Below are positions 1-35,735 of a stretch of DNA of 35,735 nt, piece by piece. Position numbers and translations under genes: made by a program. Positions within the stretch are counted from its first letter, which is position 1; the number at the start of each line of letters is the position of its first letter. Source of the stretch: a virus; the IMG/VR virus record IMGVR_UViG_3300006916_004440, positions 1 through 35,735 of that record; one strand, given 5' to 3'. The notes beneath the pieces are model-generated. The model was not told where the DNA came from. It worked only from the letters and a program-made list of their open reading frames with translations, and searched no databases.

Positions 1-1
1 A

Positions 2-520
2 TGGGAGATGTATTGGCAAAACCCAGTAACAGGGCAACCTGAAGCATTTATTGCTCAGGACAGAGTTACCAGTGGTAAGAAAATGCGTGGCACATACTGT
101 CCTGAACATATGCATCTTTACCATCTTCTAAACAAGTGGGAGGCCGAAGAGGACAAACAAAACGAGATGAATCCAAATCGTCTTCGTGATAAAGTGAAAA
201 GAGGTGTGTCAATTGTGACAGTTCCTATTTCATCTGTCAAGAAAAACGACCCTACACCAGCCATGCTACAGAAGTATGAACCATTTTTTGCTGAGTTAGA
301 AAGAGATTCAGGTAAAACAAAAGGCATCAATATCCTTCATTATGCGAATCCAGCAACTGGACAGAATGATGTTACGATGGTGGTTTTTGATTTGCGTATC
401 TTCCAAATGGAGTTGCAACAAATGAACATGCCGACACAAGCGTTTCAAGAGTTGCTTAATGTTGAAAATGCTAAAATGCAACAGAACCTTGATGGTGGAT
501 TAGGCACTGGGGAGGTCTGA
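2..520 (+). CDS. Hypothetical protein, 5'-partial
   Basis: I do not recognise this protein. The frame is open to the left edge. The first ATG in it (base 8) sits directly against GGGAG with no spacer, so the true start is probably upstream of the window. Counting from that ATG, the visible 170 residues contain two similar NPxTGQ motifs (about residues 5-10 and 114-119), a CPEHMH segment near residue 31, and a Met/Gln-rich C-terminus. The product is hydrophilic, with no membrane segment or signal peptide. It sits five bases before the next gene and is presumably co-transcribed with it. No function can be assigned. The position at the head of a virion gene series suggests a structural or morphogenesis accessory protein, which is inference only. 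Confidence 0.75.
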   Translation, partial: WEMYWQNPVTGQPEAFIAQDRVTSGKKMRGTYCPEHMHLYHLLNKWEAEEDKQNEMNPNRLRDKVKRGVSIVTVPISSVKKNDPTPAMLQKYEPFFAELERDSGKTKGINILHYANPATGQNDVTMVVFDLRIFQMELQQMNMPTQAFQELLNVENAKMQQNLDGGLGTGEV

Positions 521-524
521 TACG

Positions 525-1187
525 ATGTTCAACTTTGGTAATCAACAACCTCAGCAAAGCGGATTTAACCTGTCTCAAACAGGTGGAGGCGGTATTAATC
601 AGATAACCACAGGCACTGGTGCTCAAAACGGTTTTTCTCTTGGTGCTCAACAACAACAGCCAAATCCATTCATGAATGGAATGATGGGTAGCATGGGAAT
701 GAACCAGCAACAACAAATGATGATGCAAAATGGACAGTTTGCGCCGCCAAGTGAAATGGAACTTTTGTCGGCTTTGCTACAATCACAAAATCCAATTCAT
801 CGTTTTATCAGAGATGGTGGGCTTCAAACACTCATAGAGTTGGTTGCCACTACAACCAGTCTTAGTTTGCTTACAATACTAAAGAGTGCCTCATTCTCAT
901 TGGATGAAGATACTGGTGTTATGAAACTTGACCCTGCTACACTACCATCTGATTTACAAACACTCAGCGTTGAAAACGTCAGCATGATTCTCAACAACAT
1001 GACGGCTCAAAGCAATCAAAAATTCCAAGAGGCTGAAATGCAACGTCAGCAAATTATGGCTATGTCGCAACAGTCGATGATGGGCGGTGCTTTGGCGGCG
1101 GCTATGGCTGATGAAGGAACGATGCAAAAAGTGGGTAGCGGTATTGGTAGCGTTGCTCGTGGTCTTATCGGACTACCAAGAAACTAA
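525..1187 (+). CDS. Gln/Asn/Gly-rich hypothetical protein
   Basis: This is a 220-residue protein of unrecognised family. A strong GGGAGGT Shine-Dalgarno site lies about 8 bases upstream of the ATG. The first 75 residues are low complexity, rich in Q, N, G and M (for example QQPQQSG and QQQQMMM). A more ordinary helical part (about 78-175) includes IHRFIRDGGLQTLIELVATT. The last 45 residues are rich in Gly, Ala and Met and end in a basic GLIGLPRN. Such flexible Q/N-rich ends are common in virion-associated or single-strand-binding proteins, but no motif decides between these. It lies between the partial first gene and the small membrane protein gene, with gaps under 12 bases. Confidence 0.8.
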   Translation: MFNFGNQQPQQSGFNLSQTGGGGINQITTGTGAQNGFSLGAQQQQPNPFMNGMMGSMGMNQQQQMMMQNGQFAPPSEMELLSALLQSQNPIHRFIRDGGLQTLIELVATTTSLSLLTILKSASFSLDEDTGVMKLDPATLPSDLQTLSVENVSMILNNMTAQSNQKFQEAEMQRQQIMAMSQQSMMGGALAAAMADEGTMQKVGSGIGSVARGLIGLPRN

Positions 1188-1196
1188 GGTGATACA

Positions 1197-1436
1197 ATGC
1201 AATCAAGTGATTATGGAATAAAAATAAGTCAGGCGAGCAGTTCGATTTTTGCTCCAAGCCGAAACATCATTGTTGAAATGATAATGGTTCAGTTTATCTC
1301 TGTGATTATCGCTGGTGTGTCTATTTTAATTTTCAAAGGAGATGAAATGAGTAGCGGAGATGTTAGTGTTTTCGTTGTAGGTATCTTCGGAGCACTTATT
1401 TTCTTAACCACGCTTTACTCCCGAATCACTCGGTAA
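1197..1436 (+). CDS. Small two-helix membrane protein
   Basis: This 79-residue product starts at an ATG 6 bases after AAGGTGAT, a good ribosome site. Two hydrophobic stretches are visible, about residues 28-47 (MIMVQFISVIIAGVSILIF) and 57-75 (VSVFVVGIFGALIFLTTLYS). A short polar loop, KGDEMSSGD, separates them. It is therefore a predicted bitopic hairpin of the host membrane. Holins are small proteins with two such helices, so a lysis role is one possibility, but nothing in the sequence proves it and no endolysin is visible nearby. Its last 33 bases overlap tail-to-tail with the minus-strand Cys-rich gene. Confidence 0.75.
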   Translation: MQSSDYGIKISQASSSIFAPSRNIIVEMIMVQFISVIIAGVSILIFKGDEMSSGDVSVFVVGIFGALIFLTTLYSRITR

Positions 1437-1679
1437 CCACTCTCCTATTGGACATCCAACCGAGGGTGCAAGGGCTTTAATTTTCATAACGCAACTACAG
1501 AGTTTGCAAGTCCCCATTCGTTTTTGCATGTAAGGACAACTGTAGCATTTGTCCAGCCGTTTCATGTATTCTGACGTTGAAACTCTACGACCTTGTAGTG
1601 CGTCTTTTGAAGCCTTGAGTAAGTCTTTCCCACGTTTCTTGAGAGGTTGTTTCGGAACTCTCTCGTATGGTGGGAGCAT
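1404..1679 (-). CDS. Cys-rich zinc-binding-like phage protein
   Basis: This is the only convincing minus-strand gene. The 91-residue product has a basic N-terminus followed by six cysteines at residues 45, 48, 58, 61, 63 and 76, in the pattern CxxC-x9-CxxCxC-x12-CPIGEW. I recognise this spacing from small proteins encoded by many tailed phages, ending in a conserved CP.(G/N).W, of unknown function. It probably binds zinc. The start is the only ATG after an in-frame stop about 50 bases upstream. The ribosome site there is weak (GTAGTGAC). It is antisense to the flow of the virion genes, so it needs its own promoter in roughly bases 1690-1740, where I see no clear box. The residue pattern makes the gene credible despite its orientation. 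Confidence 0.7.
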   Translation of the reverse strand: MLPPYERVPKQPLKKRGKDLLKASKDALQGRRVSTSEYMKRLDKCYSCPYMQKRMGTCKLCSCVMKIKALAPSVGCPIGEWLPSDSGVKRG

Positions 1680-1738
1680 GTCACTACGAAGAGGTTCAGA
1701 AGAAAAAGGGTTATGGGTAATGTTGCTTTAAGCGTGTC

Positions 1739-2422
1739 ATGGCGGAGGGTGGTGGTATCACAAAAAGGTCTTGCCCTTTGTGCCAACATCCGAGTCGTGC
1801 TGACTTAGAAAAAGGGCTACTGGATGGTGAAATATCACCAAAGCAACTTGACAAAGATATGGGCTGGCGACTCAATACAACAGACCGTCACTTTCGTAAC
1901 CATATGGGTCAATACCACATGGCATCGAATCCTCAGTGCAAGGTATGCGCTCACGTTGAAAGAGCCGACTTTGAGCGTCGATTCTTTAGTGACGGCGCTG
2001 AATCAGAGGCTATTGCTGAAGAACTTGGCATCTCTGAAGCATCGGTATATCATCACATGAAGCATCACTTTCAACCGTTAGTTCAAAGAAGCGCCGCTGC
2101 TGAGATAACATTAGTCGTAGGAGAAGAGATAAATGCGCTCAGGTCAAACGTCGAATTGCTCAACCATAAATTGTCTGAACTGCTCAATGAGGGCAGTGTT
2201 CATGAAGATGGCTTCGTCAAAGATGCAGTGTCACTGCACAAAGAAGTCAGAGAGTCAATAAAGGACTTGCTGAAGATGAATGAACAATGGAGTCCTACAT
2301 CTGAGAACAGTCAAGTCAATAACACAATTAACATTCTCAAAGTCGAACTTGGAAAAGAAAGCCCTGACTCATGGGCGAGAATCCGTGAGTCACTATTGGA
2401 ACACGCAGGTGATATGAATTGA
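1739..2422 (+). CDS. Tandem zinc/HTH DNA-binding protein, candidate terminase small subunit
   Basis: The 227-residue product has two related copies of a CxxC...helix-turn-helix...HxxxH module. Copy 1 has C12/C15 and H51/H55, and copy 2 has C67/C70 and histidines at 105-110. Copy 2 contains an HTH-like core, AIAEELGISEASVYHHMKHH. Residues 125-185 look like a helical or coiled-coil segment (VGEEINALRSNVELLNHKL) and the tail is acidic. DNA-binding HTH plus an oligomerising helix is the usual plan of small terminase subunits, and terminase large subunit lies downstream in the same series, so that role is a reasonable inference. A transcriptional regulator is the alternative. The ATG has no good Shine-Dalgarno site, unlike its neighbours. 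The end overlaps the next ATG by one base. Confidence 0.85.
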   Translation: MAEGGGITKRSCPLCQHPSRADLEKGLLDGEISPKQLDKDMGWRLNTTDRHFRNHMGQYHMASNPQCKVCAHVERADFERRFFSDGAESEAIAEELGISEASVYHHMKHHFQPLVQRSAAAEITLVVGEEINALRSNVELLNHKLSELLNEGSVHEDGFVKDAVSLHKEVRESIKDLLKMNEQWSPTSENSQVNNTINILKVELGKESPDSWARIRESLLEHAGDMN

Positions 2423-2820
2423 TGCCAGTTCCAGTTCCTGACTTATTGCAAATGACGCACCCTGCGTTTACATTCGTAGAGTGTGACCGACCAATTTCTG
2501 AAAACGCTGTTCCAGTGTATCTTGATTTTTGCCGTTGTGTCACAAAGCGATTTGAGCACTACGGCGAGTTGGACGTTACACCGCCTGACTTGTTCAAGTT
2601 GCTGGCAAAATCGTTTGAGACAGTGTTTGAAGATGACGACCCTGTGACATTTTTCCCTGCTTACGAACTCATTCCTCGTTTGCTTGAAGAGTTTGAGCAC
2701 ACAATTGAGAACATGACACACGCATTCCAAGACAGTCCAAGAGTAGCGTCGTTCTATAGAAAAATGGCGCAAAAGTTGCGACAATGTTTTGAACATCATA
2801 TCGTGGGGGATAATTCATGA
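2422..2820 (+). CDS. Small hypothetical protein
   Basis: This 132-residue protein is of unknown family. A TTG one codon earlier could also start it, but ATG at 2422 has AGGTGAT at the better distance (8 bases) and overlaps the previous stop as TGATG. The protein is mostly helical in appearance and acidic, with aromatic-rich segments (PVYLDFCRCVTKRFEHYGE) and no zinc or membrane motif. Its ATGA overlap with the next gene implies translational coupling. The size and position between a probable DNA-binding protein and large unknown virion-like proteins give no specific function. Confidence 0.75.
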   Translation: MPVPVPDLLQMTHPAFTFVECDRPISENAVPVYLDFCRCVTKRFEHYGELDVTPPDLFKLLAKSFETVFEDDDPVTFFPAYELIPRLLEEFEHTIENMTHAFQDSPRVASFYRKMAQKLRQCFEHHIVGDNS

Positions 2821-4706
2821 CGGAGGGGATGATGGGTCGAACCTCTGACACGAGGATGTATAATCCTCGCTCAGAATCTTCCGAGATGTTCAGGGCGAAT
2901 CATGAAGATGAGCGCCCACCCAGCGGTGTCGAAGATGCCAAAGACAAGGAAAAGCGCAAGGACAAGAAGCAAGCCAAGCGTGAACGGGAAGAGAAAGAGG
3001 ACAACAAAATCCGTCACATCAAAGTCCGTAGACATCATCTCGGCATTGATGATGAAAAGCCTGATGAGCCAGTAGAAGAGGAAGAGGAGAAGTTCAAGCC
3101 TCGTGGTTCTACTGATAATCCAGCAAATCAAACAATGCCATCAGGTGCTGGTGGTTTCCTTACCAGTCTCGCTATGGGAGCAAAAGGGCCGGGTGCTGCT
3201 GGCGGTCAGATGGTTCAGATGTCTGAGCCTATGGCTAATGCTTGGAGTAATTTGTTGAAGCGTGATATGTCAGAAATGACAGATTATGACATAGACCGAG
3301 CAAGATTTGCTGGCGATAATCCTGAACTTACAAATGAGCAAAGAAAAAGGGCTATGGATAGAATAACTGAATACTATCGTATGAATCACCCTCCCGCATA
3401 TCTTCTTGAGGACATGTTTGGTGAACAAGTAGCAGATGCTTATGACCAAGTTAGTGACTACGACCATTCGGATTATTTTGGAGATACAATAGACCCAAAT
3501 GAAATGTATCAATATATTTTGGAAAATGGTGGCGAAGAGGCGGCTCAAAACTACATTAACTCCTATAAGAATTTTAGAAGTCAGTTTGGTGCTGGCGAAG
3601 CCATGCGGGATGAATACCAAAAGTTGAACCCCGGTATTTCAGACATTAAAGAGATGGAAAAAGTTCAAGACCATTTTAATCAACAAGGTAAGTTGGGAGA
3701 AGACATACAGAGCATAATGCCTGATAACGAATCTGTTTTCGATGCATTCCCTTACCCCGAAGGGTGGTCATTTATCAATCATCTTGCGCCTCCTTTCACA
3801 CCCACACCTCAAAGTGAACATAATTTTCAAATGAAATATGCAAGCGAACCAATGGACATCGCTTGGCGACTGCTCAAATCGGACACGATTAAAAAAAAAG
3901 AATCGAAGCGTTCCGTAAAGCGACGACGCAAGAAAGAAGGCTACGCTAAATGGCGACCATCTACTGGTCAGTTTGAGAAGCCAAAAGGTGGGGGCGACCC
4001 ACGAAACATCACGTCAAGACGTTCCAAGAACATCAGTCGTAACTTACCAATGGGACGTAAAACTGGTTTGAATCGTTCTCACCTCTCTGTTGAGTTCTCT
4101 CACCGAGGTCTTGCCAGCAAGCAACCTCCATCAAAAGACCCTCAACAATACAGACCCTATCTCGCTTCGCAAGATGCTCGTAAACTCTTGGGCGGTGTAA
4201 GAACAGTATACACACCACACATGCGCCACAGCCAGCGCTCGTATATTGCTGGTGACACAGGTGGTGGTCGTTTGACCAACACACTCCAATACCCTCGTGT
4301 TCCAAGACCACGACTTCGACCAGTTCGTGCGCCAAGCATCGTACCACCACAACTCAAGCGACCACACTTAGCACGACCTAAGATGCCAAGTATGATTACA
4401 ATGAGTGAGGACATTCCTCAACACAGTGACATTCTCAAAGCCAATGCATATCAAGCAGCATTGATGCGAATTGCTCTGAAAGAAATTCGTGAATTGATGC
4501 GTGAAAAGAAAGACAAGGACAGCAAAAAGAAAGGTAAGGGTGAACCTGACACCGCTGGTGCAGCGAGCACACTACCAAATTATCCAGCCAACAGTCCGAA
4601 GCAAACAAATCGAAATCAAGGTGGCACTGAAGATGTAAACAATGAACCACGAGACTTCGGGCTTGACCCCGGCGCTCTTGTTGGTAGAGGGAGTGGACGA
4701 GTTTGA
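2817..4706 (+). CDS. Large charged hypothetical protein with a duplicated SEPMxxAW motif
   Basis: The 629-residue protein is unrecognised. Regions in order are a highly charged lysine/glutamate segment (about 30-95), a Gly/Ala-rich linker (108-132), a helical acidic part (135-300), a strongly basic arginine-rich part (355-530), another lysine-rich stretch (555-575) and a flexible tail. A short motif occurs twice: SEPMANAWSNLLKRD near residues 136-150 and SEPMDIAWRLLKSD near 343-356. The basic half suggests nucleic-acid contact, such as a DNA-associated internal head protein, but this is inference. The start overlaps the previous stop as ATGA, with GGGGGAT upstream, and the end overlaps a TTG start of the next gene. 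Confidence 0.8.
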   Translation: MTEGMMGRTSDTRMYNPRSESSEMFRANHEDERPPSGVEDAKDKEKRKDKKQAKREREEKEDNKIRHIKVRRHHLGIDDEKPDEPVEEEEEKFKPRGSTDNPANQTMPSGAGGFLTSLAMGAKGPGAAGGQMVQMSEPMANAWSNLLKRDMSEMTDYDIDRARFAGDNPELTNEQRKRAMDRITEYYRMNHPPAYLLEDMFGEQVADAYDQVSDYDHSDYFGDTIDPNEMYQYILENGGEEAAQNYINSYKNFRSQFGAGEAMRDEYQKLNPGISDIKEMEKVQDHFNQQGKLGEDIQSIMPDNESVFDAFPYPEGWSFINHLAPPFTPTPQSEHNFQMKYASEPMDIAWRLLKSDTIKKKESKRSVKRRRKKEGYAKWRPSTGQFEKPKGGGDPRNITSRRSKNISRNLPMGRKTGLNRSHLSVEFSHRGLASKQPPSKDPQQYRPYLASQDARKLLGGVRTVYTPHMRHSQRSYIAGDTGGGRLTNTLQYPRVPRPRLRPVRAPSIVPPQLKRPHLARPKMPSMITMSEDIPQHSDILKANAYQAALMRIALKEIRELMREKKDKDSKKKGKGEPDTAGAASTLPNYPANSPKQTNRNQGGTEDVNNEPRDFGLDPGALVGRGSGRV

Positions 4707-7036
4707 ATGTTTTAGTTCGTAAATCGCTTCTCCTCAAAGGTGACGGTGTTTACGGTTACTATGCTCATCCTGAAACGGGGCAACTTACTCCGTATCTCAA
4801 AACTGCGCCACCTCCTGAAGCAATACACCCTGACCCGAACACGCCTGACGTTCCTGTTTACGCTCACTATGGTGCGGCAAAGCCACACCCATCAGGACAC
4901 TTTGGTATGGGTGAATTGATTCCCGGTAAATTTGTCAAAGGTAAACACGATGAAATGGTTTACCTTGACCATAATGGAGAATCACATCATCACGGAATTG
5001 ACGGTGTGATACACGCTATTGGCGAGGCTCTTGAGAAAAACGATATGGATGGTCGAAACCATCCTGAGTTGGGAGAACTTACTGGTCGAAACATTGTTCA
5101 GCGTGCCATTGAAATGACAAATGCTGAACATCAAGACAAAAGTGGTTTCCATCATATCCCCGATGTCGATGACATGCAACATCGTAAAATTGTAGCAGCG
5201 CCGTATGGTGGTCGGAAACCAACAACACGACCTCATCGTGCTCAAAGTGGGGAATACATTACTGCCTACACCAATCGTGCAAATCGTAACGAAAAAATTG
5301 GCGCTATGATTGAGTCCTACGCCGTTCCTTACAATCACAATCTACAGAAAATTCTACTTGAAACACTTGGTATCAAAGACTTGGTTGGTGCTGAGTTCCT
5401 TGACAATCCTCACATTGACATCAAAGATTTGCACCCTCGTGGTAGTCGTATTCGTGGTCGAGGTGGTGACGCTATCATCCAAACACCTCAAGGGTTTATG
5501 CTACCCGGCACACACATCACCAATGCTCCTCCCGGTGTTACTCATGACGCAGCCCACACTGGAATCCAGTCTTGGGAAGTCATGAATCACACCCCTGATT
5601 TTATGCACATGATGGCTGGTCGCCAACAAACAGGGCCAAAAAACTCAATCAACAGTGCAAAAGTTCACATCGCTGAAGCACTAAAGGTCATTGACCCTGA
5701 TAAAATTCCTGACATTGATGTGCCAATTAACACGACTCCCGGCACAACTGGTTCTCCTCAATATACAATGATGAATCTTAGAACTGTGTTGCGAAGTCCA
5801 GCCAGCACTGACAACATGATTAACGAATTATCACGAACTCCAGCCTTCAACATGTTGTTTGGTCGTATCATTAGCGGTTCAGCGGCAAGACCCGGCATAG
5901 GTAAGCGAGCGTTCCAACACATCCTTGAAGCCTTTGGAAAAGACCACGAGGTTGGATTTGACAACATGCGAAGCCATGCTGTGCCGGGTGCTCACTTGGA
6001 AACGCTGGATGGACAAAGAACAACACAAGGTATGGGAACTCACGAAAACGCCGCCAAGTTTTACGCTAAGGCTATGCTGAGTGGAGCGCACGATGAGCAC
6101 GACAGTGCGTTGCGAGCCTATATGCCAAGAGATGCTGAGGGTAACATCGACGCTTCTGTCATTCAAGGACTGGGTTTGAATCTTCAAAGTTATGATACCG
6201 TCGAGCAACGTAGACAAGGAACTCAGGCTTTGGCTGATTTACTCAGCGAAGCGTTTGGTCATCAGACCCGCCGCCAGTTGCCTGAGTCACTTCCGACCAC
6301 TGGATTGTCTTCTCGCTACATGCAATACCCTGAACAACTTATTGAGAATCTACCTGAGCACGTTCCATATCACCATGACGTAGCGCTCGCCCCAGTTGAA
6401 AGAGCATCGGTTACAAGACCCGCTGCGACTGCATCAACTGAGCGACCTGCACCACGCCCACAACCTACTCCCACTGAGGTTGCTGCTGCTCCCCCAGCAC
6501 CTCAACAGATGACTCTACCTCCGTCTGTCCCTCAACGGGGAGCACCCGCTTTCACACCGCAAAGTGCTGAAATGGCAGCGGCACGAAGCCGTGTCGGACA
6601 GGCTGACCCAGCATCGCTTCGTAGAATCATAGAAGCCGCTGGTGCAAGAGTGCCTCAAGGACAGGGTATGCAACTTTCACCTCAAGAGCAGCGTTACCAA
6701 CAACTCATGGGCGACCCACGCCAACGCTTGCTCACCCAATACATGAAGTCTCAATCGACTGAACTCTCTCCGATGGATAGAGTCATGAAGGCTATGGAAG
6801 ATATGCAATTGGACGATGCTCGCAACGACAGCAAAATCATGAAGCACGCATTGACTCGACCAATCAATGTTGGTGACCGTCGTGGTATGCACTATCTTGC
6901 CAAGAGCGTAGACCTCACACCTGTTGATGTTCGCTCAATAGTACATGCCACTGGTGACTGGGAGCGAATTGCAAAGCGACTTAATGTTTCTACTGATGTT
7001 GTCAAGGTTGTCAAAGTAAGCGTAGGTGGTGTCTAA
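4703..7036 (+). CDS. Large hypothetical protein with C-terminal HTH-like segment
   Basis: This is a 777-residue protein of unknown family. The only start consistent with the frame is TTG overlapping the previous stop as TTGA, so translation is probably coupled. Residues 1-100 are rich in Gly, His and Pro. The middle (about 100-540) is mixed alpha/beta with many histidines. About 565-640 is Pro/Ala/Thr-rich linker, and the final 60 residues contain an HTH-like stretch (WERIAKRLNVSTDVVKVV). Size, low-complexity linker and position just ahead of terminase suggest a virion-internal or packaging-associated protein, but I recognise no domain. The histidine-rich style resembles that of the giant protein at 16046-21559. 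Confidence 0.8.
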   Translation: MNVLVRKSLLLKGDGVYGYYAHPETGQLTPYLKTAPPPEAIHPDPNTPDVPVYAHYGAAKPHPSGHFGMGELIPGKFVKGKHDEMVYLDHNGESHHHGIDGVIHAIGEALEKNDMDGRNHPELGELTGRNIVQRAIEMTNAEHQDKSGFHHIPDVDDMQHRKIVAAPYGGRKPTTRPHRAQSGEYITAYTNRANRNEKIGAMIESYAVPYNHNLQKILLETLGIKDLVGAEFLDNPHIDIKDLHPRGSRIRGRGGDAIIQTPQGFMLPGTHITNAPPGVTHDAAHTGIQSWEVMNHTPDFMHMMAGRQQTGPKNSINSAKVHIAEALKVIDPDKIPDIDVPINTTPGTTGSPQYTMMNLRTVLRSPASTDNMINELSRTPAFNMLFGRIISGSAARPGIGKRAFQHILEAFGKDHEVGFDNMRSHAVPGAHLETLDGQRTTQGMGTHENAAKFYAKAMLSGAHDEHDSALRAYMPRDAEGNIDASVIQGLGLNLQSYDTVEQRRQGTQALADLLSEAFGHQTRRQLPESLPTTGLSSRYMQYPEQLIENLPEHVPYHHDVALAPVERASVTRPAATASTERPAPRPQPTPTEVAAAPPAPQQMTLPPSVPQRGAPAFTPQSAEMAAARSRVGQADPASLRRIIEAAGARVPQGQGMQLSPQEQRYQQLMGDPRQRLLTQYMKSQSTELSPMDRVMKAMEDMQLDDARNDSKIMKHALTRPINVGDRRGMHYLAKSVDLTPVDVRSIVHATGDWERIAKRLNVSTDVVKVVKVSVGGV

Positions 7037-8208
7037 TGGGCGACGTTTACGTTCTTCGTAAAAGTGTGGGGTTACAACTTCAATCTGCCCCTTTACCGGG
7101 GGGTATGAATCTTGTCCAAAATGTAGGTTCATCCAGCGGTGACGCTTCTTATCTTCCCGGTCAAAGTCAAATGTCACAAATGACTCGGACACCAAAAGAT
7201 GCATCGGGTAATTTTCAATTTCAAGCACCTACTTTCGATAACCAAGGAACTCGTAGATTAGCCGATATTTATGGGACTACTGGTATGAACCAGCGAATGG
7301 ACTTGAATGAAAAAGTCAGAGATGCCGCCCCTGATTCAGAAGAAGGCTTTAGAAACGCTATGGCTCAGCAAAAAGTGTTTGAAACGGCTGGTCAGGCTGG
7401 AGAAGCGGCACATAATAAAAGAGACGCTGACGCAACCGCACTCGGTATTTTAGCAGGGGCGATAGGTCTTGCAAATGCTGGCGCTGCTGGGGCAGATGCG
7501 CTTACTGGGATGATGGGCGCTGCTGGACAATATCAAGGAGCATCACAGTTAGTTCAGGGAACAAGCCGTGGTGCTGGAGAGCGAGCAGCGAGACGTGCTG
7601 CAAACAAAGTCGGTGTGACTCAACCTCAAGTTGCTCAGCCTACTCCTCAAGTTGCTCCTCCCACACGAAAACCAGTAATGGTCGAGGGCTTAACAGACGG
7701 TAGCCAAGTTCCTATCAATAGTGAAGAAGCACGAAACAGGGCTTCGAGAGACACATACAATCCATCAGACGCTGCTCAGGCATTAGGTCATTATGGGGCT
7801 GATGCTGAAGGCAAACTTCAACAAACACAACAACAAGCAATGAACTTGATTGGTGTTACGGGTAATCCACTTCAAATGCCATCAAGCCCTACCCCAATCA
7901 AGGATGGACAACCTTACTTGAGACTCACTAATTTAGAAGGAGAGCCAATGCAACCACCACCTGCTACTGCTTCGCCAACTCCTGAGCCTCCTCAAATGTC
8001 TGATAAAAAGGTAGGTAGCATAATCGCTAATAACACAACTGGTAACAATGAGGAAGCAGAGTTAAACAGTGACGCTGGCAATACAATTCAACAAAGTCTT
8101 GAAAGTGCAAAAGCGGGACAAGAAAAGGCTGCGAATGCATCAATGGCATCGGCATCATCAACAAACAAAAAAGATGACCAAAGAAAAATGCTCGTTGGGG
8201 TGGTCTGA
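7036..8208 (+). CDS. Ala/Gly/Gln-rich hypothetical protein, possible membrane-active segment
   Basis: The 390-residue product is unrecognised. Residues about 134-164 form a long Ala/Gly/Leu stretch (TALGILAGAIGLANAGAAGA) that could insert into a membrane or pack as helices. The rest is low complexity, with Gln, Pro and Ala repeats such as TQPQVAQPTPQVAPP. The C-terminal 80 residues are polar and end in a short hydrophobic LVGVV. The start overlaps the previous stop by one base (TAATG), and GTAGGTGG precedes it. The stop overlaps the terminase start by one base. A virion-internal protein ejected with DNA is possible, but this rests on composition only. Confidence 0.75.
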   Translation: MGDVYVLRKSVGLQLQSAPLPGGMNLVQNVGSSSGDASYLPGQSQMSQMTRTPKDASGNFQFQAPTFDNQGTRRLADIYGTTGMNQRMDLNEKVRDAAPDSEEGFRNAMAQQKVFETAGQAGEAAHNKRDADATALGILAGAIGLANAGAAGADALTGMMGAAGQYQGASQLVQGTSRGAGERAARRAANKVGVTQPQVAQPTPQVAPPTRKPVMVEGLTDGSQVPINSEEARNRASRDTYNPSDAAQALGHYGADAEGKLQQTQQQAMNLIGVTGNPLQMPSSPTPIKDGQPYLRLTNLEGEPMQPPPATASPTPEPPQMSDKKVGSIIANNTTGNNEEAELNSDAGNTIQQSLESAKAGQEKAANASMASASSTNKKDDQRKMLVGVV

Positions 8209-9692
8209 TGGCTAAGCGAGAAGAAGAAGAGCAAATGAAAGAACTCATCGTTGAGATGGACAGAAAGATGTCTCAGCGCTCTTTCAAGTATTTCTTTGAA
8301 ACAGTGCTGGGTTTTGACTACGCTGACCACCACGCTCAGTGGGATGAGGGCTTGGAAGAGAATCGTTACTATTGTGTCAAAGCGTCTCGTGACCACGGTA
8401 AGTCTGTATTCTTCATGTCGTATGCTCTTTGGTTAGCGGCGTTTAATCCCGACAAGCACATCATGATTTTTTCACACTCTCTTGAACAGACGCTGGAGCA
8501 CATGCGTTTCATTCGTAACAACATCGACGGAGCACCTTGTTTGCACCATCTTAAGCCCGGTGGTATACCGTGGCGAAAGACCTACTTTGAGTTCACCAAC
8601 GGTAGTCGTATCATGGCAAAGTCGGTTGGTGGAGGAACTCGTGGTTTCCACCCTGACGTTGTTGTATGCGATGATATTCTGTGGGGAACAACAGGTAGTG
8701 AGTTGCAACGAGCAGCCGATTGGTTCTACGGTGTATTGCTTCCAGTTCTTCACCACACAGGTAAAATGATGATGGTAGGAACTCCGTTCAGTTACAACGA
8801 CTTGTATGCTGAGTTGGAAAAGAAAGAGACGTTCCGAGTTGAGACATATCCCGCTATCAATCGAGAGGGTGAACCGCTGTGGCCTCAGCGTTGGAGTCTT
8901 GAAGCACTTGAGCAACGACGACTCTCAATGCCAGCGATTCAGTTTACTCGTGAGTATCTCTGTGAGCCAATCCATGACGTAGCCAGTATGTTCCCGATGA
9001 CGATACTGGAGAAGGCTCGTGACCCTGAGTTGGTTCTTCTTGACCATGCTGAACATGAGTATGATGAAGATGGCAACAGCATGGGTCTGTTCGGTCAGCA
9101 CTTTATTGGCTGGGACACAGCAATTGCATCGGACAAGAATGCTGACTTTACTGCTATGACTGTTCTACGAACTCTACCTGATGATAACGTCAAACAGATT
9201 GTCGGTGTTGTGCATGAGCGTGGTATGAGTTCTGTGGCACAGAAGCGACAAATCATTCTATTGAATCAACGATTCCAACCCGACTTGATTGAACTTGAAG
9301 GCAACAACTTCCAGCGTATGTTTGCTATGGAACTCAAGGATATGCGAGAGGATATTCCTATCCGAACCTTCATGACAACCAAGACAAGAAAGGAAAGCCT
9401 CTTCATGTCTTTGCTCATGGCTTTTGAACAGGGCCAAATCAAAACACCTTATGGTAATGAAATAAGTAGGCAGTTTACTCACAAGTTAGAAGAGGAATTG
9501 AACAGGTTTGGAATGCAAAAGAACGGGAGACTGGAAAGCGTGGGCGTGCATGATGACTTGGCTATGTCGCTGGCGTTGGCAAACTGGGGAACAAAAGAGT
9601 TCAAAGGCTCGATTGTTCTCCTCGATGACATCTTGCCGGGTCTTGACAACATTATCACTGGAAAACCGAGTAGAGGGTGGATGATACCATGA
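8208..9692 (+). CDS. terL: Terminase large subunit (packaging ATPase/nuclease)
   Basis: The 494-residue protein has the full terminase layout. The ATPase part carries a Walker A-like loop, ASRDHGKS (59-66), a Walker B strand ending in VVVCDD (151-156) and a GTP coupling motif (191-193). The nuclease part has the three expected acidic sites of an RNase H-like fold: GWDTA (D303), IELEGNN (E362/E364) and VHDDLAM (D449/D450). This enzyme pumps viral DNA into the prohead through the portal and cuts the concatemer. Length is normal for the family. The start is the ATG overlapping the upstream stop (TGATG). Its 3' end overlaps the next gene as ATGA. All residues needed for both activities appear intact. 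Confidence 0.97.
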   Translation: MAKREEEEQMKELIVEMDRKMSQRSFKYFFETVLGFDYADHHAQWDEGLEENRYYCVKASRDHGKSVFFMSYALWLAAFNPDKHIMIFSHSLEQTLEHMRFIRNNIDGAPCLHHLKPGGIPWRKTYFEFTNGSRIMAKSVGGGTRGFHPDVVVCDDILWGTTGSELQRAADWFYGVLLPVLHHTGKMMMVGTPFSYNDLYAELEKKETFRVETYPAINREGEPLWPQRWSLEALEQRRLSMPAIQFTREYLCEPIHDVASMFPMTILEKARDPELVLLDHAEHEYDEDGNSMGLFGQHFIGWDTAIASDKNADFTAMTVLRTLPDDNVKQIVGVVHERGMSSVAQKRQIILLNQRFQPDLIELEGNNFQRMFAMELKDMREDIPIRTFMTTKTRKESLFMSLLMAFEQGQIKTPYGNEISRQFTHKLEEELNRFGMQKNGRLESVGVHDDLAMSLALANWGTKEFKGSIVLLDDILPGLDNIITGKPSRGWMIP

Positions 9693-10591
9693 AAGAAAAG
9701 AAAATGGGTGGAAAGAAACACGGTATGGTGCTGATTATCTCAGTGGGTAAGAAGGGTGACAAAGACCCTATGCACGCCGCTGACCCTGATTCAAAGAAGA
9801 AAGGAATCCGCACAAGAGATGACCATTATGGAAAATACGGCACAGCCGATGAAGCATCAGGAAAAGAAGATTTTAGAGAAAAATTAGGTGCAGATGTTGA
9901 TAGATACGTTGGGGTTAAGTCAATAAAAGATATTCATGAAAAACACGGTGACCCATACGCTGGTATGACTCCTGAACAGGCTGACGAGTTCAATCGTTTG
10001 CTTGCAATGCATAACGAGTTTGAAAAATTAAATCAACCTGAACCTGAACCTGAACCTGAAGCAGTGCAAGAATCTGTTCCCGCTAAGACTAAGGAAGAAA
10101 ATCTTTACGATGCTATCTTTAATGAAATGAAAGCAAAGGCTCTGAAAAAAGCCAGCATTGACGACTTGTTTCAAGAAGCCAGTTCTCTCAGAGAAGCAGG
10201 TGATAAAGCAACAGCAAGACAGTTTTCAGATGTAGCCTCCGCTATGCAACGAGCACCAGCACTACGTCAAAGTTTGATTGACCGTTTTGGGACTCAGGCT
10301 ACCAATGCGTTAGCCATGACTTATCCTGAAATGGCATCAGGTGAAGGTATGGGTGAAATGATGTTCCAAGAAGGTAAAAACAATCCTGACTATATCGAAG
10401 CACGTTCAGACCCTTCCTATCTTGGTGAGGGTAGAAAGCCATTTATGAGTGCTATCAGTGCTTTAGCACGAGGTAAACAAAGAGTAAACACTCAAGAGTT
10501 GGCTGCTCAAGAAGCACTTCAACGACTTATTGCTGAAGACCCATCAAGATTTTTTGCTGACCGAAGGGTGATGGGTGAGCAAGGTGAGTGA
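9689..10591 (+). CDS. Hypothetical protein downstream of terminase
   Basis: I choose ATG at 9689, which overlaps the terminase stop as ATGA and has GAGGGTGG about 9 bases upstream. A GTG four codons earlier is less well placed. The 300-residue protein begins with a lysine/glycine-rich segment containing one short hydrophobic strand (GMVLIISVG). It has an acidic Glu-Pro repeat near residues 115-125, then a helical half (about 135-295) with segments such as LYDAIFNEMKAKALKKASID. No domain is recognised. Coupling to terminase suggests a packaging or head accessory role, as inference. It overlaps the HMG-CoA lyase gene by 17 bases. Confidence 0.75.
   Translation: MKEKKMGGKKHGMVLIISVGKKGDKDPMHAADPDSKKKGIRTRDDHYGKYGTADEASGKEDFREKLGADVDRYVGVKSIKDIHEKHGDPYAGMTPEQADEFNRLLAMHNEFEKLNQPEPEPEPEAVQESVPAKTKEENLYDAIFNEMKAKALKKASIDDLFQEASSLREAGDKATARQFSDVASAMQRAPALRQSLIDRFGTQATNALAMTYPEMASGEGMGEMMFQEGKNNPDYIEARSDPSYLGEGRKPFMSAISALARGKQRVNTQELAAQEALQRLIAEDPSRFFADRRVMGEQGE
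10037..10060 (+). repeat. Four tandem CCTGAA hexamers
   Basis: Four exact tandem copies of the hexamer CCTGAA lie within the coding region and encode Pro-Glu repeats, with one more Glu-Pro at the edge. The unit keeps the reading frame, so copy number changes would only lengthen an acidic linker. Confidence 0.9.
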
Positions 10592-11429
10592 TGTAAACCT
10601 CTACGAAGTTGGCCCTCGTGATGGTCTGCAAAACATAGAGGAGTTTACACCGACAAATGAAAAAATTGACTTGATACATCGACTCTACGATGTTGGTTTA
10701 AAGCAAATGGAGATTACATCATTTGTTCATCCTAAGTATGTTCCAAACATGGCTGACGCTGAAGAAGTGTTTCAGGCTACTCGTGACATTGACAACTTTG
10801 CTGTTCTTGTCCCAAATCAAAGAGGTATGGACAGAGCAAAGGCTGCTGGGGCTAAAAAAGTAAATGTCTTTTTTTCAGCATCTGACAGTTTCAATCAAGC
10901 CAACTTAGGAAAAAACATGGATGAAATTGTAGGCGAGTTGGACTCAATGCTCCAAGACACTGATACAAAAAATGTCAGAGCATATGTTTCTTGTGCTTTT
11001 GGAGCACCCAATGAAAGTGTCAATGAGCGTAAGGTGCTGGAGGCTATGCAAGCGGCTCAGCACATGGGTGATACTGTAGTTCTTTGCGACACGGTTGGTA
11101 AGGCACATCCTTCTATTATCTATCGAACTCTTGAGTTGTCGAGGCACATTGATGCTGACATAGCGTTGCATTTGCATCACCGAAAGGACAAGAAAGACAA
11201 CATGTTTGCTAACATTCAAACTGCTTTGGAATGGGGTATCACTGAATTTGATACCAGCATTGGCGGTTTAGGCGGTTGTCCTTTTGTTCATGGTAGTGGT
11301 AGCAATCTTTCAACAAACGACATGGTTCGATTTTTGGACAAGATGGGGCATGAGACTGGATTGGATATTGCTGAACTGAATGAAATTGCAAAAATCTACA
11401 GTAAGCCTCTTCTGAGTAGCAAATGGTAA
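10575..11429 (+). CDS. HMG-CoA lyase family protein (virus-encoded)
   Basis: The 284-residue protein is a clear member of the HMG-CoA lyase branch of the DRE-TIM/HMGL-like TIM barrels, whose known enzyme splits HMG-CoA into acetyl-CoA and acetoacetate. It has EVGPRDGLQN (R15, D16), EITSFVHPKYVPNMAD with E46, CDTVG (D172), HLH (H199, H201), the active-site loop GLGGCPF with C235, and GSGSN (N244). These match the base, metal ligands (D, H, H, N) and catalytic cysteine of the human enzyme. The stretch after HLH is a lysine-rich HRKDKKDN in place of the usual DTYGQ and is about three residues longer. Length is slightly under the usual ~300. GTG at 10575 follows AGGGTGAT; a second GTG at 10584 is possible. 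A metabolic gene inside a virion operon is unexpected. Confidence 0.9.
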   Translation: MSKVSDVNLYEVGPRDGLQNIEEFTPTNEKIDLIHRLYDVGLKQMEITSFVHPKYVPNMADAEEVFQATRDIDNFAVLVPNQRGMDRAKAAGAKKVNVFFSASDSFNQANLGKNMDEIVGELDSMLQDTDTKNVRAYVSCAFGAPNESVNERKVLEAMQAAQHMGDTVVLCDTVGKAHPSIIYRTLELSRHIDADIALHLHHRKDKKDNMFANIQTALEWGITEFDTSIGGLGGCPFVHGSGSNLSTNDMVRFLDKMGHETGLDIAELNEIAKIYSKPLLSSKW

Positions 11430-11453
11430 ATAGGTCAATAGTGAGGTCAAATT

Positions 11454-12686
11454 ATGTGGGGGTCAGCGTTGATTGAAGATGACTTTGGTGAAGTCGTATC
11501 GTTTACGCCTGTTCCTTACGAAGAAGTCAAGCCAATTAAGAAGCAACATCACTTTGCTCCTAATGGAGACGGTTGGTTTGAAGCAACACTCGGTTGCAAT
11601 GCTGAAACATTGGTAAAGCGTTTGCGAAAAGCACGAAGAGCAAACAAAGACAATCGTGATGAGATTGACAACTTCATCAAAGATGTCCGTATGATTAAGT
11701 CTCTTGAAACCGATATGACAATCAATTCACTTTCTTGGGCCGATGGCTATGAAGACATCATCAAGCGGCTCGGTCTTGATGACCGTAAACTCAAGAGTCT
11801 ACGCAAGTTTGGTGAATCTCGATGTGTTAATCTTGAGCGTGCATGTATGCTATGGGATAACGCTGAACAGACGCTCAAAATGTTGGATGAGCATGAAGAT
11901 GTTTGGGGAGTTGAAGAGCAACAGGCTTGGGCTGGTGCTATGCGAGACAGAAGCGAGGCTCGTAAAATGTGGTCTTCTACATTACAACCAACGGACAAAC
12001 TGAAGAAAGCCGAACAAGATTTTCTACAGTTTGCCGCAAAAGAACTGATGGAAAAAGGGCCAATGAAGGTCACAACCATACGCAGTAATTTTTCTGATGC
12101 TGGTATGTTAAAGAAAGCACAAACAGACAGAAAACTCACAACACTCATGAACATGTATGGTGAAGATTACGATATTGTCAAAGCACCTCGTCGTGGTGAA
12201 TATGTTATCATCGCCAGTGACGGTTTGGTAATGAAAGATGTGTGGTCGTATAGCGCTGGTTTTATTGATGCTGATGGCTACATTACAATCACAGAGCGTG
12301 GTGAACCTCGTGCTGGTATGATAGCAACTGGTGATAGAGGTAAAGTGCATTGTGAAGATTTGTTCAAGACATTAGAATGCGGTGTTCTCTCTGTTGATAA
12401 CAAAGTCTACAAAGATTCTCAGAGAAGCCAACATCGTTTACAATTCTACTCAAAGGCTGATTTACGAAAGTTACTTGATGGGGTGTCCCCTCATCTTAAG
12501 ATGAAGTCTACTCAAGCAAAGGCTGTTTTGGCTTATCTTGACGAGAAAGACAAGACTCGTAAAGAAGAACTCAAACGCTTGGTGCGCTATGAAAACTGGA
12601 AAGATGACAGAAAAAAATCTCGTGCTTTGTTAGATGGTTGGGGAATTGACGCAGATACAATCGGTAAATACAGGGAGGGACTATGA
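11454..12686 (+). CDS. LAGLIDADG-motif protein with winged-helix-like region
   Basis: The 410-residue protein has one LAGLIDADG-type motif, SAGFIDADGYI (267-277), followed by about 100 residues typical of a single homing-endonuclease domain (a charged middle, then LQFYSKADLRKLLDGVSPHLKMKS). Residues about 185-255 look like a winged helix (KELMEKGPMKVTTIR through a GEYVII strand). The first 180 residues are helical and unrecognised. One motif implies a homodimer if it is a nuclease. The acidic residues of the motif are kept, so activity is possible, but co-option as a DNA-binding regulator, as in WhiA, is the alternative. GAGGT lies 7 bases before the ATG. It follows the HMG-CoA lyase gene and overlaps the portal gene as ATGA. 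Confidence 0.85.
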   Translation: MWGSALIEDDFGEVVSFTPVPYEEVKPIKKQHHFAPNGDGWFEATLGCNAETLVKRLRKARRANKDNRDEIDNFIKDVRMIKSLETDMTINSLSWADGYEDIIKRLGLDDRKLKSLRKFGESRCVNLERACMLWDNAEQTLKMLDEHEDVWGVEEQQAWAGAMRDRSEARKMWSSTLQPTDKLKKAEQDFLQFAAKELMEKGPMKVTTIRSNFSDAGMLKKAQTDRKLTTLMNMYGEDYDIVKAPRRGEYVIIASDGLVMKDVWSYSAGFIDADGYITITERGEPRAGMIATGDRGKVHCEDLFKTLECGVLSVDNKVYKDSQRSQHRLQFYSKADLRKLLDGVSPHLKMKSTQAKAVLAYLDEKDKTRKEELKRLVRYENWKDDRKKSRALLDGWGIDADTIGKYREGL

Positions 12687-14449
12687 TGGCTGATGAAGAG
12701 AAAGGTATTGTTGGTCGATTCCTTAGCACGTTAGCCAGTCCTTTCAGAAGGAGAACAACACCTCAACCTCAAATGCCATTGTATACCACTGGTATACAAG
12801 AGCCAGTCTTAGCGCAAGGTATTACTTTACCAGCGCTGTATGCTGTTTCAAATGAGAATCTTATTCTCAGAACTGTCATCACAAAACTCGGTCAGGAGAT
12901 ATTCCGTAGAGGTTACTTTTGGGAAAAGAAGTTTCGTAAGAAGTGCGTTGAATGTGAAGAAGAGTATCAACACGAGGTTACTGAATGCACATCCTGTGGT
13001 GGGGAGGTTCGTGACCCTGACCCTGAACAAGTCGTATACGGTAAATGGTTGTTGCAACAAGAGAACTCTATGGAACAAAGTTTCATGCAAGTTCTTAGTG
13101 AAATTGAACGTGACCTCAACATTGTGGACGATGCGTTTCTTCTGATGATTAAGGAGTATTACGTCGATGAAAAAACTGGAGAAGTGCAGTTTTACAGAAT
13201 CAAAGAATTGATTCGTGGTGACCCTATCTTCATGAGAATTATCGCTGATAAACGTGGTGTCCGTGGTGGTCGATACAAAATTTGTCGTATTCATCGTGAC
13301 CAAGTTGCTTATCCCGGTCAAGAGCCAAAGTGCCAAGTCTGTGGCTCTCGTTTGGTCGATGCTCACTATGTCAATATGGCAGGTTCAGGTAAGAATCAAT
13401 ACTTCATGAAAGGCGAGGTGCTTCACCTTTCAAAATATAATCCCGGTAAATTGTATGGTCGTGCTCCTGTCAATACACTTTGGCGACAGGCCATGACGCT
13501 GACCGCTATGGACAATTACATCTACACAGCCTATCAGAAGCGTAGAATCCCAAAAGGTATTGTGAGTGTCACCACTGACAACCTTGAATCAATGAAATCG
13601 TTTTGGAAGGGTGTTGATGAAAAGATGGAGCGTGACCCTCACTACATTCCGAAAGTTGGTATTGAGTCAGCATCGGGTCGTGGTGGTGTCAATTGGATTA
13701 AGTTCATGGACACACTTGAAGAGATGCAATACATCGCTGTGCGTGATGAAATACGAAACCGCATCGCTGCTTTCTATGGTGTCTCTTCTATCTTTATGAT
13801 TGACAACGGTAAGGCTGGTGGTTTAAACAACGAAGGTCTACAGATTCTTGTAACAAACCGAGCAGTGGAGTATGGACAGAAGGTGTATACTGAAGTTCTG
13901 TTCCCTCGTATGCTCAAAGAGTTGGATGTCACAGATTGGAAACTCACACTTTATCCAAACGAAGAAGAAGATGAAATCACAAGACTGCGCCGTGACGAGA
14001 TGGAAGTTAATCTTGCTCAGCGTATGGCTATGCTTGGTTACAAACCTGAACTGATGGAAGAGGGTGAACGTGACATTCGCTTCATTTATCGAAAGCAAGA
14101 GGAGCAACAAGGCGCTCAACCACCAGCAGGTGGAATGCCACCGGGCGGTGGAGGTATGCCGCCGGGCGGAGGTATGCCACCAAGACAAGGCATGCCACCA
14201 ATGCAAGGCGGTATGCCTCCTCAGATGATGCAAGGTGGTCGAATGCCTCCTCAGATGATGCCTCCATCTCAGCCCGGTGGTGAAGGCATGGGAATACGAA
14301 CTCCACGCTCACCAGCAAGACCTCAGCAAAGGGGTAGCCCCGGCGCTGGTGCTCCTGTAACCAGTGTTCAACAACGAGGTTTGCAACCAACCCTCCCTCA
14401 GCAAAATGCATCGAGATTACAGAACAGTAGAAGGTTGAGAGGACAGTAA
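12683..14449 (+). CDS. Portal protein with two zinc-ribbon insertions
   Basis: This 588-residue protein forms the head vertex ring through which DNA passes. The portal core is recognisable from the N-terminal ENLILRTVITKLGQEIF region, the wing/stem region (KGEVLHLSKYNPGKLYGRAP), and the helix with AAFYGVSSIFM (362-372), which corresponds to the usual FGVP-type portal segment. Unusually, two four-ligand metal sites interrupt the N-terminal half: C88/C91 with C102/C105, and C201/H204 with C217/C220. Residues about 475-545 are a Met-Pro-Gly repeat tail, not part of the conserved fold. ATG at 12683 gives the ATGA overlap; ATG at 12686 has slightly better spacing from GGGAGGGA. Its place between terminase and the capsid genes fits. 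Confidence 0.92.
   Translation: MMADEEKGIVGRFLSTLASPFRRRTTPQPQMPLYTTGIQEPVLAQGITLPALYAVSNENLILRTVITKLGQEIFRRGYFWEKKFRKKCVECEEEYQHEVTECTSCGGEVRDPDPEQVVYGKWLLQQENSMEQSFMQVLSEIERDLNIVDDAFLLMIKEYYVDEKTGEVQFYRIKELIRGDPIFMRIIADKRGVRGGRYKICRIHRDQVAYPGQEPKCQVCGSRLVDAHYVNMAGSGKNQYFMKGEVLHLSKYNPGKLYGRAPVNTLWRQAMTLTAMDNYIYTAYQKRRIPKGIVSVTTDNLESMKSFWKGVDEKMERDPHYIPKVGIESASGRGGVNWIKFMDTLEEMQYIAVRDEIRNRIAAFYGVSSIFMIDNGKAGGLNNEGLQILVTNRAVEYGQKVYTEVLFPRMLKELDVTDWKLTLYPNEEEDEITRLRRDEMEVNLAQRMAMLGYKPELMEEGERDIRFIYRKQEEQQGAQPPAGGMPPGGGGMPPGGGMPPRQGMPPMQGGMPPQMMQGGRMPPQMMPPSQPGGEGMGIRTPRSPARPQQRGSPGAGAPVTSVQQRGLQPTLPQQNASRLQNSRRLRGQ
14131..14275 (+). repeat. Degenerate Gly-Met-Pro-Pro coding repeats
   Basis: Inside the portal gene, a stretch of imperfect units related to GGTATGCCACC encodes a run of G(G)MPP motifs with variable Gly and Gln spacers. 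The units are degenerate rather than exact. They form a flexible C-terminal tail that would lie outside the folded portal ring. Confidence 0.8.
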
Positions 14450-14494
14450 CACTATTTAGGGTGGTATCACTACGATTACAGTAGAGGCGAGATT

Positions 14495-14842
14495 ATGGAC
14501 TTAATCAAAATGAATCCTATGGCACGAAAACTAACTGTTCACACAGATGCTTTTAACAAAGCATTGGAGAGCAGTGACCCGTTTGCCGCACAACAGCATC
14601 TCAATGAAATTCTAAAGTTTGCTGGATATTTGAACGATGATATTCATTCGGCTATCAAGAAAGCGGAAAACGCAGTTGCAGTTGTCGCACCCGGCGAATC
14701 GACTTTGATGAAGATGAACGAAACTGGAGAGCGCCTCAACTCTGTTCAACGAAGCGACGTGCTACCCGGCACAATTATCTCAGGTCGAGTAGGTCGTGGG
14801 TTCACAAAGCACACTGGCACGTTTGGTCGTTACGTTCAATGA
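14495..14842 (+). CDS. Small hypothetical head-region protein
   Basis: The 115-residue protein is unrecognised. The N-terminal 65 residues look helical (PFAAQQHLNEILKFAGYLND), and the C-terminus is basic and Gly-rich (GRVGRGFTKHTGTFGRYVQ). GAGGCGAG lies a few bases before the ATG. The 45-base gap before it is the largest in this part of the series. Position right after the portal suggests a head accessory protein, but no motif supports a precise role. Confidence 0.75.
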   Translation: MDLIKMNPMARKLTVHTDAFNKALESSDPFAAQQHLNEILKFAGYLNDDIHSAIKKAENAVAVVAPGESTLMKMNETGERLNSVQRSDVLPGTIISGRVGRGFTKHTGTFGRYVQ

Positions 14843-14852
14843 AGGTGATTAA

Positions 14853-15200
14853 ATGTCCGAAGAATCCACTGCTGAGCGTTTGATGAATGCTCTGATTACA
14901 AAAATGGAAAACATGGATAGCGACCTTCAGGTTTTGAAAACAGAAAACATACAACTCAAACAGGCTTTGAGCGACCCTATTTCAATGCTAAGAAAAGCAG
15001 GGTTTGTAGCCACCATGACACCGCTAAGCCAAGATGTCGCTACTGACGCATTCAGAGGAGACATCGGTGTAGGAACGTCTGATGACTCTGCTTTGCTAAA
15101 GAGTCAGAGCGAATACACAAACAACGAGATTCACTTGATGTCTTGGGAGGAAATTCATGAAATGGCCGAACAAGCAAAATCAACCGAGGTGACACAATGA
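14853..15200 (+). CDS. Small coiled-coil protein with scaffold-like C-terminus
   Basis: This 115-residue product follows a strong AAGGTGATT site. Residues 5-40 form a probable coiled coil (ERLMNALITKMENMDSDLQV), and the middle is polar. The C-terminal segment, MSWEEIHEMAEQ, closely resembles MSWDEVHQLAGG at the end of the protease-scaffold protein encoded at 21604-22983. In tailed phages the C-terminus of scaffold often binds capsid protein, so I infer that this is a capsid-targeted assembly or cargo protein. That role is untested. Its stop overlaps the next gene as ATGA. Confidence 0.75.
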   Translation: MSEESTAERLMNALITKMENMDSDLQVLKTENIQLKQALSDPISMLRKAGFVATMTPLSQDVATDAFRGDIGVGTSDDSALLKSQSEYTNNEIHLMSWEEIHEMAEQAKSTEVTQ

Positions 15201-16033
15201 AGCCAATTGCATCCCCAATGAGCCGACAAGCATTTGACCTAATGAACAAAGCCCAATTTATGATTGAGCGTATTGAAACTCTTGAAAAGGCAAAATGTGA
15301 TTGCCCTGCTGGTAAGTGCGATTGTAAGGATTGTCCTGAGTGTGGTAAGAAAATGACCAAGATGGGAACTTGTAAAGGCAGTTGTAATGCTATGGAAAAG
15401 GGTATTGAAATGGTCGAGCACGATGGTAAGAAAGTGCCAAAGTTTGCTGCTGACGGAAAAGGCGCAAAGGACATGAAGACAAAAGCCAACACATTCACAA
15501 TTGCTGACGCTCAAAAGAGAAACATGGGTGAAGCCCCCGAACCACGACAACCACGAAGTTTCCCTAATAATCCTGACATGTCTCCAATGGGTGAAATGCC
15601 TATGCGAGAAGATACTGGTGAAAGTGATTTCAGAATGAACGAAGGCCCACCTCGACAGCAAAAGCGTGGTGAAAGGCGTGGTGTTGCAATCAAGCGACCC
15701 GGCTTCCGAAGCAACGAGCAAATGCCTTTGAGTGATAAAAGCCCAAGAGTGCAAGTTGAAAAAGCAGTTGCTGAAGGCTCTCAACCCGGCTTTACTACAT
15801 CGTATGACTCCTCTCCAATGGGTGTCATGTTTATGTCTGAAACTGGTGGTCAGACAAGAAACGCTTACTACACAACCAATCAATATCCATACAACGCTGA
15901 AGACGTTGCCAACAAAGGCGCTACATCAGTGCAAGTCAGTCTTGACAAGTTGGCCTCTATGTTGAACCCACACGAAGGTGGCGGAGTAAGTCGTCTTGAC
16001 AACAACGGGGTTCTCAGCAACAGCCCCTATTGA
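15197..16033 (+). CDS. Cys-cluster protein, unknown function
   Basis: The 278-residue protein is unrecognised as a whole. After a helical N-terminus it has eight cysteines in thirty residues (34, 36, 41, 43, 46, 49, 59, 63), in a CxC...CxCxxCxxC...C...C arrangement that could hold two zinc ions. The remainder is low complexity, basic and rich in Pro, Met and Arg (for example GEMPMREDTGESDFRMNEGP), with a final helical VSLDKLASMLNP. GAGGTGAC precedes the ATG, which overlaps the preceding stop as ATGA. It ends at a GC-rich hairpin with a T run. A virion or assembly accessory role is inferred from position only. Confidence 0.75.
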   Translation: MKPIASPMSRQAFDLMNKAQFMIERIETLEKAKCDCPAGKCDCKDCPECGKKMTKMGTCKGSCNAMEKGIEMVEHDGKKVPKFAADGKGAKDMKTKANTFTIADAQKRNMGEAPEPRQPRSFPNNPDMSPMGEMPMREDTGESDFRMNEGPPRQQKRGERRGVAIKRPGFRSNEQMPLSDKSPRVQVEKAVAEGSQPGFTTSYDSSPMGVMFMSETGGQTRNAYYTTNQYPYNAEDVANKGATSVQVSLDKLASMLNPHEGGGVSRLDNNGVLSNSPY

Positions 16034-16043
16034 GGGGGTTTTT
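16024..16043 (+). terminator. Hairpin plus T-run at gene end, possibly an attenuator
   Basis: The sequence contains CCCCT, loop ATTG, AGGGG, then G and five T. It looks like a small intrinsic terminator and spans the stop codon of the Cys-cluster gene. The same GAGGGGG strand lies about 7 bases before the TTG start of the giant gene and could be its ribosome site. The two readings compete; the stem is only five base pairs. Confidence 0.35.
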
Positions 16044-16045
16044 GA

Positions 16046-19000
16046 TTGATTGAAACGCCATCCGATTGGTATTACAGAAGTCGTAACGAACTTCTCAAGT
16101 CAATCATAGATGGTATCAACATCCCTAATGCTGTTGGAGACTTTCACTTTGCTAAGATGAATTTAGAAAATCATGGCATTCATATTGATGCGACACCTAT
16201 GGATGAAATCTGTGATTCGTTGCTCAAGCAAGCCAAGAAAAAGCGACACCGATTCGATAAGAAACAAAAGGGTGTGTTCAGTTTTGAACGAGGCGCAGAG
16301 ATGCGAATTGGTAATCATCCGTGGCAAGGACGTATGAGAGAGCGCCCCTTGTTTGATTTGGCCTCTTCGTTCCCTCATGCTGAGTTCGCTCAGGGGCAAC
16401 ATTATCCTGAGTCGCATCCTCATCATAAAAACCATCATCCTCTACGTCAGAAGCACGCCATAACTGGTAGGTCAAAAATGACAGAAAAGTTACGACGCTT
16501 CTACTTAGCATCTGAGCCGAGTGGTGATAGTTTGGCTAAACTATACAAGGAAGCCGAAAAAGGCAAAGAAAGTTATGAGCAAAAGCAAAACAACTTGTCG
16601 GTAATTGGTAAGACAAAGTTCGATAACGCAATAGGTAAGGATGTTAAGCACTACAATCATCTTGGGCCTTTGAAAGACAACTATGCTTACGACTTTTATC
16701 TCCGAGACTTTGAACGATGGAAAAAAGAAAACCCAGCAGCCGTCAATGAAATGATGGACAAATACCCCATACCCGCTGAGCACGAGCACGCTCTACAATT
16801 GATGCACTTTGAAGATGCTGCTGACAGATGGGAAGGCGACCAGTATCACAGTGAGATGTATGACCCAAAGGAGGGTATGACAGAACAAGAGATTCAAGAC
16901 CATCTTTACAGCGGTGCGAGCGAGGCTGACCTTGAGGCAAAACCGCTTAGAGAAGCACTTGGGTATGAGGGCTATCTCTACGGTTTGGAATTTTTATCTC
17001 CGCTTGAAAGACAGAAAGTTATCGACCACATCCACGAAAAAGGCACAGATGCTCACGATGTTCAAAACATTGACTTGGGCGGTGGTGTGAACATTAGCGC
17101 TGGGCGTATCAAACGAAACCTCGCTCAGCGATTTACTGGTGAGTTTGACCACTACATGCGACCACAGCACATTCATGGTGCGAATGTTAGGAGACACTAC
17201 GAAACAATTGATGACATTCCAAACGGAGAACAGAGATTCGTTAATCAATCCTTGATACAGGCGATGCAAGACATCCCTTTTGATAGCGATAACGAGTCTA
17301 CAACATCTGTTTATGACAACCTTCTTGCTGAATACAATGAACTTCTTACTGAGCACAAGGATGCTCTTGATGTTGGTGCATTTGAAAAACCACCTGATGA
17401 AGATGAAGATTTCATCAACCAACTACCAGTTAGAGCGATGCGACAAGGTGCAAAAATCCACGAAGGTGCAAAGGCACACCCAGTTCATCATGGTGAGGGT
17501 ATTCTTCAAGAGTTGAAGGTGCTTGATGAAAAAGAGCAAAATTTTGTAGATGTAAAAACAATGCTGGCTCTTATGGGTTACAATGAAGACATGACTGAAA
17601 TGGACTCACACCCTCTACTACTTGGGTATGAAGGGCCACTTGTTTCTCAGACTAAAATCAAGCAAATCATAGATAGAGCAAAAGAGTTGGCTAAGGAAAA
17701 CAAGGAACAGAAGCCAGTTCGTAATCATGATTGGTTTCATCATGGAGGCTCAAACGGTTACGACATCACTGATATTCCAGTAGATGAAAGAGAACATTAC
17801 CTCACAGACAATATGGGTAACATCATTGGGCTTGGTGCTCACTTTGCTGATGAGTTTCATCATCAAGGTGGTATGGGTAGAAACGTCTTGCATTATTTGG
17901 AGATGATACATGACTCCTTACCAAAAGACGCTCAGGGTTTTTCCGTCATCGGTAAAGTTGAGGGTAATGAGTTTCTTCCTAATCCAAAAACAATAGGGCT
18001 TTGGGGTCGATACGTTCCTTCTCTGTATTCAAAACTCATAAAAGAACACATTGGAGGACATGGTATCTCTTCTCTGTGGGATTCTTCAAATCATATTCAT
18101 CGTAAACCAAGAAACAACAAGAACATGCCCTTTCGACAAGCATCTTCTTTGAACGGAGAATACGCAAATGCAATTCGTTACATGACCAAAAACGAAAGAC
18201 AGATTGCCTACAACGGCCCTGCTTGGAATGTCCATCAAGATGGTTCAAACCACTTTACCTCAAATCCAATCAACGCCATAGGTGGTATGGGTATGCAACT
18301 CACACAATCGCATGTAAACTCAGTAAAATCCCATCGTAACGCAACAATGGGTGGTCGTCTTCATCCTCCACACGAGCCTATGAAGAAGAATCGTCGTCTT
18401 AGCCGAAGCAATTTACCTGCTAATGCAAGGCTGAGTCATAATGAAAATAGCAAAGAACTGTTCCGTATTCATCAAGGACATAAGACAAAGAAAGATGATG
18501 TAAGAGGAATGCTAACTGAATCACAACGAAATACTGTTCAAGAATTGGATGATGAGTATGATGATATTAGCATCGCTATAGAAGGTATGGAACAGGGTAG
18601 CGATGAATACGCACAAGCCAACGCACGACTGCATGAAATAGAGGCTGAAATTGATGACATCCACGCACTGGCCCAGCCTGATTTTGTTAATCAGTTTGAA
18701 CATGTATCAAATCATTCAGAAATAAAAGACGAAACCGACCTAAATGCTATTTTGGCTATGGCTCAGAAAATAAAACCTGAATATGAAAAAGCCGACCCTG
18801 ATGCTTTCAACCCTGAGTTCCCTGACAAGTTTATAGCGAATACTTCTCGTTTGTTCAAGGATGCTAACCTTGCTTTGTTGCGATTACCTCATGAGACGCA
18901 TGGCTTAGAAACACATGGCTATGGTGAAACCATGAAAGAGCAAAAAAGCGCCAGTGAATTGCTTTCTCAAGGTGAAGATGTTGTATCGCCTCATCACACT

Positions 19001-21559
19001 ATAGCAAGCGTTTTGGGCGCTGCTGGTAAAGAAATTCTACCTACACACTCTCCTGAAAAAGTTCGCTCTCTTCTTAATTTACCAAACGATGATGCTCACA
19101 ATCACATGATTACAAGATTGCTTGAGGGTATGGATGCGCCTGTCAAAGTTCTACGACATGGTGATTTGTTAGGCTCAGGTGTTAGTTTTGCTGGTGAGGA
19201 AACAAATGACATGTTTACCACTGACGACCATCATGGGACTATAGATGCCATGTTCAATAACCACAAAAGAACACGCACGCCAGCAAAAGAAGATGGGACT
19301 AAACATAATATCGAAAATAAGCAGTTTGCACAAAAATTCAGAAAAGAATATGGTGGTCATCTTGAATTTATGGAACAATTATTCAATCCAAGACAACAAA
19401 ATTCATATCAAACTCATGGCTTATCTCGTGTGCAATTAACTGATTTTGCCGATGAAAGATACAAAAGAGGAAAGAAGGGGTTTATGGCTACTGGAAGTTT
19501 GAAGGGTTTCGCTGGTGGTCTAAACGAAGCCAAGAGTAGAGTTCACGACCTTATTGTATTCGACCCAACAAAAGCAAAGACGATGGAGAAGGTAGTAGCA
19601 CCCTCTACGAAAGTCAAAGAGGCAAACTTTGGTATGTTCCCAATTCACCCCGCTGTGGGTGGTCGAGGCGTTAGTGTCCAAGATATGTTTGTGTCAGGCA
19701 CAATGGACAGCGGTTACGCACAATTGCATCCATCTGTTGGTGCTGAGTTCCCCGGTAACAAAACCATTATGGTAGGCACAAACACAGAGCCTGAGTATTT
19801 GCACAGCATTCCTGAAGAGTTAATGACTGCTGTTCATGGTCAAGATGCAGTTCAACAAGTATTGTCATCAGGCTATCAAGTTCCTGTCGCCACTACCAAC
19901 ATGAATCGTCCTGACATCACTGGTCTACCTCCAAACATTGACGCTATGAACATCTCGACAAGCGACCCATCTGAAACACTGATGGTGCTGATGAATCCTG
20001 ATGCTTTATTGAAAGAAGACAAGGCTCGTCCTCCTCCTATTCTACCGATGCATCGTATCTTCAGTCTCAAAGATTTTGAAGCACTACGAGGATTCAGCGG
20101 TGATTGGGTTGTCTCAGCATTCTACGATGGTGAGCGTATGATAATCATGCGAAAGGGGAATCGCTTTACTGCTTACGACGGTGACAACAACGCAGTGCCA
20201 ATAAGCGAAGAAAACAAAGCAAGTCTCAAAAAACTGACTGAGAAGAACTACATTATCGACGCAGTGCAAATGAAAGACAACATCCACATCATTGACCTGC
20301 TTGACTACGATGACACAAATGTGTCAGATATGACAGTAAGAGAGCGACTCAAAATTCTAAGGGGTCAGTTCGACAGTCACGATAACGTCTTAGTTCCCGG
20401 CCCTTATGATACTCGCATTACAGAAGATGGTGGGCTTCAAGCCACAGTAGAAAGTCTACAGGAAGAACACAAACAACTGCTGCTCCGTGATGGTAACTCA
20501 ACTTACATGCGAGGAGAGCGTAGACATCCAAAGTGGTTCTTGCTTCGTAAGAACAAGAATGTCAGTTTCATTATCTTGGATGCACGAGGTAAAGGGCCAT
20601 ACACCTATCGTTTAGGAGCAGGGCCACTCGACTCAGAAGGCTTTGGTAATCGAGGTGTTGATTATGATGGTAAGCAGTATCTCGATGTTGGGACTATCAA
20701 AAGTCCCAAGCCATTCAAAGAAGGTGATACGGTTTCCATATCTGTATCGGGTGTTAAAAAGCGGAATCGAAACGGCAAAACAATCTACGATGTAACCTCT
20801 TCAAAGATAGTAGGAGAGGCTGATGCTGAAAGTCCAGCGAGTCTTGAGACGCTATCTCTACTGGCAAAATCTCACCCAGTTATTCCAGTTCCATACGATA
20901 TTACTCTCAAAGATGACAGAATATCCATTGTTTTTGATGGCTTAGACGAAGTTGTTTACAAGGCAGAATCCAGTCATACTGGGAATTGGGCGCACTCACC
21001 ACACTCTGTTATGGGTGAGTTGAGCCAGTCTGACTACACGCTTCAACTGGCTGAAAGCGTTAGACCGCTATGGAATCAGGCTGTGTCGTTGATGCTCAAA
21101 GGAGTCGATAAGAAGGATGATACTGTGGTTGAAGAGATTATTCCTGACAAGACATATCACTCCATGCATTCTGAAAAAGACAGAAGGCACAGCGAAAAAC
21201 AATCGGCTGGTATCATTGATGCCGATGATGAAATGAACATCATGAAGCCCAGTATGAAAACAATGCTCAAGACAATAACTCGTATCGCTGATTTGACAGA
21301 ACGGCTTGATAGTCTACAAAAAGAGAAGATGACTGGTGGTGCGAGTAGAGGTGGTTTAGGAATTGATGTTGGTAGTGCCATTGAATCACCACGAGGGCCA
21401 ACCAGTCTGACCAGCGAAGAAAGTGTCCCCGACTGGGACATGATTGAGCGCCCGACAGAGGATTCGGAAAAAGAATACGAGCATGTGCGTAACAAACGCT
21501 TAGAGCGAAAAAAACGCAAGCAGCACAGCGATTTAGACGATGAGGATGAAGAAGAGTGA
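16046..21559 (+). CDS. Giant 1837-aa protein with C-terminal catalytically dead DNA-ligase-like domain
   Basis: The frame has a stop just upstream, so TTG at 16046 is the first possible start; GAGGGGG lies 7 bases before it. Most of the protein (about 1-1330) is unrecognised, His-rich and mixed alpha/beta. Residues about 1335-1610 resemble an ATP-dependent DNA ligase nucleotidyltransferase plus OB-fold: VSAFYDGER (1357-1364, motif I), YIIDAVQM (from 1402, motif III region), a VRERLKILRGQF helix, LLLRDGNSTYMRG (motif IV region) and KWFLLRKNK (1496-1504, motif V), then an OB-like YLDVGTIKSPKPFKEGD. The nucleophile lysine of KYDGER is Phe1359, and the motif III and IV acidic residues are changed. 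Ligation is therefore not expected; nucleic-acid or nick binding is possible. The last 120 residues contain a coiled coil and an acidic tail. It lies between portal-linked genes and the protease. Confidence 0.88.
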   Translation: MIETPSDWYYRSRNELLKSIIDGINIPNAVGDFHFAKMNLENHGIHIDATPMDEICDSLLKQAKKKRHRFDKKQKGVFSFERGAEMRIGNHPWQGRMRERPLFDLASSFPHAEFAQGQHYPESHPHHKNHHPLRQKHAITGRSKMTEKLRRFYLASEPSGDSLAKLYKEAEKGKESYEQKQNNLSVIGKTKFDNAIGKDVKHYNHLGPLKDNYAYDFYLRDFERWKKENPAAVNEMMDKYPIPAEHEHALQLMHFEDAADRWEGDQYHSEMYDPKEGMTEQEIQDHLYSGASEADLEAKPLREALGYEGYLYGLEFLSPLERQKVIDHIHEKGTDAHDVQNIDLGGGVNISAGRIKRNLAQRFTGEFDHYMRPQHIHGANVRRHYETIDDIPNGEQRFVNQSLIQAMQDIPFDSDNESTTSVYDNLLAEYNELLTEHKDALDVGAFEKPPDEDEDFINQLPVRAMRQGAKIHEGAKAHPVHHGEGILQELKVLDEKEQNFVDVKTMLALMGYNEDMTEMDSHPLLLGYEGPLVSQTKIKQIIDRAKELAKENKEQKPVRNHDWFHHGGSNGYDITDIPVDEREHYLTDNMGNIIGLGAHFADEFHHQGGMGRNVLHYLEMIHDSLPKDAQGFSVIGKVEGNEFLPNPKTIGLWGRYVPSLYSKLIKEHIGGHGISSLWDSSNHIHRKPRNNKNMPFRQASSLNGEYANAIRYMTKNERQIAYNGPAWNVHQDGSNHFTSNPINAIGGMGMQLTQSHVNSVKSHRNATMGGRLHPPHEPMKKNRRLSRSNLPANARLSHNENSKELFRIHQGHKTKKDDVRGMLTESQRNTVQELDDEYDDISIAIEGMEQGSDEYAQANARLHEIEAEIDDIHALAQPDFVNQFEHVSNHSEIKDETDLNAILAMAQKIKPEYEKADPDAFNPEFPDKFIANTSRLFKDANLALLRLPHETHGLETHGYGETMKEQKSASELLSQGEDVVSPHHTIASVLGAAGKEILPTHSPEKVRSLLNLPNDDAHNHMITRLLEGMDAPVKVLRHGDLLGSGVSFAGEETNDMFTTDDHHGTIDAMFNNHKRTRTPAKEDGTKHNIENKQFAQKFRKEYGGHLEFMEQLFNPRQQNSYQTHGLSRVQLTDFADERYKRGKKGFMATGSLKGFAGGLNEAKSRVHDLIVFDPTKAKTMEKVVAPSTKVKEANFGMFPIHPAVGGRGVSVQDMFVSGTMDSGYAQLHPSVGAEFPGNKTIMVGTNTEPEYLHSIPEELMTAVHGQDAVQQVLSSGYQVPVATTNMNRPDITGLPPNIDAMNISTSDPSETLMVLMNPDALLKEDKARPPPILPMHRIFSLKDFEALRGFSGDWVVSAFYDGERMIIMRKGNRFTAYDGDNNAVPISEENKASLKKLTEKNYIIDAVQMKDNIHIIDLLDYDDTNVSDMTVRERLKILRGQFDSHDNVLVPGPYDTRITEDGGLQATVESLQEEHKQLLLRDGNSTYMRGERRHPKWFLLRKNKNVSFIILDARGKGPYTYRLGAGPLDSEGFGNRGVDYDGKQYLDVGTIKSPKPFKEGDTVSISVSGVKKRNRNGKTIYDVTSSKIVGEADAESPASLETLSLLAKSHPVIPVPYDITLKDDRISIVFDGLDEVVYKAESSHTGNWAHSPHSVMGELSQSDYTLQLAESVRPLWNQAVSLMLKGVDKKDDTVVEEIIPDKTYHSMHSEKDRRHSEKQSAGIIDADDEMNIMKPSMKTMLKTITRIADLTERLDSLQKEKMTGGASRGGLGIDVGSAIESPRGPTSLTSEESVPDWDMIERPTEDSEKEYEHVRNKRLERKKRKQHSDLDDEDEEE

Positions 21560-21565
21560 TGCCGC

Positions 21566-21574
21566 TTTATTTAT
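21566..21574 (+). promoter_or_regulatory. Weak TATA-like box before capsid genes
   Basis: TTTATTTAT lies in the 44-base gap before the protease gene and is the most A/T-rich stretch there. If the host is archaeal it could be a TATA box driving the capsid operon. The spacing would put the start of transcription close to or past the ribosome site, so support is weak. Confidence 0.2.
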
Positions 21575-21603
21575 GTAGGTGAACAAACACAGGAGTAGAT
21601 AGT

Positions 21604-22983
21604 GTGTTGCGAACTCAACGGAGAAATGGTATCGAACTCCTCAAAGGGGTCAATGACCTCATTGTGGCAGGGTATGCTTCAGTTGAACTCGTAGACAAGC
21701 AAGGAGATTTAATTACAAGGGCTGCATTGAAAGACGCTTTCAAAAAATTCATGTCAGACCCAAAGTATCGAAACGTCCAATTAGCACATTCAAATATACA
21801 AGTAGGAGAAGTAATTTCAAATTATACAGATAATCAAGGGAGGTTGTGGAAAAGCGAAGTAGACGATGCTGGAATGTTTGTTGTAGTAAAATTAAGAAAC
21901 GACATCGAGAAGGCACGAGAAGTAGCAAGTGAAATCCGAAAAGGAAACCTAACAGGATTCAGCATCGGAGGACAAGCATTCAAGCGAGTAAACAAAAGCG
22001 ACAAATCCCACGGCTCATATCAAGAAATATCAAAACTGGAATTACACGAAATCACAATATGCGAAAAAGGAATTAACCCCGAAGCCACATTCAACATACT
22101 AAAGGAAGACAAAAACAAGGTGAACAAAATGACCGACGATGTAATGGAACAAATGAACGATGTATTGACCCGACTTGAGGGACGACTTGACTCTATGGAG
22201 AAAGGAGAACTACCTCAAGCCTTGAAAGACGCTCAGAAGAAAAAGAAAGAAGAATCTGACGACGACGACAAGGACATGGAAAAGAAGGGTAACTACATGG
22301 AAGACAAAGAAGACAAGAAAGATGAGAAGAAAGACGACAAGATGAAGTCTGAGTTCTCTGACGTTATTACTTCTGAATATCTCGACTGGATGGAAAACAC
22401 TCTCAAATCCGCTGGAGTAGACACTGGCGCTGCTCGTGCTCACTTTGATACAGTAGCAAAAGCAAACCTCGGCTCTACCCCTGAAGCAATTGGCGATGGT
22501 GCTGATTACTTTGCTGGACAAGTCAAGGGTCGTGCTCAAGAAGGAGGCAACCCATCTACCAACGCTATCCAGCGTGCTGGACTAAGCGGTGGTGGAAGCA
22601 TCGAAAAGTCTGACTTCATTACTGGTCATGACATCGACGCTCATCGAATCGAAGAGGCATACGGAATCTTCAAGGCTGCAAAGCAAGAAGAAGAGTTCCG
22701 CAAGTCCCTTGAACAAAACTTTGAAGGTCGCTACGCCCAAGAATCCGCTGCTGAAATCGCAAAGGCTCAAGCAGCAGACTTCGACGCTCGTGGGCCTCTT
22801 GGTGAGGTCATGAAGGCTCTTGGAGCACTCAATGAGCGAATCGACACTCTTTCCAGTGGCGTTGGCGAAACAATCGCTAAGTCAGCCACCCCAACCGTTG
22901 AAGTGCCAAGCACACAAGACTTGGCAAACATGAGTTGGGACGAAGTTCACCAACTCGCTGGAGGACTATACCGCAGTGAGTGA
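21604..22983 (+). CDS. Prohead maturation protease fused to scaffold
   Basis: The 459-residue protein has an N-terminal serine protease of the HK97 prohead/XkdF type (about 1-168), followed by a scaffold (about 176-459). His62 in LAHSN and Ser120 in LTGFSIGG are the expected catalytic pair. The segment KLELHEITICEKGINPEA is the usual strand at the end of the fold. The scaffold half is acidic and lysine-rich (210-250), then helical, and ends in MSWDEVHQLAGG. The protease cuts scaffold and capsid proteins before DNA packaging. GTG at 21604 lies 8 bases after AGGAG; TTG at 21607 is an alternative. A second start inside the frame probably makes scaffold alone. The capsid gene follows directly. 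Confidence 0.92.
   Translation: MLRTQRRNGIELLKGVNDLIVAGYASVELVDKQGDLITRAALKDAFKKFMSDPKYRNVQLAHSNIQVGEVISNYTDNQGRLWKSEVDDAGMFVVVKLRNDIEKAREVASEIRKGNLTGFSIGGQAFKRVNKSDKSHGSYQEISKLELHEITICEKGINPEATFNILKEDKNKVNKMTDDVMEQMNDVLTRLEGRLDSMEKGELPQALKDAQKKKKEESDDDDKDMEKKGNYMEDKEDKKDEKKDDKMKSEFSDVITSEYLDWMENTLKSAGVDTGAARAHFDTVAKANLGSTPEAIGDGADYFAGQVKGRAQEGGNPSTNAIQRAGLSGGGSIEKSDFITGHDIDAHRIEEAYGIFKAAKQEEEFRKSLEQNFEGRYAQESAAEIAKAQAADFDARGPLGEVMKALGALNERIDTLSSGVGETIAKSATPTVEVPSTQDLANMSWDEVHQLAGGLYRSE
22117..22123 (+). promoter_or_regulatory. Internal ribosome binding site for scaffold
   Basis: AAGGTGA lies five bases before an in-frame ATG (22129) at the junction between protease and scaffold domains. It is as good as the sites before neighbouring genes, which is unusual for the middle of a coding region. 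Confidence 0.7.
22129..22983 (+). CDS. Nested scaffold protein (internal in-frame start)
   Basis: An ATG corresponding to residue 176 of the protease-scaffold protein has its own AAGGTGA site and would yield a 284-residue scaffold starting MTDDVMEQMNDV. The product has a helical start, a Lys/Asp/Glu-rich segment, an alpha-helical middle and the C-terminal MSWDEVHQLAGG motif. Scaffold made from an internal start within a protease gene is known in lambda (Nu3 within C) and relatives, and it supplies the excess of scaffold over protease needed for prohead assembly. The exact placement at the domain boundary makes this convincing, though expression is not shown. Confidence 0.65.
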   Translation: MTDDVMEQMNDVLTRLEGRLDSMEKGELPQALKDAQKKKKEESDDDDKDMEKKGNYMEDKEDKKDEKKDDKMKSEFSDVITSEYLDWMENTLKSAGVDTGAARAHFDTVAKANLGSTPEAIGDGADYFAGQVKGRAQEGGNPSTNAIQRAGLSGGGSIEKSDFITGHDIDAHRIEEAYGIFKAAKQEEEFRKSLEQNFEGRYAQESAAEIAKAQAADFDARGPLGEVMKALGALNERIDTLSSGVGETIAKSATPTVEVPSTQDLANMSWDEVHQLAGGLYRSE

Positions 22984-23017
22984 GGACTCATACAATAACA
23001 ACAAAAATAGGAGATGA
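22981..23017 (+). promoter_or_regulatory. Capsid gene leader, copy 1 of a shared leader
   Basis: The leader starts at the stop codon of the scaffold gene and reads TGAGGAC, then an A/C-rich stretch, then CAAAAATA and GGAGATGA before ATG 23023. A closely similar block precedes the gene at 24234. It carries the ribosome site and may also help stabilise or load an abundant message. Confidence 0.6.
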
Positions 23018-23022
23018 ACAAT

Positions 23023-24198
23023 ATGGCACGAAACTATGTAAGGACAGTAACAGATATGGAGCGATACTACTACGGAGCAGGTAACTCAATGGGTTACACA
23101 TACACTGGTAGCGAACTTCTCAAAGCCGACTCACCAATGCTAAGCACCACCGCTGGAACATACCAAGCAATCTATGGTCGCAAGGTTTGGTCACAACTCA
23201 ACCAAGAATTTAACGCATTCTCGATTCTACCAAAGAAACCGTGGGAGCGAAGTGGATGGCGAGTCATCACCGACAAGCCAAACTCAGGCACAGTTCACGG
23301 CGGTATCGCTGAGAACGGCACACTACCTGAGACTGTTAAGCCAGTCTTCCAGCACGTTGCTGCAAAGCCAAAGACTATTGCTCACTCATTCGATGTAAGC
23401 GAAGTCGCTGTCTTCCTTGCTGACAAGGATGACGGACTCGGTGACATGCGCTCAGTTCTCAAAGAAGAAATGGGTAAGCACCACGCTGAGATGGTAAACA
23501 AGATGCTCTTGACTGACTGTTCTACAACAGCAGGTAACAACTTTGAGTCTCTTGACCGTATCACTGCTGCTGAAGCAAGCAACGGTGCTGGTTCAGCAAC
23601 GACTTTGAAAACCACATCAGGTGACAACCACGCTGACGACGGTGACCTTGACATCTACAGCATTGACCGCCGAACCAATTCGTGGTCAAGTGCTGAGGTA
23701 AACTGCGCTACTGATACTACTGCTGGTAACAAGCGTGTTCTTTCACTCGACCACCTCGACACCACATTCCAACAAGTTTGGGAACGTGGTGGTAACCCGA
23801 AGGTCATCCTAACTGGATATGACACTTTGATGCGTCTACAACAACTCCTCCAAGCGCAACAGCGTTTCATGGAAGAGAAGCGTGTTACCCCTACCTACAA
23901 CGGTGTAAAGGGTGTTCCGGGTATCGAAGCAGGTTTCATTGTTGCAACTTACAACGGTGTCCCAATCATTCCTTCTAAGGACGTTGTAAAGACAGACGGA
24001 CTAAGCCGTATGTATCTCTTGGACACTGACTACATGTATTTCAGCACAGCAATCCCTACTCAATACTTTGAGTCAGGTATCGAAACTGGTGACCCATTCG
24101 CAATCAACCGCCTCGGTCAAGAAGGACTTTACCGAACAATGGGTGAGATTTGGACAACTTTCTTTGGAGCACAAGCAAGCATTCGTGACTTGAAGTGA
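23023..24198 (+). CDS. Major capsid protein (HK97 fold)
   Basis: The 391-residue product (MARNYVRT start) follows the protease-scaffold gene, as in most tailed viruses. An ATG three codons earlier directly abuts GGAG with no spacer, so ATG 23023, six bases after GGAGATGA, is the better start. Features typical of HK97-fold capsid proteins are an N-terminal helical arm, an E-loop-like part (SGWRVITDKPNSGTVHGGIAE), a spine helix region (DMRSVLKEEMGKHHAEMVNKM), and A-domain strands such as PKVILTGYDTLMRL and GVPIIPSKDV, ending TTFFGAQASIRDLK. It uses more C-ending codons than its neighbours, as expected for a highly expressed gene. About 400 copies or more would form the shell. Confidence 0.9.
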   Translation: MARNYVRTVTDMERYYYGAGNSMGYTYTGSELLKADSPMLSTTAGTYQAIYGRKVWSQLNQEFNAFSILPKKPWERSGWRVITDKPNSGTVHGGIAENGTLPETVKPVFQHVAAKPKTIAHSFDVSEVAVFLADKDDGLGDMRSVLKEEMGKHHAEMVNKMLLTDCSTTAGNNFESLDRITAAEASNGAGSATTLKTTSGDNHADDGDLDIYSIDRRTNSWSSAEVNCATDTTAGNKRVLSLDHLDTTFQQVWERGGNPKVILTGYDTLMRLQQLLQAQQRFMEEKRVTPTYNGVKGVPGIEAGFIVATYNGVPIIPSKDVVKTDGLSRMYLLDTDYMYFSTAIPTQYFESGIETGDPFAINRLGQEGLYRTMGEIWTTFFGAQASIRDLK

Positions 24199-24227
24199 GG
24201 ACACAAAACACAAAAATATGGAGATGA
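24196..24227 (+). promoter_or_regulatory. Shared leader, copy 2
   Basis: The block TGAGGACACAAAACACAAAA, continuing through ATATG to GGAGATGA, repeats the design of the capsid leader, also beginning at a stop codon. A shorter third example (GGAGATGA at 25022-25029) precedes the gene at 25036, where ATATGGCA repeats the capsid start context. Confidence 0.6.
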
Positions 24228-24233
24228 TGAAAA

Positions 24234-24647
24234 ATGGCAGAACAATTAACAGCAACAGCAGCAGGTGGCACACTAACAGCAGCAGTTACAGGGGCATGGG
24301 AACTACGAGCAGGGTCGCACGACACGACTGATTACTTGGCTCGTGGCGGAACTTACCCCGGTAACATTGACTCGTTTGCACCTCTAAACGGTGATGACAC
24401 CACTTCAGGAGATGCAGCAAACGGTTACACACCAGCACCAAAGATGGCAATTATCACTTGTGCAAATATCGCTGATTCCAACACAGTGGAACTTGGTGGA
24501 GGCATTAGTGCAATCACAGGTGCATTCCTTACAACCTTCACAGCAAACAACGGTCAAACCGCTGGACTTTCCTTTAGCGGTAACACCGTTACCTTTGAAG
24601 CAACAGGCGCAGTGACCAGTGGACAATTACTCGTGTTTTACTCTTGA
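24234..24647 (+). CDS. Candidate capsid decoration protein
   Basis: The 137-residue product is rich in Ala, Thr and Gly and looks all-beta (TVELGGGISAITGAFLTTFT, then GNTVTFEATGAVTSGQLLVFY). There are no charged low-complexity parts, metal sites or membrane segments. It is the first gene after the capsid gene and has nearly the same leader and ribosome site, suggesting similarly strong expression. Small beta-rich proteins in this place are often capsid-stabilising decorations, as in lambda gpD, so I infer that role. No specific family signature is visible. Confidence 0.8.
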   Translation: MAEQLTATAAGGTLTAAVTGAWELRAGSHDTTDYLARGGTYPGNIDSFAPLNGDDTTSGDAANGYTPAPKMAIITCANIADSNTVELGGGISAITGAFLTTFTANNGQTAGLSFSGNTVTFEATGAVTSGQLLVFYS

Positions 24648-24658
24648 GGTGAGGTAAC

Positions 24659-25033
24659 TTGCCTACGGTAACCTACATGGGTCGTTCTTGGTCTACAAGG
24701 AACATTGACGGCAACTATCCTGATTTCAAAAAGGGCGTTCCCCTTGAAGTCACGACAGCATGGCTTGACAAGTGGGGTCATCGTCTTAGCGATGATTTCA
24801 TTATCGAAGGCTATGAATCAGTTGATGAAGGAAACGACGACATCCCTGATGCTGGTTGGAAGCGTGGCGACATCGTAGAATGGCTCGCTAAGTATGACAT
24901 CAAGCCAAAGGGCTATGCAACAAAAACTACTCTACTTGAACTCGTTGAGACTGTTATGAGTCCTGATGGTGTTCAAGAGACAGAGGCACTGATTGAAGAG
25001 AGTGCCGAAGAAGAAACAACAGGAGATGAATAA
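24659..25033 (+). CDS. Small protein with C-terminal HeH/LEM-like domain
   Basis: The gene starts at TTG six bases after GAGGTGAGGT, as no ATG is suitably placed. The 124-residue protein begins with a beta-like part (VTYMGRSWSTRNIDGNYPDF and PLEVTTAWLDKWGHRL). It then has an HeH/LEM/SAP-type helix-extended-helix at about residues 74-102 (KRGDIVEWLAKYDIKPKGYA then TKTTLLELVETVM) and an acidic tail. Such domains occur at the ends of phage head and neck proteins and may bind DNA or partners. Its position between decoration-like genes suggests a head or head-closure accessory role. Confidence 0.8.
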   Translation: MPTVTYMGRSWSTRNIDGNYPDFKKGVPLEVTTAWLDKWGHRLSDDFIIEGYESVDEGNDDIPDAGWKRGDIVEWLAKYDIKPKGYATKTTLLELVETVMSPDGVQETEALIEESAEEETTGDE

Positions 25034-25035
25034 AT

Positions 25036-25356
25036 ATGGCAGTAACTATTGACCCACGACCAACCTACTTTGGTGACCGAATAATTGTAACAGGCAGTTA
25101 CACAGCAGCAGCAGCAGTATCAATTAACCTTTCAAGCCTCATGGCTACTATTGATGCTGTTATTGTAAACCCCGCAACTGTTTCACTTACCAATGTCTCG
25201 ATTACTGACGACGGCGATAACAACGATACACTCGTAGGTGTATCTTTGGGAGATGTAGCAACTTTTTCAGATACTACAATCACCATCAATAAAGCAAGTG
25301 GAGCAGCAGGTAACACTGCTGCTGGAACATTCTTGGCAATTGGTCGTCGCTCTTGA
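25036..25356 (+). CDS. Small beta-rich virion protein, candidate decoration/spike
   Basis: The 106-residue protein starts at an ATG six bases after GGAGATGA. It is almost entirely alternating hydrophobic and polar beta strands (IDAVIVNPATVSLTNVSITD), with Asp/Asn/Gly turns and no cysteines. It resembles the 24234 product in style but not in obvious sequence. The start context ATATGGCA matches the capsid gene. I infer a surface or decoration protein; an alternative is a head-tail interface part. Confidence 0.75.
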   Translation: MAVTIDPRPTYFGDRIIVTGSYTAAAAVSINLSSLMATIDAVIVNPATVSLTNVSITDDGDNNDTLVGVSLGDVATFSDTTITINKASGAAGNTAAGTFLAIGRRS

Positions 25357-25367
25357 GGTGACGGCAA

Positions 25368-25541
25368 ATGGCGAAAACAGTATCAATTCTTGGGCCTTTT
25401 CCGCCAAAGGATTTGCAAGATGATACACAAAAGACTGCAATAGAGACAGCAATTAGCGATGCTATTGCTTCTAACACCTGTGTATCATGTGACCCTCATC
25501 TTGTTCTTGGTAACATTTACATATTTGTCACTACCAGTTGA
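25368..25541 (+). CDS. 57-aa small protein
   Basis: This short gene starts at ATG 25368, seven bases after a strong GAGGTGAC, and fills the otherwise empty space before the zinc-ribbon gene. The product begins MAKTVSILGPFPPKDLQDDT, continues with a helix (KTAIETAISDAIASN), has a CVSC pair at residues 38-41 and ends in a hydrophobic strand (HLVLGNIYIFVTTS). No family is recognised. The ribosome site and exact fit between neighbours make it credible despite its size. Confidence 0.7.
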   Translation: MAKTVSILGPFPPKDLQDDTQKTAIETAISDAIASNTCVSCDPHLVLGNIYIFVTTS

Positions 25542-25556
25542 GCGTGAGGAGTATGT

Positions 25557-25856
25557 ATGTCGTTGAAGGAACAAGAGATTGACCTTTCAGACATCGAGCG
25601 TTTACAGAAGCAAGGCATTCGTTCTGACGCTCAGACACTTCTTGGTAAGGTCATTGACGAAGAAAACCCACTGAGGGGCATTACTTCGCAACAACGTAAG
25701 CGTAACCTTGAGGCCAGCGACGTTCTCAACATTGGTTCAGGCACTCGATGCCAACACTGTGGTATGCTTCACTTCCTATGGCGAGAAACATGTGGTGCTT
25801 GTAACAAGCCTATGGAATACAATCTTGCTTCCATTGATGAGGAGGCAAGAGCATGA
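25557..25856 (+). CDS. Small zinc-ribbon protein
   Basis: The 99-residue protein has a helical charged N-terminal half and a C-terminal zinc ribbon, CQHCGM...CGACNK, with cysteines at 65, 68, 79 and 82. TGAGGAGT precedes the ATG by four bases; an ATG four bases earlier is out of frame. It overlaps a 37-residue gene as ATGA. The position among neck genes suggests a structural adaptor stabilised by zinc, but the family is not recognised. Confidence 0.8.
   Translation: MSLKEQEIDLSDIERLQKQGIRSDAQTLLGKVIDEENPLRGITSQQRKRNLEASDVLNIGSGTRCQHCGMLHFLWRETCGACNKPMEYNLASIDEEARA
25839..25845 (+). promoter_or_regulatory. Strong ribosome site for the 37-aa gene
   Basis: GAGGAGG ends seven bases before ATG 25853, inside the end of the zinc-ribbon gene. 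It is one of the strongest Shine-Dalgarno matches in the window and is the main evidence that the very short downstream frame is translated. Confidence 0.65.
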
Positions 25857-25966
25857 CCCGTTGTAAACTCCTTGATGAATGGTTTGATGCTAAGTCGAAA
25901 GAAGTCGATGACGCTGAAGAGAAAACCAAGAAGTGCTTTGTAACGGGGGATAAAAAATGCCAATAG
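25853..25966 (+). CDS. 37-aa small acidic/basic peptide
   Basis: This tiny frame begins MTRCKLLDEWFDAKSKEVDD and ends KKCFVTGDKKCQ. It overlaps the previous stop as ATGA and the next gene by ten bases. The product is highly charged with three cysteines (4, 28 and 36), no membrane segment and no known family. It resembles the C-terminal parts of small phage proteins that once belonged to a longer polypeptide, but the strong GAGGAGG site suggests it is made. Confidence rests on the ribosome site and packing alone. Confidence 0.55.
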   Translation: MTRCKLLDEWFDAKSKEVDDAEEKTKKCFVTGDKKCQ

Positions 25967-27522
25967 TATTTAATCCCGGTGAGGCTGAAACACGACCACT
26001 TGACCCTTCGGCTATTGTCTATACTACTGCACAGAAGGTCGCTGATTTTCTTTCAATAGGCCCACAGGAAGCCGTTTTAGTCAGCGCTGACAGCACTACT
26101 ACTGCCGTTTTTGTTACTGGTGCTGACTACAGAACCATTGGCTTTGAGAAGGGCGATACCATTCTTATCTACTCAGATGCTGACCCACTTGGTATTGAGA
26201 GAGTCATTACAACAATAGACACAAGCGCAAGTGGTGTTCAACTCAACTTCTCCGACACAATCACTGCCTCTGATTATCAAGCGGCTGACAACACCTATGT
26301 TCAAAACACAGCATCGTTTACCAACGGTAAAACTCGTGGTATGAAGAAGTCAGTTGTAGAGGCTCGTATCAAAGAAGCACAGGACAAGATTGACAACCTT
26401 ACACACAACGCTTGGCGACCCTATCTCGTAAGTGCTGAATACATTAACTTTGACACATACAAGCCATACCGACGACGATACTATACAGATTATGTTGGGA
26501 CTGCACCACTCTTGTTTAGAAACGTCCAACAAATTCTTCGTCTTGAACTATGGCAGGGTGACGATTATCGAGAGATATGCAGCGCTGAGGCTCGTATTCA
26601 CATCCCTGATGACGTAAGAGCGCTATCAGGTGCTATTGTAGTATCATCAGGTAATGGCTCTGCTGCTGAACTGGAGATTGGAACAAGTAGCACTCAATGG
26701 CGTGCTGACTTTGACCCTGCTACCAGCGCACAAAACCTTGCTGACCTCATCAACAAAGAAGACAGAGTAAGCAAAACAGCGGTTGAATTTGCACCAGCAT
26801 ATCAACTGGAGGGTTCTTCAAGCAACATCAATGTCGATAACGAGTTCCTTGCTACAGCAAACGCTGATTATGGAACTGGTATTGTCAAAGTTACCAGTAT
26901 GCGTGCTGGTAAAGGTGGTGAGACATGCTCTATTGTTACCACTGATAGCAGTATTGAATTAAAACAAGTTTCAACACACACAACCACGTTTACAAGTTGG
27001 TTTTCGACAACGGTAACAGTAGCATCTACAGATGGGTTTACTCACGCAGGTGTAGTTACTGACGGGACTATAGTATTTCGTTACGGAGGAAAGACAGACA
27101 CTACGTTTACTCATGTGCATAACGTCGTAGGAAACTTTCATGACATAACAGGTGGTGCTACTCTGACGCAACACACCTTTAGCATTGATTTGCAAGGCGG
27201 TTCAAGCAGTGGAGACAATGCTCGTCTCAGAGACTGGTGGGCTGACTACGAGATGGGTATTATCTACTTCAACAACTCCTATCCTTTCTTTGAATGGAAT
27301 GCTATCAAGTGTTCTTACATCTATGGTGAACGATATTTGGAGAAAGCCATTGAAGAGGCTGCTACAAAGATGGTAGCCATTGACGTTCTGATGTCAGATG
27401 ACCGAAGTGTCTTGATTCCTGAAGGCACTCAGAACGTCGATTTGACTGCAAAGATTCAGTTGCTACGGGCTGAAGTAGACAGTATCTTGGCACGTTACGT
27501 TGAGATTATCGTATTTGAGTGA
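25957..27522 (+). CDS. Probable head-tail connector/adaptor with inserted beta domains
   Basis: The 521-residue protein has a split adaptor-like helical core. Residues about 125-165 (KKSVVEARIKEAQDKIDNLT) and 450-515 (EKAIEEAATKMVAIDVLMSD then an AKIQLLRAEVDSILARY helix) resemble the helices of gp6/gp15-type adaptors that dock under the portal. Between and before them are large beta-rich parts. One is a module at about 66-103 with GDTILIYSDADP and a following ERVITTI strand. Residues about 215-430 look like extra beta domains. The family's simple members are only 100-200 residues. The ATG follows CGGGGGAT. The place before the small neck genes fits a connector; domain assignment is by eye. 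Confidence 0.7.
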   Translation: MPIVFNPGEAETRPLDPSAIVYTTAQKVADFLSIGPQEAVLVSADSTTTAVFVTGADYRTIGFEKGDTILIYSDADPLGIERVITTIDTSASGVQLNFSDTITASDYQAADNTYVQNTASFTNGKTRGMKKSVVEARIKEAQDKIDNLTHNAWRPYLVSAEYINFDTYKPYRRRYYTDYVGTAPLLFRNVQQILRLELWQGDDYREICSAEARIHIPDDVRALSGAIVVSSGNGSAAELEIGTSSTQWRADFDPATSAQNLADLINKEDRVSKTAVEFAPAYQLEGSSSNINVDNEFLATANADYGTGIVKVTSMRAGKGGETCSIVTTDSSIELKQVSTHTTTFTSWFSTTVTVASTDGFTHAGVVTDGTIVFRYGGKTDTTFTHVHNVVGNFHDITGGATLTQHTFSIDLQGGSSSGDNARLRDWWADYEMGIIYFNNSYPFFEWNAIKCSYIYGERYLEKAIEEAATKMVAIDVLMSDDRSVLIPEGTQNVDLTAKIQLLRAEVDSILARYVEIIVFE

Positions 27523-27526
27523 TAAC

Positions 27527-27865
27527 ATGTCGAGGGAGCAAAAAGAGTTTTTGGATTTGCTAACGGAGGAGATGTCCGATGCAAAGTATCAGGAAGAGTT
27601 GCGTGCTCTCATCACTCAACGACCTCAAGTATACAGAGAGAAGGTAGAGGCTCAAGAATTAGGCATGAGCAGTATCAGAAAAACCGATGAAGGCTACAAG
27701 AAAGGTAGCCAGCCAGCGCCTCAAAACGAGGTTGATGCTGCTTTAGAAAGGGCTGACAAGCGTATGCTTCGTGAGTCACCGATGTTGATTGAGCGAAAGT
27801 TGGTATTCAAAAGCGGTATGTTGTTGCCTAACAAAGCAGCATACATGAAGGAAAAGGCGGAGTGA
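27527..27865 (+). CDS. Small neck-region hypothetical protein
   Basis: I choose ATG 27527, four bases after the previous stop and close to GAGTGAT; a TTG nine codons upstream would overlap the preceding gene. The 112-residue product is helical and highly charged (SREQKEFLDLLTEEMSDAKY), with a basic C-terminus (MLIERKLVFKSGMLLPNKAA). No family is recognised. It lies between the connector and a tail-completion-like gene, so a head-completion or assembly role is inferred. Confidence 0.75.
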   Translation: MSREQKEFLDLLTEEMSDAKYQEELRALITQRPQVYREKVEAQELGMSSIRKTDEGYKKGSQPAPQNEVDAALERADKRMLRESPMLIERKLVFKSGMLLPNKAAYMKEKAE

Positions 27866-27869
27866 TAAC

Positions 27870-28316
27870 ATGGTTGCGACGTTTACTGAATCTCTTGATA
27901 TGGTCATCAATACACTGAATGACTGGAATCGTGCTAACACTGGTAACATCAAGCCAATCATAGCCGATATTGCTACGCTCGGTGCTGAGCGTGGTAAGAG
28001 GATTGACCTGTCACGTCACGATTATATTCTGTGCTACGAAACCGCACACAACGAAGAAGCACCTGAACTGCTCTATGATTTTGTCACCACTCGTCTCAAC
28101 ATTACTGTTGATGCTCGCACAGCAAAGGGGCGTAAGCATCTACAATTGATGGAAAACGAGATACGAAGATTGATTCACGCAGTAAGAAAAGGGGACGGTG
28201 TAAACTTTGACCGCATGGTTTACAAGACCCGAACCGACTTATCTGATAGGTCGAAAGTCTTATTCCGAATGACCTTTCAGATAGAAGTAGTTATCTTTGC
28301 GGAGTTAGTGCCTTGA
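27870..28316 (+). CDS. Probable tail-completion/neck protein
   Basis: The 148-residue protein has an N-terminal helix (TESLDMVINTLNDWNRANTG), a strand pair around HDYILCYETA, and a TTRLNITVDART strand. A long helix (LQLMENEIRRLIHAVRKG) follows, and then the final strands VLFRMTFQIEVVIFAEL. This alpha/beta order is what I expect of tail-terminator or completion proteins that cap the tail tube and join it to the head. GGAGTGAT precedes the ATG. Its place immediately before the tail tube gene supports this. Sequence identity to a named family is not evident by eye. Confidence 0.65.
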   Translation: MVATFTESLDMVINTLNDWNRANTGNIKPIIADIATLGAERGKRIDLSRHDYILCYETAHNEEAPELLYDFVTTRLNITVDARTAKGRKHLQLMENEIRRLIHAVRKGDGVNFDRMVYKTRTDLSDRSKVLFRMTFQIEVVIFAELVP

Positions 28317-28327
28317 GTTGAGCCGCC

Positions 28328-30337
28328 ATGCCATCGACAGTATACAAAGGAGATTTAACCGAAGTTTCATTCGGTCACGAGACAGCGTTGGAATTAAAAC
28401 ATAACTTTGCTGGGTCATTTTTATTCAAGCATGTGTCTACAGATAGCAACGCAAACACCAGTGTCATTGGGTTTGAAGGCGGTGCTTCGACGTTGCCTTG
28501 TCAAGCGGGACTTTTGCGATACCCAGTCGGTATGCTTGTTGGGTGCAAGATTTCAATTGTCGGTATTACAAACTTTACAGCCGATGATTCTCATAATACT
28601 GGTCGCACTTACACTATTTTGGAGCACAAAAACCACAGTTCCAACGGAACTCAACTAACTGTTACCCCTGCTTTGAAAACAGGAATCGTTAGTTCAAGCA
28701 CAAACGATGTGCTCATCATCAACTCTTTTGGCGCACCAACTTTTGATGCAAACATGACTGGATGGGACATCACAGCGGCCTCCAGCAGTGAGCGTGTGCT
28801 TACTGACCAGTTCCTCGGCCTTGCTGCCGCTGTAACGCTACCTGAAACAAAGGTAGACCTCAAGCGATACCACATTGTTGGTCTTGGTCGTGACACGGCC
28901 ATACAAGTGCCGGGTCGTTTCTTGAATGAAGGCGGGTCATTTGAAGTCAATCTACACAATCCACGATGGTTGTATTACTGCTTGGGTATGGAGTCTGTGT
29001 CATTCAGAGCGAATGGTGCTGCTGACACTCTGTACGATGCACTTATGTCCAATACTCGCACACTGGGCGCTGCTGTTGAAAAGGGTCAATCGCTCATTAC
29101 GGTAAGCGGAGCACTTGAGTTTACCAGTGCCGCAAATGGTGGCGCTGGTGCTTCGTCTGCCGCTGCTGGTGATTACATTCTTATCATTGACACAAATGTA
29201 GAGGACATTGTAACGCATCGTGAAGGCACGACTGCAACTGGTAGTGCTTTCGGAGCAGCGAACATCGAGGGTGATGATTTCTTTGACACCACTCAAAAGA
29301 ATGAGATTCGTAGAATTGCCGCTATCACTGGTAACAGTATTTTCCTTGATGACGGTCTTGGTTACTCTCACGCCGCAACCGCCGAAGTGCGTATTATTCG
29401 CTTTGACGGAGATGGCGGAGGAGCAACCAACACAGGCAGTCCTCATCGTGCATCAACAGGCGCTCTTACCTATCCTATCAGTCGATTGCTTTACTCTCGT
29501 GACTCTTTACCATCGTTTGCTATGGAAGTCAGCATTCGTCGTCGTGATGTCGAAGGCGCTGACGCTGACGTTACAGATGGCGGAGCAACAGACCCTAAAC
29601 AACTCACTCGTGTGTTCAAGGGATGCAAGGTCAAGGATTTCTCTATGACTGCTGATACTGACGCTGCTCTACGATTGAGCGTAAACTTTGATTCAGCCCA
29701 CTGCTACACAGATACTGGTCGTCTTGAAACCAGTGCTGTAGCCAATTATTCAAGTGGAACAAAAGGTGACCGATACAAGACGCATCGTATGTTTGAAGAA
29801 ACAGCAAGCACGCCTGTTCTACGAAAAGAGGCTGGTATCGAAGTAGGCACACAGAAGCCTTTCATGTTCTACAATGGAACAGTTGTTATTGCTGGAGTAA
29901 ACATCGGTCAAGTCGTTTCGTTTACCGTCACTGGTAACACTGGTGTGCAGCAATTCTACACCATCAACGGTGCTGCTACAAGCGACAGTGCTACTGACCA
30001 AGTTCCGTTTGGTGGCTCTCGTAACGCTTCTCTTGCTGTAGAGGGTAAGACCGAGTATAGCATGGACTGTGAAATCATCGTTGATGACCCTGTGATGTAT
30101 CACAAGGTTCGACGTGCTGTAGACCACCCATCTCAAGATGGTAACCTTATTCGTTTGTCATTCACAAAGCCCGGTTCAGCCACGCCTCGTGAGCAACTTG
30201 ACATCATATTGGATGACTTCTACATTACAGAAGCACCACTCCCAGTTCCTGAAGACAAGGGCGTTATCAAATCAGCCCTGAAGATTCAACCAAAGGCTTT
30301 GCGTGTCGTCTCACGAGACACCATGCTACATTCTTGA
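28328..30337 (+). CDS. Large tail tube protein
   Basis: The 669-residue protein is the best candidate for the major tail tube subunit: it follows the neck genes and precedes the chaperone pair and tape measure. Beta-rich segments include VFKGCKVKDFSMTADTDAAL and ALRLSVNFDSA, which resemble the inner strands of tube proteins, and a C-terminal part with IRLSFTKPGSATP. It is two to three times longer than common tube proteins. Inserted modules appear near residues 65-135 and 281-356; the second has GDYILIIDTN, NEIRRIAAITGN and FLDDGLGYSH. These probably project outward. The ATG has only a poor ribosome site, so coupling to the previous gene is likely. Confidence 0.75.
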   Translation: MPSTVYKGDLTEVSFGHETALELKHNFAGSFLFKHVSTDSNANTSVIGFEGGASTLPCQAGLLRYPVGMLVGCKISIVGITNFTADDSHNTGRTYTILEHKNHSSNGTQLTVTPALKTGIVSSSTNDVLIINSFGAPTFDANMTGWDITAASSSERVLTDQFLGLAAAVTLPETKVDLKRYHIVGLGRDTAIQVPGRFLNEGGSFEVNLHNPRWLYYCLGMESVSFRANGAADTLYDALMSNTRTLGAAVEKGQSLITVSGALEFTSAANGGAGASSAAAGDYILIIDTNVEDIVTHREGTTATGSAFGAANIEGDDFFDTTQKNEIRRIAAITGNSIFLDDGLGYSHAATAEVRIIRFDGDGGGATNTGSPHRASTGALTYPISRLLYSRDSLPSFAMEVSIRRRDVEGADADVTDGGATDPKQLTRVFKGCKVKDFSMTADTDAALRLSVNFDSAHCYTDTGRLETSAVANYSSGTKGDRYKTHRMFEETASTPVLRKEAGIEVGTQKPFMFYNGTVVIAGVNIGQVVSFTVTGNTGVQQFYTINGAATSDSATDQVPFGGSRNASLAVEGKTEYSMDCEIIVDDPVMYHKVRRAVDHPSQDGNLIRLSFTKPGSATPREQLDIILDDFYITEAPLPVPEDKGVIKSALKIQPKALRVVSRDTMLHS

Positions 30338-30347
30338 GGTGACTATC

Positions 30348-30893
30348 ATGCCAACACCATCAGAAAGAGCACACAAATACGGAAAACTATCTCACGCTGA
30401 ATATGCCAGTTGGTATGGTCAGCAGATAGGAGTAGTTTCAGGTGACTTAGTTGCTGCTGGTAAAAAGCGCACACTGGGGCTTATCGAAGATGCTGTTACC
30501 GCACTTTTACCTACAGTGGTCGAGGAAGAGGTCGCTGATGAGGTAACAGAAACAGTATATGAAGCAACATCAGATTTGGCTGCTCCTGAAGACATTGGTG
30601 ACAGCGAAGATTTTCCAACAGAACTGACGTATGACGCTATGACCGTCAAAGAACTTCAGGCACTATGCAAAGACCGTGGGCTACCTGTCTACGGCACAAA
30701 GGCTGAAATCGCTCTACGCTTGAAGCGTGACGATGAAGGCATATCCGAGTCCACGACTGAGACTGAAGCCCCCGAAGAATCGGCTGCTGATGTAGAGTCG
30801 GACACCCCCGCTGAAGAAGCGGCTGTGACCAATGGTGAGACAAATGACCAAAACAATAGTAGCGAACAAGAACCTCTTGATGAGACGGCATGA
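30348..30893 (+). CDS. SAP-domain protein upstream of tail chaperones
   Basis: ATG 30348 lies nine bases after TTGAGGTGA, so it is preferred to a GTG fifteen codons upstream inside the tube gene. The 181-residue protein has a helical N-terminus (PSERAHKYGKLSHAEYASWY), an acidic linker, and a SAP-type domain at about 100-130 (MTVKELQALCKDRGLPVYGT followed by KAEIALRLKRDD). It ends with a long acidic, Gln/Asn-rich tail. SAP domains usually bind DNA but in phage virion proteins can be simple docking modules. The last 50 bases overlap the next gene. Its function in tail assembly is unknown. Confidence 0.8.
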   Translation: MPTPSERAHKYGKLSHAEYASWYGQQIGVVSGDLVAAGKKRTLGLIEDAVTALLPTVVEEEVADEVTETVYEATSDLAAPEDIGDSEDFPTELTYDAMTVKELQALCKDRGLPVYGTKAEIALRLKRDDEGISESTTETEAPEESAADVESDTPAEEAAVTNGETNDQNNSSEQEPLDETA

Positions 30894-31221
30894 TGAACAG
30901 AAGCACGAGATTAGCGTAGACCCCGATGACCCCAACGTCATCATGGAGGTTTGGGTGCGTGATGTCTCTTTCTTTGATATTCAGAAAGCCGCACAAGAGA
31001 TGTTTAACATCGGTAAAGACGGTCAGATGTCTCTCAATCTTGAAGGGTATTACAAGTATGCTTTTACAAACTGGGTCGTGCGAACCAATCCAGTTATGTC
31101 AAGCGATGACTTGATGAAACTCAAAGGCCACATTGGTGAACAAATCTCGGCACTTCTACCGAGTCCTAACGAACTTGGTGAGATGATGTCAGGGGGGTTT
31201 ACGAAAGGCGGGAACGTGTGA
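30844..31221 (+). CDS. Probable tail assembly chaperone, first component
   Basis: I choose ATG 30844, preceded by GGTGAG at five bases; ATG 30832 and 30880 are alternatives in the same frame. The 125-residue product has a beta-like N-terminal part (HEISVDPDDPNVIMEVWVRD) and then helices (DIQKAAQEMFNIGKDGQ and SDDLMKLKGHIGEQI). In tailed phages, two overlapping small genes directly before the tape measure encode chaperones G and GT that bind it during tail assembly. This gene and the next fit that place, size and overlap. The frame after it is -1, the usual relation for the frameshift. A G6 run lies in the overlap. Confidence 0.7.
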   Translation: MTKTIVANKNLLMRRHDEQKHEISVDPDDPNVIMEVWVRDVSFFDIQKAAQEMFNIGKDGQMSLNLEGYYKYAFTNWVVRTNPVMSSDDLMKLKGHIGEQISALLPSPNELGEMMSGGFTKGGNV

Positions 31222-31496
31222 TTGAAGATTTTCTTCGTCGCAACACAATAACAACCCCTGCCGATTTAGAACTCTCACTTGAAATGCAAGCCTATATTGT
31301 AGCAAAACATTATTCAGTTTCGATTAAAGAGGTGCAAGAGATGACTCCACAGCAATTCTATCAGTCCTTTACATGGGCGATGGTTGCTCGTAGAGAAGAA
31401 GAAAAAACCAACAAGCGAAACAATCAATCTGCAAAGAGTGGTGGTCGAGAAACAGTATCTCTTGACTACGACTTCCTCAATAGGGAGGACTTCTGA
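31218..31496 (+). CDS. Probable tail assembly chaperone, second component
   Basis: The 92-residue frame starts at GTG overlapping the previous stop as GTGA and is in the -1 frame. It may be made as an extension of the first chaperone by frameshifting, from its own start, or both. The product is helical (DLELSLEMQAYIVAKHYSVS) and has a WAMVARREEEKTNK segment followed by a polar tail, as is common in the T part of G/GT pairs. The -1 frame is open from about base 31182. Its stop overlaps the tape measure start by one base. Confidence 0.7.
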   Translation: MIEDFLRRNTITTPADLELSLEMQAYIVAKHYSVSIKEVQEMTPQQFYQSFTWAMVARREEEKTNKRNNQSAKSGGRETVSLDYDFLNREDF

Positions 31497-32830
31497 TGGT
31501 AGCACTGGCTGGCTTAACTGTCGCTCTTGGTGGGCTGGCAACTGGTGCTGCTTCTGTATCAGGTATCTTTGGTGCTCTTGGTGGCATCTTTGGTGGAGCA
31601 ATTTCAGTAGTCAGTGGGCTATTTGGTGGGCTTGTATCGTTTGTCAAAGAAAAGTTTCAGAGTGTGAAAGATTTTTGGAATGAGAACATTATGCCCATTT
31701 GGGATGCGTTTTACGCTGTTGCTGAACCTATCATCACACTCATATCGACACTGGTAACAGAAAGTTTTGGTTTAGCATTCGATGGTTTAGGCATAGCATG
31801 GCAACTGTTAGTTGATTTACTAAGCGCTGCTTGGAACGTAACAGTTCAACCGCTTATCGACATTTTCACTGGCTTGTTCAACGCTGGTATGGCGCTGATA
31901 CAAGGAGACTGGGAAGGCGTTATGGATGCGATGGGTGGCGTATGGGATTCAGTCATCATGCCTATCATTCAACCGTTTGTTGATTTGTTCCAAGTTGGTA
32001 TGGCTATCGCCAAAGGTGACTGGGATGGAGTCATGAATGGTATGAAGAAAGTGTGGGACGGCACAATAGGTATTGTTGTTAATCCCCTCATTGACGCTCT
32101 TCTTGCTGGTCTAAGCGCTGTTGGTGATGCTTGGTCAGCAGTCTTTGGTGCTGCTAAGAATGTATGGACTTCTTACATTGTCAATCCTGTAATGGCTCTG
32201 TTCGGCCCACTTATCGACAGTATCAAATTTATTCTCGACAACTGGGATTTAGTCATGTTAGGGATGAAGATGGCTTACGAAAGATACTTGAAGCCAGTTT
32301 TTGATGCAATTTCATTTGCCGCTGAAATGGCTCTTAAGCCATTTAAACTTGCTTGGGATGCTATTAGTGACGCATTTACTTGGGCTTATGATAACGTCAT
32401 ATCTCCTGTTTTTGAATTGATACAAGGTGCAATTGAAGCAGTAATGGATAAGTTACAACCAGTTTTAGACGGAATACAAAAGGCGGCCGACTATGCTGGT
32501 GGAGTAATTGATGCGGGTAAAGGAGCAATAAGCAAGGTTGGAGGTTTTCTTGGTTTCTCTGAGGGTGGTGTAGCCAGTGGGCCTAACAGTGGTTACCCTG
32601 TAACTCTTCACGGCACAGAGGCAATTGTCCCGCTATCAGGTGGTCGTTCTATTCCTGTTGAAATTAACGGCGGTGGCGGTGGTGGAGGTAATACCTTCAA
32701 CATCAGCATCAATGCATCGGGTATGACGGACAGAACAGACAAGCGTGAGTTTGCAAGACAGATGAGCAACGCTATCCAACAAGAGATTGCTCGTGCCAGT
32801 GGTGGCTCTACAATGAGGTCAGGTAGATGA
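31496..32830 (+). CDS. Tape measure protein (short)
   Basis: The 444-residue protein follows AGGGAGG by seven bases. Residues 1-50 are hydrophobic and Gly/Ala-rich (LTVALGGLATGAASVSGIFG). The middle contains repeated helical units of about 40 residues centred on GDWEGVMDAM and GDWDGVMNGM, with regular Trp and Pro-Leu-Ile-Asp spacing. The C-terminus has the segment typical of many tape measures (GGVASGPNSGYPVTLHGTEA then IVPLSGG), followed by a Gly-rich linker. It sets tail length and may help DNA enter the cell. If the usual rule of about 1.5 angstroms per residue holds, the tail would be roughly 65 nm. Position after the chaperone pair supports the call. Confidence 0.9.
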   Translation: MVALAGLTVALGGLATGAASVSGIFGALGGIFGGAISVVSGLFGGLVSFVKEKFQSVKDFWNENIMPIWDAFYAVAEPIITLISTLVTESFGLAFDGLGIAWQLLVDLLSAAWNVTVQPLIDIFTGLFNAGMALIQGDWEGVMDAMGGVWDSVIMPIIQPFVDLFQVGMAIAKGDWDGVMNGMKKVWDGTIGIVVNPLIDALLAGLSAVGDAWSAVFGAAKNVWTSYIVNPVMALFGPLIDSIKFILDNWDLVMLGMKMAYERYLKPVFDAISFAAEMALKPFKLAWDAISDAFTWAYDNVISPVFELIQGAIEAVMDKLQPVLDGIQKAADYAGGVIDAGKGAISKVGGFLGFSEGGVASGPNSGYPVTLHGTEAIVPLSGGRSIPVEINGGGGGGGNTFNISINASGMTDRTDKREFARQMSNAIQQEIARASGGSTMRSGR

Positions 32831-34062
32831 GCGACGGCTATGGCACACCAATTCGCCTTCACTTTGACGGTGGGTTAGGTATGGATTTGCTTGCTGGATT
32901 AGGCGCTGACATAGCACCTTTTCCTCCTATGGAACTTCAGGCTCTTTCTATTGCTCTCAGTGTAGAGCGAAAAGTAGGTGGTATGCCTATTCCTCTTTTC
33001 GGGGGAACTCGTATGGGTATTGACTTGAATATGGTCAATTCTACTATTGTTATCGAAGGTATCTTTACCGATGACGATGTAAACCGACGCTCATCAGCCG
33101 CCACAGCCGCTGTATCTGTCATTGACTTTGCTGTAAATCAGGCTCAAGTTGATACCGTAGGGCAGTTCACTCAAGTAGCAGACCGAGTTTTTTACGATAA
33201 TCTTCTTGAATTAACCTTAACAGAGCAAGACGGAACAGTGTTGGATATTTTTTTCATAGCGGGTAGTGGTGATTTTTCTAATCCCGGTGTAACGAATGTT
33301 TCATCAAGCGATTCTGACCCCGGCCCTTCAGGAACAAAAATTTACACGCACACTACACTCACCCCTCCAGCAGTTATAGCCCAGTCAATAATTACAGCAT
33401 TGGGCGGTAGCCATCTTAATTCAACAATCACTGGTTCTGTATCGACATCTGAATTTGCACCCGCTGCTGGTAGTTCAAAACTCACGCTCACGCAAGGCAC
33501 AACAGGAAAGATGACCTCCAATGATTCAGTATTGTTTCGCACTTCAGGCGACTACGCTCCATATCACAGACCGTTTAGCGGAGGCACAAGTGCTACGGAC
33601 ATCAATAACAAATCGGCTGGAGATAAAGTGCAAGACTTGTATGGTATTTTACACAATACAGATAGAGGCACTGCCGCTTTAATCGTCGGCACAGCAGTGG
33701 CTGTAGCATCAGGAGGGGTAGCACTCGCCGCTGCTGGCGCTGTGGCAGCCACAGGTGGTCTTCAGACAATTTTTAACGGAGACTACCCCATTGGTCTACA
33801 GATACCATACAACTCAATGATTCAGGCTAAAGGTGGTAAAAAATACAGCGTGCGTAATTTTTTAATTAAGACTGGGTTATTTCAGACAACAGGTGGAAAA
33901 ATCTCAGACGGTAACGAAAAGTCAGCAAACGTAGAGTTTAGCACTCTTGACGACTCTACTGGTATTCAAGGCACAATACAAAAGTTCGATGTGGGTTACA
34001 ACGCTGGAGAACAGCACTACACATATCAAATGGTCTTTGCTCCGATTGACATAATTATTTGA
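32827..34062 (+). CDS. Tail-tip protein with internal hydrophobic segment
   Basis: The 411-residue protein directly follows the tape measure (ATGA overlap, AGGTAG upstream), where distal tail or hub proteins usually lie. The N-terminal 90 residues, with LSVERKVGGMPIPLFGGTRM then GIDLNMVNSTIVIEGIF, look like a baseplate or tail-tip beta domain. Residues 281-311 are a continuous Ala/Gly/Val stretch (GTAALIVGTAVAVASGGVAL onward) long enough to cross a membrane. It lies in the middle of an otherwise soluble protein. The C-terminal part (YTYQMVFAPIDIII) is again beta-like and could close the N-terminal domain. I infer a tail-tip component, possibly one that perturbs the host membrane. Confidence 0.75.
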   Translation: MSDGYGTPIRLHFDGGLGMDLLAGLGADIAPFPPMELQALSIALSVERKVGGMPIPLFGGTRMGIDLNMVNSTIVIEGIFTDDDVNRRSSAATAAVSVIDFAVNQAQVDTVGQFTQVADRVFYDNLLELTLTEQDGTVLDIFFIAGSGDFSNPGVTNVSSSDSDPGPSGTKIYTHTTLTPPAVIAQSIITALGGSHLNSTITGSVSTSEFAPAAGSSKLTLTQGTTGKMTSNDSVLFRTSGDYAPYHRPFSGGTSATDINNKSAGDKVQDLYGILHNTDRGTAALIVGTAVAVASGGVALAAAGAVAATGGLQTIFNGDYPIGLQIPYNSMIQAKGGKKYSVRNFLIKTGLFQTTGGKISDGNEKSANVEFSTLDDSTGIQGTIQKFDVGYNAGEQHYTYQMVFAPIDIII

Positions 34063-34071
34063 GGTGACGAT

Positions 34072-35735
34072 ATGCCAATCATGCTTCAATCCAATCACGC
34101 TTTGTTCTTTGATGGCGTGAGCGATAGCGTCATTATCCCACAGGGCAACTTCAGTAGGGTAGGAGAAGACTACGACAAAGAAACCGACATTACCCGTAGA
34201 AGTTCAGCGTCGATTGTATCTCATGCAACAGGAAGAGGTATGGTTGCTGATTTGTTAGGCGATGGCTTGGCTATTGAGGCATGGGTCGTCCCTGACTGTG
34301 GTGGTGTGATTCTCATGAAAGAAGGTCAGTTCCGTCTTAGCATGGGAACGGTTGATACACCCGGCCCAGTTGAGTTTGAAGCCAATCTCACTTCTGCCTC
34401 TACAGGTGCGATGAAGGTTTTTCTTCGCAGCGCTCAGCCTGAAACAAATGGGTATGATGGACAAGTCTACCCAGTGACTACATTTGGTGGGCTTGATGAT
34501 GCTTACAACCGCTTTGATAGCGGTAAAGATAAAGCAACATCACTAAGTCAAAATCAAAGACCACTCTACCATCTTGTTGCTTGTATCAATAGAGGTAAGG
34601 CTGAAGTTTACGTCAATGGGGATTTGGTAGCCCAACAAATAATTCCTCTCGATGCTGCCTTAAGACCAAAGAACTCACATGTCTATATTGGTGGTAAAGG
34701 TGGTGAGTTCAGAGGTGTGATTGAAGGCATTCACGTCTCTTCATCGTTTAACAACGAGATGATAACTCGTAACCCATCAATGGTTGGTGATAAGACTGTA
34801 TCGTTGTATAGATTTGAAGAGCCTATCTCACCTCTAAGTGGCGTTTACACCATAACTGATGTGATTGAAACATCTTACAATGACGATGGGTTAGCCTCAG
34901 CAGAGACTCATCTCTCTTCAATACCAATTTCTCCCGCTGATGCTCAATCTTTGGCTAACGCTTTGACTGGTAAAACGATTACAGACACCTATGTTGATTT
35001 TACAGTCTCCCCATACTCAACTGGTGATTACTCTGTTATTGACAGATACAGCACACCCGGCACGACTACCAATCATCTCGTGCCTCACGTTCCTTACAAT
35101 CTTCTCATCAATCCCGGCTCAATCAATCAAGACTCAAAGAAGCCAAACGGTAAACCACCTGAGCGTGTGCGTTTGCACCGCATCAACATTTCATCAGGTC
35201 GATTGTTAGTATCAAGTATTCACTTGGATTTCAAGACAACAACCAACACCGATGGACTACGACCCGTTCTTCATTCAACACACATAGCGGCTAACGGAGC
35301 AAACTCATTTGTCGTTATCTCAGCCGATTGTCTCATCGAAAACGGCACAGGTCGCCCGTATCAACCACCTCATCTTTCTACACAATTGATTGACAGAGCA
35401 GGTCAGATGTTGATTGATGAAGGGCTATACGAGCAACACGCTATGGTGTATTCCAGTCGTATGTCTACAACTGCTGTCGATACAGACAACCCGTTTGCAG
35501 TGGCTTGGCCTACCGATTTGGATGAGAGTTTTCAGATAGGACACTCAGGTCGCCATACACTCAATCACGTTGAAGGTCATCCGTATCTCAGGCTCATGCC
35601 TCGTGCCAATGAAGAAACGCTTGACCAACAGGCTGGTAATTCTGACATTCTCACACTGACATACGATGCTGCTTCAAAAGGTATTGATTCGATGTTTCCT
35701 ATCAATTCTCAAGTTGATTACTACAAAGACACAGC
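34072..35735 (+). CDS. LamG/concanavalin-like tail adhesin, 3'-partial
   Basis: The frame starts at ATG 34072 after TTGAGGTGAC and stays open to the right edge (554 codons seen). Residues about 5-225 have the pattern of a LamG/concanavalin A-like jelly roll: HALFFDGVSDSVIIP at the start, LAIEAWVVPD, GGVILMKEGQFRLSMG, then LYHLVACINRGKAEVYVNGD and HVYIGGKGGEFRGVIEGIHV. Such domains bind glycans. Later parts (about 300-554) are beta-rich with an RLHRINISSGRLLVSSIHLD segment and are not recognised. As the gene after the tail-tip protein it is a good candidate for receptor or host-surface binding. The true length and C-terminus are outside the window. Confidence 0.85.
   Translation, partial: MPIMLQSNHALFFDGVSDSVIIPQGNFSRVGEDYDKETDITRRSSASIVSHATGRGMVADLLGDGLAIEAWVVPDCGGVILMKEGQFRLSMGTVDTPGPVEFEANLTSASTGAMKVFLRSAQPETNGYDGQVYPVTTFGGLDDAYNRFDSGKDKATSLSQNQRPLYHLVACINRGKAEVYVNGDLVAQQIIPLDAALRPKNSHVYIGGKGGEFRGVIEGIHVSSSFNNEMITRNPSMVGDKTVSLYRFEEPISPLSGVYTITDVIETSYNDDGLASAETHLSSIPISPADAQSLANALTGKTITDTYVDFTVSPYSTGDYSVIDRYSTPGTTTNHLVPHVPYNLLINPGSINQDSKKPNGKPPERVRLHRINISSGRLLVSSIHLDFKTTTNTDGLRPVLHSTHIAANGANSFVVISADCLIENGTGRPYQPPHLSTQLIDRAGQMLIDEGLYEQHAMVYSSRMSTTAVDTDNPFAVAWPTDLDESFQIGHSGRHTLNHVEGHPYLRLMPRANEETLDQQAGNSDILTLTYDAASKGIDSMFPINSQVDYYKDT

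What the first reader, a model, noticed from the sequence alone, without database searches (positions are those of the whole stretch)
10575..11429. Virus-encoded HMG-CoA lyase homologue inside the virion gene series
The protein keeps all recognised active-site residues of HMG-CoA lyase (R15, D16, E46, D172, H199/H201, C235 in GLGGCPF, N244), so it looks like a working enzyme rather than a relic. It lies in the same direction and overlaps the gene that follows terminase. HMG-CoA is the precursor of mevalonate and thus of archaeal membrane lipids. If the host is archaeal, splitting HMG-CoA could divert lipid synthesis or release acetyl-CoA during infection. The HLH loop differs from cellular enzymes (HRKDKKDN in place of DTYGQ), hinting at altered substrate contact. 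The fold and residues are seen; the metabolic role is inferred.
Basis: partly seen in the sequence, partly recalled or inferred. Interest (0 to 1): 0.85.

Follow-up and report, generated by a model that had tools for sequence, protein, structure and literature searches.

The report
HMG-CoA lyase in marine archaeal viruses
This is a gene for an enzyme that splits HMG-CoA, carried by tailed viruses that probably infect abundant marine archaea; its presence there was already reported, but it turns out to be an old, widespread viral version with a rebuilt loop beside the active site.

Summary
Window 10575-11429 (+) encodes a 284-aa HMG-CoA lyase (HMGCL) homologue. It passes NCBIfam's HMGCL cut-off, is predicted to fold with high confidence and matches HMGCL structures best. 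All eight published catalytic and Mg-binding residues are present.

The contig is a fragment of a magrovirus-type tailed virus; the literature assigns such viruses to Poseidoniales (Marine Group II archaea). HMG-CoA lyase in magroviruses is already on record (Xu 2023; ICTV Aoguangviridae profile 2023), so the bare finding is not new.

What I can add: (1) it is not sporadic: 18 of 24 related contigs of 73 kb or more carry it. (2) All viral copies form one group, separated from sampled cellular HMGCLs by a long, supported branch. (3) It is under strong purifying selection (dN/dS 0.025-0.077). (4) Every viral copy lacks the Asp that follows the metal-binding HxH in all 80 cellular enzymes compared, and viral copies share fixed changes such as V169 and N97. 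(5) None of four partner-enzyme domains searched for is present. (6) Its place in the terminase-portal block is specific to two subgroups.

Most likely it cleaves host HMG-CoA into acetyl-CoA and acetoacetate late in infection. A shifted substrate is the main rival.

The parts
10575..11429 (+). HMG-CoA lyase homologue, 284 aa (GTG start; codon 4 at 10584 is an alternative start)
   Evidence: start discussed from relatives
11169..11177 (+). HLH (H199-L200-H201), Mg ligands equivalent to human His233/His235
   Evidence: 90/90 viral and 80/80 cellular sequences have both His
11178..11213 (+). remodelled loop after HxH (residues 202-213, HRKDKKDNMFAN) in place of the cellular D-T-x-G-x-A-L-A-N
   Evidence: Asp after HxH is 80/80 in cellular, 0/90 in viral; loop length 6-12 residues in viral, always 8 in cellular
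11265..11285 (+). GLGGCPF signature with catalytic C235 (human Cys266)
   Evidence: C235 90/90 viral
9677..10591 (+). 304-aa ORF of unknown function between TerL and HMGL, found at this place only in near relatives
   Evidence: no family match; synteny
8208..9692 (+). terminase large subunit
   Evidence: PF17289, phrog_38
11454..12686 (+). 410-aa ORF with an HNH endonuclease profile match and a LAGLIDADG-like stretch (GFIDADGYI)
   Evidence: phrog_5046 1.7e-8; sequence
12683..14449 (+). portal protein
   Evidence: phrog_18178 4.5e-64
21604..22983 (+). prohead serine protease
   Evidence: PF04586
23014..24198 (+). major capsid protein, closest named relatives in haloarchaeal tailed viruses

Best explanation
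It is an auxiliary metabolic gene of a magrovirus (tailed virus assigned to Poseidoniales). It encodes a Mg-dependent TIM-barrel HMG-CoA lyase, placed here among the morphogenesis genes. Shown: the sequence, predicted fold, active-site residues, purifying selection, the single viral group, and the absence of the partner domains searched for. Inferred: the enzyme cleaves host HMG-CoA to acetyl-CoA and acetoacetate (Mg held by D16, H199, H201, N244; R15 and C235 in catalysis). By doing so late in infection it removes HMG-CoA from the mevalonate route to membrane lipids and/or completes leucine breakdown, handing acetyl-CoA to host energy metabolism.
For: NCBIfam HMGCL above its cut-off; all 28 diverse viral members match that family, with other families far weaker. 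Foldseek: the top 14 PDB hits are all HMGCL (TMq 0.83-0.89), next best about 0.76, on a model of pLDDT 92.6. The eight published critical residues (PMC6941031) are conserved in 89-90 of 90 viral sequences. dN/dS 0.025-0.077. Present in 18 of 24 magrovirus-type contigs of 73 kb or more, with chaperonin as positive control 24/24. No HMG-CoA reductase, enoyl-CoA hydratase, ACP_syn_III_C (HMG-CoA synthase type) or CoA-transferase domain in those 24, so the substrate would have to come from the host. Magrovirus identity: MCP nearest haloviruses; the closest 107-kb relative has family B polymerase, ERCC4 nuclease and TCP-1 chaperonin, as reported for magroviruses (PMC10160649, PMC5332604, PMC10768690).
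Against: The Asp-Thr after HxH, invariant in all 80 cellular enzymes compared, is not kept in the viral ones; position 169 (human Ser201 by alignment, three residues before Asp204) is Val in 90/90 viral versus Ser in 70/80 cellular, and N97, F237, S241 are also fixed or nearly so in viruses. This could mean another substrate. No activity, expression or host-metabolite data. Host HMGCL and leucine pathway were not examined. The mevalonate-drain and leucine-completion readings are not told apart by anything here.
Confidence: 0.58

Rival explanations
1. A viral subfamily of the HMGCL family with a shifted substrate: same metal site and same carbon-carbon cleavage chemistry, but acting on a different acyl-CoA or 3-hydroxy acid, the new specificity set by the rebuilt loop after HxH and by the viral-fixed residues inside the barrel.
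For: Loss of the Asp of DTxGxALAN in 90/90 viral sequences; viral-fixed N97, V169, F237, S241; long branch (1.06, SH-aLRT 99) between viral and cellular groups; shorter C-terminus (median 43 versus 56.5 residues from N244 on).
Against: All published catalytic and metal residues are kept, and so is the GLGGCP signature in nearly all. The loop varies in length and letters among viruses, which fits relaxed packing as well as a new pocket. HMGCL is by far the closest family.
Confidence: 0.3
2. The protein serves mainly as a virion or packaging component, its place between terminase and portal reflecting that role.
For: Lies in the terminase-portal block and overlaps the preceding ORF in this subgroup.
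Against: In most relatives the gene lies outside that block; catalytic residues are fully conserved; it lacks the N-terminal AWxLLK-type tag seen on many other proteins of these viruses.
Confidence: 0.06
3. A recent host-gene capture or assembly chimera without function.
For: The gene is absent from some related contigs.
Against: 80 viral loci from many samples, deep viral diversity and one viral group, purifying selection, G+C like its neighbours, distances that follow those of conserved viral genes (Mantel r 0.50 and 0.46, 0 of 2000 permutations as high).
Confidence: 0.01

Closest known systems
HMG-CoA lyase listed as auxiliary gene of magroviruses (Xu et al. 2023, PMC10160649; ICTV Aoguangviridae profile 2023, PMC10768690, virus YSH_150918)
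   Same: Same kind of enzyme in the same kind of virus; very probably the same viral family.
   Different: Those texts give only the annotation (leucine degradation; modulation of host metabolism) and, in Xu et al., call such genes sporadic. The loop change, the single viral group, the frequency and the lack of partner enzymes are not described in the parts I read. The exemplar records were not held, so identity to them was not measured.
Cellular HMG-CoA lyase (human HMGCL 2cw6; B. subtilis 1ydo; EC 4.1.3.4)
   Same: TIM-barrel fold (TMq 0.87-0.88), all eight critical residues, GLGGCP signature.
   Different: About 37-43% identity; no Asp-Thr after HxH; V169 in place of Ser201; shorter C-terminus.
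HMGL-like protein of Klosneuvirus KNV1 (A0A1V0SKU2)
   Same: The only close structural match among predicted viral proteins in BFVD (TMq 0.86).
   Different: 29% identity; giant virus of eukaryotes; not examined further.
Homocitrate synthase, isopropylmalate synthase, 4-hydroxy-2-oxovalerate aldolase
   Same: Same metal-dependent TIM-barrel superfamily.
   Different: Scores far below those families' cut-offs and TMq at most about 0.76.

Membership tests
HMG-CoA lyase | HMGL-like TIM-barrel domain above curated cut-offs | tested here: met
   PF00682 110.5 bits (cut-off 29), NF004283 258.8 bits (cut-off 246)
HMG-CoA lyase | Catalytic residues Arg41, Glu72, Tyr167, Cys266 (human numbering) | tested here: met
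   R15, E46, Y137, C235 in 89-90 of 90 viral sequences; list from PMC6941031
HMG-CoA lyase | Mg ligands Asp42, His233, His235, Asn275 | tested here: met
   D16, H199, H201, N244
HMG-CoA lyase | Fold closest to solved HMG-CoA lyases | tested here: met
HMG-CoA lyase | HxH-D-T-x-G motif (invariant in my cellular sample, but not on the published list of critical residues, so not treated as defining) | tested here: not met
   Asp 80/80 cellular, 0/90 viral
HMG-CoA lyase | Cleaves HMG-CoA to acetyl-CoA and acetoacetate | not testable with these tools
   needs an enzyme assay
Homocitrate/isopropylmalate synthase or 4-hydroxy-2-oxovalerate aldolase | Reaches the family's curated cut-off | tested here: not met
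   27-54 bits against cut-offs of 229-599
Magrovirales | HK97-type capsid module related to haloarchaeal tailed viruses | tested here: met
   MCP best hits HVTV-1, HCTV-1, HCTV-5; portal, protease, terminase
Magrovirales | Own replication set with family B polymerase and chaperonin, replication and virion modules in opposite directions, genome about 90-110 kb | tested here: met
   In the nearest 107-kb relative (HMGL 99% identical), not in the window itself
Magrovirales | Similarity to the ICTV exemplars OR863078, PP497039, ON649702 | not testable with these tools
   records not held
Magrovirales | Host is Poseidoniales | not testable with these tools
   host genomes were out of reach; the assignment rests on the literature

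The most novel reading that the evidence does not exclude
Marine archaeal tailed viruses own an ancient, near-core branch of the HMG-CoA lyase family, distinct from all cellular enzymes sampled, whose active-site surroundings were rebuilt for a different acyl-CoA substrate or for escape from host regulation.
Probability: 0.28. Interest if true: 0.7.

Novelty: new member of a known kind. Interest (0 to 1): 0.45.

Why it matters
[quoted passage not shown] An enzyme kept under strong selection in most long contigs of their virus lineage implies that control of HMG-CoA, the entry to archaeal membrane lipids and an end point of leucine breakdown, matters to infection. Because the gene is a single free-standing enzyme, the question can be answered with one purified protein.

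Tried and rejected
Other aldolase/synthase families: rejected. Chimera or relic: rejected. Virion-packaged enzyme through the N-terminal AWxLLK-type tag: no HMGL carries it. Operon partner that would reveal the substrate: neighbours differ between clades and are unknown or structural. Mevalonate or leucine-pathway partner domains in the virus: none of four searched for in 24 long contigs. Haloarchaeal plasmid homologues: the 60 plasmid hits listed were all bacterial. Magrovirus exemplar records: not held. Two magrovirus papers (Philosof 2017, Prabhu 2025): not held. PHROGs has no family for this protein.

Full report
Observation. The ORF at 10575-11429 encodes 284 residues. It is an HMG-CoA lyase by Pfam, NCBIfam above the curated cut-off, PDB sequence search (best hits B. 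subtilis 1ydo 1.1e-50 and human 2cw6 8.9e-50) and structure: an AlphaFold2 model of pLDDT 92.6 whose 14 best PDB matches are all HMG-CoA lyases (TMq 0.83-0.89), followed after a clear gap by other members of the superfamily (about 0.76). Homocitrate synthase, isopropylmalate synthase and 4-hydroxy-2-oxovalerate aldolase are far behind.

The virus. The window is an IMG/VR record of 35.7 kb with terminase, portal, S78 protease, HK97-type capsid protein and tape measure. The capsid protein's nearest named relatives are haloarchaeal tailed viruses. The contig with the nearest HMGL (99% identical) is 107 kb long, has its replication genes and virion genes in opposite directions, and carries family B polymerase, ERCC4 nuclease, C5 methylase and a TCP-1 chaperonin. 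Chaperonin was found in 24 of 24 related long contigs. These are marks of magroviruses in the literature (PMC5332604, PMC10160649, PMC10768690), assigned there to Poseidoniales; I could not test the host directly.

Already known. Xu et al. 2023 list HMG-CoA lyase among magrovirus auxiliary genes and place it in leucine degradation (PMC10160649). The ICTV profile of Aoguangviridae names it as an example of host-metabolism modulation (PMC10768690). So the presence of this gene in an archaeal tailed virus is not new.

How common and where. A search of IMG/VR with an alignment gave 91 confirmed relatives, of which 80 were kept. Among 50 contigs of 40 kb or more chosen through two other genes (a helix-turn-helix protein and the capsid protein), 33 carry the gene; among the 24 of 73 kb or more, 18 do. 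This is probably a lower bound, since some contigs end near the expected place. The sample is of the records nearest the window. The gene lies between terminase and portal only in the window's subgroup and in a second subgroup (L103, L108, L109, L111, L114, L117); in most others it lies some kilobases upstream of the conserved cassette that precedes the virion genes, or near tail genes and chaperonin. Its distances follow those of two conserved viral genes (Mantel r 0.50 and 0.46, 0 of 2000 permutations as high), so it seems to have travelled largely with the viruses.

Evolution. In a tree of 62 viral and 42 cellular sequences built without the loop columns, viral and cellular sequences are the two sides of one branch (SH-aLRT 99, length 1.06). 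Purifying selection is strong (dN/dS 0.025, 0.044, 0.059 and 0.077 for four relatives; two more were saturated).

Active site and loop. The published critical residues (Arg41, Glu72, Tyr167, Cys266; Mg ligands Asp42, His233, His235, Asn275; PMC6941031) correspond to R15, E46, Y137, C235, D16, H199, H201, N244, present in 89-90 of 90 viral sequences. In contrast the Asp and Thr after HxH are present in 80 of 80 cellular enzymes; that Asp is in none of 90 viral ones, and the stretch up to the Asn of ALAN is 6-12 residues instead of 8. Further positions fixed in viruses are N97 (90/90; cellular mostly Ala) and V169 (90/90; cellular mostly Ser, human Ser201), and nearly fixed are F237 and S241. 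The match V169 = human Ser201 is by its distance to Asp204/D172 in the alignment.

Mechanism. Shown: a complete metal and catalytic site in an HMGCL fold under selection, in virion-gene context here, without the partner domains searched for (no enoyl-CoA hydratase, HMG-CoA reductase, ACP_syn_III_C or CoA-transferase domain in 24 contigs). Inferred: HMG-CoA from the host is cleaved to acetyl-CoA and acetoacetate. Whether this starves lipid synthesis, completes leucine breakdown, or both, is open. The main rival is a shifted substrate.

Limits. The sequences of magrovirus exemplars and two key papers were not held. Loop conservation in cellular enzymes rests on the 80 genome loci most similar to the viral protein. 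The start codon may be codon 4, since relatives have ATG there. Late expression is inferred from gene order alone.

Noticed in passing
L093-L172 and L348 (e.g. L137:8726, L121:8922, L110:243-3214, L348:3054-3827): Many otherwise unrelated proteins of these viruses share an N-terminal motif like MxxFDxAWxLLK: 124 proteins in 74 sequence clusters at 33 loci by a strict pattern, 0 of 870 ORFs on bacterial contigs. It may be a shared sorting tag, comparable in idea to the capsid-targeting sequence of phage T4 internal proteins; HMGL itself lacks it.
   Followed up: partly
L344, L345 (replication module of the 107-kb relative G001): A repeated upstream element like TTGATATATAAAG (up to 12 pattern matches, nearly all in the replication module and all on one strand, none in the window) precedes several replication genes and looks like an archaeal TATA box of early promoters.
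   Followed up: partly
window 1739-2422: A conserved protein with two repeats of CxxC...HxxxH and helix-turn-helix similarity lies upstream of the virion genes in many relatives; a zinc-binding regulator or small terminase subunit is possible.
   Followed up: no
window 11454-12686; L108, L109, L114, L117: An ORF with homing-endonuclease-like features (HNH profile, GFIDADGYI) sits next to HMGL in both subgroups where HMGL lies between terminase and portal, in different order; it may have helped move the gene.
   Followed up: no
window 16046-21559: A 1837-aa ORF between portal and protease has a weak match to ATP-dependent DNA ligase near residues 1404-1497 (1.5e-4, below the cut-off).
   Followed up: no
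CAKLQH020000001.1:232537-233370: Records named Acinetobacter phage MD-2021a (328 and 378 kb) hold an HMGCL homologue annotated leuA_2, 35% identical; possibly bacterial DNA in a phage record.
   Followed up: no
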